Shown here: positions 1 to 64,000 of the stretch, piece after piece
Position numbering within the stretch: position 1 is the first letter of the stretch
How the letters are laid out: each line of letters begins with the position of its first letter
From: an uncultured Crocinitomix sp.
Lineage (GTDB): Bacteria; Bacteroidota; Bacteroidia; Flavobacteriales_D; Crocinitomicaceae
Reading direction: 5' to 3'
Assembly (NCBI GenBank): GCA_905478225.1
Contig: CAJQHR010000037.1
Coordinates: 1 to 64,000 of the forward strand
DNA length: 64,000 nucleotides
Translations under genes and position numbers: made by a program
Notes under the pieces: generated by a model
Told to the model about the DNA's origin: nothing
What the model saw: only the letters and a program-made list of their open reading frames with translations
Databases searched by the model: none

Positions 1-127
1 ATATGTCTGAGAATCTCTCTTCTTCCTCAGTAATCCTTCTTCTCCATATTTATCATACTTTCTTTTCCAGTTGAAGTAGGTGGTTCTGCTAATTTCAAAT
101 ATCTCACAGGCTTCATTAATACTCCCA
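1..127 (-). mobile_element. Truncated IS481-like transposase fragment (copy A)
   Basis: These 127 bases match 33302-33428 with a single difference (A at 12, G at 33313), which would change Pro to Ser in the encoded protein. Read on the minus strand they encode the helix-turn-helix part of a transposase (motifs EISRTTYFNWKRKYDKYGEE and LLRKKR). Identity stops abruptly after base 127, so the first 25 or so codons of the transposase are missing here. The remainder may continue beyond the left edge of the window. The sequence right of base 128 belongs to a different, broken gene. The IS481 assignment is from the style of the N-terminal HTH region and is not certain. Confidence 0.75.
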
Positions 128-128
128 A

Positions 129-586
129 TTCATTTATTTACACAAAGACAATGTCGCAGATGTAATTATCACATTTATGAGTAATGATAAAGCCACGCAT
201 TCTGATTTAATGACGGAAGGATTTCATTCAATGACGTTTAAGAATGAAAGTGCAGGACCGATTTTGGATGCCACTCTTCATAAAGGACTTAAATTTACCG
301 AATCAGAAAACAAGTTTTTTTATCAAATAAGTTTGGTTATAAAGTTTCAAAATTTGATACCGACGAAATCATTAAACTTTTGAGAAGCTCTGATATAGCG
401 GATAAGGAATTGATTGCTCGCGTTCTTGAAATGCAATCGAAAGAGGCAAGAATTCGCGAAATTGTGAATTTGGCTAAGACGTATCAAGATTTTTCGACTA
501 CAGTCATTGACTATTTAAATGGGGAATTAGAGACACGCCTAGGAAAAGAAGAACTGGTTCAATTAAAAGAAAAGAAGGTTGAGTAA
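129..586 (+). pseudogene. Broken gene remnant: 5' end cut by IS fragment, internal frameshift
   Basis: An open frame runs out of the IS fragment at about 129 (residues IYLHKDNVADVIITF), passes the first ATG at 177 and continues to TESENKFF at about 320. It then goes out of frame in a run of seven T at about 316-322. The rest of the protein (NKFGYKVSKFDTDEIIKLL, then RSSDIADKELIARVLEMQ) continues in another frame to the stop at 584-586. Adding one T to the run joins the two halves into one frame. No start codon or promoter lies upstream of 129 in this frame. The protein family is not recognised; the C-terminal half is charged and probably helical. Either a true pseudogene or, for the T run, a sequencing error; the 5' truncation at the IS boundary is independent of that. 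Confidence 0.7.
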
Positions 587-597
587 AGAGCTGGAGC

Positions 598-1017
598 TTA
601 TAAAGCTGAATATTTTTCAAGGTCGGGTTCGCCATAAGTCACCCCATTGTCAAAACCCTGAGTGCGAATCCATAATTCACTTTTCGTCAACTTAATGATT
701 TCGCATAAAATGTAACTGCCCCAATTGTCGAGCGTATTGCGGTAACTCATCTTGCCATCAAGAAATTCCCATTGCCAGTTTAACTCAGTATATGCTGTGT
801 CAAAATCAGAGGTTAAGAGCATAGTGCCATCCTCCTTAAAAGTCTGAATATACGTATGTTCAGGTGTGAGTACTGTTCCATCAGATAAAACTTTAGCCTC
901 ATATACCCAACTTTTTGTCAACTTCTTTTTTGCTCTAAAAGTCGAGCCATCCTCTTCATACTTTTTGCAAGATGCCGTTAGCATTAAAGGAAATAATAAG
1001 AATAAAAAGAGCCTCAT
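598..1017 (-). CDS. Small lipocalin-like lipoprotein
   Basis: A 139-residue protein starting at the ATG at 1017 (MRLFLFLLF), with a lipoprotein signal peptide ending LMLTASC, so the predicted lipidated Cys is about residue 17. The mature part has the short alternating beta pattern of Bacteroidota lipocalin-like lipoproteins (LTKSWVYEAKVLSDGTVL, YIQTFKEDGTMLLTSDFD, LNWQWEFLDGKMSYRN), in which a small molecule might be bound outside the cytoplasm; no specific ligand can be proposed. The longer frame upstream of 1017 overlaps tpx and lacks a signal peptide, so the ATG at the lipobox peptide is preferred. It follows tpx by 10 bases on the same strand and is probably cotranscribed with it. Confidence 0.75.
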   Translation of the reverse strand: MRLFLFLLFPLMLTASCKKYEEDGSTFRAKKKLTKSWVYEAKVLSDGTVLTPEHTYIQTFKEDGTMLLTSDFDTAYTELNWQWEFLDGKMSYRNTLDNWGSYILCEIIKLTKSELWIRTQGFDNGVTYGEPDLEKYSAL

Positions 1018-1027
1018 TATGACAGAA

Positions 1028-1525
1028 CTATAGAGCTGCCAATGCTGCTTCAAAATTTGGAGCCTGACCAATTTCTGGAACTTGTTCGGTATAGGTTACC
1101 ACACCATTTTCATCTATAATTATTATAACGCGTGAGTGCAATCCTCTAAAGGCACCATCAATAATTTCAAGGCCATAAGTTTTACCGAATAAACCATCCA
1201 CAAAATCACTTAAGTTGACGACGTTCTCTAAACCCTCGGCGCCACAAAAACGCTTTTGAGCAAAAGGCAAATCTTTCGAAATGCACAAAACTACCGTGTT
1301 TTCTAAATTAGAAACTTCAGCATTGAAATGTCTAACAGATGCTGCACAAACACCAGTATCAACACTTGGAAAAATGTTTAGAATTACTTTTGATCCTTGA
1401 TATTCTGAAAGTGTTGCCACGGACATATCAGTTTTTACCAACGAAAATTCAGGAGCTTTGCTTCCAACTTCTGGTAAATTCCCTATTGTATTTGCTGGAT
1501 TTCCTCCAAGTGTAATTTTTGCCAT
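1028..1525 (-). CDS. tpx: Thiol peroxidase (Tpx, atypical 2-Cys peroxiredoxin)
   Basis: A 165-residue protein of the usual Tpx length. It reduces hydroperoxides, probably with thioredoxin as the electron donor. The peroxidatic cysteine is C60 in the motif PSVDTGVCAASVRHFN, with the conserved T57 and R65 nearby, and the resolving cysteine is C94 in RFCGAEG, the spacing expected for the Tpx subfamily. There is no signal peptide, so it acts in the cytoplasm. It is the first gene of a likely two-gene unit with the lipoprotein at 598-1017. An extra Cys at 81 is not part of the known mechanism. Confidence 0.95.
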   Translation of the reverse strand: MAKITLGGNPANTIGNLPEVGSKAPEFSLVKTDMSVATLSEYQGSKVILNIFPSVDTGVCAASVRHFNAEVSNLENTVVLCISKDLPFAQKRFCGAEGLENVVNLSDFVDGLFGKTYGLEIIDGAFRGLHSRVIIIIDENGVVTYTEQVPEIGQAPNFEAALAAL

Positions 1526-1601
1526 GATTTTAATTTTTATGGGTGAGTGTATTGATAATATCTAACAGTTGCAAGGCAGAATTGTTTTGAAATCGGTATA
1601 A

Positions 1602-2600
1602 TTACCCCTCACTTGCAATCAAAGCCTCAACTTCATTTACCATTTGTGTGTTACCTGTAAAATAAGGCGCGCGCTGGTGTAATTCTGTCGGATCAATTTC
1701 CATAATCCGCTGTGTGCCATCTGAGGCTGAACCGCCTGCTTGCTCGGCAATAAATGCTAAAGGATTACATTCGTATAATAAACGTAATTTGCCTTTTGGA
1801 GCTGTATCGGTAGAGGGATATAAATAAATACCACCCTTGATCAAATTACGGTGAAAATCTGCTACTAATGAACCAATATAGCGCCCTGTATACGGTCGAT
1901 TGGTCGCGGGGTCAATTGTTTGTGCGTATCTAATGTATTCCTGAATTCCTTTTGAGCTGCGGAAAAAATTCCCTTCGTTCATAGAATAGATTTTTCCTTG
2001 CGCTGGAAATTGCATAGCTGGGTGAGATAAAACAAAAACACCTATTCCAGTATCATATGTAAAACCATTCACGCCGTTTCCAGTAGTATAAACTAACATG
2101 GTAGAAGATCCGTAAATGACATATCCCGCCGCAAGTTGTTCGGTGCCTTTTTGTAAAAAATCGGCGTCAGTCACTTCACTGCCAACAGGCGTAACTCTTT
2201 TATAGATACTAAAAATTGTACCGATTGAAACGTTTACATCAATGTTTGATGATCCGTCTAGCGGATCCATAGCTACAATGTACGATCCGTCTTTATTGAT
2301 TGAAATGTATTCATCATTTTCTTCAGAAGCGATACCGCAAACCACTTTTCGGGCGGTTAGTGCCTTAATGAATTGGTTGTTTGCATAAACGTCTAATTTT
2401 TGTTGGGCTTCTCCCTGAATGTTTTCTGAACCCGCCGCACCAACAATATAGGAGAGCAAGCCGGCTTTGTTGACTTTATAACTCACAATCTTTGATGCTA
2501 ATCGAATAGCACTCAAAAGTTTTGAGAATTCTCCGCTTGATCCAGGAAAGTCCTGTTGTTTATCAATTATAAATTCACCAAGTGTTTTTACATTTTCCAT
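1602..2600 (-). CDS. fbp: Fructose-1,6-bisphosphatase, class I
   Basis: A 332-residue enzyme of gluconeogenesis that hydrolyses fructose 1,6-bisphosphate to fructose 6-phosphate. Metal-binding motifs are visible: ASEEND (about 91-96) and [20 protein letters not shown] (111-130). The substrate-binding end has GGIYLYP followed by [20 protein letters not shown], typical of class I enzymes. The open frame extends upstream to 2657, but the extra N-terminus is hydrophobic and atypical; the ATG at 2600 ([10 protein letters not shown]) fits the family start. Divergent from the small gene at 2694, whose promoter lies only 67 bases away. Confidence 0.95.
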
Positions 2601-2666
2601 GACAATCGTTTCTGATTTAGACAGTGCAAATAACGCTATTATTAAAGATATTACCAATTGATTTCG

Positions 2667-2674
2667 TACCTTTG
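2667..2674 (+). promoter_or_regulatory. Bacteroidota -7 promoter element TACCTTTG
   Basis: Exact match to TAnnTTTG, 19 bases before the ATG at 2694. It supports that start over the open frame beginning at 2658, which would include the promoter. No convincing TTG at the -33 position was found. Confidence 0.55.
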
Positions 2675-2693
2675 TGCCATCAATCTCAATGGG

Positions 2694-2933
2694 ATGCGAA
2701 AAAAGATCTATTTAATTACTTTGTTTGTGTTTTTTCTGCAAGATTTGTTTGGGCAATGTGCTATGTGTAAAGCAGTGGCTGAGGAACAAGCAGAAGAAAA
2801 TGGAGGTTATCTCAATATGGGAATACTTTACATCATGATTATTCCATATATCATTCTGTTTTTTGCTTTCCGAAAGAAAATTTTTGGATTCCTAAAAGAA
2901 TTGAAAAAGGCGGGTGTGAACGGCACCAGCTAG
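2694..2933 (+). CDS. Small exported/membrane protein with CxxC motif
   Basis: A 79-residue protein of unrecognised function, starting at the ATG at 2694 ([10 protein letters not shown]). It has an N-terminal hydrophobic signal sequence, then [19 protein letters not shown], and one further membrane span ([11 protein letters not shown]) followed by a basic tail ([13 protein letters not shown]). The CAMC pair just after the first hydrophobic segment would be outside the cytoplasmic membrane and could bind a metal or be redox active, but this is inference. Similar short CAMCK-containing membrane proteins are, from memory, common in Flavobacteriia. Transcribed alone from the promoter at 2667. Confidence 0.7.
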
Positions 2934-3100
2934 CTTAAGTTCCCCAATTATTTAGTTTTTTAGTTTGCATTATTAACACTGGATTTTTTGTTCCGGATTA
3001 TTGTGCCGTGTTGAACTGGTTGAAATGAGATTCCCACTTTGCTTTTCTAACCAAGCGTTTTTTTGTCGTGGACATTGAGGCTCTCGAAATGCCCACAACA

Positions 3101-3133
3101 AAAAAAACCTCCAACGCAAGAGGCGAAAGAGGT
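3101..3133 (-). terminator. Rho-independent terminator after the gene at 3160-3351
   Basis: On the minus strand ACCTC (3133-3129) pairs with GAGGT (3111-3107), with an inner CGC/GCG stem, followed by a run of T (A at 3101-3107 on the plus strand). It lies 27 bases beyond the stop of the 3160-3351 gene. Confidence 0.6.
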
Positions 3134-3159
3134 CATTTAATAGCTATAGTTTATTTTTT

Positions 3160-3351
3160 TTATTTCAATTGGTTCGGATCAGATTCAGCGATTTTATTGA
3201 ACTGCCATTGACGATACATCCAATAAAAGAAAGAAGCAAAGCCTAGAATCAACACTGCCATCCAAAAAAATTCGCCTATTGGCTCTAGTGTGTTTTGAAA
3301 TACCCAATAAGCAGCATCAGCAATACCTAAAAAAACATCTGTCGAACTCAT
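3160..3351 (-). CDS. Small single-span membrane protein (DUF6341-like)
   Basis: A 63-residue protein starting at the ATG at 3351 (MSSTDVFLGI). It has one strong membrane segment (FFWMAVLILGFASFFYWMY) and a short hydrophilic C-terminus (ESDPNQLK). Length, the AAYWVFQNTLEPIGEFFW region and position divergent from the membrane protein at 3406 match, from memory, the Flavobacteriia DUF6341 family found next to DUF6427 genes. Function is unknown. A -7 element (TACATTTG on the minus strand, 3377-3370) lies 18 bases upstream, and a terminator follows, so it is probably a single-gene transcript. Confidence 0.75.
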   Translation of the reverse strand: MSSTDVFLGIADAAYWVFQNTLEPIGEFFWMAVLILGFASFFYWMYRQWQFNKIAESDPNQLK

Positions 3352-3369
3352 AATTATCAATTATCTTAG

Positions 3370-3377
3370 CAAATGTA
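3370..3377 (-). promoter_or_regulatory. -7 promoter element TACATTTG (minus strand)
   Basis: Exact TAnnTTTG match on the minus strand, 18 bases before the ATG at 3351. Confidence 0.5.
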
Positions 3378-3405
3378 ATAAATAAATTACATTAATTTTA
3401 ACCCC

Positions 3406-4362
3406 GTGCTAGTAAATTTGTATAAAACAAAAATGCCCTTAGCTGTTTTTAGCTTCCCTATTTTAATGGGGCTATTTGCTTTGCCCATTTTCTATGTTGA
3501 AAACACAGAAGTTACTACCTTTTTTTCATGGCAACATGACCTGGTTTCTTTGGTTTCAAGTTCGCGTCTAATTAACTATTTTTCAACCGTTTTACTCCTG
3601 TATGTGAGCGCTATTGAACTCAATCGCCTCGTAAATGCTCATGGTTTTTACTCAAAAAACACATATCTGCCCGGATTAATTTATGCCTTGGCCTTGGCAA
3701 GTTTTGACCAAATGTTTTTCTCAACTTCCATAATTGCCTATGCTTTTTTAATTTATGCAATCGGTTTCCTTTTTCGAATCACTCGCCAAGATTCTGCGAG
3801 TGAAAGTATTTTTATGGCTGCTTTTTTTATTGGTTTAGCAACAGTCTTTAGCCCATTTTTAGTGCCTATTGTTCTTTTACCCTGGTTTAGTTTAATGGTA
3901 TTTAGATATTTTGTTTGGCGCGAATGGTTCATGCTCTTAATCGGGCTGAGCATTCCTTGGGCTTTTCATTATGGTATTTATTTTGCTGTTTCAGGCGAGT
4001 TTCAGGTTCTCACTGAAGGATTGGCAATTGTCAATCAGCCATTTGAATTTATATTGGAGGAACTCGTGCTGCTTGCCTTTTTAAGTTTATTAGTCATTTA
4101 TTCAGTTTGGAAATTCTTAGTGATTTTAAATACGCAATTACTCGTTTTTAAAAAACGTAGTCGACTTTTGTTTCATTTTATTTGGCTCATGTTAATTTCC
4201 ATTGCTCTAGGCTGGTACTTTCAAGATTTGTGGATCATTGCTATCGCTATTCCGTTTACAATAATTACGAGTGTTCAACTATTAAATGCCAATCAATCAC
4301 TTTATTCTAATCTCATGTTAACAGCTTGGATCGGATTAATAATTTGGAATTTAATAATGTGA
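3406..4362 (+). CDS. Polytopic membrane protein (DUF6427-like)
   Basis: A 318-residue integral membrane protein with about eight to ten hydrophobic spans, for example FPILMGLFALPIFYV, FSTVLLLYVSAIEL, FMAAFFIGLATVFSPF and FMLLIGLSIPWAF. It resembles, from memory, the Bacteroidota DUF6427 family, and the adjacent DUF6341-like gene supports this. Function is unknown. The GTG at 3406 gives the expected short N-terminus (MLVNLYKTKMPLAVF); an internal Met ten codons later is the alternative. It lies just upstream of purQ, but purQ has its own promoter element at 4405, so the two need not be cotranscribed. Confidence 0.75.
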   Translation: MLVNLYKTKMPLAVFSFPILMGLFALPIFYVENTEVTTFFSWQHDLVSLVSSSRLINYFSTVLLLYVSAIELNRLVNAHGFYSKNTYLPGLIYALALASFDQMFFSTSIIAYAFLIYAIGFLFRITRQDSASESIFMAAFFIGLATVFSPFLVPIVLLPWFSLMVFRYFVWREWFMLLIGLSIPWAFHYGIYFAVSGEFQVLTEGLAIVNQPFEFILEELVLLAFLSLLVIYSVWKFLVILNTQLLVFKKRSRLLFHFIWLMLISIALGWYFQDLWIIAIAIPFTIITSVQLLNANQSLYSNLMLTAWIGLIIWNLIM

Positions 4363-4404
4363 TTAGAATGTGAACAAATGTCCGTTAAATTATCCGAATA
4401 ATAT

Positions 4405-4412
4405 TAACTTTG
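4405..4412 (+). promoter_or_regulatory. -7 promoter element TAACTTTG upstream of purQ
   Basis: Exact TAnnTTTG match 22 bases before the purQ ATG at 4435. It falls in the gap after the preceding gene, so purQ is likely transcribed independently. Confidence 0.55.
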
Positions 4413-4434
4413 CAACGCATTTAAAAAGAAAGAA

Positions 4435-5121
4435 ATGAAATTTGGAGTAGTTACTTTTCCAGGGTCCAATTGCGATCAAGATATGGTAGACACGCTGGAG
4501 ACCAGTTTAGGTCAACAAGTTGAACGTTTATGGCATAAAGATCATGATTTAAAAGGAGTTGATTTTGTTGTATTACCAGGGGGATTCTCTTTTGGAGATT
4601 ACATGCGTTCTGGTGCCATTGCAAAATTTTCACCAATTATGAAAGAAGTAATCGCACATGGGCAACGTGGCGGTTATGTAATGGGAGTTTGTAATGGATT
4701 TCAAATTCTTTGTGAAACACCCTTGTTGGATGGGGCACTTTTACACAATAACAGTCAAAAATTTATTTGTAAAAACGTATTTCTTACACCAAAATCAAAG
4801 GATGCCGCTATTACAAAAGGATTAGAATCAAATAAAGCCTATAAAATTCCAATCGCACATGGCGAAGGTCGTTTCTATGCTCCAAAGGATGTAATGCAGT
4901 CGATTTATGACAATGATCAAATTTTGTTTAAATATTGTGATGAAGATGGAAATGTGACAGAAGGCGTTAATCCAAACGGTTCTTTAGACAACATTGCTGG
5001 AATTACAAATAAGGGCAAAAATATCTTCGGAATGATGCCTCATCCTGAACGTGCTTCAGATGCAAATTTGGGAAATACTGACGGAAAATTATTTTTCGAA
5101 TCCATTTTAGCCAATATTTAA
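4435..5121 (+). CDS. purQ: Phosphoribosylformylglycinamidine synthase, glutaminase subunit PurQ
   Basis: A 228-residue class I glutamine amidotransferase that supplies ammonia for the fourth step of purine synthesis (FGAR to FGAM). The catalytic triad is visible: nucleophile C86 in VMGVCNGFQIL, and H203 and E205 in MMPHPERAS. The oxyanion region LPGGFSFGDYMRSGAIA (48-64) is typical. The stand-alone form implies partner PurL is encoded elsewhere; it is not in this window. A strong terminator follows at 5143. Confidence 0.95.
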   Translation: MKFGVVTFPGSNCDQDMVDTLETSLGQQVERLWHKDHDLKGVDFVVLPGGFSFGDYMRSGAIAKFSPIMKEVIAHGQRGGYVMGVCNGFQILCETPLLDGALLHNNSQKFICKNVFLTPKSKDAAITKGLESNKAYKIPIAHGEGRFYAPKDVMQSIYDNDQILFKYCDEDGNVTEGVNPNGSLDNIAGITNKGKNIFGMMPHPERASDANLGNTDGKLFFESILANI

Positions 5122-5142
5122 AAAAAATATTTTAGAGCTGCC

Positions 5143-5177
5143 CCCTAACTGTTTTCAATGGTTAGGGACTTTTTTTT
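5143..5177 (+). terminator. Rho-independent terminator of purQ
   Basis: CCCTAAC (5143-5149) pairs with GTTAGGG (5161-5167), and a run of T follows up to 5177. Confidence 0.85.
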
Positions 5178-5297
5178 GCGCGCTTCGTTGGCATTTCGAC
5201 AAGCTCTATGCAGGGCATTGAAAATTGATCATTCTTCATTGAAATTTGATGATTCCACATTGAAAATCCGTATCTTACGAGAGAATAAAACCATATT

Positions 5298-7031
5298 ATG
5301 AAAACTTTCCTCATCCTCCTATTCGCAATAGCGACTTCATCTAGCTTTGCGCAAATCAACATTTTAAGTACAAATGCAACTGCCGATCAAGTAATGTTAG
5401 GTGATTTTGATCCTACCGATTATGCAGCCACTGACGTGATTACCGATCATGATGAAATTATAGCAGGAATTAATGAACAAATTAATTCTGACTCTTTAAA
5501 AGCCTATTTGTTTGAAATGGCAAGTTTTATGAATCGAAATACCGGTTCAGACACTGTTTCGGCAACAACAGGAATTGGAGCTGCACGACGTTGGGCACAT
5601 GATAAGTTTGAGGAATTTAGCGCAGCGAATGACAATCGATTAATCCCAAGTTATTTGCAATTCGATCAAGTGATTTGTAGTATGGGGCAACACCGAAATA
5701 TTTTCGCTGTCTTACCAGGCTCGAATGTTGAAAACCATAAAGTGATTATTATAGAAGCCCATTTCGATAGCAGATGCGCAAGTGGATGTGATATTGATTG
5801 TGAAGCACAAGGAATGGAAGACAATGGATCAGGATCAGCCTTGGTGCTTGAACTGGCAAGAGTTATGAGTCAATATACATTTGAAAACACGATTGTATTT
5901 ATGTTGACCATTGGTGAAGAACAAGGGCTTTATGGCGCAAATGCTTTTTCGCAATATGCGGTGGACAATGAAATGCCGATAAAAGCTGTGCTAAATAATG
6001 ACGTGATTGGCGGAGTAATCTGCGGTGAAACTTCCTCAGCGCCATCTTGCCCGGGAGAAGATGAAATTGACAGTACGCAAGTGCGCTTTTTTACAGAGGG
6101 AGGTTTTAATTCTCGGAATAAGCAATTGGCCCGTTTTATAAAGCTGCAATATCAGGAAGAGTTATTACCTGTTGTGGATGTACCAATGCAGTTAACAGTA
6201 ATGTCTGCTGAGGATAGAACGGGTAGAGGTGGCGATCATATTCCGTTTAGACAGGATGGATTTACGGCCATGCGCTTTACGTCTGCTCACGAACACGGTG
6301 ACGCAGGAGTGGGTGGTGACTATCACGATCGTCAGCATACTTCTGAAGACATTTTAGGAGTTGACACGGATGGTGACATGGAATTGGATAGCTTTTTTGT
6401 AGACTTCAATTATCTGGGTCGTAACGCCGTGATTAATGGTGTTGGGGCGGCAATGATTGCAAATGGACCTAAGCCTTGTGACTTTTTAATTGAAACGTTT
6501 GAAGGGCCTGGTATTGTTGTTCGAATTACTGGGGAGACGGGTTATGATAAATACCGTGTAGGACTGCGTACTGAAACCAATGATTGGGATTCCGTTTATG
6601 TGCTGGAAGGATTTTTGGACACTATTTATCCCCCAACTTCTGATAATTATATTATAAGTGTAGCCTCTGTTGATGAATATGATATTGAGAGTTTATTCTC
6701 ATCCGAAATTGCCATTACAAATGGTGAAATTTCCGTTAAAGAGCATCAAAAACCAAGTAAAGATTTTGAGCTCATGCAGAATAGACCAAATCCGTTTGAT
6801 GAAGCAACAATAATTGGAGTAAGAGTCAATCAATCTCAAAATGTAAAGGAAGCTTTTATTTCCATTCGTGATATGCAAAGAAAAGAGATTGAACGTTTAC
6901 CGATAGATTTGTCAAGTGAAGTCAATGAGGTGCTCTATCATCACGGCTATGGCAAGGTGGGCACTTTTGCATATACTTTGGTTGTAGATGGACAGGATAA
7001 AGGAACCAAGATGATGGTTTTTGCCAATTAA
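5298..7031 (+). CDS. Secreted M28 family zinc aminopeptidase with T9SS sorting domain
   Basis: A 577-residue exported metallopeptidase. Signal peptide 1-18 (MKTFLILLFAIATSSSFA). The M28 catalytic domain spans about 125-400 with the expected zinc and catalytic residues: H155 (AHFDSR), D175 (EDNGSGS), E207/E208 (GEEQG), D235 (NNDVIG) and H314 (GGDHIPF). A fibronectin-type-III-like stretch follows (about 400-480), and residues about 485-577 form a type A T9SS sorting domain (MQNRPNPFDEATII, GTFAYTLVVDG). It is therefore predicted to be carried across the outer membrane and released or anchored at the surface. Flanked by terminators and not obviously in an operon. Confidence 0.9.
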   Translation: MKTFLILLFAIATSSSFAQINILSTNATADQVMLGDFDPTDYAATDVITDHDEIIAGINEQINSDSLKAYLFEMASFMNRNTGSDTVSATTGIGAARRWAHDKFEEFSAANDNRLIPSYLQFDQVICSMGQHRNIFAVLPGSNVENHKVIIIEAHFDSRCASGCDIDCEAQGMEDNGSGSALVLELARVMSQYTFENTIVFMLTIGEEQGLYGANAFSQYAVDNEMPIKAVLNNDVIGGVICGETSSAPSCPGEDEIDSTQVRFFTEGGFNSRNKQLARFIKLQYQEELLPVVDVPMQLTVMSAEDRTGRGGDHIPFRQDGFTAMRFTSAHEHGDAGVGGDYHDRQHTSEDILGVDTDGDMELDSFFVDFNYLGRNAVINGVGAAMIANGPKPCDFLIETFEGPGIVVRITGETGYDKYRVGLRTETNDWDSVYVLEGFLDTIYPPTSDNYIISVASVDEYDIESLFSSEIAITNGEISVKEHQKPSKDFELMQNRPNPFDEATIIGVRVNQSQNVKEAFISIRDMQRKEIERLPIDLSSEVNEVLYHHGYGKVGTFAYTLVVDGQDKGTKMMVFAN

Positions 7032-7090
7032 GGACATTTTTTATCTACTAAGCAATTTAAGATATTTTATCTTCATGCTTTTGTTAGCCT

Positions 7091-7891
7091 ATGAAAGTTA
7101 TTCTTGTAGTTGTCATTGTCCTTATCCTGATGTTTTGGTTATGGCGCGATAGCGTTTTAAAGAAGGTTGACATTCCTGCCGAATGGCATGATTTGTTAGA
7201 AGAGCATGTGCGCTTTTATCAATTATTGAATGATGCCGAAAAACTAGTTTTTCAAGATCAAATGGCGGTGTTTTTATATGAGGTTAATATAGAAGCTGTA
7301 CATTTCGAATTAGAGGAAATTGACAGGGTTTTTGTTGCGGCAAGCGCTATTGTACCGATTTTTCGATTTAGAAATTGGCGTTATAAGACGATTAATGGTG
7401 TGATTATTTTTCCGAACGATTTTAACGACGATTTGGGTTTTGGTAGTGATGCGAAAGATAAATGGATTGGAGGAAGAGTGAATTATGGACCGAAAGGTTC
7501 ACGCATGATTTTATCACGTAAGTCTTTACATCATGGCTTTAAAAATAAAACGGATAAAGTCAATACTGGTATACATGAGTTTGTTCATATATTGGATATA
7601 GCTGATGGGAAAATGGATGGTATTCCGGAGAATTTTGTAGGTCAAGAATACATTATTCCTTGGTTAAATTTAATGTATGAAGGCATGGAAGCCATTAATA
7701 ATGATAAATCTGATTATCATGGATCTAATCTAAAGGACAGAACCGATATTCGTGCTTACGGTGGAACAAAACAGGTTGAATTCTTTACAGTCGCTTCTGA
7801 ATATTTTTTCGAACGTCCTAAGTTGCTACGGCGCAAGCATCCTGAGCTCTATGAAATGTTAGAGCGTTGTTATAATCCGGATAAGGTTTGA
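7091..7891 (+). CDS. Membrane-anchored zinc peptidase, MtfA family
   Basis: A 266-residue protein with an N-terminal membrane anchor (about 3-19, VILVVVIVLILMFWLW) and an MtfA (Mlc titration factor A)/zincin domain. The HExxH signature is HEFVH at 162-166 and the downstream glutamate motif is VEFFTVASEYFFERP (229-243). The region WRDSVLKK to FVAASAIVPIF matches MtfA-like proteins generally. In Escherichia coli MtfA binds the repressor Mlc and is an aminopeptidase; whether the regulatory role is conserved in Bacteroidota is unknown. Followed by a strong terminator at 7941. Confidence 0.85.
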   Translation: MKVILVVVIVLILMFWLWRDSVLKKVDIPAEWHDLLEEHVRFYQLLNDAEKLVFQDQMAVFLYEVNIEAVHFELEEIDRVFVAASAIVPIFRFRNWRYKTINGVIIFPNDFNDDLGFGSDAKDKWIGGRVNYGPKGSRMILSRKSLHHGFKNKTDKVNTGIHEFVHILDIADGKMDGIPENFVGQEYIIPWLNLMYEGMEAINNDKSDYHGSNLKDRTDIRAYGGTKQVEFFTVASEYFFERPKLLRRKHPELYEMLERCYNPDKV

Positions 7892-7940
7892 ATTTAGGCT
7901 AGAAACCTGAAGTTCAATTATTCGTGAATTGATTGAAATA

Positions 7941-7975
7941 AAAACCCCACCCTAAATAAATTAGAATGGGGTTTT
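7941..7975. terminator. Terminator, bidirectional
   Basis: AAAACCCCA (7941-7949) pairs with TGGGGTTTT (7967-7975). The T run serves the plus-strand MtfA-like gene, and the A run on the other side could serve minus-strand transcripts. Confidence 0.85.
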
Positions 7976-8234
7976 AAGAATAGAGTAGAATTCTTCAGTG
8001 TTTTCGTTTATAGGCTTCCGTATCACACATCACACATAACATTGAGCATTGAGTATTGAGGCGCTCGAAATGCGGGATGTTGGCTTCATCAAAATTTGAG
8101 ATTAGCCGCTGCTCATTTCTTCCCTTTCGTTCAGGTTGTTTGCGGTCTCTCCATTCCTCAAGCTGCCGCTTGGATATTGGTATCAAACGCTGCACATTTC
8201 TTCACTTTCGTTCAGGATGTTTGCGGCTGCGTCA
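7976..8234. repeat. Non-coding spacer with a 36-base direct repeat
   Basis: The spacer between the MtfA-like gene and nrdA holds two copies of a 36-base sequence, 8110-8145 and 8191-8226, differing at three positions and 81 bases apart (shared core CTTTCGTTCAGG, then TGTTTGCGG). Upstream, 8055-8073 carries a 19-base motif nearly identical to 3074-3092. The open frames across this area (7995-8195 minus, 8056-8379 plus) have no recognisable protein character and are not annotated as genes. Confidence 0.6.
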
Positions 8235-8256
8235 AACCTTGAGCAAGCTCAAGGTT
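8235..8256. repeat. Perfect inverted repeat just after the nrdA stop
   Basis: AACCTTGAGC (8235-8244) and GCTCAAGGTT (8247-8256) form a perfect 10-base stem with a two-base spacer, starting four bases beyond the nrdA stop codon. There is no T tract, so it is not a classical terminator; it may stabilise the 3' end of the nrd transcript. Confidence 0.5.
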
Positions 8257-8260
8257 GAGC

Positions 8261-10627
8261 TTAGCCACTGCACATCTCACAGTTATCTGGATCATCCAGA
8301 GAACATGCGATTTCAGCTAATCTTTCTTCTTCCGTTTTCGCAACAATTGGTGCAGAAACTGCCTCTTTGTCCAATGTAAATTTAATGGCATCCGTTGCTG
8401 CTTTTGTTCTCAAGTAATACATACCTGTTTTCAAACCAGCTTTCCAACCATAAAAGTGCATTGAAGTCAATTTCGCAAAGTTTGCATTTTCCATAAACAA
8501 GTTCAATGATTGTGATTGGCAAATGTATGCGCCACGATCAGCTGCTTGATTAATCAATACTTTTTGAGAAATTTCCCAAGCTGTTTTATAAAGATCTTTA
8601 ATGTCTTGTGGAATCTCATCAATGTTTTGAATTGATCCGTTTGAAGCCATCAATTTGTTCTTCATGTTTGAATCCCAAAGGTTTAACTTTGCCAAGTCTT
8701 TTAATAAGTGCTTGTTTACAACGATAAACTCACCTGAAAGTACACGTCTTGTGTAAATGTTAGATGTGTATGGTTCAAAGCATTCGTTGTTTCCTAATAT
8801 TTGAGCTGTTGAAGCTGTTGGCATTGGAGCAAGTAACAATGAGTTTCTTACACCATGTTCTTTCACTTCTTCTCTTAAAATATCCCATTCCCATCTATCT
8901 GAAGGAGTTACATCCCACATATCAAATTGGAATTCACCTTTAGAAATTGGAGATCCTTCGATAGTTTCATAAGCACCTTCTTTGATTGCTAAATCTTTTG
9001 ATGCAGTAACTGCAGCATAATAAATAGTTTCAAAAATCTTTTTATTCAAAGTACTGGCTGCTTCAGAATCGTAAGGAAGACGCATTAAAATATAAGCATC
9101 AGCCAAACCTTGTACGCCAATACCAATTGGGCGGTGACGTTTGTTTGAATTCTCAGCTTCTATTACTGGATAGTAGTTTTGATCAATTACGCGATTCAAG
9201 TTTACCGTTAAGTGGTAAGCCATTTCGAATAATTTGTCGTGATCAAAAGTTTTGTTTTCTTGGTCAACAAATTTTGGCAATGCAATTGATCCTAAGTTAC
9301 AAACAGCAACTTCATCTGGTGCAGTGTACTCCAAAATCTCAGTACATAAGTTTGAAGACTTAATTGTTCCTAAGTTCTTTTGATTCGACTTTAAGTTTGC
9401 CGCATCTTTATAAACCATATAAGGTGTACCTGTTTCAATTTGAGATTCTAAAATCTTAAACCAAACATCTTGTGCTTTTATCGTCTTTCTTCCTCTACCT
9501 TCTGCTTCGTATTTTAAATACAACTCCTCAAATTCATCTCCGTAAGCAGTTGATAATCCTGGACACTCATTTGGACACATTAATGTCCAATCCCCATTTT
9601 CCTCAACTCTTTTCATGAATAAATCTGGAACCCACATGGCATAGAATAAATCTCTTGCACGTTGTTCTTCCTTTCCGTGATTTTTCTTTAAATCCAAGAA
9701 GTCAAAAATATCTGCGTGCCATGGCTCAACATAAATAGCGAAAGAACCTTTTCTTTTTCCTCCACCTTGATCTACATATCTTGCAGTATCATTAAATACA
9801 CGCAACATTGGTACAATACCATTTGATGTTCCGTTTGTTCCTTTGATGTAAGAACCTTTTGCACGGATATCGTGAATAGATAAACCGATTCCACCAGCAG
9901 ATTGAGAAATACGCGCACATTGTTTTAATGTATCGTAAATACCCTCAATACTGTCGTCTTTCATTTGCAATAAAAAGCAAGATGACATTTGTGGTTTTGG
10001 TGTTCCTGCGTTGAACAAAGTAGGTGTAGCATGTGTAAACCAACCTTGAGACATTGCATTATAAGTTTTTACTGCAGATTCGAGATCTTCTTTGTGAATC
10101 CCAACAGAAACACGCATTAACATATGTTGAGGACGCTCAACAATCTTATTGTTAATTTTTAGTAAGTAAGCTCTTTCTAATGTTTTGAATCCAAAAAAGT
10201 CATATTTGAAATCACGATCATAAATAATGTGTGAATCAAAATATTCTGAATTGTCTTTTATAATTTGGTAAACATCATCAGCAATTAATGATGCATTATC
10301 CCCAGTGATTGGATCAATGTAACTGTAAAGATCTTCTATTGTATCAGAAAATGATTTTTTTGTATTCTTGTGAAGGTTTGATACTGAAATACGTGATGCT
10401 AATAATGCATAATCTGGGTGCTCAATTGTTTTTGAAGCAGACACTTCAGCAGCCAGGTTATCCAACTCATACGTACTCACTCCGTCATAAAGTCCTTCTA
10501 TAACTTTCATTGCCACCATTTCTGGTTGTACAATTGGGCTTAAGCCGTAACATAATTTTTTTACGCGGGCCGTGATTTTGTCAAATTTGACTGGCTCCTT
10601 GCGACCATCTCTTTTTATTACATACAT
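8261..10627 (-). CDS. nrdA: Ribonucleoside-diphosphate reductase, alpha subunit (class Ia)
   Basis: The 788-residue large subunit reduces ribonucleoside diphosphates to deoxyribonucleotides. An N-terminal ATP-cone (about 1-90, [20 protein letters not shown]) provides allosteric control of activity, followed by the 10-stranded barrel with SSCFLLQ, NLCTEI, NLGSIAL and a C-terminal redox pair C783/C786 (NCEMCSG) that shuttles electrons from thioredoxin or glutaredoxin. The ATG at 10627 is chosen because MYVIKRDG is the usual ATP-cone start; the frame continues to 10669 without family similarity. nrdB lies 85 bases upstream on the same strand, so the pair forms an operon, nrdB first. Confidence 0.95.
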
Positions 10628-10712
10628 ATTGCGTCCTTGGTTTTTTTGTAATACTATGCCTGTTGGCAAGGCGAAGCATTGGGGTTTAAAATTTTAATTC
10701 ATTTAATTTTTT

Positions 10713-11690
10713 CTAGAAATCTTCGTCTAGTGAGAATGATTGATTCTCCCCACTGTTTAATACTCCGGCTTTTTGATATTCAGCCACGCGTTTTTCAAAG
10801 AAATTCGTTTTTCCTTGAATACTGATCATGTCCATAAAATCAAATGGATTTGTTGAGTTGTATACTGATGCACATCCTAACTCACCCAACAAACGATCCG
10901 CCACGAATTCGATATATTGCTGCATTAAATCTGCATTCATTCCTATCAATTTAACCGGTATCGCGTCAGTTACAAACTCTTTCTCTATTTCCACAGCATC
11001 TGTGATGATTTTTGTAACGGTTTCCTTCGGCAATTGAGTAACCAAATGGTTATTGTATAGCAAGCAAGCGAAGTCACAGTGGAGTCCTTCGTCTCGCGAA
11101 ATTAATTCATTTGAAAAGCTTAACCCTGGCATTAACCCTCTTTTCTTTAACCAGAAAATAGAACAAAATGAACCTGAAAAGAATATTCCTTCAACTGCGG
11201 CAAATGCGATTAGGCGTTCTGCATATGAACCTTGTTCGATCCACTTTAATGCCCAATCCGCTTTTCTTTTTACACATGGAATAGTGTCAACAGCATTGAA
11301 TAAATATTTTTTTTCTTTATCTTCCCTGATATAAGTATCAATCAATAAAGAATATGTTTCTGAGTGAATGTTTTCAATGGCAATTTGAAAACCATAGAAA
11401 AACTTTGCTTCCGTATATTGAACCTCTGACAAGAAGTTCTCGGCTAAGTTTTCATTCACAATTCCATCAGAAGCCGCAAAAAATGCTAAAATATGTTTGA
11501 TGAAATGTTGCTCATCTTCCGATAATTTTTCGTTCCAATCAATCAAATCTTGAGACAAATCAATTTCCTCAGCAGTCCAAAAACTTGCTTCAGCTTTTTT
11601 ATAAAATTGCCAGATATCATTGTGTGCGATTGGGAACAACACGAATCGTTCGTTATTCTTGATTAAAATCGGTTCTAATTCTTCAGCCAT
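10713..11690 (-). CDS. nrdB: Ribonucleoside-diphosphate reductase, beta subunit (class Ia)
   Basis: A 325-residue radical-generating small subunit. Aligned by eye with the mouse R2 protein, the di-iron ligands are D75, E106, H109, E167, E201 and H204, and the radical tyrosine is Y113 in [14 protein letters not shown]. The C-terminal tail ([10 protein letters not shown]) resembles the peptide that docks on the alpha subunit. The sequence is of the eukaryote/virus-like R2 type common in Bacteroidota. It starts at the ATG at 11690 and is the first gene of the nrdB-nrdA unit, downstream of a 490-base spacer shared with comF. Confidence 0.95.
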
Positions 11691-12180
11691 TTTAAGTCTT
11701 TTTTTGTTCTAATTTGTTGGTATTCTTGCACCTATTGGGAGTGTAGGTGTTTATACTCATTTTCCTTGCGGTATTTTCCGATTCTGCTCGTTTAAAATTG
11801 ATAAATTTCACCATTCTTAAATCGGACTACAAAAATTGCGATTTTTTATCGAAGAACCTATTCAATTTAATTCACAATCTACTCATAGTTTTCAACAATT
11901 TGTACTTTCCGTATGCTTTAAATTGTTCTTGTACAAGCGTTTAGGATTATATCGGTAATGGTTGGTAACTATTCGAAATAAATAATTTCTAACAACAACC
12001 CCTTATTTGTTAACAACTTATTCAAAGTTCGTTTTTTTTATAATAAACACGTTCAAACGGACTTACAATTTACAACAGTTACCATGTGTTAATCAAGTAA
12101 AAACTATTTTATATATAAACCATGAATTGTGAAAAACTATTCTTATCTTTAAATCGCCTAAAACAAAAATAAATAACTAT
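11691..12180. other. 490-base divergent spacer between nrdB and comF
   Basis: A very AT-rich region with no convincing gene; a 65-codon open frame at 11747-11944 is low-complexity and rejected. It must hold the promoters of nrdB (minus) and comF (plus). Visible elements: a perfect palindrome TTGTTAACAA at 12007-12016 and, for comF, TATCTTTA at 12144-12151, one base off the TAnnTTTG consensus and 29 bases before the ATG. No exact -7 element was seen for nrdB. The function of the palindrome is unknown; an operator is possible. Confidence 0.4.
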
Positions 12181-12879
12181 ATGAGTGTAGCCAGTCAATT
12201 TCGCACAATTAGTGGGGCATTTTTGGATGTATTCTATCCTAATATTTGCCAAATTTGCACTATAGATTTAAACATGAATGAACGTCATGTATGCTTATCC
12301 TGCGCACATGATTTACCTTATATAGGCCAAAACAAAAAAGAGTTACAGAAATTAGAAAAACTATTTTGGGGTCGGGTAGAAGTGAAACATGTCTATAGTT
12401 TACTCAATTATCAGCGTGGCAATCAAACGCAACGCCTACTTCATCTCTTAAAATACAAACAGAAAAAGAAATTGGGTCATTATTTTGGTGAGGTATTAGG
12501 AGAGGTGATTACAGATTCAGATCAATTTCATGCTATTATTCCTGTTCCACTTCATCCTAAAAAGGAAAGATTAAGAGGTTTTAATCAAAGCCGTGTAATT
12601 GCTGATGGCATTGCTGCTAAAACAAAAATCCCCATTAATGAAACCTGTTTAATACGTAACTCTCACAATTTGTCGCAAACAACTTTTTCTAAATATGACT
12701 GTTGGGACAATGTTAGACGCATTTTTTCGGTTAAACAAAGTGAAAAGTTAGAAAACAAGCATTTGTTATTGGTAGATGATGTCTTGACAACTGGCGCAAC
12801 TATTGAAGCTTGTATATTAGAATTGCTCAAAATTAAAAATTGCACCGTAAGTATTGCTACCTTAGCAGCTCGAATTTGA
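12181..12879 (+). CDS. comF: ComF family phosphoribosyltransferase-like protein
   Basis: A 232-residue protein with an N-terminal zinc-finger-like region (CQICTIDLNMNERHVCLSC, two CxxC pairs about 21-41) and a C-terminal PRTase fold with the PRPP-binding motif LLLVDDVLTTGATIE (about 196-210). ComF proteins take part in DNA uptake during natural transformation in several bacteria; in others their role is undefined. The mid-region motif AIIPVPLHPKKERLRGFNQS is typical. The next gene starts nine bases after the stop, so the two are probably cotranscribed. Confidence 0.9.
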   Translation: MSVASQFRTISGAFLDVFYPNICQICTIDLNMNERHVCLSCAHDLPYIGQNKKELQKLEKLFWGRVEVKHVYSLLNYQRGNQTQRLLHLLKYKQKKKLGHYFGEVLGEVITDSDQFHAIIPVPLHPKKERLRGFNQSRVIADGIAAKTKIPINETCLIRNSHNLSQTTFSKYDCWDNVRRIFSVKQSEKLENKHLLLVDDVLTTGATIEACILELLKIKNCTVSIATLAARI

Positions 12880-12888
12880 GACGGTTAA

Positions 12889-13923
12889 ATGACAGCGCAT
12901 AAAGATCAAAAGTCAAATGAAATAATTGGATGGGGCCTGGCAGGTGCAGTATTGTCTTGGCAACTTTATTTCCGAAATCAAAAATTTATGGTGTATGATT
13001 CCTTGTCGAATCATACAACCCGAGTGGCTGCCGGTATGGTAAACCCAATTGTATTTAAGCGCCTAACAAAAAGTTGGAACGCCGATCTTTTATTGCCTTA
13101 TGCTGAAAAGTTCTATTCACGTATTGAAAAGCTGTTGGACGTGAATTTAGTTTCAAACAAATCAATTTTTAGGGTTTTTGCTTCGGTGGAAGAGGAGAAT
13201 AATTGGTCGTCTAAACAAGGGGATGAGCGTTTTCAACGCTATTTGGAAACACCAACAGCTGCAGAAATGCCCTCATCTGAATTTGTTCATTCACCGTTTG
13301 GAATGGGTAAAGTGAATACAATTGGGAGTGTTGATACAAATCTGTTTTTAGATCGATCCAAAGTTTTTTTTCAAGAAAATAACATTCAATTTGTTGACGA
13401 AGTTTTTAAAAAAGAAACATTATCGGACAATGTTCGCTACTTTTTTTGTGAAGGTACTGTTGTGAGCCAAAACCCATGGTTTAAGGATTTGCCTTTGAAG
13501 CCAACGCATGGCGAAACATTGGTGATTGAAACGGAGGATTTAGAATTTGAACATACAGTGAACAAGAACATGTTTTTAATGCATATTGAAGGCAATAAAT
13601 ATAGGGTGGGTGCGACGTATAATTGGGAACTAATGGATCCTATTATTACGGAGGATGGAAAACTAAATTTACAAGAAAGACTAGCCGCTTTTACAAATTT
13701 CAAGTATAAAATAGTTGAACATACCGCAGGTATTCGCCCAACGGTAAAAGACCGCCGACCCATGCTTGGTGTTCATTCAATGCAAAAAAATGCAATTGTT
13801 TTTAACGGACTTGGCACTAAGGGAGTCATGATTGGACCATATTATGCCGAGCATTTAGTGCGCCATGTTTTTGATGGTGAAGTCTTAGAAAGTGAAGTTG
13901 ATATTCAGCGCTTTCAAAAATAA
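12889..13923 (+). CDS. FAD-dependent oxidoreductase (DAO family)
   Basis: A 344-residue protein with an N-terminal dinucleotide-binding motif, IIGWGLAGAVLSW (GxGxxG at 14-19), and the C-terminal FAD/substrate region of the glycine oxidase/D-amino acid oxidase superfamily (TAGIRPTVKDRRPMLG, then FNGLGTKGVMIGPYYAEHL). The family oxidises amines or amino acids with FAD; substrate cannot be told from sequence, and the C-terminal oxidoreductase domain of MnmC (tRNA modification) is a related alternative. No signal peptide. Located nine bases after comF. Confidence 0.8.
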   Translation: MTAHKDQKSNEIIGWGLAGAVLSWQLYFRNQKFMVYDSLSNHTTRVAAGMVNPIVFKRLTKSWNADLLLPYAEKFYSRIEKLLDVNLVSNKSIFRVFASVEEENNWSSKQGDERFQRYLETPTAAEMPSSEFVHSPFGMGKVNTIGSVDTNLFLDRSKVFFQENNIQFVDEVFKKETLSDNVRYFFCEGTVVSQNPWFKDLPLKPTHGETLVIETEDLEFEHTVNKNMFLMHIEGNKYRVGATYNWELMDPIITEDGKLNLQERLAAFTNFKYKIVEHTAGIRPTVKDRRPMLGVHSMQKNAIVFNGLGTKGVMIGPYYAEHLVRHVFDGEVLESEVDIQRFQK

Positions 13924-14144
13924 ATTCTTCAATTGCAATTCCAATTTTAAGGTTTGAAAGGATTGTCAAAAGAATACGTCTAATTGGTAAGGCAAATCAT
14001 AAATTTCATTGAATTTCCAAATACAAATAATGGGACTTAGCTAAATTATGTGCAACTTTGTTAGGCAACGCAGAACGTTTCAATGAACAATTGTGAGGTT
14101 TTGCGGTTTGTTTAAGTTAATAGTAATAGAAAAAAATATAAAAA

Positions 14145-14555
14145 ATGTATCCAGTAGAATTAACAACCCCAATGAAAAACCAATTGGTTGAAGCGGGATT
14201 TAAAAGTTTAGAAACACCAGAAGCAGTGGACGGAGCAATTAATGCAGACGGAACTGTTTTATGTGTAATAAATTCAGTGTGTGGATGTGCAGCAGGAACT
14301 ATGCGTCCTGGTGTTCTTTTATCAACAAAGCACAGTAAATTACCAAAAGAAATGGTAACTGTATTTGCTGGTGTTGATGGTGAGGCAGTGAATCAAGCAA
14401 GAAAATATACCTTGCCTTATCCTCCATCTTCTCCGTCAATTGCATTGTTCAAAGACGGAACGCTCGTTCATTTCATTGAAAGACATCATATCGAAGGTAG
14501 ATCAGCTGAAATGATTGCTGAGAACTTAGCAATGGCTTATGACGAGTATTGCTAG
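14145..14555 (+). CDS. Bacilliredoxin, BrxA/BrxB family
   Basis: A 136-residue cytoplasmic thioredoxin-fold protein. The signature is CGC at 46-48 (VINSVCGCAAGTMRPG), with an additional Cys at 40 and a C-terminal Cys. In Firmicutes BrxA/BrxB remove bacillithiol from proteins after oxidative stress; in Bacteroidota the low-molecular-weight thiol partner is less certain. Motifs YPPSSPSIALFKDG and FIERHHIEGR are characteristic. The next gene, a broken thioredoxin-fold lipoprotein, begins three bases after the stop, so they were probably one transcription unit. Confidence 0.9.
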   Translation: MYPVELTTPMKNQLVEAGFKSLETPEAVDGAINADGTVLCVINSVCGCAAGTMRPGVLLSTKHSKLPKEMVTVFAGVDGEAVNQARKYTLPYPPSSPSIALFKDGTLVHFIERHHIEGRSAEMIAENLAMAYDEYC

Positions 14556-14558
14556 TGA

Positions 14559-15617
14559 ATGAATATTAAACAGTATTTAATTTGTTTCATTACAACCGGA
14601 ATTTTTTTCGGCTGTGGTGAGCAAATAGATACTCCAGAAAATTTCCCTCCCCCGAATTTCGCCGAAGAAGAGATTTTATCTCGCGATATCTCAGATTTAA
14701 TAATCTACGAAATTCAAACCCAACTCAATTACGATAAGGTATTGGCTATTAGTGATAGTTTAAACAAACCTGTTTTGCTATATTTCACAGGCTATACCTC
14801 CGTTAATTCAAGAAAGTTTGAAAATAGTGTGTGGCCGGATCCTGAAGTTTACGACTTATTAAATGATCAGTTTATAATTGCTCAAATGTATGTAGATAGT
14901 TGAGTACCCTTGGACACTGATGCTGACCTTCCCGATTCCATGAATACAATTGGAGCGTATTGGATGAATTATCAACGTATGCATTATGATGAAAAATTCC
15001 AACCACTTTTTGATATAGTCAATCATAGAAATGAATCTTTAGTTCAAGAAATTGCTGCTTCTCAAAGTTATTATGATGCCAAATTGTATAAAGAGTGGCT
15101 TGACCAGGGGTTAAGAAGTTTTAGGATTCAGGAAGATCTCAGGGCGAGGTTGGATGAGAGCCCGCCTAATGATTTAGCATGTTTTCAGAAATACCAGATT
15201 CAAACCGAGGCTGATTTCGGAAGAATTTTAGCATTAAGTAGTAGTTTAAATAAGCCTGTTTTACTCCATTTTACGGGTTATGCTAGTTTTAGTTCAAGAC
15301 CATTTGAAACTAAAATTTGGCCTGATCCAAATGTTTATCATCTTTTAAAAAATGAGTTCCTTATAGCTTCTGTGTATGTGGATGATCGCACGGCGTTTCC
15401 AGAAATCCACAGTGATGATTCGGTTGCTACTTATGGAGAATATTGGATGAATTATGAAATTGCGCACTATGAAATGGTGACACAACCTATTTTTGATATC
15501 ATAAATCATGGGAATGAATCTTTAGTAGATCATATTGCGACATACAGCAGTCATAGAGATCCAGAATTGTATAGTGTATGGCTTGAAGAAGGGTTGGTAA
15601 ATTTCAATAAAGAATAA
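14559..15617 (+). pseudogene. Tandem DsbD-C/thioredoxin-fold lipoprotein interrupted by an in-frame TGA
   Basis: One continuous frame of 353 codons broken only by TGA at 14901-14903. N-terminal lipoprotein signal ends GIFFGC (Cys about residue 19). Two copies of the same domain follow: copy A about 14707-15126 and copy B about 15184-15606, each with LNKPVLL-FTGY, W-PDP-VY--L, -YVD, YWMNY and QP-FDI-NH-NESLV. They resemble the C-terminal thioredoxin domain of Bacteroidota DsbD-like proteins (typical FTGWACVNCRKME). The catalytic CxxC is replaced by Ser in both copies: SVNS in A, SFSS in B. Comparison with copy B (VDDRTAF versus VDS-stop-VPL) suggests the stop was CGA for Arg. If expressed, only copy A up to the middle would be made; a restart at 14910 would lack a signal peptide. 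Directly follows the bacilliredoxin gene. Confidence 0.75.
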
Positions 15618-15645
15618 ATACGTGATATTTACTTAACTTTAAAAT

Positions 15646-16239
15646 ATGAGATACTTAGTCTTATTGTTTCTATTTCCGTTCATTTCTCATGCCCAAAATT
15701 TGGATGATTATAACCAAGAAAGGTTGAAACTAACTGAAAATTTAATGGTCGGCCTAGGATCATGGTCAGTCGCAAATATGGGAGTGAGCGGAGTAGGTTG
15801 GGCAACAACGGATAATGAAGCCAAGTACTTTCACCAGATGAATGTAATGTGGAGTGGGGTGAACATGATTATTGCATTGCCGAGTTATTTTAAGGCAAAA
15901 AAAACGGACCCAAAAGGGATTTCTTTTTCAGAAACTTGGCGGACTCAACACATAAAAGAAAAAGTGTTTTTATTCAATACCGCCTTGGATCTAGTCTATG
16001 TTTCGGGGGGTTTTTATTTAAAACAACGCGCCTTAGTCGACGCGAATAATTATCACCGTTATAGAGGTTGGGGAAATTCGCTTATTATGCAGGGAGGATG
16101 CTTGTTTATACTTGATTTAACAGCAACAATTTTGCACACGAAGCACCGCAAAAATAAATTGCAAGGTTTTTGGGATAAAATGGACGCAATAGATCTTGGG
16201 ATGAGTGCTAATGGAATTGGATTCCAAATTTATTTGTAG
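15646..16239 (+). CDS. Membrane protein of unknown function (DUF6992-like)
   Basis: A 197-residue protein with a signal-type N-terminus (MRYLVLLFLFPFISHAQ) and about four further hydrophobic segments, e.g. MNVMWSGVNMIIALPSYF and LFNTALDLVYVSGGFYL. The pattern SWSVANMGVSGVGW and YHRYRGWGNSLIMQGGCLF resembles a Bacteroidota family I recall as DUF6992; the name is uncertain. No enzymatic motif is visible. It follows the broken lipoprotein gene by 28 bases and ends before a hairpin terminator at 16261. Confidence 0.65.
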   Translation: MRYLVLLFLFPFISHAQNLDDYNQERLKLTENLMVGLGSWSVANMGVSGVGWATTDNEAKYFHQMNVMWSGVNMIIALPSYFKAKKTDPKGISFSETWRTQHIKEKVFLFNTALDLVYVSGGFYLKQRALVDANNYHRYRGWGNSLIMQGGCLFILDLTATILHTKHRKNKLQGFWDKMDAIDLGMSANGIGFQIYL

Positions 16240-16260
16240 GAGGTTGAATTTGTCAAACCT

Positions 16261-16287
16261 AAAAAAGGTTATAAAACCACCTTTTTT
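16261..16287 (+). terminator. Rho-independent terminator
   Basis: AAAAAAGGT (16261-16269) pairs with ACCTTTTTT (16279-16287); the T run is part of the stem. It closes the 14145-16239 gene group. Confidence 0.75.
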
Positions 16288-16392
16288 CAGTTAAAAACTT
16301 ATCAGTTTCAATTCTTCCTTCTAAATTTAGAATAATCGCTCTCAGGTTATTATCTTTATAGCCAATAATAGAGTAAGGTCTTTACAAAGTCT

Positions 16393-16722
16393 ATGGATAA
16401 TAAATCAAAGAAAATTGCGCTGTATTCAATTGCTGCGATTGTACTATTTACGGCATTTTTTTACTTTTATGATGCAGCTATATTTGAAGCTGAAATTGTA
16501 GAACAAACTTCAACAGATACCTCTGATATTTCCTTAAAAGCACTCATTAATAATTCGGCATTGCCTGAAGGGGTATCTCTTGATCGATTAGTGTCTGTTG
16601 CTCCAACTGTTAAGGGAATATTATTATTGATTGTTTGTTGTCTAGGCTTACCGATTATGATTGGATATCGAATAGCGACCACTAGTCCCACTTCTCAAAA
16701 AACAGAACCTAAAAAAGATTAA
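16393..16722 (+). CDS. Small two-span membrane protein, unknown function
   Basis: A 109-residue protein not recognised. Two membrane segments are visible (about 9-27, LYSIAAIVLFTAFFYFYDA; about 74-92, GILLLIVCCLGLPIMIGY) separated by an acidic, Ser/Thr-rich loop of about 45 residues, and a short Lys-rich tail (QKTEPKKD). A near-consensus -7 element, TATCTTTA, is at 16351-16358. The M42 peptidase gene starts four bases after its stop, so the two are probably cotranscribed. Confidence 0.6.
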   Translation: MDNKSKKIALYSIAAIVLFTAFFYFYDAAIFEAEIVEQTSTDTSDISLKALINNSALPEGVSLDRLVSVAPTVKGILLLIVCCLGLPIMIGYRIATTSPTSQKTEPKKD

Positions 16723-16725
16723 AAA

Positions 16726-17772
16726 ATGAATATTGATTTATTAGCAAAAATATGTAAAACACCAGGTGCACCTGGTTTCGAGCAAAAGGTCCGCGAACTT
16801 GTCATAAAGGAGGTAACCCCTTTGGTAGATGAAGTAGAGGTGGACAATATGGGGAATGTATACGCCATTAAAAGAGGAAAAGAAGGAAAACGTGCCATGA
16901 TTGGTGCACATATGGATGAGATTGGATTCATTGTAACACATATTGACGATAAAGGATTTATTCGTTTTCATACATTGGGCGGTTTTGATCCAAAAACACT
17001 TACAGCACAGCGAGTTATTATTCACGGGAAAGAGGATTTGATTGGAGTGATGGCTTCCAAACCTATTCACGTTATGACGCCTGAGGAGAGGACTAAAATT
17101 GCCAAAATCTCAGACTATTTTATTGATACAGGGCTTTCGAAAGAAGAAGTTGAAGCCTTAATAAAAATTGGCGATCCGATTACACGCGAACGTGAGTTCA
17201 TTCAAATGGGAAATTGTGTAAATTCAAAATCCTTAGACAATCGTTTGGCGGTATTTATTTTAATTGAGACGTTGAGGAATTTGAAAGATAAAGAAGTGCC
17301 TTATGATGTTTACGGCGTATTTACTGTTCAAGAAGAGGTTGGTATTAGAGGTGCAAATGTTTCTTCTTTAAAAATTAATCCAGATTTTGGATTTGGACTA
17401 GATACTACAATTGCTTTTGATTTACCTGGAGCGGCTGAACATGAAAAAATTACGCGCTTGGGTGAAGGTACAGCCATAAAAATTATGGACGCTATGACCA
17501 TTTGTGATTATAGAATGGTCGATTTCATGAAACAAACTGCTGATAAGAATAAGATTAAATGGCAACCGGAAATCTTAACTGCTGGCGGAACAGATACCGC
17601 TGGAATTCAGAGAATGACTCAAGGTGGATCAATTGCTGGAGCGGTTTCAATTCCAACGCGCCATTTACATCAAGTGATTGAAATGGCAGATAAAGATGAT
17701 ATTCAAGGATCGATTGATTTGCTAACGGGTTGTCTTGAAGATTTGGGCGACTACGATTGGTCGTTTAAATAA
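16726..17772 (+). CDS. M42 family metal-dependent aminopeptidase
   Basis: A 348-residue cytoplasmic aminopeptidase of the M42 (glutamyl aminopeptidase/endoglucanase M) family. Metal ligands and catalytic residues are visible: H62 and D64 (GAHMDEIG), bridging D171 (SLDNRL), E203/E204 (VQEEVGIRGA), D226 (GLDTT) and the C-terminal His region SIPTRHLHQV (308-317). Length is normal. These enzymes form tetrahedral dodecamers that trim N-terminal residues from peptides. Four bases after the preceding small membrane protein gene. Confidence 0.92.
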   Translation: MNIDLLAKICKTPGAPGFEQKVRELVIKEVTPLVDEVEVDNMGNVYAIKRGKEGKRAMIGAHMDEIGFIVTHIDDKGFIRFHTLGGFDPKTLTAQRVIIHGKEDLIGVMASKPIHVMTPEERTKIAKISDYFIDTGLSKEEVEALIKIGDPITREREFIQMGNCVNSKSLDNRLAVFILIETLRNLKDKEVPYDVYGVFTVQEEVGIRGANVSSLKINPDFGFGLDTTIAFDLPGAAEHEKITRLGEGTAIKIMDAMTICDYRMVDFMKQTADKNKIKWQPEILTAGGTDTAGIQRMTQGGSIAGAVSIPTRHLHQVIEMADKDDIQGSIDLLTGCLEDLGDYDWSFK

Positions 17773-17779
17773 ATTTAAA

Positions 17780-18616
17780 ATGGGGACTTCTTTTTATTTG
17801 AAAAAGTGTACTTATTTGACTGTGTTATGTATGGTTTTATTTGCTTGTAATAAGCATAAAGAAGAGCCGTATAAATTTTTTGTTGCGGGTCATACGTATG
17901 GATCACCTAGTGATTCAAGCGGGGGGTTACATCCGCCTTTTCTCGAAACATTGACGGAGTATAATTCATCCTTCCCATTAGAAAAAGGTTTTTTAACAGG
18001 TGATATCGTTAAATATCCATCAGTTGAAAAATGGGAGATGGTGGATGAAGAATTAGCCGATCTGGATATTGACGTTCGATTTGTTGCTGGAAATCATGAG
18101 TATAATGATTTAGAGTTGTTTGAGTCGCGCTATGGTAAAACGTTCAATTCTTTTGTCTTTAAAAACGACTTGTTTGTGGTTTTGGACGGAAATCTAAATA
18201 ATTGGAATATCAGTGGAGTGCAACTTACCTTTTTGAAAGAAGCCTTAGATAGTCATACAAACGCCGTGGAGAACGTCTTCATTTTTGTGCATCAAATTAT
18301 TTTTCATGACTATTTACCCGTTGCAGCCAATTCAGATGAAGGCAAAGGAAGTCCATTAACTTATGAAACTGAGGTGAAACCCTTACTCGAGAGTTTGGAT
18401 AACCCCGTTTATTTATTTGCTGGAGATATTGGCGCTTTTGATTGGGGACCTTCGCTTTATCACAATCAGGTAAACAATGTCACCTACATTGCCAGCGGAA
18501 TGGGTTCTGGTTTAGAGGATAATTTTCTAGTTGTTGAGGTAGACAGCCGAAAGAGAGTCAGCTTTACAGTCGTTTCCTTAAATGGGGAAGATTTAGGAGA
18601 GTTAGAATCCTATTAA
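17780..18616 (+). CDS. Calcineurin-like phosphoesterase lipoprotein
   Basis: A 278-residue lipoprotein starting at the ATG at 17780, eight bases after the M42 stop; the frame upstream overlaps that gene. Signal peptide ends VLFAC (Cys 23). The metallophosphoesterase fold is suggested by FLTGDI (D75), VAGNHEY (N105, H106), FVHQ and FAGDIG. The first metal motif, normally D-x-H, reads AGHTYG (36-41), so the usual Asp is Ala. This may be a subfamily trait rather than loss of function. Substrate unknown; the protein would act in the periplasm or at the outer membrane. Confidence 0.75.
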   Translation: MGTSFYLKKCTYLTVLCMVLFACNKHKEEPYKFFVAGHTYGSPSDSSGGLHPPFLETLTEYNSSFPLEKGFLTGDIVKYPSVEKWEMVDEELADLDIDVRFVAGNHEYNDLELFESRYGKTFNSFVFKNDLFVVLDGNLNNWNISGVQLTFLKEALDSHTNAVENVFIFVHQIIFHDYLPVAANSDEGKGSPLTYETEVKPLLESLDNPVYLFAGDIGAFDWGPSLYHNQVNNVTYIASGMGSGLEDNFLVVEVDSRKRVSFTVVSLNGEDLGELESY

Positions 18617-18624
18617 ACGATAAA

Positions 18625-18894
18625 TTAACCATAAGGAAAGGTCATCAAGGTTAAAACAATTATTCCAACGCCAATCATTGAAAAGAGTTCAGTTAGAAAA
18701 ACGTAAGTTGTTTTATGCAGCAGTAAGTAATAAAGTGCGGCGCATGTTAGTGAAGCTCCTAAGGTTATAGGAGCAACTAAAAGTGCCATTATTTGACTCG
18801 TGCCTTTCTGCATGGGTAGAATCAATGACATTAAATGGTAAAGTGCGCCTGAAAAGCAAAGAAGTATAAAGCGATATATCTCTCTTTTAGTCAT
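18625..18894 (-). CDS. Small membrane protein, unknown function
   Basis: An 89-residue protein that is almost entirely hydrophobic, with three probable membrane spans (FILLCFSGALYHLMSLIL, MALLVAPITLGASLTCAALY, LTELFSMIGVGIIVLTLM). It overlaps the end of the upstream gene by eight bases on the same strand, indicating translational coupling. No family recognised. Converges with the phosphoesterase gene, whose stop is eight bases away. Confidence 0.55.
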   Translation of the reverse strand: MTKREIYRFILLCFSGALYHLMSLILPMQKGTSQIMALLVAPITLGASLTCAALYYLLLHKTTYVFLTELFSMIGVGIIVLTLMTFPYG

Positions 18895-19393
18895 TTTTCA
18901 CTTCAAATTCATGCGTACACTTATTAAAAATGACGCCATGCTTTTTGTAGTTGACCTGACAAACGTGAGTTGTGTCAAAACTGCTGGATGTGTTCCGTTG
19001 CAGTTTTTTTGAGGATACGCCAAAAAAGGCCGAGTGGTGCAGGTCGTAGTATTTTGCATGTCCCGTTCCTGCAAATCCACGGCTCTCATAATAACGAATT
19101 TCATAGTTGTCTTTTTGCCATTCATCCTTTTGAATTGTTGTTCCTAAAAAACCGAAAAACGAGCCTGCTAGCAAAATGAGAATAAATGAAATGCCACTCG
19201 TAACCCCTGCACTAATCTTCACTGCGGTTGGTTTCAATTTGTGAAATGCCAAGTCCCACAAAAAAGCAATGAGTAAACCATACATGACATAATTGATAAT
19301 GGAATAGCTGAAGAAATACCCTTTGAGGCCTGTAAGCAACAGTAGAATTATGGCGCAATCAATAGAGATTTTAGAAGATTTGAACCCTTCCAA
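18887..19393 (-). CDS. Membrane protein with C-terminal soluble domain, possibly 5'-truncated
   Basis: A 168-residue protein with three or four membrane spans in the first 95 residues (SIDCAIILLLLTGLKGYFF, NYVMYGLLIAFLWDLAF, GISFILILLAGSFFGFL) and a soluble C-terminal part (about 95-168). Not recognised. The only start codon before the first span is a TTG at 19393, and there is no promoter-like sequence upstream; instead a decayed gene on the other strand begins at about 19350 and overlaps it. The true N-terminus may therefore have been lost in the rearrangement that joined the two. Overlaps the 18625-18894 gene by eight bases. Confidence 0.5.
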   Translation of the reverse strand: MEGFKSSKISIDCAIILLLLTGLKGYFFSYSIINYVMYGLLIAFLWDLAFHKLKPTAVKISAGVTSGISFILILLAGSFFGFLGTTIQKDEWQKDNYEIRYYESRGFAGTGHAKYYDLHHSAFFGVSSKKLQRNTSSSFDTTHVCQVNYKKHGVIFNKCTHEFEVKND

Positions 19394-19881
19394 ATTTGTG
19401 CTAAAAGATCATGAGTTTAACGCCCAATTGAATTTATCCATTTATTATTTTCAAATGGAGGCTTATAAAAAAGCCAACCAGTAATTAATAAAAATGGGGC
19501 GAACGGATAATTCGTTTGAAAAAAATATGGGGGGTAGAATGGCGCATTAAAAAGAATATGATTGATGTTATTTATCAATATGAATTGGGAAGAACTGAAA
19601 TAGCGCTTGATCGCATTTTATCGATAGAAAGAATTCATAAAAATTTATTGCGCACAAATCAGTACAGCAGGATATCCGTGTTTTTAGGACTTGTAAAACG
19701 CATCATTAAAAACCCGTTAATTGAAGATGAGGAGGAGTTTTTTAATCGTGTCGAATCACCTTTTGTTTGGATTGAAATGGAGCAAGAGGATTTACAAGCG
19801 GTGAGTTATTATGCATGGTTAAAATCAAAAATGACCAAACAAAAATTTTATGATGTGTTAAGAGAATTAATGCAAGCTTAA
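19350..19881 (+). pseudogene. Decayed 3' part of a TPR-like gene
   Basis: Three pieces read as one helical-repeat protein. The frame from ATG 19350 gives LNLSIYYFQMEAYKKANQ, then TAA at 19482, then in the same frame KMGRTDNSFEKNMG. At a run of six G (about 19529-19534) the frame changes, and VEWRIKKNMIDVIYQYELG and the rest follow to 19881. Removing one G restores the frame. The segment resembles, from memory, the C-terminal region of roughly 480-residue TPR-type proteins in Flavobacteriia, so most of the 5' part is missing. At least one nonsense change, one frameshift and a 5' truncation make a functional gene unlikely, although the last 108 codons (start 19558) form an intact frame. Confidence 0.65.
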
Positions 19882-19896
19882 ACTTCTAACAATAAA

Positions 19897-19926
19897 AATG
19901 GCGCCCATTAAGAACTAGGCGCCATT
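19897..19926. terminator. GGCGCC hairpin terminator, bidirectional
   Basis: AATGGCGCC (19897-19905) pairs with GGCGCCATT (19918-19926). On the minus strand it is followed by TTTTATTG and lies 20 bases beyond the stop of the large glycine-rich gene. The same stem recurs at 22148-22177. Confidence 0.8.
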
Positions 19927-19945
19927 AAAGAAAATTAAGTTCTTT

Positions 19946-22054
19946 TTATTTTTTTACAACTTTCATTGTATGCGTTGAATCATTTGATTTGATTATAACG
20001 AAATAGATCCCACGGGCCACATTCTCTAAAGAAATCACTTCTTTATTTGTTGCAGTTGATTGCAAAATTATTGCTCCATTCAGGTCAGTTAATTCGTAAA
20101 CGAATGTACCTTCAAATTCAACAGTTATCAAAGCATTTGTTGGGTTAGGATAGATGTTCAATCCAACCTCATTCAACTCATCAATTCCAACTTGAGAACC
20201 TACAGTGATTTCAATTGTAGTTGTACAACCGTTATCATCCATTACAACAACAGTATACGTTCCAGCAGTTAAACCTGTTAAATCTTCCGTGTCATCAAAA
20301 TCTCCAGTTCCATCATTGTCCCAATCGAATGTATAAGGTGCAACTCCACCAGCAACACTAATATCAATTGCTCCTTCATCTCCACCAAGGTCATCAGCAG
20401 TTACAAAAGTCACTTCAATTTCGTCTGTCACTTCAACCTCAACAGTAGCAATGTTTTCACAACCGTTATCATCTGTACCAATTACAGTGAATGTAACAAT
20501 ACCTTCAGTGTCCATAACTGCAGGTTCACCATCAGTTACGCCCATATCCCATTCATAATCTGTTGCACCGCTACCTGTAAAAGTAACTTCGTATCCGAAG
20601 CAAATTTCAGTTTCAGAGGCAGAAGCTGTTACTTCTGGTAATTCATGAACAGTGATTTCAATTTCATCTGTGTTTTCACAGCCATTGTCATCAGTTCCTG
20701 TTACGGTATAAGTTTCAGTGCCTACTTCAGGCGCAAATGCTTCGCCATCCGTTACGCCCATATCCCAGTCATAATCTTCGGCTCCTTCACCAGTTAAGGT
20801 TACTTCGTCACCGTCGCAAATTTCTTCACTATCAGCAGTTGCCTCAACAACAGGTAATTCATAAACTGTTATTTCAACCTCATCCGTGTTTTCACAGCCA
20901 TTATCATCTGTTCCAGTTACTGTAAATACTCCAGATTCTTCTATTGCGATAGCTTCGCCATCAGTGACGCCCACATCCCATTCATAGGTTGTTGCTCCAT
21001 CACCAGTAAAGGTCACTTCATCACCTTCACAAATTTCTTCATCAGATGCGCTTGCTGTCACTACAGGTAGTTCATAAACAACAATCTCTATGGTAAATCC
21101 ACAGTCTTCATCAGCATCACTTGTAGCAGTGTATTCAGTTGTTCCAACTGGTGGTTCAAACTCTTCGCCATCTGTTACACCACCAGTCCATTCAATTGAT
21201 CCGCCTGATTCAGAAGTGGCGTCTAAAATGATAAGATCACCTCTGCATAATTCTAAATCGACTTCCGCTAATTCCAGTGGTGTACATAAAACTGTGATGA
21301 TAATTTGTCCATCACCTGATCTAATTCCAGTTGTTGTTTCAGCGTCTGTTACGCCGTCAATGCATGAGGAACCACCACCGGAACCGGCTTGACCAGCACC
21401 AGAACCACCGCCGTACCAACCGCCACCGCCGCCAGCATTATGATAATCTCCAGGACCTCCGCCGGAACCAAAAGTACCAGAAGTTGCCGCTCCGTAGCAA
21501 CAGCCTGCTGCTCCGCCAGCGACTTGAGTTCCACCACTGCCTGCTGTAAATCCACCACCACTGCTGCCCATATCACCTGTCAGTCCGCCACCGTGTCCAC
21601 CAGGATTTCCATATGAGCCAAATGCGCCTCCTCCTCCGCCTCCTCCAACAATTTCACGATCTGATAAGGTATATGCGCCTGTTCGAACATCAGATGCTCC
21701 ACCACCGGCGCACCCATAATTCGTTCCTGCTTGTCCGCCTCCATTGTATCCACCAGGACCAAAAGCATCTCCTTCACCGCCAACATAAACTTGAAGTATT
21801 TGTCCCGGAGTTACAGCTAGATTACCTATGGCATATCCACCAAGTCCTCCTGTTGCTGGAACTCCATCAAGTCCAGTTGCGCTCCCGCCTTGCGCTCCCC
21901 ATGCTTCTAGTTGAATTGAGGTGACACCGATTGGAACCGTATAGGTTTGCAATCCTCCAGTATATGAGAAAGTTGTTGCTTGAGACCAAGCTTGTGTTAG
22001 TCCGAAACCGGAGAGTAAAACGGATAGTAGACTGAATTGTAAAATTTGTTTCAT
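19946..22054 (-). CDS. Secreted glycine-rich/Ig-like/SprB-repeat protein with T9SS sorting domain (paralogue 1)
   Basis: A 702-residue predicted surface protein. Signal peptide 1-25 (MKQILQFSLL to AWSQ). Residues about 26-255 form a glycine-rich domain of the ALK/LTK-type (Pfam Gly_rich style: FSYTGGLQTY, GGYNGGGQAGTNYGCAGGGA, IVGGGGGGG, ending GDGQIIITVLC). Four Ig-like modules of about 72 residues follow (about 258-545), each with EIC-GDEVTF, YEWDMGVTDGE and TGTDDNGCEN. One SprB-type repeat (about 550-617: GGVAPYTFDWDNDGTGDFDD) and a type A T9SS sorting domain (about 628-702: LNIYPNPTNALITVEFEG to MKVVKK) complete it. Probable role is adhesion or surface matrix, by analogy with SprB; not proven. 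Tandem paralogue at 22196. Confidence 0.85.
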   Translation of the reverse strand: MKQILQFSLLSVLLSGFGLTQAWSQATTFSYTGGLQTYTVPIGVTSIQLEAWGAQGGSATGLDGVPATGGLGGYAIGNLAVTPGQILQVYVGGEGDAFGPGGYNGGGQAGTNYGCAGGGASDVRTGAYTLSDREIVGGGGGGGAFGSYGNPGGHGGGLTGDMGSSGGGFTAGSGGTQVAGGAAGCCYGAATSGTFGSGGGPGDYHNAGGGGGWYGGGSGAGQAGSGGGSSCIDGVTDAETTTGIRSGDGQIIITVLCTPLELAEVDLELCRGDLIILDATSESGGSIEWTGGVTDGEEFEPPVGTTEYTATSDADEDCGFTIEIVVYELPVVTASASDEEICEGDEVTFTGDGATTYEWDVGVTDGEAIAIEESGVFTVTGTDDNGCENTDEVEITVYELPVVEATADSEEICDGDEVTLTGEGAEDYDWDMGVTDGEAFAPEVGTETYTVTGTDDNGCENTDEIEITVHELPEVTASASETEICFGYEVTFTGSGATDYEWDMGVTDGEPAVMDTEGIVTFTVIGTDDNGCENIATVEVEVTDEIEVTFVTADDLGGDEGAIDISVAGGVAPYTFDWDNDGTGDFDDTEDLTGLTAGTYTVVVMDDNGCTTTIEITVGSQVGIDELNEVGLNIYPNPTNALITVEFEGTFVYELTDLNGAIILQSTATNKEVISLENVARGIYFVIIKSNDSTHTMKVVKK
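20440..21090 (-). repeat. Tandem repeats of about 216 bases encoding Ig-like modules
   Basis: Within paralogue 1 the same sequence recurs about every 216-219 bases, for example the TTTTCACAGCCATTATCATC-type segment near 20455, 20674 and 20889. These are the consecutive modules of the coding sequence. The neighbouring paralogue has one module fewer, consistent with gain or loss by recombination. Confidence 0.6.
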
Positions 22055-22076
22055 TTTTCTAAATTAAGTTAGTACT

Positions 22077-22084
22077 CAAAAATA
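22077..22084 (-). promoter_or_regulatory. -7 promoter element TATTTTTG (minus strand)
   Basis: Exact TAnnTTTG match on the minus strand, 22 bases before the ATG at 22054. It indicates that paralogue 1 has its own promoter after the terminator of paralogue 2. Confidence 0.5.
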
Positions 22085-22147
22085 GGTGTTTAATATTAGC
22101 TTATAAAGGGTTGATTAAGGTAATTTGAGTTTTCTTTTGATTTAAAA

Positions 22148-22177
22148 AATGGCGCCTAATTATTATTAAGCGCCATT
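22148..22177 (-). terminator. GGCGCC hairpin terminator of paralogue 2
   Basis: AATGGCGC (22148-22155) pairs with GCGCCATT (22170-22177); on the minus strand TTTTTTAAA follows. Nearly the same hairpin as at 19897, so the gene and its terminator were probably duplicated together. Confidence 0.8.
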
Positions 22178-22195
22178 CCAGAAAATTAAATTTTC

Positions 22196-24094
22196 TTATT
22201 TTTTTACGACTTTCACAGTTTGAGTTGTGTCGTTTGATTTGATCCTTACGAAATAAACACCACGCGCCAGATTTTCTAAAGAAATCACTTCTTTATCTGT
22301 TGCAGTTGATTGCAGAATTATCGCACCATTCAGGTTGGTCAACTCGTAATTGAATATTCCTTCAAATTCAATTGTAACAAATACCTTTGTTGGATTCGGA
22401 TAGATGTTCAGCGCAAGCGCATTGAGTTCGCCAATTCCAACTTGACTTCCAACGGTCGCAGTCGCAGTTGCTGAACAACCAGCATCACAAATCACTTCAA
22501 CTATATAGTCTCCACCTGTTAACCCGGTTAAATCTTCATCATCATCAAAGTCTCCTGTTCCGTCGTTATCCCAGTCAAATGTATATGGTGTGCTACCACC
22601 GGTTACAGTAATATCAATTTCGCCATCACTTCCTAAAATTTCTTCAATCACAGTATAAGTCACTTCTAACGTTTCGTATACTGTAAGGTCAACCGTTGCT
22701 TCATTTATACAACCGTTATCGTCCGTTCCAAGAACTGTATAGGTTGTTGTTCCTGTCGCATCAGGTGAAAAAGCAACTCCATCCTCCTCTTCGGGATCCC
22801 ATTCATAGGTCGCTGCGCCTTCACCATTTAATGTGACACTTTCTCCTACACAGATCTCATCATCACTGATCGTTGCGTCAACTTCCGGCAAATCATAAAC
22901 ACTCACATCTACTTCAGCAACGTTTTGGCATCCATCATCATCTGTTCCGATAACGGTATATGTGAATTCTCCTGCATCTGGTGTATAGGGTTCACCATCT
23001 TCAATTTCTAATGGAAACCATTCATAATCGTCAGCTCCGCCACCTGTTAATTCAATTGATTCTCCAATACAGATTTCATCATCAGATACACTTGCTGTTA
23101 CGTCTGGTAACTCGAACACTTCAATTTCAATTGAAATTCCACAATCTCCATCAGCATCACTTGTAGCAGTATAGGTTGTCGTTCCAACTGGTGGTTCAAA
23201 AGCTTCGCCATCAGTAACTCCGCCATCCCAAGAAATATCTCCGTCAAATTCAGATATTGCATCTAAAATAATCTCATCACCAAAGCATATTACCGGTGCA
23301 ACTGGCTCTAAACTCAATGGTGTACAAAGTACAGTGATAATAATTTCACCATTTCCTAGTTGAACACCTTGTTCGTGAACAACATCTATAGCATCACCAT
23401 CTGTGTAGCTACTTCCGCCACCAGCACCTTCAAAACATCCAGAACCACCACCGTAGTAACCACCACCACCACCAGTTCCATAACTTCCAGCGTTCGGCCC
23501 ACCATTTCCAAGTGTTCCATTAGTGTTACCACCACAAGATCCATGACCAGTTGGTCCAGCTATTCCACCAGCAACTTGACTTCCACCGCCGCCAGTATAT
23601 TGACAGTCTGAACATGAGTAAAGACATCCGCTTTCTCCAATGAGACCGCCTCCATGTCCACCTTCAGCAGTCCATGTTCCGCAGTTACTTCCAGAACCAC
23701 CTCCACCACCGGCAACGATAATTCGGTTAGCTAATGCAGTTCCACCTTGACGAACGTCAGAGGCTCCACCTCCACCACCGTAAGTGGCATTTCCTCCTGG
23801 AGCTCCTCCGCCATTATATCCTCCAGATGTTGCAGTTCCAGTTCCACCTACATAAATATTGAGTGTTTCACCAGGTGTAACAGCTAATTCGGCTTGACAG
23901 CGTCCACCTTGGCCAAGGTCTCCATAACCAGCTGCGCCGTACAATTCCATTTCTAATGATATGACCCCTGCAGGTACAACATAAGTTTGCATTCCGCCTG
24001 TATAGCTAAATGTTGTGACCTGACTCCAGGTGTTTGAGAGCCCAAAGCCTAAGAATAGCACAAAAACTAAACTCCATTGTAAAATTTGTTTCAT
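22196..24094 (-). CDS. Secreted glycine-rich/Ig-like/SprB-repeat protein with T9SS sorting domain (paralogue 2)
   Basis: A 632-residue paralogue of the downstream gene. The ATG at 24094 starts the signal peptide MKQILQWSLVFVLFLGFGL; the longer frame to 24148 adds a polar extension with no role. Order of parts: glycine-rich domain (about 26-255, GGYNGGGAPGGNATYGGGGG), three Ig-like modules (CFGDEIILDA, EICIGESIELTGG, EICVGESVTLNGE), one SprB-type repeat (GGSTPYTFDWDNDGTGDFDD) and a T9SS type A sorting domain (LNIYPNPTKVFVTIEFEG) whose last 50 residues are almost the same as in paralogue 1. Paralogue 1 has four Ig-like modules, so the two differ by one module. Likely surface adhesin or matrix protein; inferred only. 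Confidence 0.85.
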   Translation of the reverse strand: MKQILQWSLVFVLFLGFGLSNTWSQVTTFSYTGGMQTYVVPAGVISLEMELYGAAGYGDLGQGGRCQAELAVTPGETLNIYVGGTGTATSGGYNGGGAPGGNATYGGGGGASDVRQGGTALANRIIVAGGGGGSGSNCGTWTAEGGHGGGLIGESGCLYSCSDCQYTGGGGSQVAGGIAGPTGHGSCGGNTNGTLGNGGPNAGSYGTGGGGGYYGGGSGCFEGAGGGSSYTDGDAIDVVHEQGVQLGNGEIIITVLCTPLSLEPVAPVICFGDEIILDAISEFDGDISWDGGVTDGEAFEPPVGTTTYTATSDADGDCGISIEIEVFELPDVTASVSDDEICIGESIELTGGGADDYEWFPLEIEDGEPYTPDAGEFTYTVIGTDDDGCQNVAEVDVSVYDLPEVDATISDDEICVGESVTLNGEGAATYEWDPEEEDGVAFSPDATGTTTYTVLGTDDNGCINEATVDLTVYETLEVTYTVIEEILGSDGEIDITVTGGSTPYTFDWDNDGTGDFDDDEDLTGLTGGDYIVEVICDAGCSATATATVGSQVGIGELNALALNIYPNPTKVFVTIEFEGIFNYELTNLNGAIILQSTATDKEVISLENLARGVYFVRIKSNDTTQTVKVVKK

Positions 24095-24402
24095 AATTCG
24101 TTGTTTAAATTTATAATAATGAAATATAGTTATATTTTTCCAATTCAATTGATTTACAGGGGAATAAAGACTAATTTATTTATTAGTAATGGCCTACGTT
24201 CTAGTCTAGATGAACGCGAAAAATACAATGAATCAGCGACAGCTAATGATTTATTACAAGTCTATTGTTCATAGTTTCAACCCAAGTTTCGTTTTTATTT
24301 ACTTAAAAAAAGTTAATTTCATTGAACACAATACAATTTTAAACGTTATCAATCTACCAAGGAAACGCAGGAATGCGTAAATTTGTAATACAATTAGCTC
24401 GT
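24095..24402. other. AT-rich divergent spacer upstream of dxs
   Basis: About 310 bases between paralogue 2 (minus) and dxs (plus). The only element recognised is the -7 sequence for dxs at 24378-24385. A minus-strand open frame at 24299-24562 overlaps the dxs start and has no protein-like character. Confidence 0.5.
24378..24385 (+). promoter_or_regulatory. -7 promoter element TAAATTTG upstream of dxs
   Basis: Exact TAnnTTTG match 17 bases before the ATG at 24403. Because it lies after the alternative in-frame ATG at 24373, it supports 24403 as the real start. Confidence 0.55.
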
Positions 24403-26346
24403 ATGTCACAATATACCGCCGGAGATTTCCTAAACCAAATAGAGTTTCCGAATGATTTAAGAAAGAAGTTTGAGTTAGATCAACTTCCACAAGTAGCAGA
24501 TGAATTGCGTCAATACATTGTTGATGTAATCTCAGAAATTGGTAATTCCCATTTCGGCGCAAGCCTGGGTGTTGTTGAATTGACTGTTGCCCTGCATTAT
24601 GCTTTTAACACGCCTGTTGATCAATTGGTCTGGGATGTTGGTCATCAAGCTTATGGACACAAAATATTAACTGGCCGCCGTGCTAATTTTCACACTAATA
24701 GAATTAAAGGAGGAATTAGTGGTTTTCCAAAAAGGAGCGAAAGTGAATATGATACTTTTGGTGTAGGACATTCTTCTACATCTATTTCTGGAGCCTTGGG
24801 TATGGCAATCGCCAGCGAATATAAAAAAGAAGACAAACAACATATTGCTGTAATAGGTGATGGATCAATGACAGCTGGTTTAGCTTTTGAAGGACTAAAT
24901 CATGGTGGATCTGCCAGTACAAATCTTTTAGTAGTGCTGAATGATAATTGCATGTCAATTGATCCGAATGTTGGTGCATTAAGAGAATATTTAACTGACA
25001 TTACAACTTCGCATACTTATAATAAAGTAAAAGACGAAGTATGGGGATTGTTAGGGAAAATTTCAAAATTTGGTCCAAATGCGCAAGCGATTGCGTCAAA
25101 AATCAGCAACTCTTTAAAAGGCTCTCTTTTAAATGAAAGTAATTATTTCGAATCACTAAATTTTAGATATTTTGGACCAGTTGATGGGCATGATACAATA
25201 GGTTTGGTAAAAATAATGCAGGATTTAAAAGATATACCTGGGCCAAAAATTTTACATGTATTAACCACAAAAGGCAAAGGATATCAACCTGCAGAAGATG
25301 GAAATGCCACACAATGGCATGCACCTGGAGTATTCAATAAAGAAACTGGTGAGATTGTAAAGGTGATTCCAACCTCTCCGCAAGCACCAAAATTTCAAGA
25401 AGTTTTTGGGCACACAATTGTTGAGTTGGCGGAAAAAAATGATAAAATAATGGGGGTGACTCCAGCTATGCCTTCAGGTTGCTCTTTAAATATCATGATG
25501 AAAGCAATGCCTGATCGCGCATTTGATGTGGGAATTGCTGAACAACATGCTGTAACAGTTTCTGCCGGAATGGCGACACAAGGTTTGGTGCCGTTTTGTA
25601 ATATTTATTCTTCATTTATGCAACGGGCATATGATCAAGTGATTCATGATGTGGCCTTGCAAAATTTAAACGTTGTGTTTTGTTTAGATAGAGGTGGGGT
25701 AGTTGGAGCTGATGGCGCAACACACCACGGAGCATATGACTTGGCTTATATGCGTTGCATTCCTAATATGGTGGTTTCATCACCAATGAATGAGTCGGAA
25801 TTAAGAAACTTGATGCACACTGCCCAATTAGAGGATCAAGGACCTTTTTCTATACGATACCCAAGAGGGAAAGGCGTTATGCCAAAATGGAAGACCCCTT
25901 TGAAGGAAATTAAAGTGGGCACAGGAAGAAAGGTGAAAAACGGAAGTGACTTAGCTTTTTTAACGATTGGACCAATTGGAAATAAAACCACCGAAGCCAT
26001 TGCTGAATTAAAGGCGAAAGGTATTTCAGCGGCGCATTACGATATGCGATTCATAAAACCATTAGATGAATTAATTTTGCACGAAGTGTTTTCTAAATTT
26101 GACAAAGTAATTACTGTTGAAGATGGTTGTTTAATGGGCGGTTTAGGATCTGCAGTCCTTGAGTTTATGGGGGATCATAATTACACGGCTAAAGTTGTGC
26201 GTTTAGGGATACCAGATAAATTTGTTCACCACGGTACACAGGACGAGCTTTACAAGGAGTGTTTTTATGATAAGGATGCCATGGTGAAATCTGCGGATAG
26301 TTTGATGCAAGGCATTATTCTTAAGGCATCTGCAATGGTTGGGTAA
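24403..26346 (+). CDS. dxs: 1-deoxy-D-xylulose-5-phosphate synthase
   Basis: A 647-residue thiamine-diphosphate enzyme that joins pyruvate and glyceraldehyde 3-phosphate in the first step of the MEP isoprenoid pathway. The TPP-binding motif is GDGSMTAGLAFEGLNHGG followed by NDN; other hallmarks are HFGASLGVVELTVALHY, WDVGHQAYGHKILTGRR, the catalytic Glu in GIAEQHAVT and DRGGVVGADGATHHGAYDL. The start at 24403 (MSQYTAGDFLNQIEFPNDLR) fits the family N-terminus better than the ATG at 24373, which would overlap the promoter element. Single gene, with a terminator at 26395. Confidence 0.95.
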   Translation: MSQYTAGDFLNQIEFPNDLRKKFELDQLPQVADELRQYIVDVISEIGNSHFGASLGVVELTVALHYAFNTPVDQLVWDVGHQAYGHKILTGRRANFHTNRIKGGISGFPKRSESEYDTFGVGHSSTSISGALGMAIASEYKKEDKQHIAVIGDGSMTAGLAFEGLNHGGSASTNLLVVLNDNCMSIDPNVGALREYLTDITTSHTYNKVKDEVWGLLGKISKFGPNAQAIASKISNSLKGSLLNESNYFESLNFRYFGPVDGHDTIGLVKIMQDLKDIPGPKILHVLTTKGKGYQPAEDGNATQWHAPGVFNKETGEIVKVIPTSPQAPKFQEVFGHTIVELAEKNDKIMGVTPAMPSGCSLNIMMKAMPDRAFDVGIAEQHAVTVSAGMATQGLVPFCNIYSSFMQRAYDQVIHDVALQNLNVVFCLDRGGVVGADGATHHGAYDLAYMRCIPNMVVSSPMNESELRNLMHTAQLEDQGPFSIRYPRGKGVMPKWKTPLKEIKVGTGRKVKNGSDLAFLTIGPIGNKTTEAIAELKAKGISAAHYDMRFIKPLDELILHEVFSKFDKVITVEDGCLMGGLGSAVLEFMGDHNYTAKVVRLGIPDKFVHHGTQDELYKECFYDKDAMVKSADSLMQGIILKASAMVG

Positions 26347-26394
26347 AAACATTGCCTATTGATCGAATTGTTATCAAAAAGTTAATGGCATAAA

Positions 26395-26431
26395 AAAACC
26401 CAGTCTAGACATTTCGTCAGAACTGGGTTTT
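26395..26431. terminator. Rho-independent terminator after dxs, bidirectional
   Basis: AAAACCCAGT (26395-26404) pairs with ACTGGGTTTT (26422-26431), flanked by A and T runs on either side. It lies between dxs and the convergent broken lipoprotein gene. Confidence 0.85.
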
Positions 26432-26509
26432 AGTATTATTTAGTTTGAAATTATTTTAAAGCTTCAAGTTCTCATTTTACAGCATTCTCTATTAATTTAA
26501 CTCTTTCAT

Positions 26510-26848
26510 TTATAAATCTTGTATACCATCTAGTCTTTTTCTTATTAATTTCTCTAATTCCTTCATTGCAGGACAATCAGCCATAAACTCTTCATTTTTC
26601 GCTTGTTGCTCTTCAGCAGAAAGTTATTGCATATCGTCCATCCTTTTCCAAGATAATGCTTGACACTTTTCAAATTCCGCTTTGTACGTATCTTCAAAAA
26701 AAGCTTGCAGTTTCTCTTGATCCATTCCTGCTTCTTTAAATCCTTCAAGACTTAATTCTGCACAGCTACAATTTGTTGATTCCGCTTCTCCACAAGATAC
26801 TAAAGCAACTACTGATAATGCTGCTACAATTACATTTTTAATTTTCAT
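26510..26848 (-). pseudogene. Small Cys-containing lipoprotein gene with an in-frame TAA
   Basis: Reading from ATG 26848 (MKIKNVIVAALSVVALVSCG) gives a lipoprotein signal ending LVSC, then a short mature protein (STNCSCAELSLEGFKEAG). TAA at 26624-26626 is codon 75. The same frame continues for 37 more codons of protein-like sequence (LSAEEQQAKNEEFMADCPAM, then KELEKLIRKRLDGIQDL) to the stop at 26510. The context DMQ-stop-LSAEE suggests CAA for Gln changed to TAA. The truncated product would still be a 74-residue lipoprotein, so residual function is possible. Family not recognised. Preceded by a -7 element at 26885-26878. Confidence 0.7.
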
Positions 26849-26877
26849 AATTTGGTTTTGATTCATTTTAATCGTTC

Positions 26878-26885
26878 CAAAATTA
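26878..26885 (-). promoter_or_regulatory. -7 promoter element TAATTTTG (minus strand)
   Basis: Exact TAnnTTTG match on the minus strand, 29 bases before the ATG at 26848. Confidence 0.45.
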
Positions 26886-27024
26886 GCCATTATTTTAAGT
26901 GCATTTTGATAGGTCTTTTTAAGAAAATGGTTTCTAAAAAAGATAAGTACACCACCCGTAATTAGCAAAAGATGACTATCTTATAAGAATATTTATTGTT
27001 GTTTAGCGTGTAAATTATAGTTTT

Positions 27025-27853
27025 ATGAAGTCATTTTCCCTCTTGCTTTTTTTCGTTTTTGCCGGTACTTTATCATTTAGTCAAAGCTTTGGAGAAACTT
27101 GCGCAGACCCTATTCTTATTAACTGCAACAATACGATTACGAGCACCCCCACCCCAGCTAGCAATCTAACAGCTTTAACGGGAAACGACTATAGCTGTTT
27201 ATCTTCTGGTCCAGCAGATACAACTAATCTTAAAATAGGGTTACACCTTTAAACTAATTAATATTATGGTTTGGAAACCAGTAATTAGTGATGTTGGAAT
27301 TAAATTAGTGACTTCTGAAGGCGCTGCTTTATCAGAAATCAAAATACCTAATACGCTAATCAATGAATGGGAATTAATGACGTTCGATTTTTCTGATCAT
27401 ATCGGCGGAATGACTTACGATCAAATCGTAATCTTCCCTGATTTTGATTTAGATGGAAGAACAGGAGATAATGTATGTTACATTGATAATATTTACGGAG
27501 AGGACGAATATCCTTGTGCACCAATTGATGATACAGGAGTTGAAGAGTTCGGTCAGTCTAATGTCTATTTATATCCGAATCCAACTTCAACTAGTGTTAC
27601 ATTGACTTTCGCAAATTCATTTGAAGGACAAGTCGTAATTACTGATGTAATGGGACGTAGTTTAATTGTAGAAAAATTCAATGGCACAGCCGCTAAAATC
27701 GACTTGGAAAAACTACCATCTACAGGTATTTACTTTGCTAAAATATTAAATGCAGATGGAAATGTAATTGAAAGTGAAAAAGTTCATTTACCAGTAAACC
27801 TTAATTCATTTCATTTTTTTTCAAACTCAATTAAACCCTCTTGCATTTTATGA
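27025..27853 (+). pseudogene. Remnant of a secreted T9SS cargo gene (signal peptide joined out of frame to the C-terminal half)
   Basis: Frame 1 (27025-27252) encodes a signal peptide (MKSFSLLLFFVFAGTLSFSQ) and the start of a mature domain (GETCADPILINCNNTIT). Coding then switches frame: from about 27239 GYTFKLINIMVWKPV leads into a beta-sandwich of the type preceding sorting domains in T9SS proteins (SDVGIKLVTSEG, VIFPDFDLDGRTGDN), followed by a type A sorting domain (VYLYPNPTSTSVTLTFAN). The middle of the gene appears deleted with a frame change. The end also looks altered: about 20 residues (VHLPVNLNSF onward) extend past the normal end of the sorting domain, and one base fewer in the TTT at about 27788 would give a conventional short end. 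No longer expected to make an exported product. Confidence 0.65.
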
Positions 27854-27865
27854 GTCTACAATTAA

Positions 27866-27888
27866 AATGCACGCTGCAAGCGCGCATT
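27866..27888 (+). terminator. Hairpin between the broken cargo gene and the arylsulfotransferase gene
   Basis: AATGCACGC (27866-27874) pairs with GCGCGCATT (27880-27888) with one mismatch. Only a weak T-rich stretch follows, so termination is possible but not certain. Confidence 0.4.
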
Positions 27889-27917
27889 GATTATATTTAT
27901 ATACATAAAACCAAAGC

Positions 27918-29423
27918 ATGAAATCAACATTATTAGTCATTAGTCTATTGGCAACAATTTTCTCGTGGGCGCAAGAATTTAACGGTTACGCTCTTTACAA
28001 TCGGTCGAACCAAAGCACCGCCTATTTAATTGATAAAGATGGAGGAACCGCTCATACTTGGAGTTGCACTCGTCCTTGTAATTATACAGTGCTCCTAAAA
28101 GAAGATGGAAACATTGTAAGAGGCGCCGTGTATTCTAGTAACGAATTATCTGGTGCTGCTATTGGCGGTCTAGTTCAAGAATACGATCCGAGTGGAGATG
28201 TTGTTTGGGAATTTGTTTATTCAACAGACGAACATTGCTCTCATCATGATATTGCCATAAATCCAGTTAACAACAGCGTGTTTTTAACCGCATGGGAAGT
28301 GAAATCTGAAGCGGAACTTATTGCTGCTGGATATGATGATCCAGATGATGAGAAATGGCCTACGCATATTGTTGAAGTGCAGCCTGACGGAACTGGTGGA
28401 GGAGAAATTATTTGGGAATGGCATCTTTGGGATCACATGATTCAAGATCTTGACGACACGAAAGATAATTATGGTGTTATTGCCGATCATCCAGAATTAA
28501 TGGATATCAATGCCATTGAAGAAGGTGGCGGACCTGGTGGACCTCCCGGTGGAGATTGGTTTCATGTAAATGGAGTTGATTATAATTCTGAATTAGATCA
28601 ATTGGTATTTTCTTCACGTCACACCAGTGAGTTTTATATTATTGATCATAGTACAACTACCGAACAAGCAGCTGGTCATACTGGTGGAAATGCAGGCAAA
28701 GGCGGTGACTTTCTTTACCGTTGGGGAAATCCAGCGAATTATGATGCACCTGGTGACGCCGTAATTACTGCAGCCGTTCATGATCCAAGATGGATTCAAG
28801 ATGGTCGTCCTTTCGCAGGATACATTCAGTTTTTTAATAATTCAGGCGACGGCGGAAATTCGGCGGTTGATATTATCCTGCCTCCTTTAAGCGGAGATGG
28901 TTATAATTATGATTATACACCCGGAGAATCTTATTTGCCTGCAACCTTTGCAGAAAGACATTCATGTGAGGAAAACTCAAGCGGACAGTCTGCAAGTGAT
29001 CGCATGTCTAACGGGAATGTTTTTGTTGCTGTTTCTGGTGAGTATATGTATGAAGCCAATGCTGATGGAGGCGTGATTTGGTCTTATGCTGAAGGACCGC
29101 AAAAAGCGTTTAGATATGAATGTGATCATGACGGTATTTTAGCCGTTGTTGGTGATTTGTGTGGGCTTGGTATTGATGATAATTCGGAACGGAATCAGAT
29201 CACTGTTTATCCTAACCCTTCTAATGGATTGGTTACGATTAATGGATTATTGAATGTCATGAATTATTCGGTTGAGGTGATTGATTTGCAAGGGCGAATA
29301 GTATACTCGGTTACCAATCAGGGCCAATTAAATTTGGATCAATTGGACAACGGAATTTACACACTTAGAATTTCAACCGAAAAAGGATTATTCGCGGTGG
29401 AACAAGTTTCATTGAGTAAGTAA
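27918..29423 (+). CDS. Secreted arylsulfotransferase (ASST)-like protein with T9SS sorting domain
   Basis: A 501-residue exported protein. Signal peptide 1-19 (MKSTLLVISLLATIFSWAQ). The body (about 20-405) has the repeated beta-propeller pattern and conserved blocks of arylsulfotransferase-like proteins: YLIDKDGGTAHTWSC, EDGNIVRG, HHDIAINPVNN, DWFHVNGVDYN, SSRHTSEFYIIDH, GGDFLYRWGNP and HDPRW. Such enzymes move sulfate between phenolic compounds, but in Bacteroidota exoproteins activity is often unproven. Residues about 420-501 are a type A sorting domain (ITVYPNPSNGLVTINGL, LDNGIYTLRISTEKG). First gene of a run of three cargo genes with gaps of nine and ten bases. Confidence 0.8.
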   Translation: MKSTLLVISLLATIFSWAQEFNGYALYNRSNQSTAYLIDKDGGTAHTWSCTRPCNYTVLLKEDGNIVRGAVYSSNELSGAAIGGLVQEYDPSGDVVWEFVYSTDEHCSHHDIAINPVNNSVFLTAWEVKSEAELIAAGYDDPDDEKWPTHIVEVQPDGTGGGEIIWEWHLWDHMIQDLDDTKDNYGVIADHPELMDINAIEEGGGPGGPPGGDWFHVNGVDYNSELDQLVFSSRHTSEFYIIDHSTTTEQAAGHTGGNAGKGGDFLYRWGNPANYDAPGDAVITAAVHDPRWIQDGRPFAGYIQFFNNSGDGGNSAVDIILPPLSGDGYNYDYTPGESYLPATFAERHSCEENSSGQSASDRMSNGNVFVAVSGEYMYEANADGGVIWSYAEGPQKAFRYECDHDGILAVVGDLCGLGIDDNSERNQITVYPNPSNGLVTINGLLNVMNYSVEVIDLQGRIVYSVTNQGQLNLDQLDNGIYTLRISTEKGLFAVEQVSLSK

Positions 29424-29432
29424 ATTCATTCG

Positions 29433-31706
29433 TTGAAAATAATACTCACATATCTTTTATTGGGCATTAGCGCGTCATTTTCGACCGCTATTGCCCAATC
29501 TGATTTTTACGAAATCGAATCGATTCGTGAAATCAAAATTTACTTTGAAGAATCAAATTGGGATCATATTTTAGATAGCCTCTATGGAGACAATCAGCGA
29601 GAACGCCTTGTTGGTGATGTTGTCATTGATGGTGCGCTTTACGAGGATGTAGGAATCCGCTATAAAGGATATAGTTCAGCCAGTGCAGATCGGGTTAAGA
29701 ATCCGCTAAATATTAAGTTAGATTATGTGCATAACGATCAAAATCACGAAGGGTTTGATAAGCTTAAGTTGAGTAATGTCATTCATGATCCTTCTTTTGT
29801 AAGGGAAGTGTTGTCTTACGAAATTGCTCGAAAATATATGCCGGCTTCAAGGGCGAATTATGCTAATGTTTATATAAATGACGTGCTTATTGGGCTCTAT
29901 TCCAATGTTGAATCTGTTGAAGAAGACTTTTTAGAGAATCACTTTGGTTCAAGTAACGGGCCATTTTTTAAAGGAAACCCTGAATCGCTTGATTTGGATG
30001 GTGAAAACTCTAATTTGTCGAATTCTCACGGTGTTCTTTCTAGCGATTATTATCCATATTATACAGAAAAATCAGATCTTCCTGGAGCATGGTCAACTCT
30101 TTATTCCTTAATTAGGCTTCTAAATACCGAACCAGACGATCTGGATGAAGTTTTGAACATTGACCGTGCTTTATGGATGCATGCGTTTAATTATTCAATG
30201 ATCAATTTTGACAGTTATGTCGGATATGCCCAAAACTATTTTCTCTATCGAGGTAAAAATGGTCAATTCAATCCAATCATTTGGGATTTAAATCAATCCT
30301 TTGGCAGCTATCGATTAACAGACGCGTCCACTTATTGGGCAGGCTTTTCAATTTTAGAAGCGAAGAATGCAGACCCGCTTCAACATTTGTATAGTTTTTC
30401 AATTACGCCGCGTCCATTAATGCGGGTTTTATTTGAAAATGATACGTACCGTAAAATGTATATGGCTCATTTACACACAATAATGGAAGAGAATTTTAAT
30501 TCTGCCGATTACCTAATTCGTGCCAATGAAATTCAAGGTATTATCGAAACGGACGTCCTAAACGATCCTAATAAATTCTATTCTGATGATGATTTCTATA
30601 CCAATTTAGATACAACCGTTAGCGATTTAATTGATTATACCGGCATTCGAGATTTAATGGAGAATCGCGCGATTTATCTGTCAACTTATCCAGGAATGAC
30701 AGGCGCACCAACAATCACCAACACAACTGATATCGACCTAGTTTATAATTTAGGTGAAACAATTACATTTACTGCCGAGATAACGGATGCAACTGAGGCT
30801 TTTTTATACTATCGTTTTCTCGAAACAGATGCCTTTTCAAAAATGGAATTGAATGATAATGCAGTGAATGGTGACTTAACTGCAGAAGACGGTATTTATT
30901 CATGCAATTTAAATCACGCCTCCAATTTAATTGACTTCTATTTTTATGGGCAGAATGAAACCGCTGGAAAATTTTCACCGCAAAGAGCTGCCTATGAATT
31001 TTATTCAATGTCAACTGAAATTACGAGTGGTTCCTTGGTGATTAACGAATTGGTGGCCAAAAACAAAAATGAATTTACAGATGAGTGGGGCGAATTGGAA
31101 GATTTGATTGAGTTGTATAATAATTCCAATGCGCCTATTTCTGCGACGGGACTTTTTATATCTGACACAATTGGGAATTTGTTTAAAGCTGAATTACCAG
31201 AATTATTAATTCCTGCTGGCGGCTATGTTTTGCTTTGGGCGGATGAAGATTTGGACCAAGGATTTTATCATGTTGACATAAAACTAAATGAAGAAGGCGA
31301 GCAAATTGTTTTGTCAACAGAGGCAGGTGTTATCATTGATTCGGTTTCTTTTGGTGTTCAAAATGATGTGTTTTCCTATGGACGCTATCCAAATGGTACA
31401 GGAAACTTTACCGACATGTTTTCCACAATACAATATGAAAATAGTGAGCCGTCTCAATCTGTTTTTTCTGCAGATTTTGTCATTTTCCCTGTCCCCGCGG
31501 ATGATGTGGTTTATATCAATTCAACTTACGAGGCGCCATACACCTTACGATTAAGCAATACAATGGGACAAATATTAATTGAAACCGAAATTGAAACCAA
31601 TAATATGGTTGATATGGATGTGTCACAACTGGGTGACGGCGTTTATATTGTGACATTGATTCAAGACGGTTTTACTACCTCAAAAAAAATAGTACTCACA
31701 GACTAA
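29433..31706 (+). CDS. CotH kinase-like secreted protein with lamin-tail domain and T9SS sorting domain
   Basis: A 757-residue exported protein. TTG start at 29433, nine bases after the previous stop, gives a signal peptide (MKIILTYLLLGISASFSTAIAQ). The CotH domain spans about 30-420 (GIRYKGYSSASADRVKNPL, LKLSNVIHDPSFVREVLSY, YLFYRG-like NYFLYRGKNGQFNPIIWDLN with the conserved DLN). CotH proteins of spores and of Legionella-type SelO relatives are protein kinases; activity here is inferred from the fold only. A lamin-tail-like beta domain follows (about 530-640, LVINELVAKNKNEF), and a type A sorting domain ends the protein (about 680-757, FVIFPVPADDVVYINS, LGDGVYIVTLIQDG). Confidence 0.85.
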   Translation: MKIILTYLLLGISASFSTAIAQSDFYEIESIREIKIYFEESNWDHILDSLYGDNQRERLVGDVVIDGALYEDVGIRYKGYSSASADRVKNPLNIKLDYVHNDQNHEGFDKLKLSNVIHDPSFVREVLSYEIARKYMPASRANYANVYINDVLIGLYSNVESVEEDFLENHFGSSNGPFFKGNPESLDLDGENSNLSNSHGVLSSDYYPYYTEKSDLPGAWSTLYSLIRLLNTEPDDLDEVLNIDRALWMHAFNYSMINFDSYVGYAQNYFLYRGKNGQFNPIIWDLNQSFGSYRLTDASTYWAGFSILEAKNADPLQHLYSFSITPRPLMRVLFENDTYRKMYMAHLHTIMEENFNSADYLIRANEIQGIIETDVLNDPNKFYSDDDFYTNLDTTVSDLIDYTGIRDLMENRAIYLSTYPGMTGAPTITNTTDIDLVYNLGETITFTAEITDATEAFLYYRFLETDAFSKMELNDNAVNGDLTAEDGIYSCNLNHASNLIDFYFYGQNETAGKFSPQRAAYEFYSMSTEITSGSLVINELVAKNKNEFTDEWGELEDLIELYNNSNAPISATGLFISDTIGNLFKAELPELLIPAGGYVLLWADEDLDQGFYHVDIKLNEEGEQIVLSTEAGVIIDSVSFGVQNDVFSYGRYPNGTGNFTDMFSTIQYENSEPSQSVFSADFVIFPVPADDVVYINSTYEAPYTLRLSNTMGQILIETEIETNNMVDMDVSQLGDGVYIVTLIQDGFTTSKKIVLTD

Positions 31707-31716
31707 AAGAATAAAA

Positions 31717-32931
31717 ATGAAAAAAGGAATTTTAATAGCAAGCGTCGTATTAATTGCACAATTAGGTTTTGCACAAACATTTACGAATTATTCAATTGCA
31801 GATGGATTGATAAGTGACAACGCAATCTGTGTGTATGCAAATGGGGCAGATGATCTTTGGTTTGGAACACAGTTAGGTGTTTCTAATTTTGACGTTACCA
31901 CTTGGACAAACTATGATGTGGATTCTCATCCCGGTATGGCGGACAATAATATATTATCTATTTATGTGGATGATATGTACAGAACCTGGATTGGAACTGA
32001 TTTTGGAACAAGTGTATTAGATGGAGGGAGCTGGATAACGTATACAACGGATGATGGTTTGGGCAATAATAAAGTACAATGTATAAATCAAGATGGGTCT
32101 TCAAATATGTGGTTTGGTACAATCACGGGGCTTTCTAAGTTTGATGGTATTGAATGGACGACATTTGGAACTGGTGATGGATTACCCTTTGGTGGAGTTC
32201 GTTCAATCACTGTAAATGCAGATGGAAATTTATGGCTTGGAACCGGTTTGGGTGGAATTGCCATTTATGATGGAACTACTTTCACTGAAATTACCGAAGA
32301 CGAAGGTTTGATCAGCGATAAAATTAGAGCGATTGATTTTTCACCAAGCGGCGAAACTTGGGTTGCCACTGCAGAAGGCGTTTCCATGTTGAATGATGCG
32401 GATGCAGTTGTGGCAAGTCACACCACAATATTTACGCTTCCAGATCCAGATACTTTAAATCCAGTAACGGACGTAAAGGTGGATGATAATGGTGTAGTTT
32501 GGGCAGGTGTTTATGTGGATTATTTAGTGACCGAAGGTGGTGTTTGTGCTTATAATGGTTCCACATGGTTTCAGTTTGATGAGAGTGACGGACTAGCTGG
32601 TCCTGTGGTGAATGGATTAGATATTGATGAAAATAATGATGTTTGGGTGGTAACAAGTACGGGTATTACAAAAATATCTGATCACACCTTGGGCTTAGAT
32701 AAAATTCAAACAACTGAATTGAGTTTTTATCCAAATCCAGCCAATGGAATTGTGAATATTATTGGATCAACGGATCAATTGGGAGATGCAATTGCTTTTT
32801 ATAACCTGCAAGGCGAAAACGTTTATCAATCAACAGTTCAAATGAACATGATAGTGCAAGTTGCAGATTGGTCTCCAGGTTTATATTTTATTGTTGTAAA
32901 TGACCTTAGAGAGAAGCTGATTGTACAATAA
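31717..32931 (+). CDS. Secreted beta-propeller protein (two-component regulator propeller repeats) with T9SS sorting domain
   Basis: A 404-residue exported protein. Signal peptide 1-19 (MKKGILIASVVLIAQLGFA). Residues about 22-325 are repeated propeller blades of the Reg_prop type: DGLISDNAICVYA, DDLWFGTQLGVSNFD, TWIGTDFGTSVLDGG, MWFGTITGLSKFDG, LWLGTGLGGIAIYDG. In hybrid two-component sensors such blades sense extracellular polysaccharide; here they stand alone and are followed by a type A sorting domain (about 335-404, LSFYPNPANGIVNIIGS, WSPGLYFIVVND), so the protein is released or surface-anchored rather than signalling. Ten bases after the CotH gene, with a terminator after it. Confidence 0.85.
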   Translation: MKKGILIASVVLIAQLGFAQTFTNYSIADGLISDNAICVYANGADDLWFGTQLGVSNFDVTTWTNYDVDSHPGMADNNILSIYVDDMYRTWIGTDFGTSVLDGGSWITYTTDDGLGNNKVQCINQDGSSNMWFGTITGLSKFDGIEWTTFGTGDGLPFGGVRSITVNADGNLWLGTGLGGIAIYDGTTFTEITEDEGLISDKIRAIDFSPSGETWVATAEGVSMLNDADAVVASHTTIFTLPDPDTLNPVTDVKVDDNGVVWAGVYVDYLVTEGGVCAYNGSTWFQFDESDGLAGPVVNGLDIDENNDVWVVTSTGITKISDHTLGLDKIQTTELSFYPNPANGIVNIIGSTDQLGDAIAFYNLQGENVYQSTVQMNMIVQVADWSPGLYFIVVNDLREKLIVQ

Positions 32932-32936
32932 AATAA

Positions 32937-32975
32937 AGCCCTGATCCATCTACCAAAGGCGGACAAAACAGGGCT
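32937..32975. terminator. Terminator after the cargo gene cluster
   Basis: AGCCCTG (32937-32943) pairs with CAGGGCT (32969-32975) with a 25-base loop. The T run after the stem is weak on the plus strand (CATTTAT) and better on the minus strand. Confidence 0.55.
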
Positions 32976-33046
32976 CATTTATAAGCAAGAAATTAAAGGA
33001 TTATTCACTCTTTGTAAAAATGTTTTTTCCATATTTCTGTGGTACT

Positions 33047-33505
33047 TCAACTAAAATGGAACTGAATTCTTATTTTTCTAAGTGATATTTCAAGGCCCCA
33101 TAGCCTTCCTAGTGATAATCTTATCAAGCGGCTTGCAAGCGGCTTGACATTGTTTCTTTTGAGTGTTCTATACACGCTAGATTCAGAAATATTTATATCA
33201 TGATATCTTTCTAAATACCATTTGATCTGCCAAGTTCCAAGCTCGTGTTCTTCACGTAACTTTAAAATGAGATCAACTGTAGTTTTATCAATACTATTCC
33301 AATATGTCTGAGGATCTCTCTTCTTCCTCAGTAATCCTTCTTCTCCATATTTATCATACTTTCTTTTCCAGTTGAAGTAGGTGGTTCTGCTAATTTCAAA
33401 TATCTCACAGGCTTCATTAATACTCCCATGATCTCTTACAAACTTCAAAACTCTTAACTTAAACTTCCATCTCAAATACTTTTCTATCTCTTTGGTCTTT
33501 TTCAT
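33047..33505 (-). mobile_element. Truncated IS481-like transposase (copy B, N-terminal part only)
   Basis: A 152-codon frame beginning at ATG 33505 (MKKTKEIEKYLRWKFKLRVL) contains the helix-turn-helix of an IS481-like transposase (HGSINEACEIFEISRTTYF, then WKRKYDKYGEEGLL) and the second HTH region (WQIKWYLERYHDINISESSV). After NNVKPL the sequence no longer looks like a transposase and ends in about 29 unrelated residues. The DDE integrase domain of about 200 residues is absent, so the element cannot transpose by itself. A 127-base segment of it recurs at 1-127. A repeated CTAG-TTAATAAA-type sequence lies upstream near 33520-33540, but no complete terminal inverted repeats could be assigned. 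Confidence 0.8.
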
Positions 33506-33659
33506 ATTAAAAGTGTATACTAGGTTTTTATTAAACTAGTTCTCTTTTAGTTGACGTAGTCACAGTTAAAACTTTTGAACTTTACTTCAAAAATTGAGAT
33601 GAATTAGGAGTTTCACCCGTAATTATTTCGCGTCTTGGACTAAAATTTGAAATCCAACC

Positions 33660-33762
33660 TTATCCAACATCCAACATCCAACATCTAAACTCGAAAAGCA
33701 TAGCGTACTAAATACTCAACACCAAATACTAACGACTAATAACTAATTACTAAGGACTAAAT
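33660..33762. repeat. Degenerate short tandem repeats upstream of era
   Basis: CCAACAT occurs three times in succession at 33664-33684, followed by a string of related ACTAA-type units (ACTAACGACTAA at 33728-33739, then AACTAATTACTAAGGACTAA). The 12-base ACTAACGACTAA recurs exactly at 34735-34746 and with one change at 39660-39671. No coding content. Confidence 0.55.
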
Positions 33763-33764
33763 AG

Positions 33765-33772
33765 TACCTTTG
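33765..33772 (+). promoter_or_regulatory. -7 promoter element TACCTTTG immediately before era
   Basis: Exact TAnnTTTG match ending only seven bases before the era ATG at 33780. With transcription starting about five bases after the element, the mRNA would have essentially no 5' leader. Confidence 0.55.
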
Positions 33773-33779
33773 TAAAATA

Positions 33780-34655
33780 ATGAGTCACAAATCAGGTTTT
33801 GTAAATATAATTGGCAGTCCAAACGTAGGGAAATCAACCTTGATGAATCAATTGGTGGGCGAGAAACTTTCCATCATTACATCTAAGGCACAGACTACGC
33901 GGCACCGTATTTTGGGGATTGTGAATAAGCCCGAATATCAAGTGTGTTTTTCAGACACACCGGGGGTTCTCGATCCGCATTATAAATTGCATGAAAGTAT
34001 GATGCAATTTGTGAACTCAGCAATGAAAGATGCAGATGTTATATTATTCGTTACTGATATCTACGAAACGGGTATTAATCACAAGGCAACTTTTGAGCGT
34101 TTGCAAAAAACAAATATTCCAATTTTATTATTGATCAATAAGATAGATCAAGGGGATCAAGAAAAAATTGAGGAAAAAATTGCGTTTTGGCACGAAATGA
34201 TGCCGAAGGCAGAAATATTACCAATCTCCGCCTTAGAAGGATTTAACATGGAACCAATTTGGGAACGTATTCTTGAATTAATTCCAGAAAGCCCCGCTTT
34301 TTATGACAAGGACGCTTTAACAGATAAACCACTTCGGTTTTTTATAAGCGAAATGATTCGTGAAAAAATCTTCATGAATTATAAAAAAGAGATTCCTTAT
34401 GCCACACAGGTGGAAATTGAGGAATATAAAGAAGACGAAAAAATTGTGCGAATTCGAGCTATTATATATGTAGAGCGAAAAACGCAAAAAGGAATTATAA
34501 TTGGTCACCAAGGAGAAAAAATTAAACAAGTTGGGATTGCGGCCAGAAAAGACATTCAAAAATTTATTGATAAACACGTTCATCTTGAACTTTTTGTTAA
34601 AGTGGACAAAGATTGGCGCGAAAGTGACCGAAAATTACAAGGATACGGTTATTAG
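33780..34655 (+). CDS. era: GTPase Era
   Basis: A 291-residue GTPase that binds the 3' end of 16S rRNA and assists 30S subunit maturation. G1 is GSPNVGKST (12-20), G3 DTPG, G4 NKID, and G5 SALEG. The C-terminal KH domain is present (about 195-285, including KGIIIGHQGEKIKQVG). The start MSHKSGFVNIIG matches the usual family N-terminus. Followed by der after a 105-base gap that carries its own repeat motif. Confidence 0.97.
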   Translation: MSHKSGFVNIIGSPNVGKSTLMNQLVGEKLSIITSKAQTTRHRILGIVNKPEYQVCFSDTPGVLDPHYKLHESMMQFVNSAMKDADVILFVTDIYETGINHKATFERLQKTNIPILLLINKIDQGDQEKIEEKIAFWHEMMPKAEILPISALEGFNMEPIWERILELIPESPAFYDKDALTDKPLRFFISEMIREKIFMNYKKEIPYATQVEIEEYKEDEKIVRIRAIIYVERKTQKGIIIGHQGEKIKQVGIAARKDIQKFIDKHVHLELFVKVDKDWRESDRKLQGYGY

Positions 34656-34760
34656 CAGTGTGAAGTGTTTTGTTTGATTGTTGAGAGAAAACACATAAAA
34701 CGAATAATAGCACGACACACACAAAACACTAATGACTAACGACTAAAGACGAGAAAAACA

Positions 34761-36071
34761 ATGTCAAATATAGTAGCAATAGTAGGAAGGCCCAATGTTG
34801 GGAAATCAACACTTTTTAATCGATTAGTTGGCGGAAGAGCGGCAATTGTTGAAGAGGTGAGTGGTGTAACGAGAGATCGAATATATGGCACTTCTGAATG
34901 GAATGGTGTGGAGTACAGTGTGATTGATACTGGCGGATATGTGCAGGGATCGGAAGATATTTTTGAAGAAGAAATTAGAAAGCAAGTTGAAATTGCAATT
35001 GAAGAAGCGGGAGTTATCCTATTTGTGGTTGATGTAACTGTTGGAATTACAGATTTGGATGAAGCTGTGATGAACTTATTGCGTAAAAGCGAAAAGCCAT
35101 TTTTATTAGTGGCTAATAAGGTAGATAATTCAGCACGTGCGAGTGACGCATTTGAGTTCTACTCCCTAGGTGTGGAGGAGATTTTTAATATCTCTGCAAA
35201 TAATGGTTCAGGAACTGGAGAGCTGTTGGATGCTTTAGTCAAAAATTTCACCATTGAAGAAGCCCCGGAAGATGAATCAGGCATTCCAAGAATTGCAGTA
35301 GTGGGGAAACCAAATGTTGGGAAATCATCATTTATTAATGCCATAACAGGAGAAGATCGCAATATTGTTACGCCAATATCAGGGACTACAAGAGACGCAA
35401 TTGATACACGATTTAATCTTTTTGGGTTTGATTTTAAATTAATTGATACCGCCGGGATTCGTAAAAAAAGTAAAGTACACGAAGACCTCGAGTTTTATTC
35501 GGTTATTCGCTCCATTCGAAGTATCGAATATTCAGATGTCTGCATCTTTATGGTTGACGCAACGGAAGGGATTCAAAAACAAGATTTGAATATCTTTTAT
35601 GTCATTGAAAAAAATAGAAAAGGCGTTGTCGTCCTCATTAATAAATGGGATTTAATTGAAAGTAAGGACACCATGTCCACTAAAGCATATGAAGATAAAG
35701 TGCGCGAGCAATTGGCGCCGTTCAAAGATGTGCCGATTTTATTTACTTCAACCATTACAAAACAACGTTTGCACAAGGCATTGGAAAAATCAATGGAAGT
35801 CTATGAAAATAGAATCCAAAAAATTCCAACATCCGAATTGAATAATTTCTGTTTGGCGGTTATTGAAAAAAATCCGCCACCGGCATTAAAAGGAAAATAT
35901 ATTCGCATTAAGTTTGTAACACAATTGCCAACACATGCGCCGGCATTTGCATTTTTCTGTAATATGCCGCAATATATACCGGAGTCATATAAACGATTTT
36001 TGGAGAATAAAATACGGGCACATTACAATTTTGAAGGAGTTCCAATTCGAATTTTCTTCCGTAAAAAATAG
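34761..36071 (+). CDS. der: GTPase Der (EngA)
   Basis: A 436-residue protein with two tandem GTPase domains, required for 50S ribosomal subunit assembly. First domain G1 GRPNVGKST (8-16), with DTGG and NKVD; second domain G1 GKPNVGKSS (about 181-189), with DTAG and NKWD. A C-terminal KH-like domain (about 350-436, [17 protein letters not shown], ending [11 protein letters not shown]) is complete. holA starts five bases after the stop. Confidence 0.97.
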
Positions 36072-36076
36072 CACGA

Positions 36077-37084
36077 GTGACATTTAATGAGATCATAGGC
36101 CATATCAATAATAAAGACTTACGCCCTGTGTATTTTTTGCATGGTGAAGAAGCTTTTTATATTGACAAGATTGTTGATCTGGCGGCTGAATCAATTTTGG
36201 ATGAAGGCGAACGTGATTTTAATCAAACTGTGTTTTACGCGAAAGATACACCGCCTATTGATGTGTTGGATGCGGCTACGCGTTTGCCAATGATGAGCGA
36301 CAAACAAGTCGTAATTGTCAAAGAAGCACAGGAATACAAAAAAACTTCTCAATGGGAGATTTTTGAGCAGTATTTTGAATCACCTTCGAAGTCTACCGTA
36401 CTCATATTTGCTTATAAGTATAAGAAATTTGACAAGCGTTCAAGAGTCCATAAAATTCTTAAGAAAAACGCAATTATATTTGAGTCCGAAGGCGTTAAAG
36501 AATATCAATTGGGAGGATGGATTACCAATTATATCAACGAAAAAAAATACCAAATTACCGCAAAGGCAACCGCCCTATTAGTTGAGTTTATTGGGAATGA
36601 TCTTTCCAGAATTGCAAATGAATTAGAAAAGCTCTTCATCCTTTTGCCGCAAGGAGATCAGGTCAATGAAATGCACATTGAAAAACACATTGGCATTAGT
36701 AAAGATTATAACGTGTTTGAATTGGTGAATGCTATCTTAGAAAAAGACGTTTTAAAAGCGAATAAAATTGTTCGCTATTTTGGTCAAAATCCAAAAGCAG
36801 CTCACATTACCATTGTCCTAGCAAATTTGCATATCCTATATCAGCGACTCTTCAAGTCCCATTTTGCTAAAACGGAAGATCCAAGACAGTTGGCGTCCTT
36901 GTTGAAAATTCATCCTTATCCAGCTAAAGAATTGCTGCGGAATAAACGAAAACATCCAGCAAAAATGATTTCTCGCAATTTTAGTTTATTGCGAGAATAC
37001 GACCTCATGGCAAAAGGAGTCAACAATGCAGGAGTGCCAGAAAAGGAACTTCTAAGAGAGTTGGTGTATAAATTATTGCACTAA
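36077..37084 (+). CDS. holA: DNA polymerase III subunit delta
   Basis: A 335-residue subunit of the clamp loader. GTG start at 36077, five bases after der. Family hallmarks: the N-terminal PVYFLHGEEAFYIDKIVD, VVIVKEAQEY, the middle helical region SRIANELEKLFILLP, and the C-terminal collar domain (VFELVNAILEKDVLKANKIV, LREYDLMAKGVNN). Divergent from the E. coli sequence but typical for Bacteroidota. Confidence 0.9.
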   Translation: MTFNEIIGHINNKDLRPVYFLHGEEAFYIDKIVDLAAESILDEGERDFNQTVFYAKDTPPIDVLDAATRLPMMSDKQVVIVKEAQEYKKTSQWEIFEQYFESPSKSTVLIFAYKYKKFDKRSRVHKILKKNAIIFESEGVKEYQLGGWITNYINEKKYQITAKATALLVEFIGNDLSRIANELEKLFILLPQGDQVNEMHIEKHIGISKDYNVFELVNAILEKDVLKANKIVRYFGQNPKAAHITIVLANLHILYQRLFKSHFAKTEDPRQLASLLKIHPYPAKELLRNKRKHPAKMISRNFSLLREYDLMAKGVNNAGVPEKELLRELVYKLLH

Positions 37085-37159
37085 AACGCAGGTTATTCGA
37101 GGATTGCTACAGTTGGATAAGCCAGCCGACATAATTGTAAAGGAAAACGTTTAATTGGC

Positions 37160-37167
37160 TATATTTG
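37160..37167 (+). promoter_or_regulatory. -7 promoter element TATATTTG
   Basis: Exact TAnnTTTG match 20 bases before the ATG at 37188. It lies after the alternative TTG at 37155 and supports the ATG. Confidence 0.55.
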
Positions 37168-37187
37168 CGCTCTTAAAATATACACGT

Positions 37188-39497
37188 ATGATCAGAGGTT
37201 TACTTCTAATTTTTATCATGTCTTTGACTGGCTTTGTTTTTTCACAAGGAACTGTAAGAGGAATTGTCACGAATGTAGATGATGGAAACTCTGTCCCTTT
37301 TGCAACAATAGCCCTAATTGGCACTGAAAAAGTTACCTCATCTGATGAAGACGGTTTGTTTTCAATTCCCAAGGTGGCAAATGGAACGTATACTTTAATT
37401 ATTCGAGCATTAGATTTTGATGAGTACAAACAAGAAATTGTCATTAAAACGGACGTCATCATTGAGCTTTCAATCGAACTTGTTTCAGGAAAAACATTGA
37501 CAAAAGTAAATGTAGATTTTCGCGATAAAGAACGCAAGATTGACCCAGCTATATCAGTTGTGAAAATTACACAAAAAGATATTTTACGCGTACCCGTTAC
37601 AGGAGGTGTTGCAGATATTGCCGGATATTTTCAAACAGTTCCGGGAGTTGTTAGTACAGGTGATCAAGGTGGACAGGTTTATGTAAGAGGAGGGACTCCG
37701 ATTCAAAATAAAATATTGTTAGACGGAATGACCATTTATAATCCGTTCCACTCCATTGGATTCTTTTCTGTGTTTGAAACCGATTTAATTCGTTCTGCAG
37801 ACATTTACACAGGGGGTTATAATGCGAAGTATGGTGGTCGTATTTCATCAATCATGGACATTACTTATAGAGATGGTAACTCGAAAAGATTTGGTGGAAA
37901 AATTGGTGTTTCACCATTTACTTCGAGCCTTTTATTAGAAGGTCCTATTTCGCGTGCAAACAATGTTTCATTTGTATTGGCTGGAAAGGCTTCTGTATTA
38001 GAGCAAACTTCAAGAGCACTCTATCCATACATCAACGAAGGAGACGGACTGCCATTCAATTTTTACGATTTATACGGTAAGGTTTCAATAAAAGGAGATG
38101 GATCAAACAAATTGTCATTATTTGGTTTCTCTTTTAATGATCAAGTGACTTATCAAGCTATTTCAAACTTGCAATGGAATAGTTTTGGTGGAGGAAGTAA
38201 CTTCATTTTTGTTCCTCAAAACTCGGAACTTTTCATGAAAGGTCGATTAAACTTTTCATCTTATGATATTAAGTTGTCAGAAGAAAATTTAGAAGACAGA
38301 ACTAGTGGGATTTTTGGAGCTGAAATGGCTTTTGATTTCACCTATTATCTGGAAGGAAAAAGTAGGTTAGATTATGGGTTTGGATTTAACTTATTCCGAA
38401 CAGATTTCAACACGTTTAACGAGGTTAACCGTCCAATTGAGGTGAGCTCAAACACAAATGAGGCAGGTGCTTATATTAGTTATCGTCATGTCACGAACAA
38501 TCGCCGTTTAATTTTAGAACCTAGCATTCGCTTTCAAGGTTATTCATCTGTGGGGCAAGTTACTGCTGAACCAAGATTTAGTGGTAAATATAATGTAACT
38601 GATTTTTTAAGAATTAAAGCCGCCGGGGGATATTACACGCAAAACTTTACAAGTACAACTTCTGACAAAGATGTGGTGAATCTATTCTATGGTTTTATTA
38701 CAGCTCCTGAAAACTTGCCTTCTAAATTTGTTACACCTGACGGATCTGAGAGAGATATCAATAATGGATTACAAAAAGCTTGGCATGCAATTGCTGGAAC
38801 AGAGGTTGACCTTTCTGATCATGTTTCTTTACAAGTTGAGGCCTACTACAAGTGGTTTACACAAATGACTAATATTAATAGAAACAAAATCTTTGAAGAC
38901 ACAGATGACAATTCTCAAATTGATGATTTATATAAAAAGGATTTTATTGTAGAAAGTGGTCAAGCCTATGGAGGTGATATTGTTTTAACTTATAACTCAG
39001 AAAAGCTTTATTTATGGGGAGTTTATTCTTTAGGTAAAGTAACGAGATGGAATGGTTTTGAAACTTACGCACCGGTATTTGATAGACGACATAACATTAA
39101 CTTTATTGGGACTTATACATTTGGTAAAAACGCCGATTGGGAAGTGACAGCACGTTGGAACTTAGGATCAGGTTTGCCGTTTAGACAAACAGTTGGTGTT
39201 TATGAAGAGCCGGTAATCGGATCAATTGATGACGACTATGTGAATGGCAATCCTTCTGAATTAACGTTCTTATATGACAATCAAAATAATGGAAGACTCC
39301 CAACCTATCACCGTTTCGATATGAACCTCAAAAAGACCTTCGAATCAAAGCGTTACAAAAACATGAAATGGGAAATTATTACAGGTGTTACCAACATGTA
39401 TAGCCGCCAAAATATTTTCTACGTAAACCGTGTTACAAACGAAAAAGTCTACCAGTTACCGATTATGCCAAGTGCGGCGGTTTCTTTAAAGTTCTAG
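37188..39497 (+). CDS. TonB-dependent receptor with CarboxypepD_reg-like domain
   Basis: A 769-residue outer-membrane protein. The ATG at 37188 starts a signal peptide (MIRGLLLIFIMSLTGFVFSQ). Residues about 22-105 form a carboxypeptidase-regulatory-like beta-sandwich (GTVRGIVTNVDDGNSVPFAT), about 120-230 a plug domain (VADIAGYFQTVPGVVSTGDQ, YVRGGTPIQNKILLDGMTIY), and the rest a beta-barrel ending in an aromatic residue (SAAVSLKF). This architecture imports large substrates, but no SusD-like lipoprotein is adjacent, so the substrate is unknown. Transcribed from the promoter at 37160. Confidence 0.88.
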   Translation: MIRGLLLIFIMSLTGFVFSQGTVRGIVTNVDDGNSVPFATIALIGTEKVTSSDEDGLFSIPKVANGTYTLIIRALDFDEYKQEIVIKTDVIIELSIELVSGKTLTKVNVDFRDKERKIDPAISVVKITQKDILRVPVTGGVADIAGYFQTVPGVVSTGDQGGQVYVRGGTPIQNKILLDGMTIYNPFHSIGFFSVFETDLIRSADIYTGGYNAKYGGRISSIMDITYRDGNSKRFGGKIGVSPFTSSLLLEGPISRANNVSFVLAGKASVLEQTSRALYPYINEGDGLPFNFYDLYGKVSIKGDGSNKLSLFGFSFNDQVTYQAISNLQWNSFGGGSNFIFVPQNSELFMKGRLNFSSYDIKLSEENLEDRTSGIFGAEMAFDFTYYLEGKSRLDYGFGFNLFRTDFNTFNEVNRPIEVSSNTNEAGAYISYRHVTNNRRLILEPSIRFQGYSSVGQVTAEPRFSGKYNVTDFLRIKAAGGYYTQNFTSTTSDKDVVNLFYGFITAPENLPSKFVTPDGSERDINNGLQKAWHAIAGTEVDLSDHVSLQVEAYYKWFTQMTNINRNKIFEDTDDNSQIDDLYKKDFIVESGQAYGGDIVLTYNSEKLYLWGVYSLGKVTRWNGFETYAPVFDRRHNINFIGTYTFGKNADWEVTARWNLGSGLPFRQTVGVYEEPVIGSIDDDYVNGNPSELTFLYDNQNNGRLPTYHRFDMNLKKTFESKRYKNMKWEIITGVTNMYSRQNIFYVNRVTNEKVYQLPIMPSAAVSLKF

Positions 39498-39584
39498 TCG
39501 TAAGTTTCTTTAATTCGAGCCTTCAAATTCTAATTTTCGAATGACAAGTTACATCTTTCGCCTATCTGCCAAAAGTCAGGGGAA

Positions 39585-39672
39585 TACACATCACACACAC
39601 AATATTGAACATAGGAAGCACGCCACACGACGGACGACATACAAAACTCAACACTCTATACTAACGACTAGT
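39585..39672. repeat. Degenerate repeat-rich spacer upstream of the 39722 gene
   Basis: CA-rich short repeats (ACACATCACACACACAA near 39586) are followed by ACACGACGGACGACAT and ACTAACGACTAG at 39660-39671. Related to the spacers upstream of era and der. No gene or promoter is evident in 39498-39721 beyond this. Confidence 0.45.
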
Positions 39673-39721
39673 CACTATTAAATCGGCACGTTCTTTGCCT
39701 TACATAACGTAAATTAGCAGT

Positions 39722-40249
39722 ATGAAACGGATTGTAGTAGCGATAGCGGTCTTAACCGCAAGTGTAGGTTTTTCGAACCCGATAGAGCCAATTGTTTTTG
39801 ATTCAAATTCAATTGAAACGGATTTATTTAAGAAAAGAAAAAAGCTAAAATTCAATCGGCGGGTGCAATACCCGGCCGGTTTTAATATCTATGCTGCTGG
39901 TCCGGTTGGATTAGTTGGGCTTTCCTTTGATTATTTTATAACACCAAAAATTGCTTTAGAAGTTGGGAGTGGAATACGAAACTTGGCGCCTGATATTGGA
40001 TTTTTTGGCGGAGGGAGATATCATTTTTTTGGTAAAACACCATTGAATCTTACCCCTTACGTTGGGATTTACTCTGGTTTCGAATATACCGGTAATGATA
40101 TCCGAAATTATAATTTATATATACCCGTTGGTATTCAGCGCATTAAGAAAAATCGAATAGCTTGGTCGCTCGAGGTGGCTTATCAGCGCAATTCTTATGA
40201 TAAAGGCAACAACATTTATGGTGGCGGCAAATTAGGTTTTAGATTTTAA
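39722..40249 (+). CDS. Small outer-membrane beta-barrel protein, unknown function
   Basis: A 175-residue protein with a signal peptide (MKRIVVAIAVLTASVGFSNP) and about eight amphipathic strands (GFNIYAAGPVGLVGLSFDYF, IALEVGSGIRNLAP, GIYSGFEYTG, WSLEVAYQRNSYD, GGGKLGFRF), ending in an aromatic residue as expected of outer-membrane barrels. No specific family recognised. Located alone, with a repeat-rich spacer upstream and a regulator gene downstream. Confidence 0.65.
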   Translation: MKRIVVAIAVLTASVGFSNPIEPIVFDSNSIETDLFKKRKKLKFNRRVQYPAGFNIYAAGPVGLVGLSFDYFITPKIALEVGSGIRNLAPDIGFFGGGRYHFFGKTPLNLTPYVGIYSGFEYTGNDIRNYNLYIPVGIQRIKKNRIAWSLEVAYQRNSYDKGNNIYGGGKLGFRF

Positions 40250-40348
40250 ATTCCGGTATCACAGCGTTGGGCTGATTTTTAGTCTAGCAATCAAAAAATA
40301 ATTCAGTTTTAATGACGCTTTTATGACTCAGAATTAAGGATAGTTTTA

Positions 40349-40356
40349 TATCTTTG
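40349..40356 (+). promoter_or_regulatory. -7 promoter element TATCTTTG
   Basis: Exact TAnnTTTG match 25 bases before the GTG start at 40382. Confidence 0.55.
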
Positions 40357-40381
40357 CCTTATTAATAATCATTCTAAATAA

Positions 40382-41053
40382 GTGTTGAATTTAATCCTAG
40401 CTGAAGAAAACGAGTTGGTAAGAATTGGTCTAAGAACCATCTTTAAAAATTCGGATGTCCAAATTATTGGTGAAGCTTCAAATTCAAGAGATTTATTAAG
40501 TCAAATCAAGTCTTTTAAACCAGACGTTGTTCTTATTGACTATACTGGAGAAGGATTTACAATTGATGTTATTCCAAAAGCACTAACGATATCCTCAGAT
40601 ATTCGGTTTGTTGCCATAACACCAATGCAAACTGGTCAAACGTTGGTTCACGCCCTTAAAAGTGGTGTAAGATCATATGTTAAAAAAGATTGTAGTATTT
40701 CCGAGATTCTAGACTCAGTTAATGAAACGTTCTTGGGTAAAAAGTTCTTTTGCGGGCAAATTTTAGAAACTATTCATAAAGAAGGGATTGACGTTGAAGA
40801 GTTAAGTGACTCCGAGTTTAATTGTGAACCAATTGTACTCTCTGGTCGCGAAATAGAAGTCATTACTTTAATTGCCGAGGGGTATACAAATGTCGAGATT
40901 AGCGAAAAACTATTTCTAAGTAAACATACCGTAAATACGCACCGCAAGAACATCATGGCAAAATTGGGTGTTAAAAACACAGCGGGAATTGTCATGTATG
41001 CAGTAAAAGAAAAACATACGACCCCAAATAAATACCTCTTTTCTACGGAATAG
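40382..41053 (+). CDS. NarL/LuxR-family response regulator
   Basis: A 223-residue transcription factor. Receiver domain about 1-120 with acidic residues E8/E9, phosphoacceptor D53 (VVLIDYTGEG), T80 and K101 (YVKKD). LuxR-type helix-turn-helix about 150-215 (LSGREIEVITLIAEGYTNVE, HTVNTHRKNIMAKLGVKN). GTG at 40382 or the adjacent TTG at 40385 is the start. No sensor kinase is adjacent in the window, so its input is unknown. Confidence 0.9.
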   Translation: MLNLILAEENELVRIGLRTIFKNSDVQIIGEASNSRDLLSQIKSFKPDVVLIDYTGEGFTIDVIPKALTISSDIRFVAITPMQTGQTLVHALKSGVRSYVKKDCSISEILDSVNETFLGKKFFCGQILETIHKEGIDVEELSDSEFNCEPIVLSGREIEVITLIAEGYTNVEISEKLFLSKHTVNTHRKNIMAKLGVKNTAGIVMYAVKEKHTTPNKYLFSTE

Positions 41054-41154
41054 GAATTGCATTTTAAAAACGCCTCTTATTTTTTTCAAAACTAATTCTT
41101 GGTATCTTCGGTTTTTCAAGTATCCAATGTTTTTTCTTGCTTATCTAATTTTAT

Positions 41155-41162
41155 TAGGTTTG
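41155..41162 (+). promoter_or_regulatory. -7 promoter element TAGGTTTG
   Basis: Exact TAnnTTTG match 18 bases before the ATG at 41181 of the decayed MORN gene, showing that the promoter survives. Confidence 0.45.
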
Positions 41163-41180
41163 TATTTTAAACTATAAATT

Positions 41181-42169
41181 ATGTTATTCAGTTCAATCGG
41201 TTTTCTTTTTATTGTTGCATTAGTTGCTGTGCTCACAGGCGGTCTCATTTATTGGATTCTCAAAGAAAAAAGTAAAATGGCACTTAACTTTAGCGCTGGA
41301 ATAGGTGTGTCCGTCGCGGTAATTCTTGGAGCGCTGGTTTTTAGCATTCGAACAAACGTTATAGTTATTGAAGATGGTAATGCAAAAAAAGCACTCCATG
41401 ATTGGAACCGCAGATTTTGAATTTAAAAACGGAACAACTGAAACACTGCCTAAGCTTGATAATGGCGAATTAGTTGTTAATAATACGGATAAGACATGCA
41501 TCATCAAAAGGTTCGACTATTAAGGAAATCTATCTCAAGAGGATGAAGATTTGTTGTCTGTTGGATTACAGGTGAATCCAAATTCATATTTCTCTTTACA
41601 TGGAAAGAAAATTGAATACCTGTTTGAAGAGTCACCAGAGTATCTTGAATTTGATCAAAATGCAAGTAGCAGTTCTATGGTTAAATATGAACTTCATTAT
41701 TTAGAAGATGCAGATTGGGACGTTTATTAATTATATGATGGGCCAGTTATTGATGGGATTCCAAATGGGGTAGGAACATATTATTGGACACTCACCAATT
41801 ATTATGTAGGAGATATGGTCGACGGAAGGTTTGAAGGGCAAGGGAAAATGATTTATGACGAATATGAGTATCATCAGCGCTCCGGTTAAGGTTTCTATCA
41901 ATATGAACGAATCTACTTATCAAGGCGGTTGGAAAGCAGGTAAAAAACATGGTTATGGTGTTCGAAAGTATTCAAATGGAGATATCTACCGAGGCGATTA
42001 TAAAAATGGCGAAATGCACGGAGACGGAAAATATACATTTTCAGACGGCGACTACTACAAAGGAGAATTTGAAGATGGATATTTTCAAGGAGAAGGAAAA
42101 TGGCACTATGCCGATTCTGACACCTATAAAGAAGGTACTTGGTTTGAAGATGAGTATATAGGAGAGTAG
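41181..42169 (+). pseudogene. Decayed MORN-repeat membrane protein gene
   Basis: An N-terminal part (41181-41420) has two membrane spans (IGFLFIVALVAVLTGGLIYW, SAGIGVSVAVILGALVF). The frame is lost in a run of seven A at about 41385; removing one A continues into KHSMIGTADFEFKNGT. This second frame is closed by three in-frame TAA codons at 41521, 41728 and 41887, with protein-like sequence between them (NLSQEDEDLLSVGLQVNPNS, VGDMVDGRFEGQGKMIY). The frame changes again near 41905, and the last part (to 42169) carries MORN repeats (YQGGWKAGKKHGYGVRKY, YRGDYKNGEMHGDGKY, YKGEFEDGYFQGEGKW). The intact gene would encode about 325 residues. Multiple lesions make this a genuine pseudogene. Confidence 0.8.
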
Positions 42170-42264
42170 GGGATTCAATTAGTTGAACAACTTCATAGCA
42201 CGTTAAACTTCTCAGCCCTTTACGCCAAACCATAATCCAGGTTGCATCAAATTTCAAAGCATAA

Positions 42265-42297
42265 AAAAACGGGACTAACATAAATTATCCCGTTTTT
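42265..42297. terminator. Bidirectional terminator between the MORN pseudogene and gdhA
   Basis: AAAAACGGGA (42265-42274) pairs with TCCCGTTTTT (42288-42297), with A and T runs on each side, 44 bases beyond the gdhA stop. Confidence 0.85.
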
Positions 42298-42340
42298 AAT
42301 ATATTTTTTATAATTCAAATCCGCCTTAGGCCGAGAAAGA

Positions 42341-44000
<1,660 letters not shown>

Positions 44001-47000
44001 ATGATGCTGCGTTTACAACGGATAATTTTAGTGTGTTTTGTCTTTATAACTGGCGCAAGCTGGGGACAAGAGGTAGATGTGCCTCAAGGCGATTACGAAT
44101 TCTTCGAAAACAAAGGGCAATGGCCAAATGGCGTGCTCTATCGTGCTAAGTTACCTTCTGGTAGTATTTGGTTAGAACAAGGCAGAATTCTTTACCATTT
44201 CATGGATTATTCTGAACTACAACATTCGCACGCCAATCCAGAATATTCGAATCATAAGAACGATTCACTTGTATTTCAGCAAGATCTCATAGCAGCAAGC
44301 TTTGTTGGAGCAAATCTGAATGTAACAACCAGTAAAAAATATCAAACCGCCTATTACAATAATTACTTTTTAGGAAACAATGAGCAGCATTGGGCTACCG
44401 GGGTTTATGGTTATCACCATATTACTTATCATGAATTATACAATGGCATTGATCTATTATTTTTAGAGCAAGAAGGTGCACTTAAATATGAATTTCATGT
44501 GGTCCCAGAAAGTAATCCCGATCAAATTCAAATTAAATATGAGGGACACGAAAAAATTAGACTCAACAATCATGGAAATCTTATCGTAACGTCTAATTTA
44601 GGAGAGGTCCACGAGAAAAAGCCTTACGCCTACCAAATTAAGAACGGTAAAATTATTGAAATTGAATGTGCATTTGTTCTAAACCAAGATGTGCTTACCT
44701 ATGCAATTGGTGATTATGATTCGGATGTAGAGTTGATTATTGATCCTGAATTAATATTTGCTACCTACAGTGGTTCTACAACTGATAATTTTGGAATGAC
44801 TGCAACCTACGCTTATGATAGGAAAGGATATAGCGCCGGAACGATCTATGGAAATACTTATCCAACTCCAGGTCCTGCATGGAACACCACACCAAATATT
44901 ACAATGATTCTAGTTGGTTCTCCAACAACAGATGTTTTTGTCTCGAAGTATAGTGAGGACGGAACAACCATGTTATGGACTAATTTTATTGGTGGTGGAG
45001 ATAATACACAAGGAACAGAAACCGTGCATAGTTTAATTTGTGATAAGGACAATAACGTGTATCTATATGGAGCAACCTCAAGTACCGATTTTCCAATTGA
45101 AGATGGTTTTCAAGATGTTTTTGGCGGCGGAGACCCTTTTAGTGTGCTTTATAATGGAACGAATTTCGGCACAACTGGTACAGATATTTATATTGCTAAG
45201 TTCAGTTCAGATGGCTTAAATTTAATGGGTTCGACATATGTCGGTGGAAGTGGAAATGATGGTGTGAATTATAAAATTTCTTCAGGGAACTATTCCTCAG
45301 CTGCTGCTTACGATTCTTTGACAACAAATTATGGGGATCAATTTCGAGGTGAAATCATGATTGATTCGCTCAATAATATCATTGTGACCTCAAGTACTTG
45401 GTCAGATGATTTTCCAGTTGAAAGTGGATTTCAAATGACCAATGGAGGTTATCAAGATGCTGTCGTATTTAAAGTAGCCGCTGATTTTTCAAGTTTAATT
45501 TGGTCCAGTTATTATGGGGGGTCTAATAATGATGCAGGTTACTCTGTGAAGATAGATTCTAGTTACAATGTAATATTTGCCGGTGGCACCACTTCGAATG
45601 ACCTTTCAGGAACAGCAGGCGGAATTCAACCTGCGGCTAGTGGCGGAAAAGCAGATGGTTATATTGTTAAAATAAATGAGGATGGGGACGCGATTATCCA
45701 GGCAACTTATGTAGGAACTTCTTTATACGATCAAGTCTTTTTTGTAGAGGTTGACCGTTGGAATAATGTGTATATCGTTGGGCAAAGTATAGGAGTTATG
45801 CCAACAAGTCCAGGGGCTTACTCGAATCCGGGTAGTTCGCAGTTTATTTGGAAATTGAATCCAGATTTGGATGATACAGATTATACCACTGTTTTTGGAA
45901 ATGGATCAAGTACTACAGATATTTCACCTTCGGCATTTTTAGTAGATTTTTGTGGAAATGTATATGTTTCAGGTTGGGGCGGAAATATATTGCCAGGTGG
46001 TGCAGCTACTGAAGACATGCCAACGACGGATGGGGCCTTTTTAGAGGAATCCCCAAATGGATTTGATTTTTACATGATTGTTTTAGAACGAGATGCTGAA
46101 GATATTCTTTACGGCACTTATATGGGCGGTTCATCAGCAGATGAACACGTTGATGGAGGGACTTCACGATTTGACAAATATGGGGTGGTTTACCAATCTG
46201 TATGCGGCGGTTGTGGCGGATTTAGTGATTTCCCTACAAGTGATGGGGCTTGGTCGGCTGAAAACTTGAGTTCAAATTGTAATAATATTTTGTACAAATT
46301 TGATTTTGAAATTGTACCAGTCGCAAATTTTGAAGTGGCCTTGCTCGAAGGGTGCGCCCCGTTTACTTTAACATTTGAAAACGAAAGTAATGATACCGTC
46401 AATTTTGACTGGTTTTTCGGTCCTGGAAGTGAGATTTTAGTGGATGGTGCTAGTCCTGTGGTTTTATTTACTGAGCCTGGTTCTTATGAAGTAATCTTGA
46501 CCATTGAAGACACCATTTGCGGACTAACTGATACAGCCGTGAAAGTAATTACCGTGTACCCTGAATTGCAATTAGAGGTCGCAAATGACACAGTAGTTTG
46601 TGACGATTTTACTTATGATATTTGGGCAAATTCATTTGGTTCAGCAACTTCCTTTATTTGGTCTGATGATCCTGATTTTGGACCCACGTTAAATGATGAT
46701 GATATGGATTCAGTCATTACTGTTACTCCTATTGAGACAACAACTTATTATGTAAAAGTTTCAAATGGATGGGAACTCTGTGACTTGATCGATTCAGTCA
46801 CCGTCACCCATGTTAGTGGAGCAATTAACGTGCTTGGAGATACGACTATTTGTTCGGGAGATACGGTGCAGTTATTTGCCGAAAATTTAGTTCCAGAAGT
46901 GGATGTGGAGTTTGATTGGTCACCTAATACCTATATCATTGATGAATTAGATGGGTATGCATCTGCAAATCCGCCAAGCTCAATGTATTTCTATTTAACC

Positions 47001-47582
47001 GCCGTAACTGATTTGGGCTGCACCATTTATGATTCTGTTTGGGTGGAGGTTATTGTAATCGACCCAGCATCTGTTTATGCTACAGCTACACCTCCAATTG
47101 TGCCTGAGGGCGGAACGACAACTTTAGAAGCATTTCCTATTGGGTTTGATTATTTGTGGATTCCCCCAACTGGAGTGATGAATCCTACTTCAAGAGTGAC
47201 TGATGCAACTGTGAGTCAAGATCGAACTTATACGGTGGTCATGACGAATGGTGTATGTGAAACATCTGCAGAGGTTACCGTAACCACTTATGAATACCTT
47301 TGTGGTGAGGTTTACATTTATGTACCAAACGCTTTTTCTCCAAATGGAGACAATAACAATGACATATTATATGTGCGTGGATTGAATTTGGAAGAAATTC
47401 AATTTAAAGTATTCGATCGTTGGGGAGAACTTGTTTTTGAATCAACTGATCAATCTGTGGGTTGGGATGGAACCTATAAAGGTAAACCCGTCGACCCAGA
47501 TGTTTATGTCTATCATCTACAAGTGATTTGTTTTGATGGTCAAGAAAATTTGATAAAAGGAAACGTAACTGTGTTGAAATAA
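44001..47582 (+). CDS. Large SBBP-repeat/PKD exoprotein with type B T9SS (gliding-associated) C-terminal domain
   Basis: A 1193-residue secreted protein. Signal peptide about 1-22 (MMLRLQRIILVCFVFITGASWG). N-terminal domain about 30-250 of the kind found before SBBP propellers (YEFFENKGQWPNGVLYRAKL, DLLFLEQEGALKYEFHV; I recall it as DUF7948). Seven-bladed-propeller-like SBBP repeats about 255-765 (YSKYSEDG-type VSKYSEDGTTMLWTNFIGGG, FVGGSGNDG, AGGTTSNDLSG). A PKD-like domain about 775-860 (NFDWFFGPGSE, FTEPGSYEVILTIED), Ig-like domains, and a type B sorting domain about 1105-1193 (VPNAFSPNGDNNNDILYVRG, KVFDRWGELVFES). Head of a three-gene T9SS-type cluster with PorP/SprF four bases after it. 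Confidence 0.9.
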   Translation: MMLRLQRIILVCFVFITGASWGQEVDVPQGDYEFFENKGQWPNGVLYRAKLPSGSIWLEQGRILYHFMDYSELQHSHANPEYSNHKNDSLVFQQDLIAASFVGANLNVTTSKKYQTAYYNNYFLGNNEQHWATGVYGYHHITYHELYNGIDLLFLEQEGALKYEFHVVPESNPDQIQIKYEGHEKIRLNNHGNLIVTSNLGEVHEKKPYAYQIKNGKIIEIECAFVLNQDVLTYAIGDYDSDVELIIDPELIFATYSGSTTDNFGMTATYAYDRKGYSAGTIYGNTYPTPGPAWNTTPNITMILVGSPTTDVFVSKYSEDGTTMLWTNFIGGGDNTQGTETVHSLICDKDNNVYLYGATSSTDFPIEDGFQDVFGGGDPFSVLYNGTNFGTTGTDIYIAKFSSDGLNLMGSTYVGGSGNDGVNYKISSGNYSSAAAYDSLTTNYGDQFRGEIMIDSLNNIIVTSSTWSDDFPVESGFQMTNGGYQDAVVFKVAADFSSLIWSSYYGGSNNDAGYSVKIDSSYNVIFAGGTTSNDLSGTAGGIQPAASGGKADGYIVKINEDGDAIIQATYVGTSLYDQVFFVEVDRWNNVYIVGQSIGVMPTSPGAYSNPGSSQFIWKLNPDLDDTDYTTVFGNGSSTTDISPSAFLVDFCGNVYVSGWGGNILPGGAATEDMPTTDGAFLEESPNGFDFYMIVLERDAEDILYGTYMGGSSADEHVDGGTSRFDKYGVVYQSVCGGCGGFSDFPTSDGAWSAENLSSNCNNILYKFDFEIVPVANFEVALLEGCAPFTLTFENESNDTVNFDWFFGPGSEILVDGASPVVLFTEPGSYEVILTIEDTICGLTDTAVKVITVYPELQLEVANDTVVCDDFTYDIWANSFGSATSFIWSDDPDFGPTLNDDDMDSVITVTPIETTTYYVKVSNGWELCDLIDSVTVTHVSGAINVLGDTTICSGDTVQLFAENLVPEVDVEFDWSPNTYIIDELDGYASANPPSSMYFYLTAVTDLGCTIYDSVWVEVIVIDPASVYATATPPIVPEGGTTTLEAFPIGFDYLWIPPTGVMNPTSRVTDATVSQDRTYTVVMTNGVCETSAEVTVTTYEYLCGEVYIYVPNAFSPNGDNNNDILYVRGLNLEEIQFKVFDRWGELVFESTDQSVGWDGTYKGKPVDPDVYVYHLQVICFDGQENLIKGNVTVLK

Positions 47583-47586
47583 TAAA

Positions 47587-48591
47587 TTGAAAAGGATACT
47601 CGCCATATTGTTCATTTGTTTTGGGTTATCTTCTCAAGCGCAGGATATTCACTTTTCACAGTTTTATATGAATCCGGTGTATTTGAACCCGGCGCTAACA
47701 GGTGATTTTGATGGAGATTGGAGATTTACAGCCAATCAACGTAGCCAATGGCGTGCAGTTTCACGTCCATTTAATACCATGGCAATTTCAGCGGAAAATC
47801 GTGAAGGATTAATTTTGCCCGGACTTTATCATGCCGTCAATATTTTTCATGATGCTGCAGGTGATGGTAACTACCGAACGATTGAAATGAACTTATCTTC
47901 AAGCTATCAACGTTTTTTAGATATGGATTCAATTCACTCCGTAACGGCTGGACTGCAAGTTGGCTTTAATCATAAGCGGATCGATTTTTCACAATTTAGT
48001 TTTGACGATCAATTCAATGGTATTTATTACGATCCAGATTTGCCAACAATTGAGGCCTTAACCACAACAAGTCGCACTGGACTGAATTTGTCTATCGGTG
48101 CAATTTATACCTATCAACCCGAAGCAAGAAAAAAAATTACTGCGGGCTTGGCTTGGTTTAACCTGCCACAAGCCAAACAAAGCTTTTACGGAAACGAACT
48201 AATTAAACGCGATAAAAGAGTTGTGATTCACGCTAAAGCAATTTATGAGCTGAATTTTGAGTGGGATTTGCAGCCTGGTATCTTTATGCAGTTTCAAGGT
48301 AAATATAAAGAACTGGTTATTGGATCAAATGTTCGTTATTTGTATAAAGACAAAAAGGGAGAATTTATAGCACCTTACGCTGGGTTATGGTTCAGAAATA
48401 AAGATGCAGTTTATATTACGGCGGGAGCGTATTACAATGATTGGACGGCAGGAATTAGTTATGACGTAAATGTATCGCAATTGTCACCGGCAAGTAATGT
48501 TAGAGGTGGACTTGAATTCTCAGTACAGTATATTTTACATCTTTTTAAACCAAAAGAAATTCAACATAGAATTTGTCCCGACTACTTGTAA
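47587..48591 (+). CDS. PorP/SprF family T9SS outer-membrane protein
   Basis: A 334-residue beta-barrel. TTG start at 47587, four bases after the large exoprotein. Signal peptide MKRILAILFICFGLSSQA, then the family signature QDIHFSQFYMNPVYLNPALT, and a C-terminal barrel (VRGGLEFSVQYILHLF). Members partner with a type B cargo protein and help it attach to or leave the cell through T9SS; pairing with the adjacent 1193-residue protein is the expected arrangement. The following gene begins three bases after the stop. Confidence 0.93.
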   Translation: MKRILAILFICFGLSSQAQDIHFSQFYMNPVYLNPALTGDFDGDWRFTANQRSQWRAVSRPFNTMAISAENREGLILPGLYHAVNIFHDAAGDGNYRTIEMNLSSSYQRFLDMDSIHSVTAGLQVGFNHKRIDFSQFSFDDQFNGIYYDPDLPTIEALTTTSRTGLNLSIGAIYTYQPEARKKITAGLAWFNLPQAKQSFYGNELIKRDKRVVIHAKAIYELNFEWDLQPGIFMQFQGKYKELVIGSNVRYLYKDKKGEFIAPYAGLWFRNKDAVYITAGAYYNDWTAGISYDVNVSQLSPASNVRGGLEFSVQYILHLFKPKEIQHRICPDYL

Positions 48592-48593
48592 AT

Positions 48594-50866
48594 ATGATCT
48601 TGATTAAATCGACTAAAAAATTTACGGTTAAATTATTACTCGGCTTTCTCCTTTTAGGACTAGCGCCGCATAGTAGCACGGCTCAATCTTTTACACAAAT
48701 GATGGAGTTTGCAGATGAAAAGATAGTTGAAGGCGACTATTATTATGCACTTAAGTATTATCAACTCGCTATGAATCTCGATTCAAACTCGGTAGAAGTT
48801 TTGTGGAAATTTGCAGAGGCCCAACGAAAATATAAAGACTATAAAAAAGCCGAGTATTATTATGGACGTGTCTATGCAAAGGAAGGCGGGCTAATCTATC
48901 CAAAAAGTATTTTTTGGCTGTCTACAATGGAACAATACAATGGCAAGTACGAATCGTCATTAGAACATTGGAAATTGACCAAAAAAGTTTTTAAAAAACA
49001 GAAAAAAGGCTACGAATACAAAAAATCACAACAAAGTATTAAAAGCTGTTTATGGGCAATTAAAGCCGTGAACGATACGACCGATTATTTAACGAATCCA
49101 TTGCCGGCTCCCGTTAATTCAAAGGACGCCGAGTTAGCTCCTGTCATTTATGACAATCAATTGTGGTTTACATCCCTCAAGGCAGATTCGATTAATTATA
49201 ACGAGGAGGTTTTAACAAAAGAATATTCGCTACAAATTTACACTGCCGACCAAGAGGATAGTATTTTTAGTAACGTGGGTCTCTTAAAAGGAGTGAAAGA
49301 AAAAGGCTCTAATGGAGCGAATGGCTCCTTTAGTCCTGATAAGAAACGGTTTTATTTTTCGCGTTGTAATGAGAATTTTGAATGCAAAATTTATGTAGGC
49401 AAGGTAAAAGACGGAAGGATTACAGATGTAGACAGCCTTGGAGAAATAATCAATACGCCGGGTGTGGTTTCAACCATGCCGCACAGCACTTCAATTAATG
49501 GGAAAGAATATTTGTTCTTCGTTTCAAACCGCGAAAAATCCGTTGGAGGATTGGACATCTGGTACAGTACTGTTACGGCGGGAAATAAATACGGGAAGCC
49601 TCGAAACGTGGGCAGAGGAGTGAATAGTTTGGATGACGACATTTCACCTTTTTACGATACAATACAGCAGAAACTATACTTTAGTTCTTCTTGGTTTGAA
49701 GGTTTTGGAGGGCATGATGTTTTTTACGCCGAGAATAAAGAATTGCGTTTCATGAATCCCCGTAATATGGGGATTCCAATTAATTCGTCTCAAAATGACA
49801 CCTACTTTATAGTTGATCAAAAGAACGAACGATATTATTATTCTACCAATCGCGAAGGGGTGAGCTATGCTAAAAATCAACTTGTTGCAACGACATTTTT
49901 ACCGCGCATTTGCCTATTCTAAAACCGCCTACTCGTTTCGAATCATTAACCGATTTAAACAAGAAATTACCGGTTACTTTATTTTTCCATAACGACGAAC
50001 CCAACCCGCGTACCAAGGATACGACTACACGGTTAACTTATCCTGAATCGTATGACGATTATATTACTTTAGAGGATAAGTACAAGCGGGAATATTCCAA
50101 AGGCCTATCAGGCGATAAAGCCGAGGAAGCGAAGGAAGATATTAATGATTTTTTCTTAGAATTTGTGCGTCAAGGCGTTGTTGATTTGGAGGAGTTTACA
50201 CGTTTACTTAAAATTGAATTGGACAAAGGCTACGCAATTGAAGTAACGGTGAAAGGTTTCGCTAGTCCTTTGGCAAAAACGGATTATAATGTCAACTTGA
50301 CTAAACGTAGAATTTCAAGTCTAATTAATTACCTCTATAAATATGAGGACGGCGTTTTCGCCCCGTATTTAGATCATAAAGCCAGTAACGGAGGCGATTT
50401 AACCTTTGTTCAAATTCCGTTTGGGGAATACACTGCAAATACCTTGATTAGTGATAATGTGAATGACAAAAAGAATTCTGTTTACAGCCGTAAAGCAGCA
50501 CTTGAGCGTAAAATTGAGATTCAAAGTGTGAGTTTTGCAAAACAAGATACGACCTATGCCGAAATGGTTTTTAACAGCCAAATTCATGATTTTGGTGATG
50601 CCAAAAAAGGCGATACGTTAACGCATACGTTTACGTTTAGAAATACAGGTGAACAAAAATTGATTATTGAAGACGTAGAATTGGAATGTGGCTGTTTATC
50701 TTATGAACTTGACAAAACCGAACTAGAACCTGGAGAAGTTGGAACGATTATACTCACGGTAGACACCAAAACATTAAGTGGCTTATCCGTCAGGAAATTG
50801 ATTGTTAAGGCCAATATTGAAAACGGGAAAAAAGAAATTTCCATTACCACAGAGGTGAAAGATTGA
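48594..50866 (+). pseudogene. TPR-PD40-OmpA-DUF1573 envelope protein, frameshifted (PorE-like)
   Basis: The ATG at 48594 starts an exported protein (KLLLGFLLLGLAPHSSTAQ) with TPR-like helices (about 25-140: YYYALKYYQLAMNLDSNSVE), PD40/WD40-type beta-propeller repeats (about 175-430: SFSPDKKRFYFSRCNENFE, FFVSNREKSVGGLDIWY, LYFSSSWFEGFGGHDVFY) and then goes out of frame at AYAKN, near 49877. In the other frame the protein continues STCCNDIFTAHLPILKPPTR to the stop at 50866, giving an OmpA-like region (VTVKGFASPLAKTDYNVNLT) and a DUF1573 domain (DFGDAKKGDTLTHTFTF, ELECGCLSYELDKTELEPGE). Restoring one T in AAAAATCAAC joins both halves into about 757 residues. Such proteins accompany PorP/SprF in T9SS clusters and bind peptidoglycan. 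A single-base lesion; sequencing error is a real possibility. Confidence 0.75.
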
Positions 50867-50910
50867 TGTTTTAATGCCTAATGCCTTTTGCGTGGTGATT
50901 ATTTTGTTAA

Positions 50911-51333
50911 CTAAAATTCAGAAGTTCCCTGCTCCACAACGGACTCGTCGCTATTCATCATTGCTATTAATATCTTAAATCCTTGACCGCGGTCAATTAA
51001 TACGAGGCGTTCGTGTACCAAACCAAATTGTTCTACATTGAAAGTATAACTCAATTTAACCGTTGAAACACTATTGTTGATTTTAGAACTGAACCCTATT
51101 GTTTTAGTGCGTTCAGTTTGCGTCCCCCAGCTAATAACAAGGTTTATAAAATCTTCCCACTCTTGTTCGCTCACTCCGCCGTCAGTATCTGCCAAGTTTG
51201 TAATAATGTAGTCAGTTTCTCCTGCATCTAATTTTTGATGAAATTCATCCGCCACTTTTTCAGCAGCACCAGTCGAACAGCTTGTGAGCGCTAATGTGCC
51301 AATTCCAATAAAAAGAATCAATAAATGTTTCAT
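50911..51333 (-). CDS. Small lipoprotein (DUF4019-like)
   Basis: A 140-residue lipoprotein; signal peptide ends TLALTSCS (Cys about 19). The mature part has the helix-then-sheet pattern of small accessory proteins (VADEFHQKLDAGETDYIITN, SYTFNVEQFG, ERLVLIDRGQGFKILIA) that resembles DUF4019-like proteins, but the match is only suggestive. Divergent from the 51567 operon; its -7 element is TACATTTG at 51368-51361, 27 bases upstream. Confidence 0.6.
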   Translation of the reverse strand: MKHLLILFIGIGTLALTSCSTGAAEKVADEFHQKLDAGETDYIITNLADTDGGVSEQEWEDFINLVISWGTQTERTKTIGFSSKINNSVSTVKLSYTFNVEQFGLVHERLVLIDRGQGFKILIAMMNSDESVVEQGTSEF

Positions 51334-51360
51334 AGTTGGTGTTTAAGGTTCCTATCTATT

Positions 51361-51368
51361 CAAATGTA
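51361..51368 (-). promoter_or_regulatory. -7 promoter element TACATTTG (minus strand)
   Basis: Exact TAnnTTTG match on the minus strand, 27 bases before the ATG at 51333. Confidence 0.5.
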
Positions 51369-51566
51369 TGGAATTTTATGGAACCGTAAAATTGTGTTTT
51401 ATCTGGAATCCCCTTTAAGGATGATTAAATCAGAAGCGGAAGCAATTGCCAATTGTTTCAAAAAGCTTATCTTCAAACCTAGAAAGTAGCGTTGTTTAAA
51501 GGGCGTATGTGGTTAAAGAGAGTCATTAAATGAACCTTTTTAGTAAATATCTGTACTGAATTTCGA

Positions 51567-52604
51567 ATGAATACAATAAAAGGCGTGAGGGAAATATTGA
51601 AAATAGTGATGATTAGTCTTGTCTTGTTGGTTGGCCTTCGCGCGAATGGGCAAGGTCCGAGTCTATCTCCCTATGACTTAAAAGCCAGCTATTTGGAGAA
51701 AAGAGCATCTTATGAAAGTAGTGCTACAAAAAAAATAGCCGATAAAAATCAAGAAGAACTAGATCGAATAGTAAGCGTATTAGAAGAAAATGCACCCAAT
51801 TCATACGAATACCATTTGGTAAAATATATTAATGGGAATTATGACGTGTCTTTGAAAGAGCATCTTTTTAAAGCCTACGAATTAAAGCCAGACGAGCGAG
51901 AAGTTAAACGCGAAATATTCGGTTATTATGTGCTCATTGGAGATGCTGCAAAACAAAAAGAATTTGCGAAGTTGATTGAATCGACCTATTCAAAAAACAC
52001 ATTGAACTACTTTAAATTGTTGGCAGCAAATCCCAAAATGAAAATACTGTTTTTAAGTGGAGAAGCAGATGCCTACCCGCTGATGGTTTTGCAGCGTTTG
52101 GGTAAAGTTCGTTCCACAATCCACCTCATTAATTTGGATTTTTTGGTGAATGAAAAATACCGCATCAGCACACAAAAGAAAATAGGAATGTCCAATGTTC
52201 GTTTCCATGGGCAAGAGAATATGTTTATCAACACGGCACTTTCAAAATTAATGTCAGAAGCCTATATTTCAACTACAATCAGTCAACGCTATATTCGTGA
52301 GTCCGCTGACAACTGTTATTTAACCGGTTTACATTATCAGTATCACTGTCCTGATCAAGTTGCAGAACTGACCGATTTCTGGAAGAATGGGCAGCTAAAT
52401 CTAAACGCATTAGTATTAAATTCTAGCACCGAAAAGAGATTGTATTCTAATTTTTTACCGCCTTTGTTAACCCTTTACAAAATTAAAATTGAAAGCGGTG
52501 AAAAGGATATCGTATTAAGGAATGATATCGCAACATTGGCGAAAAAAGTAAGTATGGAGGAGAAGGTTGAGGGAATTTTAAAAGCATATGACCAAATTGA
52601 ATGA
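51567..52604 (+). CDS. Exported protein of unknown function at the head of an ECF sigma operon
   Basis: A 345-residue protein with a signal peptide (about 1-29, EILKIVMISLVLLVGLRANG). The mature part is helical and polar at first (YLEKRASYESSATKKIADKN), then of mixed alpha/beta type (PKMKILFLSGEADAYPLMVL, RSTIHLINLDFLVNEKY, NLNALVLNSSTEKRL). No family recognised. Its last four bases overlap the start of the sigma factor gene (ATGA), indicating translational coupling. It could be a sensor or a substrate of the response controlled by the sigma factor, but nothing in the sequence proves that. Confidence 0.6.
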   Translation: MNTIKGVREILKIVMISLVLLVGLRANGQGPSLSPYDLKASYLEKRASYESSATKKIADKNQEELDRIVSVLEENAPNSYEYHLVKYINGNYDVSLKEHLFKAYELKPDEREVKREIFGYYVLIGDAAKQKEFAKLIESTYSKNTLNYFKLLAANPKMKILFLSGEADAYPLMVLQRLGKVRSTIHLINLDFLVNEKYRISTQKKIGMSNVRFHGQENMFINTALSKLMSEAYISTTISQRYIRESADNCYLTGLHYQYHCPDQVAELTDFWKNGQLNLNALVLNSSTEKRLYSNFLPPLLTLYKIKIESGEKDIVLRNDIATLAKKVSMEEKVEGILKAYDQIE

Positions 52605-53188
52605 AGCTCTTTAAGAAAGACTATTCAACATATAACGACGAAGACTTAATGCGCTTTTTTATAAAGGGTGATGAGAAAGCCTTTGAACAAATTTACGATA
52701 GATACGAGGCGTTTATGGTCAACTTTTTTTACCGAAAACTCTGGAGTGATAGAATAAAAGCCGAGGATTTTACGCACGATTTGTTTACTAAAATAATTGA
52801 TAAACCCGAATCGTTTGATCCGAGTCGCTCTTTTAAAACATGGTTGTTTTCTGTTGCCAATAACATGTGCAAAAATGAATACAAAAAACAAGAAATTAGA
52901 AAGCCAACGGGTTATGATTTACCTGAAGGAGTAGATGCAAAAGACACTAATAAATTGCAAGATGTTGCAGTAGACGCATCAAACTTTAACACGCAATTAA
53001 AACTGGAATTAAATAAGTTAGGAGAGAAACATAGAGAGGTATTTATGCTTCGCCATTTTGAAGGATTGTCTTTGAATGAAATTGGAGAAACACTGGGAAT
53101 AAATACAGGAACAGTAAAATCTAGATTGCACTTAGCCACAAAAACCTTGGCGGATAAATTAGAGGTTTTTAGAAAAACAATGATATGA
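52601..53188 (+). CDS. ECF-type RNA polymerase sigma factor
   Basis: A 195-residue sigma-70 family factor of the extracytoplasmic-function group. Region 2 lies at about 20-90 (FFIKGDEKAFEQIYDRYEAF, DFTHDLFTKIIDKPESFDPS), region 4 at about 130-185 (LGEKHREVFMLRHFEGLSLN, EIGETLGINTGTVKSRLHLA). Starts with the ATG overlapping the upstream gene and ends overlapping the anti-sigma-like gene by four bases, so the three are cotranscribed and coupled. The usual mechanism is release by the downstream membrane anti-sigma. Confidence 0.92.
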   Translation: MKLFKKDYSTYNDEDLMRFFIKGDEKAFEQIYDRYEAFMVNFFYRKLWSDRIKAEDFTHDLFTKIIDKPESFDPSRSFKTWLFSVANNMCKNEYKKQEIRKPTGYDLPEGVDAKDTNKLQDVAVDASNFNTQLKLELNKLGEKHREVFMLRHFEGLSLNEIGETLGINTGTVKSRLHLATKTLADKLEVFRKTMI

Positions 53189-54225
53189 CAAAGGAAGTAG
53201 AAGATATCATCAGGAATAAAGCTTATTACGAGCTTTCGAATGATGAGCGCGAAAGTGTTGCTGAATATGCTCAGAATGAAGAGAAGTATAGCAATATGCA
53301 ATGGTTTTTGACGGGTACGACCGCTGCATTTGGAGCAGCTAAAGTAGAGGCTTCACCCGGTCTGAAAAAGGGGGTTATGGAACATTTGACTGAAGCCAAG
53401 AAAAAGAAAGGTTTTTGGTTGAATTCGGTGGGTGTTTTTATGTTGCCAACCAATAAAAAATTCTATCAAAAGCCAGCATTTCAATTGGGGATAGCTGCCG
53501 CCGCGGTGGTTGGATTATTATTTGTGTTAAATCCAAGTGTAGATGTTCCTGGATTGGCTGTAGTAGATACCTCAAATAATAATAAAATTGAATTACATGA
53601 GCTTAAGCAGAGTCCGGTTTCGGAGAATTTAGAAATTGAACTAGGCTGGTCAAATGACACTGCCGTTTTAAGTGATGAATTGGTAGAAGATCTACCGGCA
53701 GAACCTGAAGAAGTATTAGATTTTGCATTCGGAGATGCGAACGAAATAAATGAGATGAAAGTTAGCGAACAAACAGCTTACAGTCCAACTTCAAGCGCAG
53801 AGAATAAAGGAGATATTGTAACCTTTGCTGCCCCAATGATTGAAGAAGTTGAACTTATGATGGGTGATGAAGAGGTTGAGATGTCCGAGGATATTAGTTT
53901 AGCGGAAGATGATTTGGATAAAATTACCACAACGGGTTCAATTTCTACTCAAAAAGACAATAAGGCGATAACGGAAGTTGCTGAAAAAGAGGAGGAACGG
54001 GATAGAGTCAAAATTAGTAATTTTAGAAAAGCAAAAAAACAAGATGCAGACTTGAATGATAAATTTGATGATGCGGAACCAACGGCAGAGGGAAATGACG
54101 GCTATTTGGCACCCGGAAGCGCTAGTGGAGCATCAAGAGCAACAAGCGGCGAATGGATAAAGCCAAAATCAATGCATATCAATAAAACGAAAGAGTTGAA
54201 CGCTTTGTTTTTTATAGAGAAATAA
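53185..54225 (+). CDS. Membrane anti-sigma factor-like protein
   Basis: A 346-residue protein. The cytoplasmic N-terminus (1-97, DIIRNKAYYELSNDERESV) would hold the sigma factor; one membrane span at about 98-116 (AFQLGIAAAAVVGLLFVL); the C-terminal 230 residues are acidic and low complexity (EMKVSEQTAYSPTSS, VEEVELMMGDEEVEMSED-type, then KPKSMHINKTKELN at the end). No zinc-binding HxxxCxxC motif is seen, so it is not a ZAS-type anti-sigma. Assignment rests mainly on position, coupling to the sigma gene (overlap 53185-53188) and topology. The next gene overlaps it by one base. Confidence 0.7.
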   Translation: MTKEVEDIIRNKAYYELSNDERESVAEYAQNEEKYSNMQWFLTGTTAAFGAAKVEASPGLKKGVMEHLTEAKKKKGFWLNSVGVFMLPTNKKFYQKPAFQLGIAAAAVVGLLFVLNPSVDVPGLAVVDTSNNNKIELHELKQSPVSENLEIELGWSNDTAVLSDELVEDLPAEPEEVLDFAFGDANEINEMKVSEQTAYSPTSSAENKGDIVTFAAPMIEEVELMMGDEEVEMSEDISLAEDDLDKITTTGSISTQKDNKAITEVAEKEEERDRVKISNFRKAKKQDADLNDKFDDAEPTAEGNDGYLAPGSASGASRATSGEWIKPKSMHINKTKELNALFFIEK

Positions 54226-54749
54226 TGCGTCTGCTTTCGGTAACACTAATCTTATCTTTTGTCTTATTGGCTTGTGATTCTGAGCAAGGACCTAGTTTTA
54301 ATCGAAATCCAAAAGAGGTCGTCAGCGAATTTGGGATCGACGTTGAGGCGTATGATTATGAGAATTTCAAACCATTTCTAAACCAAAAAGATGATCAAAT
54401 TCATGTCATAAATTTTTGGGCAACTTGGTGTGTGCCTTGCGTGGCTGAATTACCTTATTTTGAGCAATTAGGAGCAGAGTACCCTGAAATCGAAATAGTT
54501 CTTGTGAGTCTTGATTTCCCAAAAAAAATTAAAGAGAACCTCATTCCCTTTATTCAAAAGAATACACTCAAGTCTGAGGTCATTTTATTGGATGAACCAG
54601 ATGGGAATAAATGGATTCCCCAAATTGACCCAAATTGGTCGGGAGCAATACCTGCTACAATCATTTATAAGAACGATAAAAGCAAATTTTACGAACAATC
54701 GTTTAACTTTGCGGAACTAGAAGAAGCAATTGCTTTATTCGACAACTAA
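54225..54749 (+). CDS. TlpA-family thioredoxin lipoprotein
   Basis: A 174-residue lipoprotein (signal ending FVLLAC, Cys 17) with a thioredoxin fold and an active-site pair C69/C72 in NFWATWCVPCVAELP, the TlpA/ResA type. It would reduce disulfides of envelope proteins. Residues QIDPNWSGAIPATIIY contain the cis-Pro loop. Overlaps the anti-sigma gene by one base, so it is part of the ECF operon. Confidence 0.9.
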   Translation: MRLLSVTLILSFVLLACDSEQGPSFNRNPKEVVSEFGIDVEAYDYENFKPFLNQKDDQIHVINFWATWCVPCVAELPYFEQLGAEYPEIEIVLVSLDFPKKIKENLIPFIQKNTLKSEVILLDEPDGNKWIPQIDPNWSGAIPATIIYKNDKSKFYEQSFNFAELEEAIALFDN

Positions 54750-54758
54750 ATTTGAACT

Positions 54759-55445
54759 ATGAAACTTACAAAGATTTTTTTATTCACAATCCCATTTATT
54801 TTCATTTCGTGCGGGGGTGCTGAGGTCACAGAAGATCTTACGGAACCATTGGACAGCTTGACTGAAAGTATTTCAAATAGCGAAGAGCCAGATGAATCAA
54901 GTGAAAATATTGGATATGAAGTCGGCGATATTGCAACAGATTTCAGCTTAATGAATATTGATGATCAAAAAGTGTCCTTGGCAGATTATGATGAAGCGAA
55001 AGGATTTATTGTGATTTTTACCTGCAATCATTGCCCCTATGCAGTTGCTTATGAAGATCGAATTGTTGCTTTAGATGCGAAATATAAAACGCAAGGTTAT
55101 CCTGTTATTGCTATTAATCCCAACAATCCAGACGTGATGGAAGAGGATAGTTTTGAAAACATGAAAATAAGAGCCGCCGAGAAAGGATTCACCTTCCCTT
55201 ATCTTTTAGATGATGGTCAAGAAATCTTTCCGCAATATGGTGCTACAAAAACACCTCACGTTTACATCCTGAAAAAAGGTGCTGACGGAAATAAGGTAGA
55301 GTATATAGGTGCAATTGATGATAATTATGGTGATGAATCTGCGGTTACAGTAAAATATGTTGAGGATGCCGTAGACGCTTTATTGAATGGAGAAGAACCT
55401 ACTGTGACATCAACTTTGGCTATTGGTTGCTCAATCAAAATGTAA
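54759..55445 (+). CDS. Peroxiredoxin-like thioredoxin-fold lipoprotein
   Basis: A 228-residue lipoprotein (signal ending FIFISC, Cys 18) with an acidic linker (LTEPLDSLTESISNSEEPDE) and an AhpC/TSA-like domain. The CxxC motif is C89-N-H-C92 (IVIFTCNHCPYAVAYEDR), of the PRX_like2 type found in redoxin-domain proteins; FEQYGATKTPHVYIL-type sequence (FPQYGATKTPHVYIL) follows. Substrate unknown. Nine bases after the TlpA-like gene in the same operon. Confidence 0.85.
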   Translation: MKLTKIFLFTIPFIFISCGGAEVTEDLTEPLDSLTESISNSEEPDESSENIGYEVGDIATDFSLMNIDDQKVSLADYDEAKGFIVIFTCNHCPYAVAYEDRIVALDAKYKTQGYPVIAINPNNPDVMEEDSFENMKIRAAEKGFTFPYLLDDGQEIFPQYGATKTPHVYILKKGADGNKVEYIGAIDDNYGDESAVTVKYVEDAVDALLNGEEPTVTSTLAIGCSIKM

Positions 55446-55461
55446 ACGCCAAAGATGTTGA

Positions 55462-55908
55462 ATGGCAAATTCGTTTAAAATATTAATACCGTTTATCGCG
55501 CTTTTATTTGCTTGCCAAATCACAAAAGAAGATGGTGTTCATATTGCTGGGGAAAATTTAGACTATCAATTGATTCGCGACGATTTATACGAAGATAAGG
55601 AAGGCAATTTATATTTTAGAACGATTGATCGAAGTGCGGCGGATAATCCAGAACAACCTGAATTAGGAATGAAGTATTCCTACAATAAGTATCTTTATGT
55701 GGATAGCCTTGTAGATGGAAATACCATATTGACAACACCAGCGATAAAGGATGTGGTAGATGCTGAAACATTTCATAAAACGACAGGGAAACAGCAACCC
55801 AAGAATCCAGATGGTTCAAGTCCTTTATCCATGAGTCATTATGCGGATAAGAACAAGAAGTATTTTCTACTTCATGTGGCGGACGGAGGTGTATTGCATA
55901 AAAAATAA
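55462..55908 (+). CDS. Small lipoprotein, unknown function
   Basis: A 148-residue lipoprotein; signal peptide MANSFKILIPFIALLFAC, Cys 18. The mature part (GENLDYQLIRDDLYEDKEGN, LYFRTIDRSAADNPEQPELG, SMSHYADKNKKYFLL) resembles DKNYY-type repeats of Bacteroidota lipoproteins, but no function is known. Sixteen bases after the peroxiredoxin-like gene, probably in the same operon. Confidence 0.65.
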   Translation: MANSFKILIPFIALLFACQITKEDGVHIAGENLDYQLIRDDLYEDKEGNLYFRTIDRSAADNPEQPELGMKYSYNKYLYVDSLVDGNTILTTPAIKDVVDAETFHKTTGKQQPKNPDGSSPLSMSHYADKNKKYFLLHVADGGVLHKK

Positions 55909-55918
55909 ACGATAATTC

Positions 55919-56542
55919 ATGAAAATAATTAGTCTTTTTTTTGTTTTTAGTTTGTGGACATTGAGCGCAAATGGTTGCGGCTGTGACTGGTCAAGGAATT
56001 TCCTAGAACTGTGTTCAGAATCTGACGCGGTGATTAAGTTTAAAGTAAAAGGGTACGAAGATTACCAAGAGATGGGTAGCGAATCAAATCCACTTACCTC
56101 AGTTGTTGAAGTGTTAGCTGTGTACAAAGGGTTGATTTCAGGAGAAGAGATGCGATTTTCTGGTAATGATGGAACGCTGTGTCGCAAATTTGCGCGGGAT
56201 TTCAAAATTGGGCGTGATTATTATTTTCAGTACAACTATCCTAATGATGGTGAGACCCCAATTTTAGATCTATGTGGAGAATACGCCTTATTGTCTGACT
56301 ATGATGGCGTTCAAGGTGACGAGTATCAAGAAAATAGTACCCCAAAAATGACAGAGGAAGAATTCATGACTGCCCTAGAAGAAAACCTGGGTGAAAGCGC
56401 GAGCGCCTCAAACCGACCTTCATCTAATTTAAATGATGGTACAGCAAGAACGTTTAGTGATGCCCTACTTTATTCATTGTTCGGAGTTTTAATTTTATTA
56501 CTAGCTCTGTTTGGCCGGGTGCTTTATAGAAGCAGAGTGTAG
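55919..56542 (+). CDS. Cys-rich exported protein with netrin/TIMP-like domain and C-terminal anchor
   Basis: A 207-residue protein: signal peptide (MKIISLFFVFSLWTLSANG) followed directly by CGCDW, a domain with the spacing of NTR/TIMP-like folds (ESDAVIKFKVKGYEDY, VVEVLAVYKGLISGEEMRFS, DGTLCRKFARDFKIGRDYYF, LDLCGEYALLSD), then a polar linker and one C-terminal membrane span (about 181-203, LLYSLFGVLILLLALFGRV) with a basic end (LYRSRV). NTR-like bacterial proteins are known but their roles are unclear. Eleven bases after the preceding lipoprotein; last gene of the ECF-linked series. Confidence 0.6.
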   Translation: MKIISLFFVFSLWTLSANGCGCDWSRNFLELCSESDAVIKFKVKGYEDYQEMGSESNPLTSVVEVLAVYKGLISGEEMRFSGNDGTLCRKFARDFKIGRDYYFQYNYPNDGETPILDLCGEYALLSDYDGVQGDEYQENSTPKMTEEEFMTALEENLGESASASNRPSSNLNDGTARTFSDALLYSLFGVLILLLALFGRVLYRSRV

Positions 56543-56593
56543 GTGGCGGTTATTTCTTATAAGATGACTATTGATTTTACCTGAATCTTTAAG

Positions 56594-56626
56594 TTCCAAA
56601 TTCCAAATTCTAAATCTCAAATTCTA
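56594..56626. repeat. Degenerate CAAATTC-type tandem repeat upstream of rmuC
   Basis: TTCCAAA, TTCCAAATTC, TCTCAAATTC and similar units follow one another over 33 bases in the rmuC spacer. No coding content. Confidence 0.5.
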
Positions 56627-56713
56627 AAAAGAAAATCCACGAAGACTAAATAATTAAAAAGTCTTTTGTCTTTGATCTATTCGCTTTTATCTAAAATAAA
56701 CTAACTTTAACAT

Positions 56714-58036
56714 ATGGATTATATTCTTCTAATCATAGGACTAATTGTAGGTGGAGTTGTGGGCTATTTGGTGGCTAAAATTGGCTTTTCTAAGGAAAAA
56801 ATGGCAAACACTGGAGAGTTGCAACAATTAGAAGTGAAGGCGGCAACAATGGAGAATTCTGTTCATAGTTTGCAAGGCGATTTGGCTCAATCAAAAACTG
56901 ACTTGGCCAAGGTGAATACAGATTATTTGCGTGAAATGCAGAGTGCCACAGAATGGAAAATCAAGCACAATGAGCTAGAAGATAAATTGCAAAATCAGAA
57001 AAACGAGTTAGAATCCTTACAAGAAAAATTCACGAAAGATTTTGAGCTAATCGCCAATAAAATCTTGGAAGAAAAAACCAATAAATTCACAGATTCTAAT
57101 AAAAAGAATATTGATGCCATTTTAACCCCGTTAAAAGATAAAATTGGTGAGTTTCAAAAGAAAGTAGAAGACAATAATGAGAAGAACATTGAGCGATCCG
57201 CCAGTTTAGATCAGCACTTAAAAATGCTTCACAATTTAAATAAAGAAATTACACAAGAGACCAGGAGTTTAACCCAGGCATTGAGAGGAGACACTAAAAC
57301 ACAAGGGAATTGGGGAGAAATGCATTTAGAAGCCATACTAGCTAAAGCGGGCTTGCAAAAAGAAGTACATTATACCAAAGAAACCAATTTAAAAACTGAA
57401 GACGGGAGTAATCAACGTTTGGATTATATTCTCAATTTGCCAGACGGAAAGAACCTGATTCTGGATTCAAAAGTATCCTTAACGGCCTATAGCAATTATA
57501 ACGACACTGATAATGAAAACGACCGAAAAGGTTATTTAAAGCAACATTTAGAAAGCGTAAATGCCCATATTAAATTATTAGGGGGAAAAGACTATCAAAA
57601 ACTCCACGGAATTAATACACCCGATTATGTATTAATGTTTGTGGCGAACGAGCCCGCCTTAACATTAGCGTTGCAAGAGGATCAATCTATGTTTGAAAAA
57701 GCCTTGGATAAAAATATCGTGATTGTTTCAACTTCAACATTATTGGCAACGTTGCGCACAATCTCCTACATCTGGAAACAAGATTCACAAAATAAAAACG
57801 CCGAAGAAATAGCGCGCCAAGCGGGGAATTTGTATGACAAATTTGTAGGATTTACAGATGATTTAATCAAGCTGGGTGGTCAAATGAAAACGGCAACTAA
57901 AACTTATGGTGAAGCCATGAACAAGTTGACGGATGGCTCTGGAAACCTCACCAAACGAATTGAAGATTTGAAAAAATTAGGCGTTAACCCGTCCAAAAAT
58001 ATTAATGATAAGTTGATCGAACGCTCGGATAGTTGA
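56714..58036 (+). CDS. rmuC: DNA recombination protein RmuC
   Basis: A 440-residue protein with an N-terminal membrane anchor (about 3-25, YILLIIGLIVGGVVGYLVAK), a long coiled coil (about 35-190: QLEVKAATMENSVHSLQGDL, NELEDKLQNQKNELESLQ) and the RmuC nuclease-like domain (about 200-420: TKTQGNWGEMHLEAILAKAG, DYILNLPDGKNLILDSKVSL, LMFVANEPALTLAL). RmuC proteins limit inverted-repeat recombination in E. coli. A near-consensus -7 element (TAACTTTA) lies at about 56695. Confidence 0.9.
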   Translation: MDYILLIIGLIVGGVVGYLVAKIGFSKEKMANTGELQQLEVKAATMENSVHSLQGDLAQSKTDLAKVNTDYLREMQSATEWKIKHNELEDKLQNQKNELESLQEKFTKDFELIANKILEEKTNKFTDSNKKNIDAILTPLKDKIGEFQKKVEDNNEKNIERSASLDQHLKMLHNLNKEITQETRSLTQALRGDTKTQGNWGEMHLEAILAKAGLQKEVHYTKETNLKTEDGSNQRLDYILNLPDGKNLILDSKVSLTAYSNYNDTDNENDRKGYLKQHLESVNAHIKLLGGKDYQKLHGINTPDYVLMFVANEPALTLALQEDQSMFEKALDKNIVIVSTSTLLATLRTISYIWKQDSQNKNAEEIARQAGNLYDKFVGFTDDLIKLGGQMKTATKTYGEAMNKLTDGSGNLTKRIEDLKKLGVNPSKNINDKLIERSDS

Positions 58037-58042
58037 TAGAGA

Positions 58043-58312
58043 ATGGGCGAAACATTGATATTTATAATTTTATTTTGTGTGGTCTTTGCTGCTGTATATT
58101 TTATCGCTTATTTCATTGCTGGTAAGCGGATTCTTGGCAGAGGTTTTTCAATTTTTATAAATGCCATTGTTGTTCTCGTTTCACCTTGGTTCTTCCTTTC
58201 CCATTTTGATGTTGGAGTAGGTAATGATTGCTGCAGTGATAGCGCCGTTTTTTCTCCTGACCATAGACTCTCCATGTATTTTTGGGTTATTTTTGTGGTG
58301 CATTCTATCTAA
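58043..58312 (+). CDS. Small membrane protein, unknown function
   Basis: An 89-residue protein with two or three hydrophobic spans (TLIFIILFCVVFAAVYFIAY, FINAIVVLVSPWFFL) and a Cys pair (NDCCSD). Six bases after rmuC. The C-terminus is short after the last hydrophobic stretch (FWVIFVVHSI); a truncated end cannot be excluded. Not recognised. Confidence 0.5.
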   Translation: MGETLIFIILFCVVFAAVYFIAYFIAGKRILGRGFSIFINAIVVLVSPWFFLSHFDVGVGNDCCSDSAVFSPDHRLSMYFWVIFVVHSI

Positions 58313-58375
58313 ATTTGATCGCGACTAAAGAATTAGTTAACGATAGATAAATTGTCCTTACATAAGCGTGATAAA

Positions 58376-58807
58376 ATGGGAGTGAAAAACATATTTGTTG
58401 TTGAAGGTGACGAATTCTTTGCTGAAGCATTTATCGAAAAAATGAAAAGAATGGGGGATTTTGAAATTCACTATTTTAATACGGTAGAAAGAGCGCTTGG
58501 CGAAGTGACCAAAATTAGACCAGAGATTATTTCCATGGATCATATTTTGCACGGAGTAAAAGGAGTGGAAGCAATACCGCTCTTGAAGGAAATTCATGAA
58601 AGTGCAGAAATTGTGATTGTTTCAAACCAAATATTACCTGAAGTATTAGGGCAAGCGCTTGATTCTGGAGCATCTAAATACTTCGTGAAAGATCTTCTAT
58701 TAACGAATGCAACGAAAGATTTTATTGAAGAAATGCAAAACAAAGCATCTAAAAATGAGGGCTTTTGGTCTAATTTCTTAAAGTTTTTTCACAAAAAAAC
58801 AGAATAA
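58376..58807 (+). CDS. Single-domain response regulator (CheY-like)
   Basis: A 143-residue receiver protein. The ATG at 58376 is preferred to the TTG at 58352. Receiver features: D4-type acid pair E10/D12 (FVVEGDEF), phosphoacceptor D55 (IISMDHILHG), T/S at 83 (VIVSNQ) and K105 (YFVKD). A C-terminal tail (NEGFWSNFLKFFHKKTE) extends past the domain. No output domain; it would act by binding a partner. No kinase nearby. Confidence 0.85.
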   Translation: MGVKNIFVVEGDEFFAEAFIEKMKRMGDFEIHYFNTVERALGEVTKIRPEIISMDHILHGVKGVEAIPLLKEIHESAEIVIVSNQILPEVLGQALDSGASKYFVKDLLLTNATKDFIEEMQNKASKNEGFWSNFLKFFHKKTE

Positions 58808-58973
58808 ACCATAGTCTAAAAGTTTGACGATAATAAAAAAGATGTTTTTTAATCGTTGTGGCATGTTTTAAAAATAAAGAAACGCGCATTGTGTGTAGAT
58901 GCAACTCTTTCCAGTTTAATGCGTAAGACTAAATGATATAACATAATCAGTGAATTAAGTTCTCTGATTATTG

Positions 58974-58981
58974 TATATTTG
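58974..58981 (+). promoter_or_regulatory. -7 promoter element TATATTTG
   Basis: Exact TAnnTTTG match 24 bases before the ATG at 59006. Confidence 0.55.
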
Positions 58982-59005
58982 CATAAACTTCTAATAAAAA
59001 GAAAA

Positions 59006-59434
59006 ATGAAAAAAGTATTGATGATTGCAGCGATCGCATTGATCGCAGTAGCTTGTAACAAAAACCAAGCAGCAGTAAAGAAATTAGATGGTACATGGAG
59101 TGCAACGTCTTTTACATATACTGAGGATGGAGTAACACTTGACTTGTTAGAGTCAGGGTTTGTCAATTCTGTAACTTATACATTTGATAATTGTAAATTG
59201 AAAGATGATGAGTTTTGTAATTTAACAACAACAGTTGTTTCTAGTTTTGGAACTGTGACAGAAGATGATTTGTATAGCGTAACGAATGATGGTGAAACTT
59301 TACAAACGAAAGATGATGCCTCTTCAACTACAGTAAATTCAATTACTATTGATGAGTTAACGAATTCTACGTTTAGAAGTTCTGAGACTGATGAAGACGG
59401 TAATGTAAGTGCATTCACTATGGAGAAGCAATAA
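59006..59434 (+). CDS. Lipocalin-like lipoprotein
   Basis: A 142-residue lipoprotein starting at the ATG at 59006; signal ends IAVAC, Cys 17. The mature protein begins KKLDGTWSATSFTYTEDG, the usual opening of Bacteroidota lipocalin-like domains, and has alternating strands (SVTYTFDNCKLKDDEFCN, VTNDGETLQTKDD). Ligand unknown. Transcribed from the promoter at 58974 and closed by a terminator at 59458. Confidence 0.75.
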   Translation: MKKVLMIAAIALIAVACNKNQAAVKKLDGTWSATSFTYTEDGVTLDLLESGFVNSVTYTFDNCKLKDDEFCNLTTTVVSSFGTVTEDDLYSVTNDGETLQTKDDASSTTVNSITIDELTNSTFRSSETDEDGNVSAFTMEKQ

Positions 59435-59457
59435 ATAATTGCTCCAATTTAAAATTT

Positions 59458-59489
59458 AATCCTTTCGGTTTGCCGAGGGGATTTTTTTA
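59458..59489. terminator. Rho-independent terminator
   Basis: AATCCTTTCGG and CCGAGGGGATT form a hairpin around TTTG, followed by a T run to 59489. It lies between the lipocalin-like gene and the convergent cyclase gene. Confidence 0.8.
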
Positions 59490-61178
59490 TGCTTGAATTT
59501 TGGTGAGCTCGGCTTTTAGTTCTGCCAGTCGTTTTATTTTGCCAGGCGCCCGAAGGTTTTTAGCCGTAGTCGTGTAATATTTATGATAATCCTCTAAATA
59601 TTGGATTTGCGCTTGAATTCTTTGTAAAGGTGTGAAATTAACACCGTAAAGTGCCATTTCATCAAAAAGCTTAGCCGCCGTAACGTGATAGTCAGCACGA
59701 CCTAAATAATCCAGATCAGCATCACACATCACCTTTTCCATTAAATCAGTTGGAACCTCACCGTGGCCCGTGGCCATTATTATTTTTTCAATCGATTTTA
59801 AGTCGGCATCTTGATAGCCAAAACGTTGACCATAATGGTAAAGCAATTCTATACCTAACACCTCGTTATCATCATATCTAAATAAGAAGCCACTATCATG
59901 AAAAAGTGCTGCTGTCCGTACTAAAAATAAATCATGTTTGTTTAACCCTTCTAATTCCCCATATTTTACCACGGCTTCTTCTACCATTTCCGTGTGTCTA
60001 TAGGAGTGATAGAGTAAATCTTCGCTGAGTTCTGCTTTTAGTTTGGTTAAAATAAAACTGCGCAACCCACTAAAATCGGCAAGTGGAAGCCCAGTTGCTT
60101 TTCGCAATTCAATATTTGGAATTCGGCCTTCGCTATCTAGCGAATAATTGGGTTTAATACCTTCTAAATAAAACATGCTAATTTCACCACCATTTTTTAT
60201 GGTAATATTTCCGCGTGGACTCAATTCAAAATAATGGGAAATTGTTGCCGCGAAATTTCCAGAAACGTTAATGTTACCAGCTTTAGAGTTTTGTTCACAA
60301 CGTGCGGCAATATTTACGGTATCACCCCAAACATCAAAGCTGAATTTGTGCTTTCCTACCACACCCGCTACTAAATCGCCCGTATGAATACCAATCCGGA
60401 TTTCCCAATATTCGTTTTGCCAAGCTTTTAATGTTTCCATATCATTCAGCATGAAGTTTCGAATTTCATTTGCAGCCAAAGCCATTCTAATGGCTGGGTA
60501 AGGATCTTTTTCGGTAACTCCACCCACGGCCATATAAGCATCTCCTATGGTTTTTATTTTTTCAAGCTTGTATTTCAAAATAATCTCATCAAAAACGCTG
60601 AAATAAAAATCGAGCTTTTTAACCAAATCATGTGGATCGCTATTTTTTGTGAGTTGTGTGAAATTGACAAAATCAGTAAACATTACACTGCAATTCTGTC
60701 GCTTTTTCGGACTTGATTTACCGTAAACTTTAAATTCATTTAACGTTTGTGAAGGTAAAATACTCTCCAATAAATGGCTAACTCTTTTATGTCTAAAAAA
60801 CAGTTTTTTATATACCGCCATTTTTGCCTTAACCAAATTGGGTAAAAATGGTTTAGACAAATAGTCCATGGCACCCCGTTTTGTGCCATCCACTGAGGAA
60901 TGTAGTTTTTCTAGATTAGATGAGGTGATTATGATTGTGGCATTTTCAACCCCGTTTATTTCATGAATTTTTTTCAGAAACAATTTGGTATTAATGTCTG
61001 GTAAATCTAAACTACAAAAAATTAAAGCGAATTTTTTTTTATGCAATAAATTCAATGCATCAACACTATTGCTAAATGTGAAAATATTGTGACCTGGACT
61101 TCGGAGTATGTCGAGAAGAGAAGATTGATCTTCCTCATTATTTTCAACAACTAGAATATTAAGAATTCGATCGAACAT
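59487..61178 (-). CDS. Receiver-adenylate cyclase-HD domain fusion protein
   Basis: A 563-residue cytoplasmic protein. Residues 1-120 form a receiver-type domain, but the usual phosphoacceptor Asp is S56 (FCSLDLPD), although K109 (SKPF) is kept. Residues about 160-340 are a class III nucleotidyl cyclase with every expected residue: metal Asp D169 (MFTDF) and D213 (IGDAYMAVGG), adenine-selecting K209 (EKIKT) and D282 (SFDVWG), transition-state N289 and R293 (TVNIAAR). The Lys/Asp pair predicts adenylate rather than guanylate cyclase. Residues about 385-500 are an HD phosphohydrolase-like domain (H391/H395, HD at 427-428, H472, D486/D488). It may make cAMP and hydrolyse some nucleotide. Regulated partner unknown; single gene on its strand. 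Confidence 0.85.
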   Translation of the reverse strand: MFDRILNILVVENNEEDQSSLLDILRSPGHNIFTFSNSVDALNLLHKKKFALIFCSLDLPDINTKLFLKKIHEINGVENATIIITSSNLEKLHSSVDGTKRGAMDYLSKPFLPNLVKAKMAVYKKLFFRHKRVSHLLESILPSQTLNEFKVYGKSSPKKRQNCSVMFTDFVNFTQLTKNSDPHDLVKKLDFYFSVFDEIILKYKLEKIKTIGDAYMAVGGVTEKDPYPAIRMALAANEIRNFMLNDMETLKAWQNEYWEIRIGIHTGDLVAGVVGKHKFSFDVWGDTVNIAARCEQNSKAGNINVSGNFAATISHYFELSPRGNITIKNGGEISMFYLEGIKPNYSLDSEGRIPNIELRKATGLPLADFSGLRSFILTKLKAELSEDLLYHSYRHTEMVEEAVVKYGELEGLNKHDLFLVRTAALFHDSGFLFRYDDNEVLGIELLYHYGQRFGYQDADLKSIEKIIMATGHGEVPTDLMEKVMCDADLDYLGRADYHVTAAKLFDEMALYGVNFTPLQRIQAQIQYLEDYHKYYTTTAKNLRAPGKIKRLAELKAELTKIQA

Positions 61179-61315
61179 TTTTTGAGTATAGTAAATGTAA
61201 GCAATTTTATCGGATAGAAATAGTGGCCTTTATAGGGGTGTTACAAAATGAGGTATCGGCGGTAAATTCGATTTACAATCTGTGGGTTGCGGGTAAGTGT
61301 TTGTTGGTGAATCTT

Positions 61316-62056
61316 CTAAATTTCCCAAATAGATGTTTTCTCCACCCAACCTGTATTTTCATTCACACCAACTTCAATCCAATCGTCGCTTGAGCGAAGC
61401 AGATCAACTTTGGTTCCTTCATGTAATTTAAACCCTGAAGGTGCCGTGTCAGAAGGAGAGGAACGGACTTCAACAAATTCTGTTACAATAACCGCGTGCG
61501 CACGATCAATGATATTTGATTTATTTAAATACGCCAATAGAATCATGAAAACCAATAAAAAGAGCGTTCCAAAGCTGAATGATAAGCTTCTGTTCTTCAC
61601 TTTTTGTTTTTTCGTTGTAAAAAAGAAGTAGAGTGCAATTGCTAAAATAAAAGCGAATAAAATGCTGAGGTAGGCCCAGAAGTTAATTGAGAAACTAAAC
61701 AGATTAATTTTCAACCAAGTCACAATTCCAGACTCGGCGGTATCTAAATCGTCATATGTTTTAGAATTCACAAACTTTAAATTAAATTGGGCATTTTGAT
61801 TACTGGGATCAATTTTTAAAGCCTTTTCATACGCCCAAATGGCTTCACCTATTTGGTCTAATTTAAAATAGGTGTTTCCTAAATTGTAATATAATTCGGT
61901 AGACATTTGCTCGCTTCCAACCACTTTAGTGTATTCCGATAGTGCCGTTTCAAAATCTGAATTGGCATAGGCTTCATTGCCTCTAACGAAACTACTATCC
62001 TGAGCGAACGTAGCCGCAGTAAAAATGAATGCTATGAATAGAAACAGAACCTTCAT
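61316..62056 (-). CDS. batE: BatE: TPR protein with C-terminal SH3-like domain
   Basis: A 246-residue membrane protein starting at the ATG at 62056, one base after the BatD stop. Signal-like N-terminus (MKVLFLFIAFIFTAATFAQ), TPR repeats about 30-110 (YYNLGNTYFKLDQIGEAIWA, YEKALKIDPSNQNAQFN), two membrane spans (about 125-185) and an SH3-like end (VEVRSSPSDTAPSGFKLHEG, VNENTGWVEKTSIWEI). The bat operon (Bacteroides aerotolerance) is widespread in Bacteroidota; biochemical roles remain unclear. Last gene of the visible batC-batD-batE set. Confidence 0.88.
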   Translation of the reverse strand: MKVLFLFIAFIFTAATFAQDSSFVRGNEAYANSDFETALSEYTKVVGSEQMSTELYYNLGNTYFKLDQIGEAIWAYEKALKIDPSNQNAQFNLKFVNSKTYDDLDTAESGIVTWLKINLFSFSINFWAYLSILFAFILAIALYFFFTTKKQKVKNRSLSFSFGTLFLLVFMILLAYLNKSNIIDRAHAVIVTEFVEVRSSPSDTAPSGFKLHEGTKVDLLRSSDDWIEVGVNENTGWVEKTSIWEI

Positions 62057-62057
62057 G

Positions 62058-63755
62058 TTATAGTTTTTTATCCAATTCAATTAATAAGCCTTCAGTGTCG
62101 TTCACCGTTAGTACCAAGTTCTCATGAGCGATAGGCGCATATTGTCCCATTTCAATTGCATTCCAAATTTTATTAAACTTTTCAATGGACTCATTTTCCA
62201 CATTTCCAGTTGTCAAACGTTCAGCAATTTTTCGTTGTGACAAGTCTGATAAGCCAACATTGAATTTTTCCATGAAGAACTTATTCAATGTTGTTTGTAA
62301 TCCTTTTAATGCTTCGGCATCTTTTCCTTGTTCAAGGTTCGCTTTTACCACTTTTAATGCAGTTTGCGCATTTTTAACCGCCTTTTTTTGCTGCAAAACC
62401 AGCAGTTCTTCGTCTGAAATATTCTCTTTTTTCTGTCTGATAAAGATAAAGAAAAACGAAATCAATAGGGGAGATGAAACAAGTCCATAATAGGTCCAGG
62501 TGCCAAAAAAGAAATCGTCTTGCTCAAAGAATCCGCTTGAGTTTTCTTCGATATATTGTATATCTGTATTAGCTAACTCTGTTTTTATCGGATCAATTTC
62601 CATGCTTTCACGTTTGTCTACCTGAATAATGAAATCATCTACCTGTGCCGTTTTCATTTTCTTATTTTTCAAGTCAAAATATTGAAAGGAATAACCTGGG
62701 ATGGTGTATTTCCCGTAATGTTTTGGAATAACTACGAAATTATACTCGATTTTACCTTTAATTCCTGTACTAGAAACGCTTGTTTTATCTTCGATTTCCG
62801 GATCGTACTGATCAAATTCTTCAGGGACATCTAATTCGATTAACCCTAAGTCCTGCATATTTCCTTTGCCGTCAATTGTAATTTTAATGTCTATAGCATC
62901 TCCCATAAGGACGTGGTTGCTGCTAATTTCGCTCGTCACAGAAAACTCCCCAACCAATCCGGTAAAATCAAGAGAGCTACTTCCTGGAATTTTCTTTACG
63001 TCAATATATAAAGTATTTGAATACGTCTCTTTTCTGAATTGATTAAAGAAATCGCGCCGGAACAATAATGAGGCGTAATAGGGTTCTAATTTTACTTCAC
63101 CACTTCGCTGTGCAAAGCATACTTCTTCTCTCAAAACAATGGTATAATAACGCACCCCATTTATCGACTCCATATTGGTTTGAAAGCTCGTGCGATCTGG
63201 TTTTAAATCTTGGCGATATATGCCCACTGCATCTCCTAAATCAAGCGCCTCGAATGAATCGGGACGCGATTTTGAATAATACTTCAATGTAACGGTGAAA
63301 GGTTCGCCTTGATAAACACTACTTTTGTTTGTTGTGAGACGCATATAATAATCCTGGTCAACTTTACTTACTTGTCCTTCTTCTGAAACTGTAATTTCAA
63401 TTGGTTCAGAGACTTGAGTTTCTCCACCGCAATCCATTGTAACACCAGAAATGATATAACTACCAACTTCTTTTGCGCGCAATTGATAGGTCCAGATTAA
63501 TTCTGTGTTTTGCGTGCGCTGTCCGTTTACTATACTGATGTTATTCGATTGAGAACTTTGCGGGCCGCCTGCAACTGTTAGTCCTCCAAAATCGGGCTGA
63601 AGTACATTACAGTCATTGTTGTTAACAATGATTTGGAATTCAAAAACCTCCATGGCTGCCACTTGGTTTGAGCTGACCGTTGATTGCACAGTTTTTTGCC
63701 CGAATCCGAGTTGAATACAGCAAACAAATAATATGAAAACACCAATTCTTTTCAT
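62058..63755 (-). CDS. batD: BatD family protein
   Basis: A 565-residue envelope protein. Signal peptide about 1-19 (MKRIGVFILFVCCIQLGFG); several beta-sandwich domains (SNQVAAMEVFEFQIIVNNND, RLTTNKSSVYQGEPFTVTLK, GDAIDIKITIDGKGNMQDLG), one membrane span near 430 (YYGLVSSPLLISFFFIFI) and a helical cytoplasmic tail (LLVLQQKKAVKNAQTALKV). Matches the oxygen-tolerance BatD family. Located between batC (six bases upstream) and batE. Confidence 0.9.
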   Translation of the reverse strand: MKRIGVFILFVCCIQLGFGQKTVQSTVSSNQVAAMEVFEFQIIVNNNDCNVLQPDFGGLTVAGGPQSSQSNNISIVNGQRTQNTELIWTYQLRAKEVGSYIISGVTMDCGGETQVSEPIEITVSEEGQVSKVDQDYYMRLTTNKSSVYQGEPFTVTLKYYSKSRPDSFEALDLGDAVGIYRQDLKPDRTSFQTNMESINGVRYYTIVLREEVCFAQRSGEVKLEPYYASLLFRRDFFNQFRKETYSNTLYIDVKKIPGSSSLDFTGLVGEFSVTSEISSNHVLMGDAIDIKITIDGKGNMQDLGLIELDVPEEFDQYDPEIEDKTSVSSTGIKGKIEYNFVVIPKHYGKYTIPGYSFQYFDLKNKKMKTAQVDDFIIQVDKRESMEIDPIKTELANTDIQYIEENSSGFFEQDDFFFGTWTYYGLVSSPLLISFFFIFIRQKKENISDEELLVLQQKKAVKNAQTALKVVKANLEQGKDAEALKGLQTTLNKFFMEKFNVGLSDLSQRKIAERLTTGNVENESIEKFNKIWNAIEMGQYAPIAHENLVLTVNDTEGLLIELDKKL

Positions 63756-63761
63756 TGCTTT

Positions 63762-64000
63762 TTACCAATCAATCTTTCCTGAACTTCCAGTTCCAACAAC
63801 TTTACCTTTGTCCAATCCCTCTTGAACTTTCTTTTCTTTTCGACTTGCCGCTTCTAGTATTCGTTTGGCTTGCTCTTTAGAAATGGGTTGATGTTTTGGG
63901 GCTCCATCTTTTGGGTCACCATCCTCTTCTTCATCTCCTTTATTGCCATCTTGTTCTTCATTGCCCTCGTCATCCTGTTCGTCTCCTTCATCTCCTTTGT
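63762..64000 (-). CDS. batC: BatC, C-terminal part (cut by window edge)
   Basis: The frame runs from the window edge to a stop at 63762-63764. It begins in an acidic, low-complexity stretch (DEGDEQDDEGNEEQ, GDEEEDGDPKDGAP) and continues ISKEQAKRILEAASRKEKKV, ending GSSGKIDW. BatC proteins are TPR proteins with an acidic or Gln-rich linker and a short helical end of this kind; position directly before batD supports the name. The N-terminal TPR part is outside the window. Confidence 0.75.
   Translation of the reverse strand, partial: KGDEGDEQDDEGNEEQDGNKGDEEEDGDPKDGAPKHQPISKEQAKRILEAASRKEKKVQEGLDKGKVVGTGSSGKIDW

Follow-up and report, generated by a model that had tools for sequence, protein, structure and literature searches.

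A degenerate receiver, a class III cyclase and an HD domain on a single chain in an uncultured Crocinitomix

In the CAPE protein (COMBINED AC with PDE) of Marchantia, an adenylyl cyclase and a phosphodiesterase are joined and both are active in vitro (PMC5159850). CAPE occurs in other streptophytes too (PMC8115329). RelA/SpoT homologues offer a second comparison, as they carry a synthetase and a hydrolase for one nucleotide signal on each chain (PMC3153485). Receivers without the phosphoacceptor aspartate have also been described. They keep the receiver fold with the acceptor replaced, commonly by Asn or Ser among other residues (PMC4395418, PMC12632262). In an earlier survey of Asp-less receivers, Asn accounts for 16 and Ser for 15 percent of the replacements, and the reversion of Asn to Asp has been reported in a receiver (PMC4395418). 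For many pseudo-receivers dimerisation or partner binding is described, and the abstract of a 2025 perspective terms their mechanisms a mystery (PMC12632262). Among the HD proteins, YpgQ is a nucleotide pyrophosphohydrolase with a one-metal H...HD...D motif (PMC8177086), and a YpgQ-like HD protein from plants hydrolyses cAMP in vitro (PMC8431786).

Here we analyse a stretch of 64,000 nucleotides (the window) from an uncultured Crocinitomix sp., in which a single gene encodes a receiver, a class III cyclase and an HD domain (REC-AC-HD), Table 1. According to the open reading frame list and the translation, the gene starts with ATG. The fusion of the three domains had been proposed in the initial annotation, and Pfam finds all of them in the 563-aa protein: Response_reg (PF00072) at residues 8-117 (E 3.6e-13), Guanylate_cyc (PF00211) at residues 158-340 (E 1.3e-45, above the cut-off) and HD (PF01966) at residues 393-488 (E 1.3e-4, 22.7 bits against a cut-off of 22). 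All three domains exceed chance, the HD domain narrowly if the Pfam test is taken alone.

Table 1. Location of the REC-AC-HD gene and its parts in the window.
Feature	Position	Strand	Basis or remark
Whole gene: REC, linker helix, class III cyclase, HD	59487..61178	-	563 aa ORF, Pfam
Pseudo-receiver, residues 6-118; acceptor slot S56, acid pair E12-N13, K109 retained	60825..61163	-	Pfam, alignment, model
S56 codon AGT	61011..61013	-	single transition away from Asn codon AAT
Coupling region, residues 119-157	60708..60824	-	AlphaFold model, alignment identity
Class III cyclase domain, residues 158-341	60156..60707	-	Pfam, alignment
HD domain, residues 368-555	59514..60077	-	Pfam, alignment, model

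As in CAPE, a class III adenylyl cyclase shares a single chain with what would be a cyclic-nucleotide phosphodiesterase domain, if the activity predicted for the HD domain is right. However, CAPE has its class I phosphodiesterase first and the cyclase last, whereas here the order is REC-AC-HD, with the HD domain at the C-terminus and no PDEase_I match. The protein works like CAPE and is not a member, since domain order, receiver and HD family differ. The comparison with RelA/SpoT is also one of a similar way of working; the hydrolase of those proteins is, we assume, an HD domain, while their signal and synthetase fold presumably differ from those of the window protein.

The host genome consists of 3.5 Mb in 75 contigs. 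Among named relatives, the nearest found were Crocinitomix sp. GLR79, at 79 percent identity, and Crocinitomix catalasitica, at 58 percent. A match that begins within the receiver occurs in at least 66 of 299 genomes of the order, its own genome counted (two of them interrupted or cut short), so the REC-AC-HD protein is not unique to the host. The main alignment contains 68 distinct homologues. L002 (the same as L003), L005 and L007 (identical to L033 and L034) and G242, whose match begins at residue 94, were omitted from it. The incomplete rows L037, L103 and L110 were kept among the 68 and excluded from the identity calculation (65 rows), and the structure alignment used 63 of the 68 rows (without L024, L037, L103, L108 and L110). 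The mean pairwise identity is 0.40 for the receiver, 0.60 for both the linker and the cyclase, and 0.53 for the HD domain. An AlphaFold model of the whole protein has a mean pLDDT of 89.3. According to this model, alpha-5 of the receiver extends as a single helix over residues 113-140 and is followed by a helix at 143-152. The long helix is a plausible path from the receiver to the cyclase.

The genes upstream on the same strand, 137 bp away, encode a TPR-SH3 protein and a BatD-like one. Within the short flanks covered, mostly of 1.5 kb, they do not form a conserved operon with the gene, as they are matched at 4 of 68 loci. On the plus strand, at 58352-58807, there is a stand-alone receiver of 151 aa with a TTG start (PF00072, E 9.1e-10). 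It has the acceptor Asp, while by eye Glu-Gly replaces the acid pair. The neighbouring genes were rejected as candidate partners, the stand-alone receiver being matched in one of 68 loci (its own) and the Bat genes in four, with flanks mostly of 1.5 kb.

In the receiver, the model puts beta-3 at residues 52-56 and the ends of beta-1, beta-4 and beta-5 at 11, 86 and 108. From these strand ends, E12-N13, S56, T85/S86 and K109 fall in the canonical slots, with S56 in that of the phosphoacceptor. The acid pair after beta-1 is thus E12-N13 and not Asp-Asp; K109, the Lys after beta-5, and T85/S86 are retained. Of what marks a phosphorylatable receiver, the acceptor Asp and the acid pair are absent and the Lys is present, and the domain has the features of a pseudo-receiver, a PF00072 match with key residues lost (S56, N13).

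The initial annotation had noted Ser at the phosphoacceptor position and had read the domain as a pseudo-receiver. Ser does occupy the slot in the window protein, but it is not a trait of the family, as the acceptor column of the 68 homologues contains Asn in 46 rows, Asp in 16, Ser in five and Pro in one. The pseudo-receiver reading is supported at the level of the family, where column 109 is Lys in 24 of 68 rows. Hydrophobic residues at 109 also occur among the relatives, as does the Pro at 56. All five catalytic residues of the receiver are retained in 5 of 68 homologues, L106 among them, and for this reason some relatives may still be phosphorylated. No association was seen between D56 and the other four residues (5/16 vs 11/52, p 0.50). 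D105 is found in 68 of 68 rows and P110 in 66. As rows were selected for possessing a receiver, its retention does not count as a finding. Judged from the alignment, most of the homologue group have a degenerate receiver, usually with Asn as the substitute.

A conserved Asp at position 58 or 61 had been named as a possible alternative acceptor, and the assignment of S56 to the slot survives this check. D61 was rejected, as it is Asp in two of 68 rows and lies in the loop after beta-3 in the model. D58 is Asp or Glu in 52 of 68, yet it also comes after beta-3 in the model and is not preferred.

The acceptor has changed often. On a tree made from the cyclase and HD columns only, 12 changes are needed for the acceptor state and nine for Asp against not-Asp, and within one genus the rows L024, L029, L030 and L081 differ from L015, L027, L074 and L076 by Asp and Asn. 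With a midpoint root, for which the tool flagged long branches on the side of L037 and L106-L108, these four rows form the branch opposite all others. They have the Asp and the Asp-Asp pair in four of four and the Lys in two of four. As this branch keeps these residues, a phosphorylatable ancestor is likely, and from the sequences the pseudo-receiver probably descends from a phosphorylatable receiver. Codons were read for 30 of the 68 rows; the five Ser rows use AGT twice, AGC twice and TCT once. By analogy with other pseudo-receivers, we read the domain as kept for its fold, most likely for dimerisation or partner binding. The main text of the survey of Asp-less receivers contains neither "HD domain" nor "cyclase" (PMC4395418), whereas in the group described here the acceptor varies between Asn, Asp, Ser and Pro among homologues.

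In the cyclase, D169, K209, D213, D282, N289 and R293 are each found in 68 of 68 rows. The numbering of these residues and of S56 in the initial annotation is correct, and its description of the cyclase as intact is supported across the family. We take D169 and D213 to be metal ligands, K209 and D282 to recognise adenine, and N289 and R293 to act on the transition state. A Lys/Asp pair, as opposed to Glu/Cys, is presumably the adenine-specifying one, and K209 with D282 fits this. The domain has the PF00211 match, the metal Asp pair, the transition-state Asn/Arg and the Lys/Asp pair of a class III cyclase. For the whole model, Foldseek gives 5o5l, the soluble domain of a bacterial adenylyl cyclase, as its best match; the best 50 matches in this search are all cyclases, so it carries no information on the receiver. 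Conservation thus supports an intact cyclase in the whole homologue group, which would form cAMP.

In the HD domain, H391, H395, H427, D428, D486, D488, D490, Q524 and H532 are invariant in every row that extends far enough to include them (65 to 67 of 68). The PF01966 match and the H...HD...D motif place the domain in the HD superfamily, and 46 of 48 members of its family match PF01966 at E up to 10. The phosphohydrolase motifs noted in the initial annotation are borne out, with no sign of an HD domain incapable of binding metal.

The HD model has a pLDDT of 96.9, and the two structural searches rank its relatives differently. Foldseek places YpgQ (with ADP) on top at E 1e-4, with phosphodiesterases at E 0.01-0.03. 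In the second structural aligner, the best 50 entries are all class I phosphodiesterases (Z 17.3-18.4, rmsd 2.5-3.1 over 190-195 of 200 residues), and the fold is shared over the whole domain with PDE10A 4dff (Z 18.4, rmsd 2.7 over 193 of 200 residues); helical bundles score high in Z, the pool is rich in phosphodiesterase entries, and a shared fold shows no function. The nearest solved sequences are YedJ (profile E 1.7e-6), 2pq7, 3djb and YpgQ (0.0015), with PDE5 at 0.04. The Foldseek identity to the YpgQ/YedJ group is just 16-24 percent. With the relative L047, PRK10119 (NCBIfam) reaches just 20.3 bits of 286; it is not listed for the window HD domain.

PDEase_I (PF00233) is not matched by the window HD domain and is matched by one of 48 HD-family members, at 6.9e-4. 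It is above its cut-off in none of 148 Bacteroidota genomes, and the sole weak match in these genomes is in an HD-family gene whose 393-aa product contains a YHNxxH motif. Compared with HDxxH, which we take to be the class I motif, the second histidine is missing from the window HD domain. The HD fold and the H...HD...D metal motif are shared with the YpgQ/YedJ-type hydrolases, which include the plant proteins ATCN-PDE1 and BDPDE1 (PMC8431786). The motif published for plant phosphodiesterases fits YHSYR...HD in the window protein (PMC8431786). It was not used, because the Arg is lost in relatives (consensus YHDxxHT) and the downstream Rx3[YFW] part misfits by eye.

The HD family is also found as stand-alone proteins of about 195 aa, and in Bacteroidota it is linked to cyclases. 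Class III cyclases are present in 111 of 198 sampled genomes: in 61 of 78 with an HD-family match and in 50 of 120 without (p 4.5e-7, shared ancestry uncorrected). With a close HD match (E up to 1e-40) the cyclase is present in 15 of 15 genomes, compared with 96 of the 183 others (p 1.6e-4, also uncorrected for shared ancestry). When the three fused cases are removed, this becomes 12 of 12 (p 6.6e-4 against the same 96/183, with shared ancestry again uncorrected). Within the class, 15 of 15 genomes with a close HD match have a cyclase versus 15 of 34. A PF00211 cyclase is absent from 17 of the 78 HD-family genomes.

Some unfused HD genes also lie near a cyclase gene. We counted 25 such HD genes (E < 1e-15) across 17 genomes, each with a top-ranking HD place outside any cyclase fusion; the fused cases (G446, G008, G000) were excluded. 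A PF00211 cyclase lies within 500 bp of four of these genes, within 6 kb of nine and within 12 kb of 13, where random placement predicts 0.04, 0.26 and 0.49. The other 16 have no cyclase within 6 kb. At L144 the HD gene follows two cyclase genes after about 40 bp, and at L150 an HD-YitT gene comes about 10 bp after a receiver gene and a REC-AC gene. On L047 and L054, two contigs found via the cyclase, the HD gene is adjacent and divergent.

HD-cyclase fusions occur with GAF-AC, with Reg_prop-Y_Y_Y-AC and with a membrane-like helix plus AC. An example of the last type, the 528-aa AC-HD protein L117, was considered as a case of receiver loss and rejected, as by eye it starts with the membrane-like helix and a coiled coil and has no receiver remnant. 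Other members are fused to TPR, YitT-DUF2179 or the Pycsar effector domain PycTM. Two proteins combine HD with the YitT membrane domain and DUF2179 (L121:604-2058, L122:1501-2958), and a cyclase is 41 bp and 1.9 kb off, respectively, as measured between domain hits. Pfam identifies HD-PycTM fusions of about 410 aa at L130:1435-2670 and L134:1474-2712, and L164:592-1773 resembles them by eye. There is no cyclase within about 6 kb of HD-PycTM in L160 (the L130 locus) or L163. Neither a receiver-cyclase-HD nor an HD-PycTM protein was found in the titles and abstract openings of the open-access literature searched.

A cluster in which a REC-AC gene comes after a lone receiver, close to an HD gene, recurs at L146, L150, L153 and L157. 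These unfused REC-AC proteins of Bacteroidota consist of a receiver and a class III cyclase, like the first two domains of the window protein, and an HD-family gene is within 6 kb. Unlike the receiver of the window protein, both the lone receiver and that of the REC-AC protein are canonical in the four that were read.

The host genome has two class III cyclases, both fused to the HD family, and the HD query has no further match there. The second cyclase (L109, G000:C44:14000-23000; ORF 3553-7431 on the minus strand, 1293 aa) combines Reg_prop repeats (8 stretches) and Y_Y_Y with a class III cyclase and an HD domain of the same family, with no receiver by Pfam. The profiles PDEase_I, PDEase_II and the CpdA equivalog have no match in the host genome, and PF01966 is found in seven places in total. 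Two cNMP-binding proteins were found. By eye, neither of them shows what we take to be the cAMP-pocket signature of the cAMP-type CRP, and no cAMP effector is evident, which speaks against the cAMP reading. One of the two loci read, L166:399-1394 (G000:C46), encodes 331 aa with a cNMP-binding domain (PF00027); by eye its N-terminus is cysteine-rich and membrane-like, and its end resembles a helix-turn-helix.

Taken as a whole, we put at an even chance that the protein is a one-chain cAMP synthetase and hydrolase with a phosphorylation-independent pseudo-receiver. Two chains would pair through the receiver and the continuous alpha-5/linker helix, and pairing would join two cyclase domains that form cAMP from ATP. 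The C-terminal metal-dependent HD hydrolase would then convert cAMP to AMP. Free of Asp phosphorylation, the receiver would either be a constitutive dimer or sense a partner or ligand, and in this way may set the balance between cAMP synthesis and breakdown; the domain arrangement suggests such a control of either enzyme. Because of the linkage of the HD family to cyclases, cAMP is the likeliest HD substrate. Genome linkage and fold similarity together point to it with a confidence close to one half. A broader proposal, which we consider tentative and a little short of evenly balanced, is that the Bacteroidota HD family is an undescribed type of cAMP phosphodiesterase with the class I fold, which has spread with class III cyclases. 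REC-AC-HD would be its self-contained form, making and removing cAMP, whose receiver gave up phosphorylation while those of the unfused REC-AC neighbours did not.

As the main rival reading, the HD domain could instead be a YpgQ/YedJ-like nucleotide pyrophosphohydrolase or phosphatase that acts on ATP, another (d)NTP or a by-product, for example limiting the substrate of the cyclase, and not on cAMP. We regard this as rather unlikely, even though YedJ, 2pq7, 3djb and YpgQ are the closest solved sequences, Foldseek ranks YpgQ with its ADP on top and the one-metal motif of YpgQ fits (PMC8177086). The linkage of HD genes to cyclases in the genomes speaks against it, as does the second aligner, whose best 50 entries include no YpgQ. 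Kinship to YpgQ is moreover compatible with cAMP, given that the YpgQ-like plant protein hydrolyses it (PMC8431786). It is also conceivable that the domain serves as a nucleotide-binding, allosteric regulator of the cyclase, with hydrolysis slow or irrelevant. Fusion and adjacency to the cyclase are equally expected in that case, and the HD-PycTM and HD-YitT fusions resemble receptor-type layouts; however, pure binding would not need metal residues that are invariant in all rows reaching them, and we think the idea improbable.

For the receiver, the alternative to a phosphorylation-independent domain is that it is still phospho-switched, through S56 by a Ser kinase, through D58 in the next loop, or in relatives through Asn deamidated to Asp. 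K109 and the Thr/Ser remain in the window protein, position 58 is acidic in 52 of 68 rows, the five residues are complete in five, and a reversion from Asn to Asp is on record (PMC4395418). Against this, the acid pair of the window protein is eroded, relatives carry Pro at 56 or hydrophobic residues at 109, and D56 does not track the remaining residues of the site. A phospho-switch is in our view the least probable of these alternatives, with only a slim chance of being right.

The protein is made of known parts in an uncommon order, and its HD domain may act as a cAMP phosphodiesterase so far unrecognised in Bacteroidota. A single receiver lineage with Asp, Asn or Ser in the acceptor slot and a measurable enzyme output provides a natural series for the study of pseudo-receivers that work without phosphate. 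If the HD family removes cAMP, it would be a candidate off-switch that lends itself to assay in Bacteroidota, where PDEase_I is above its cut-off in none of 148 sampled genomes.
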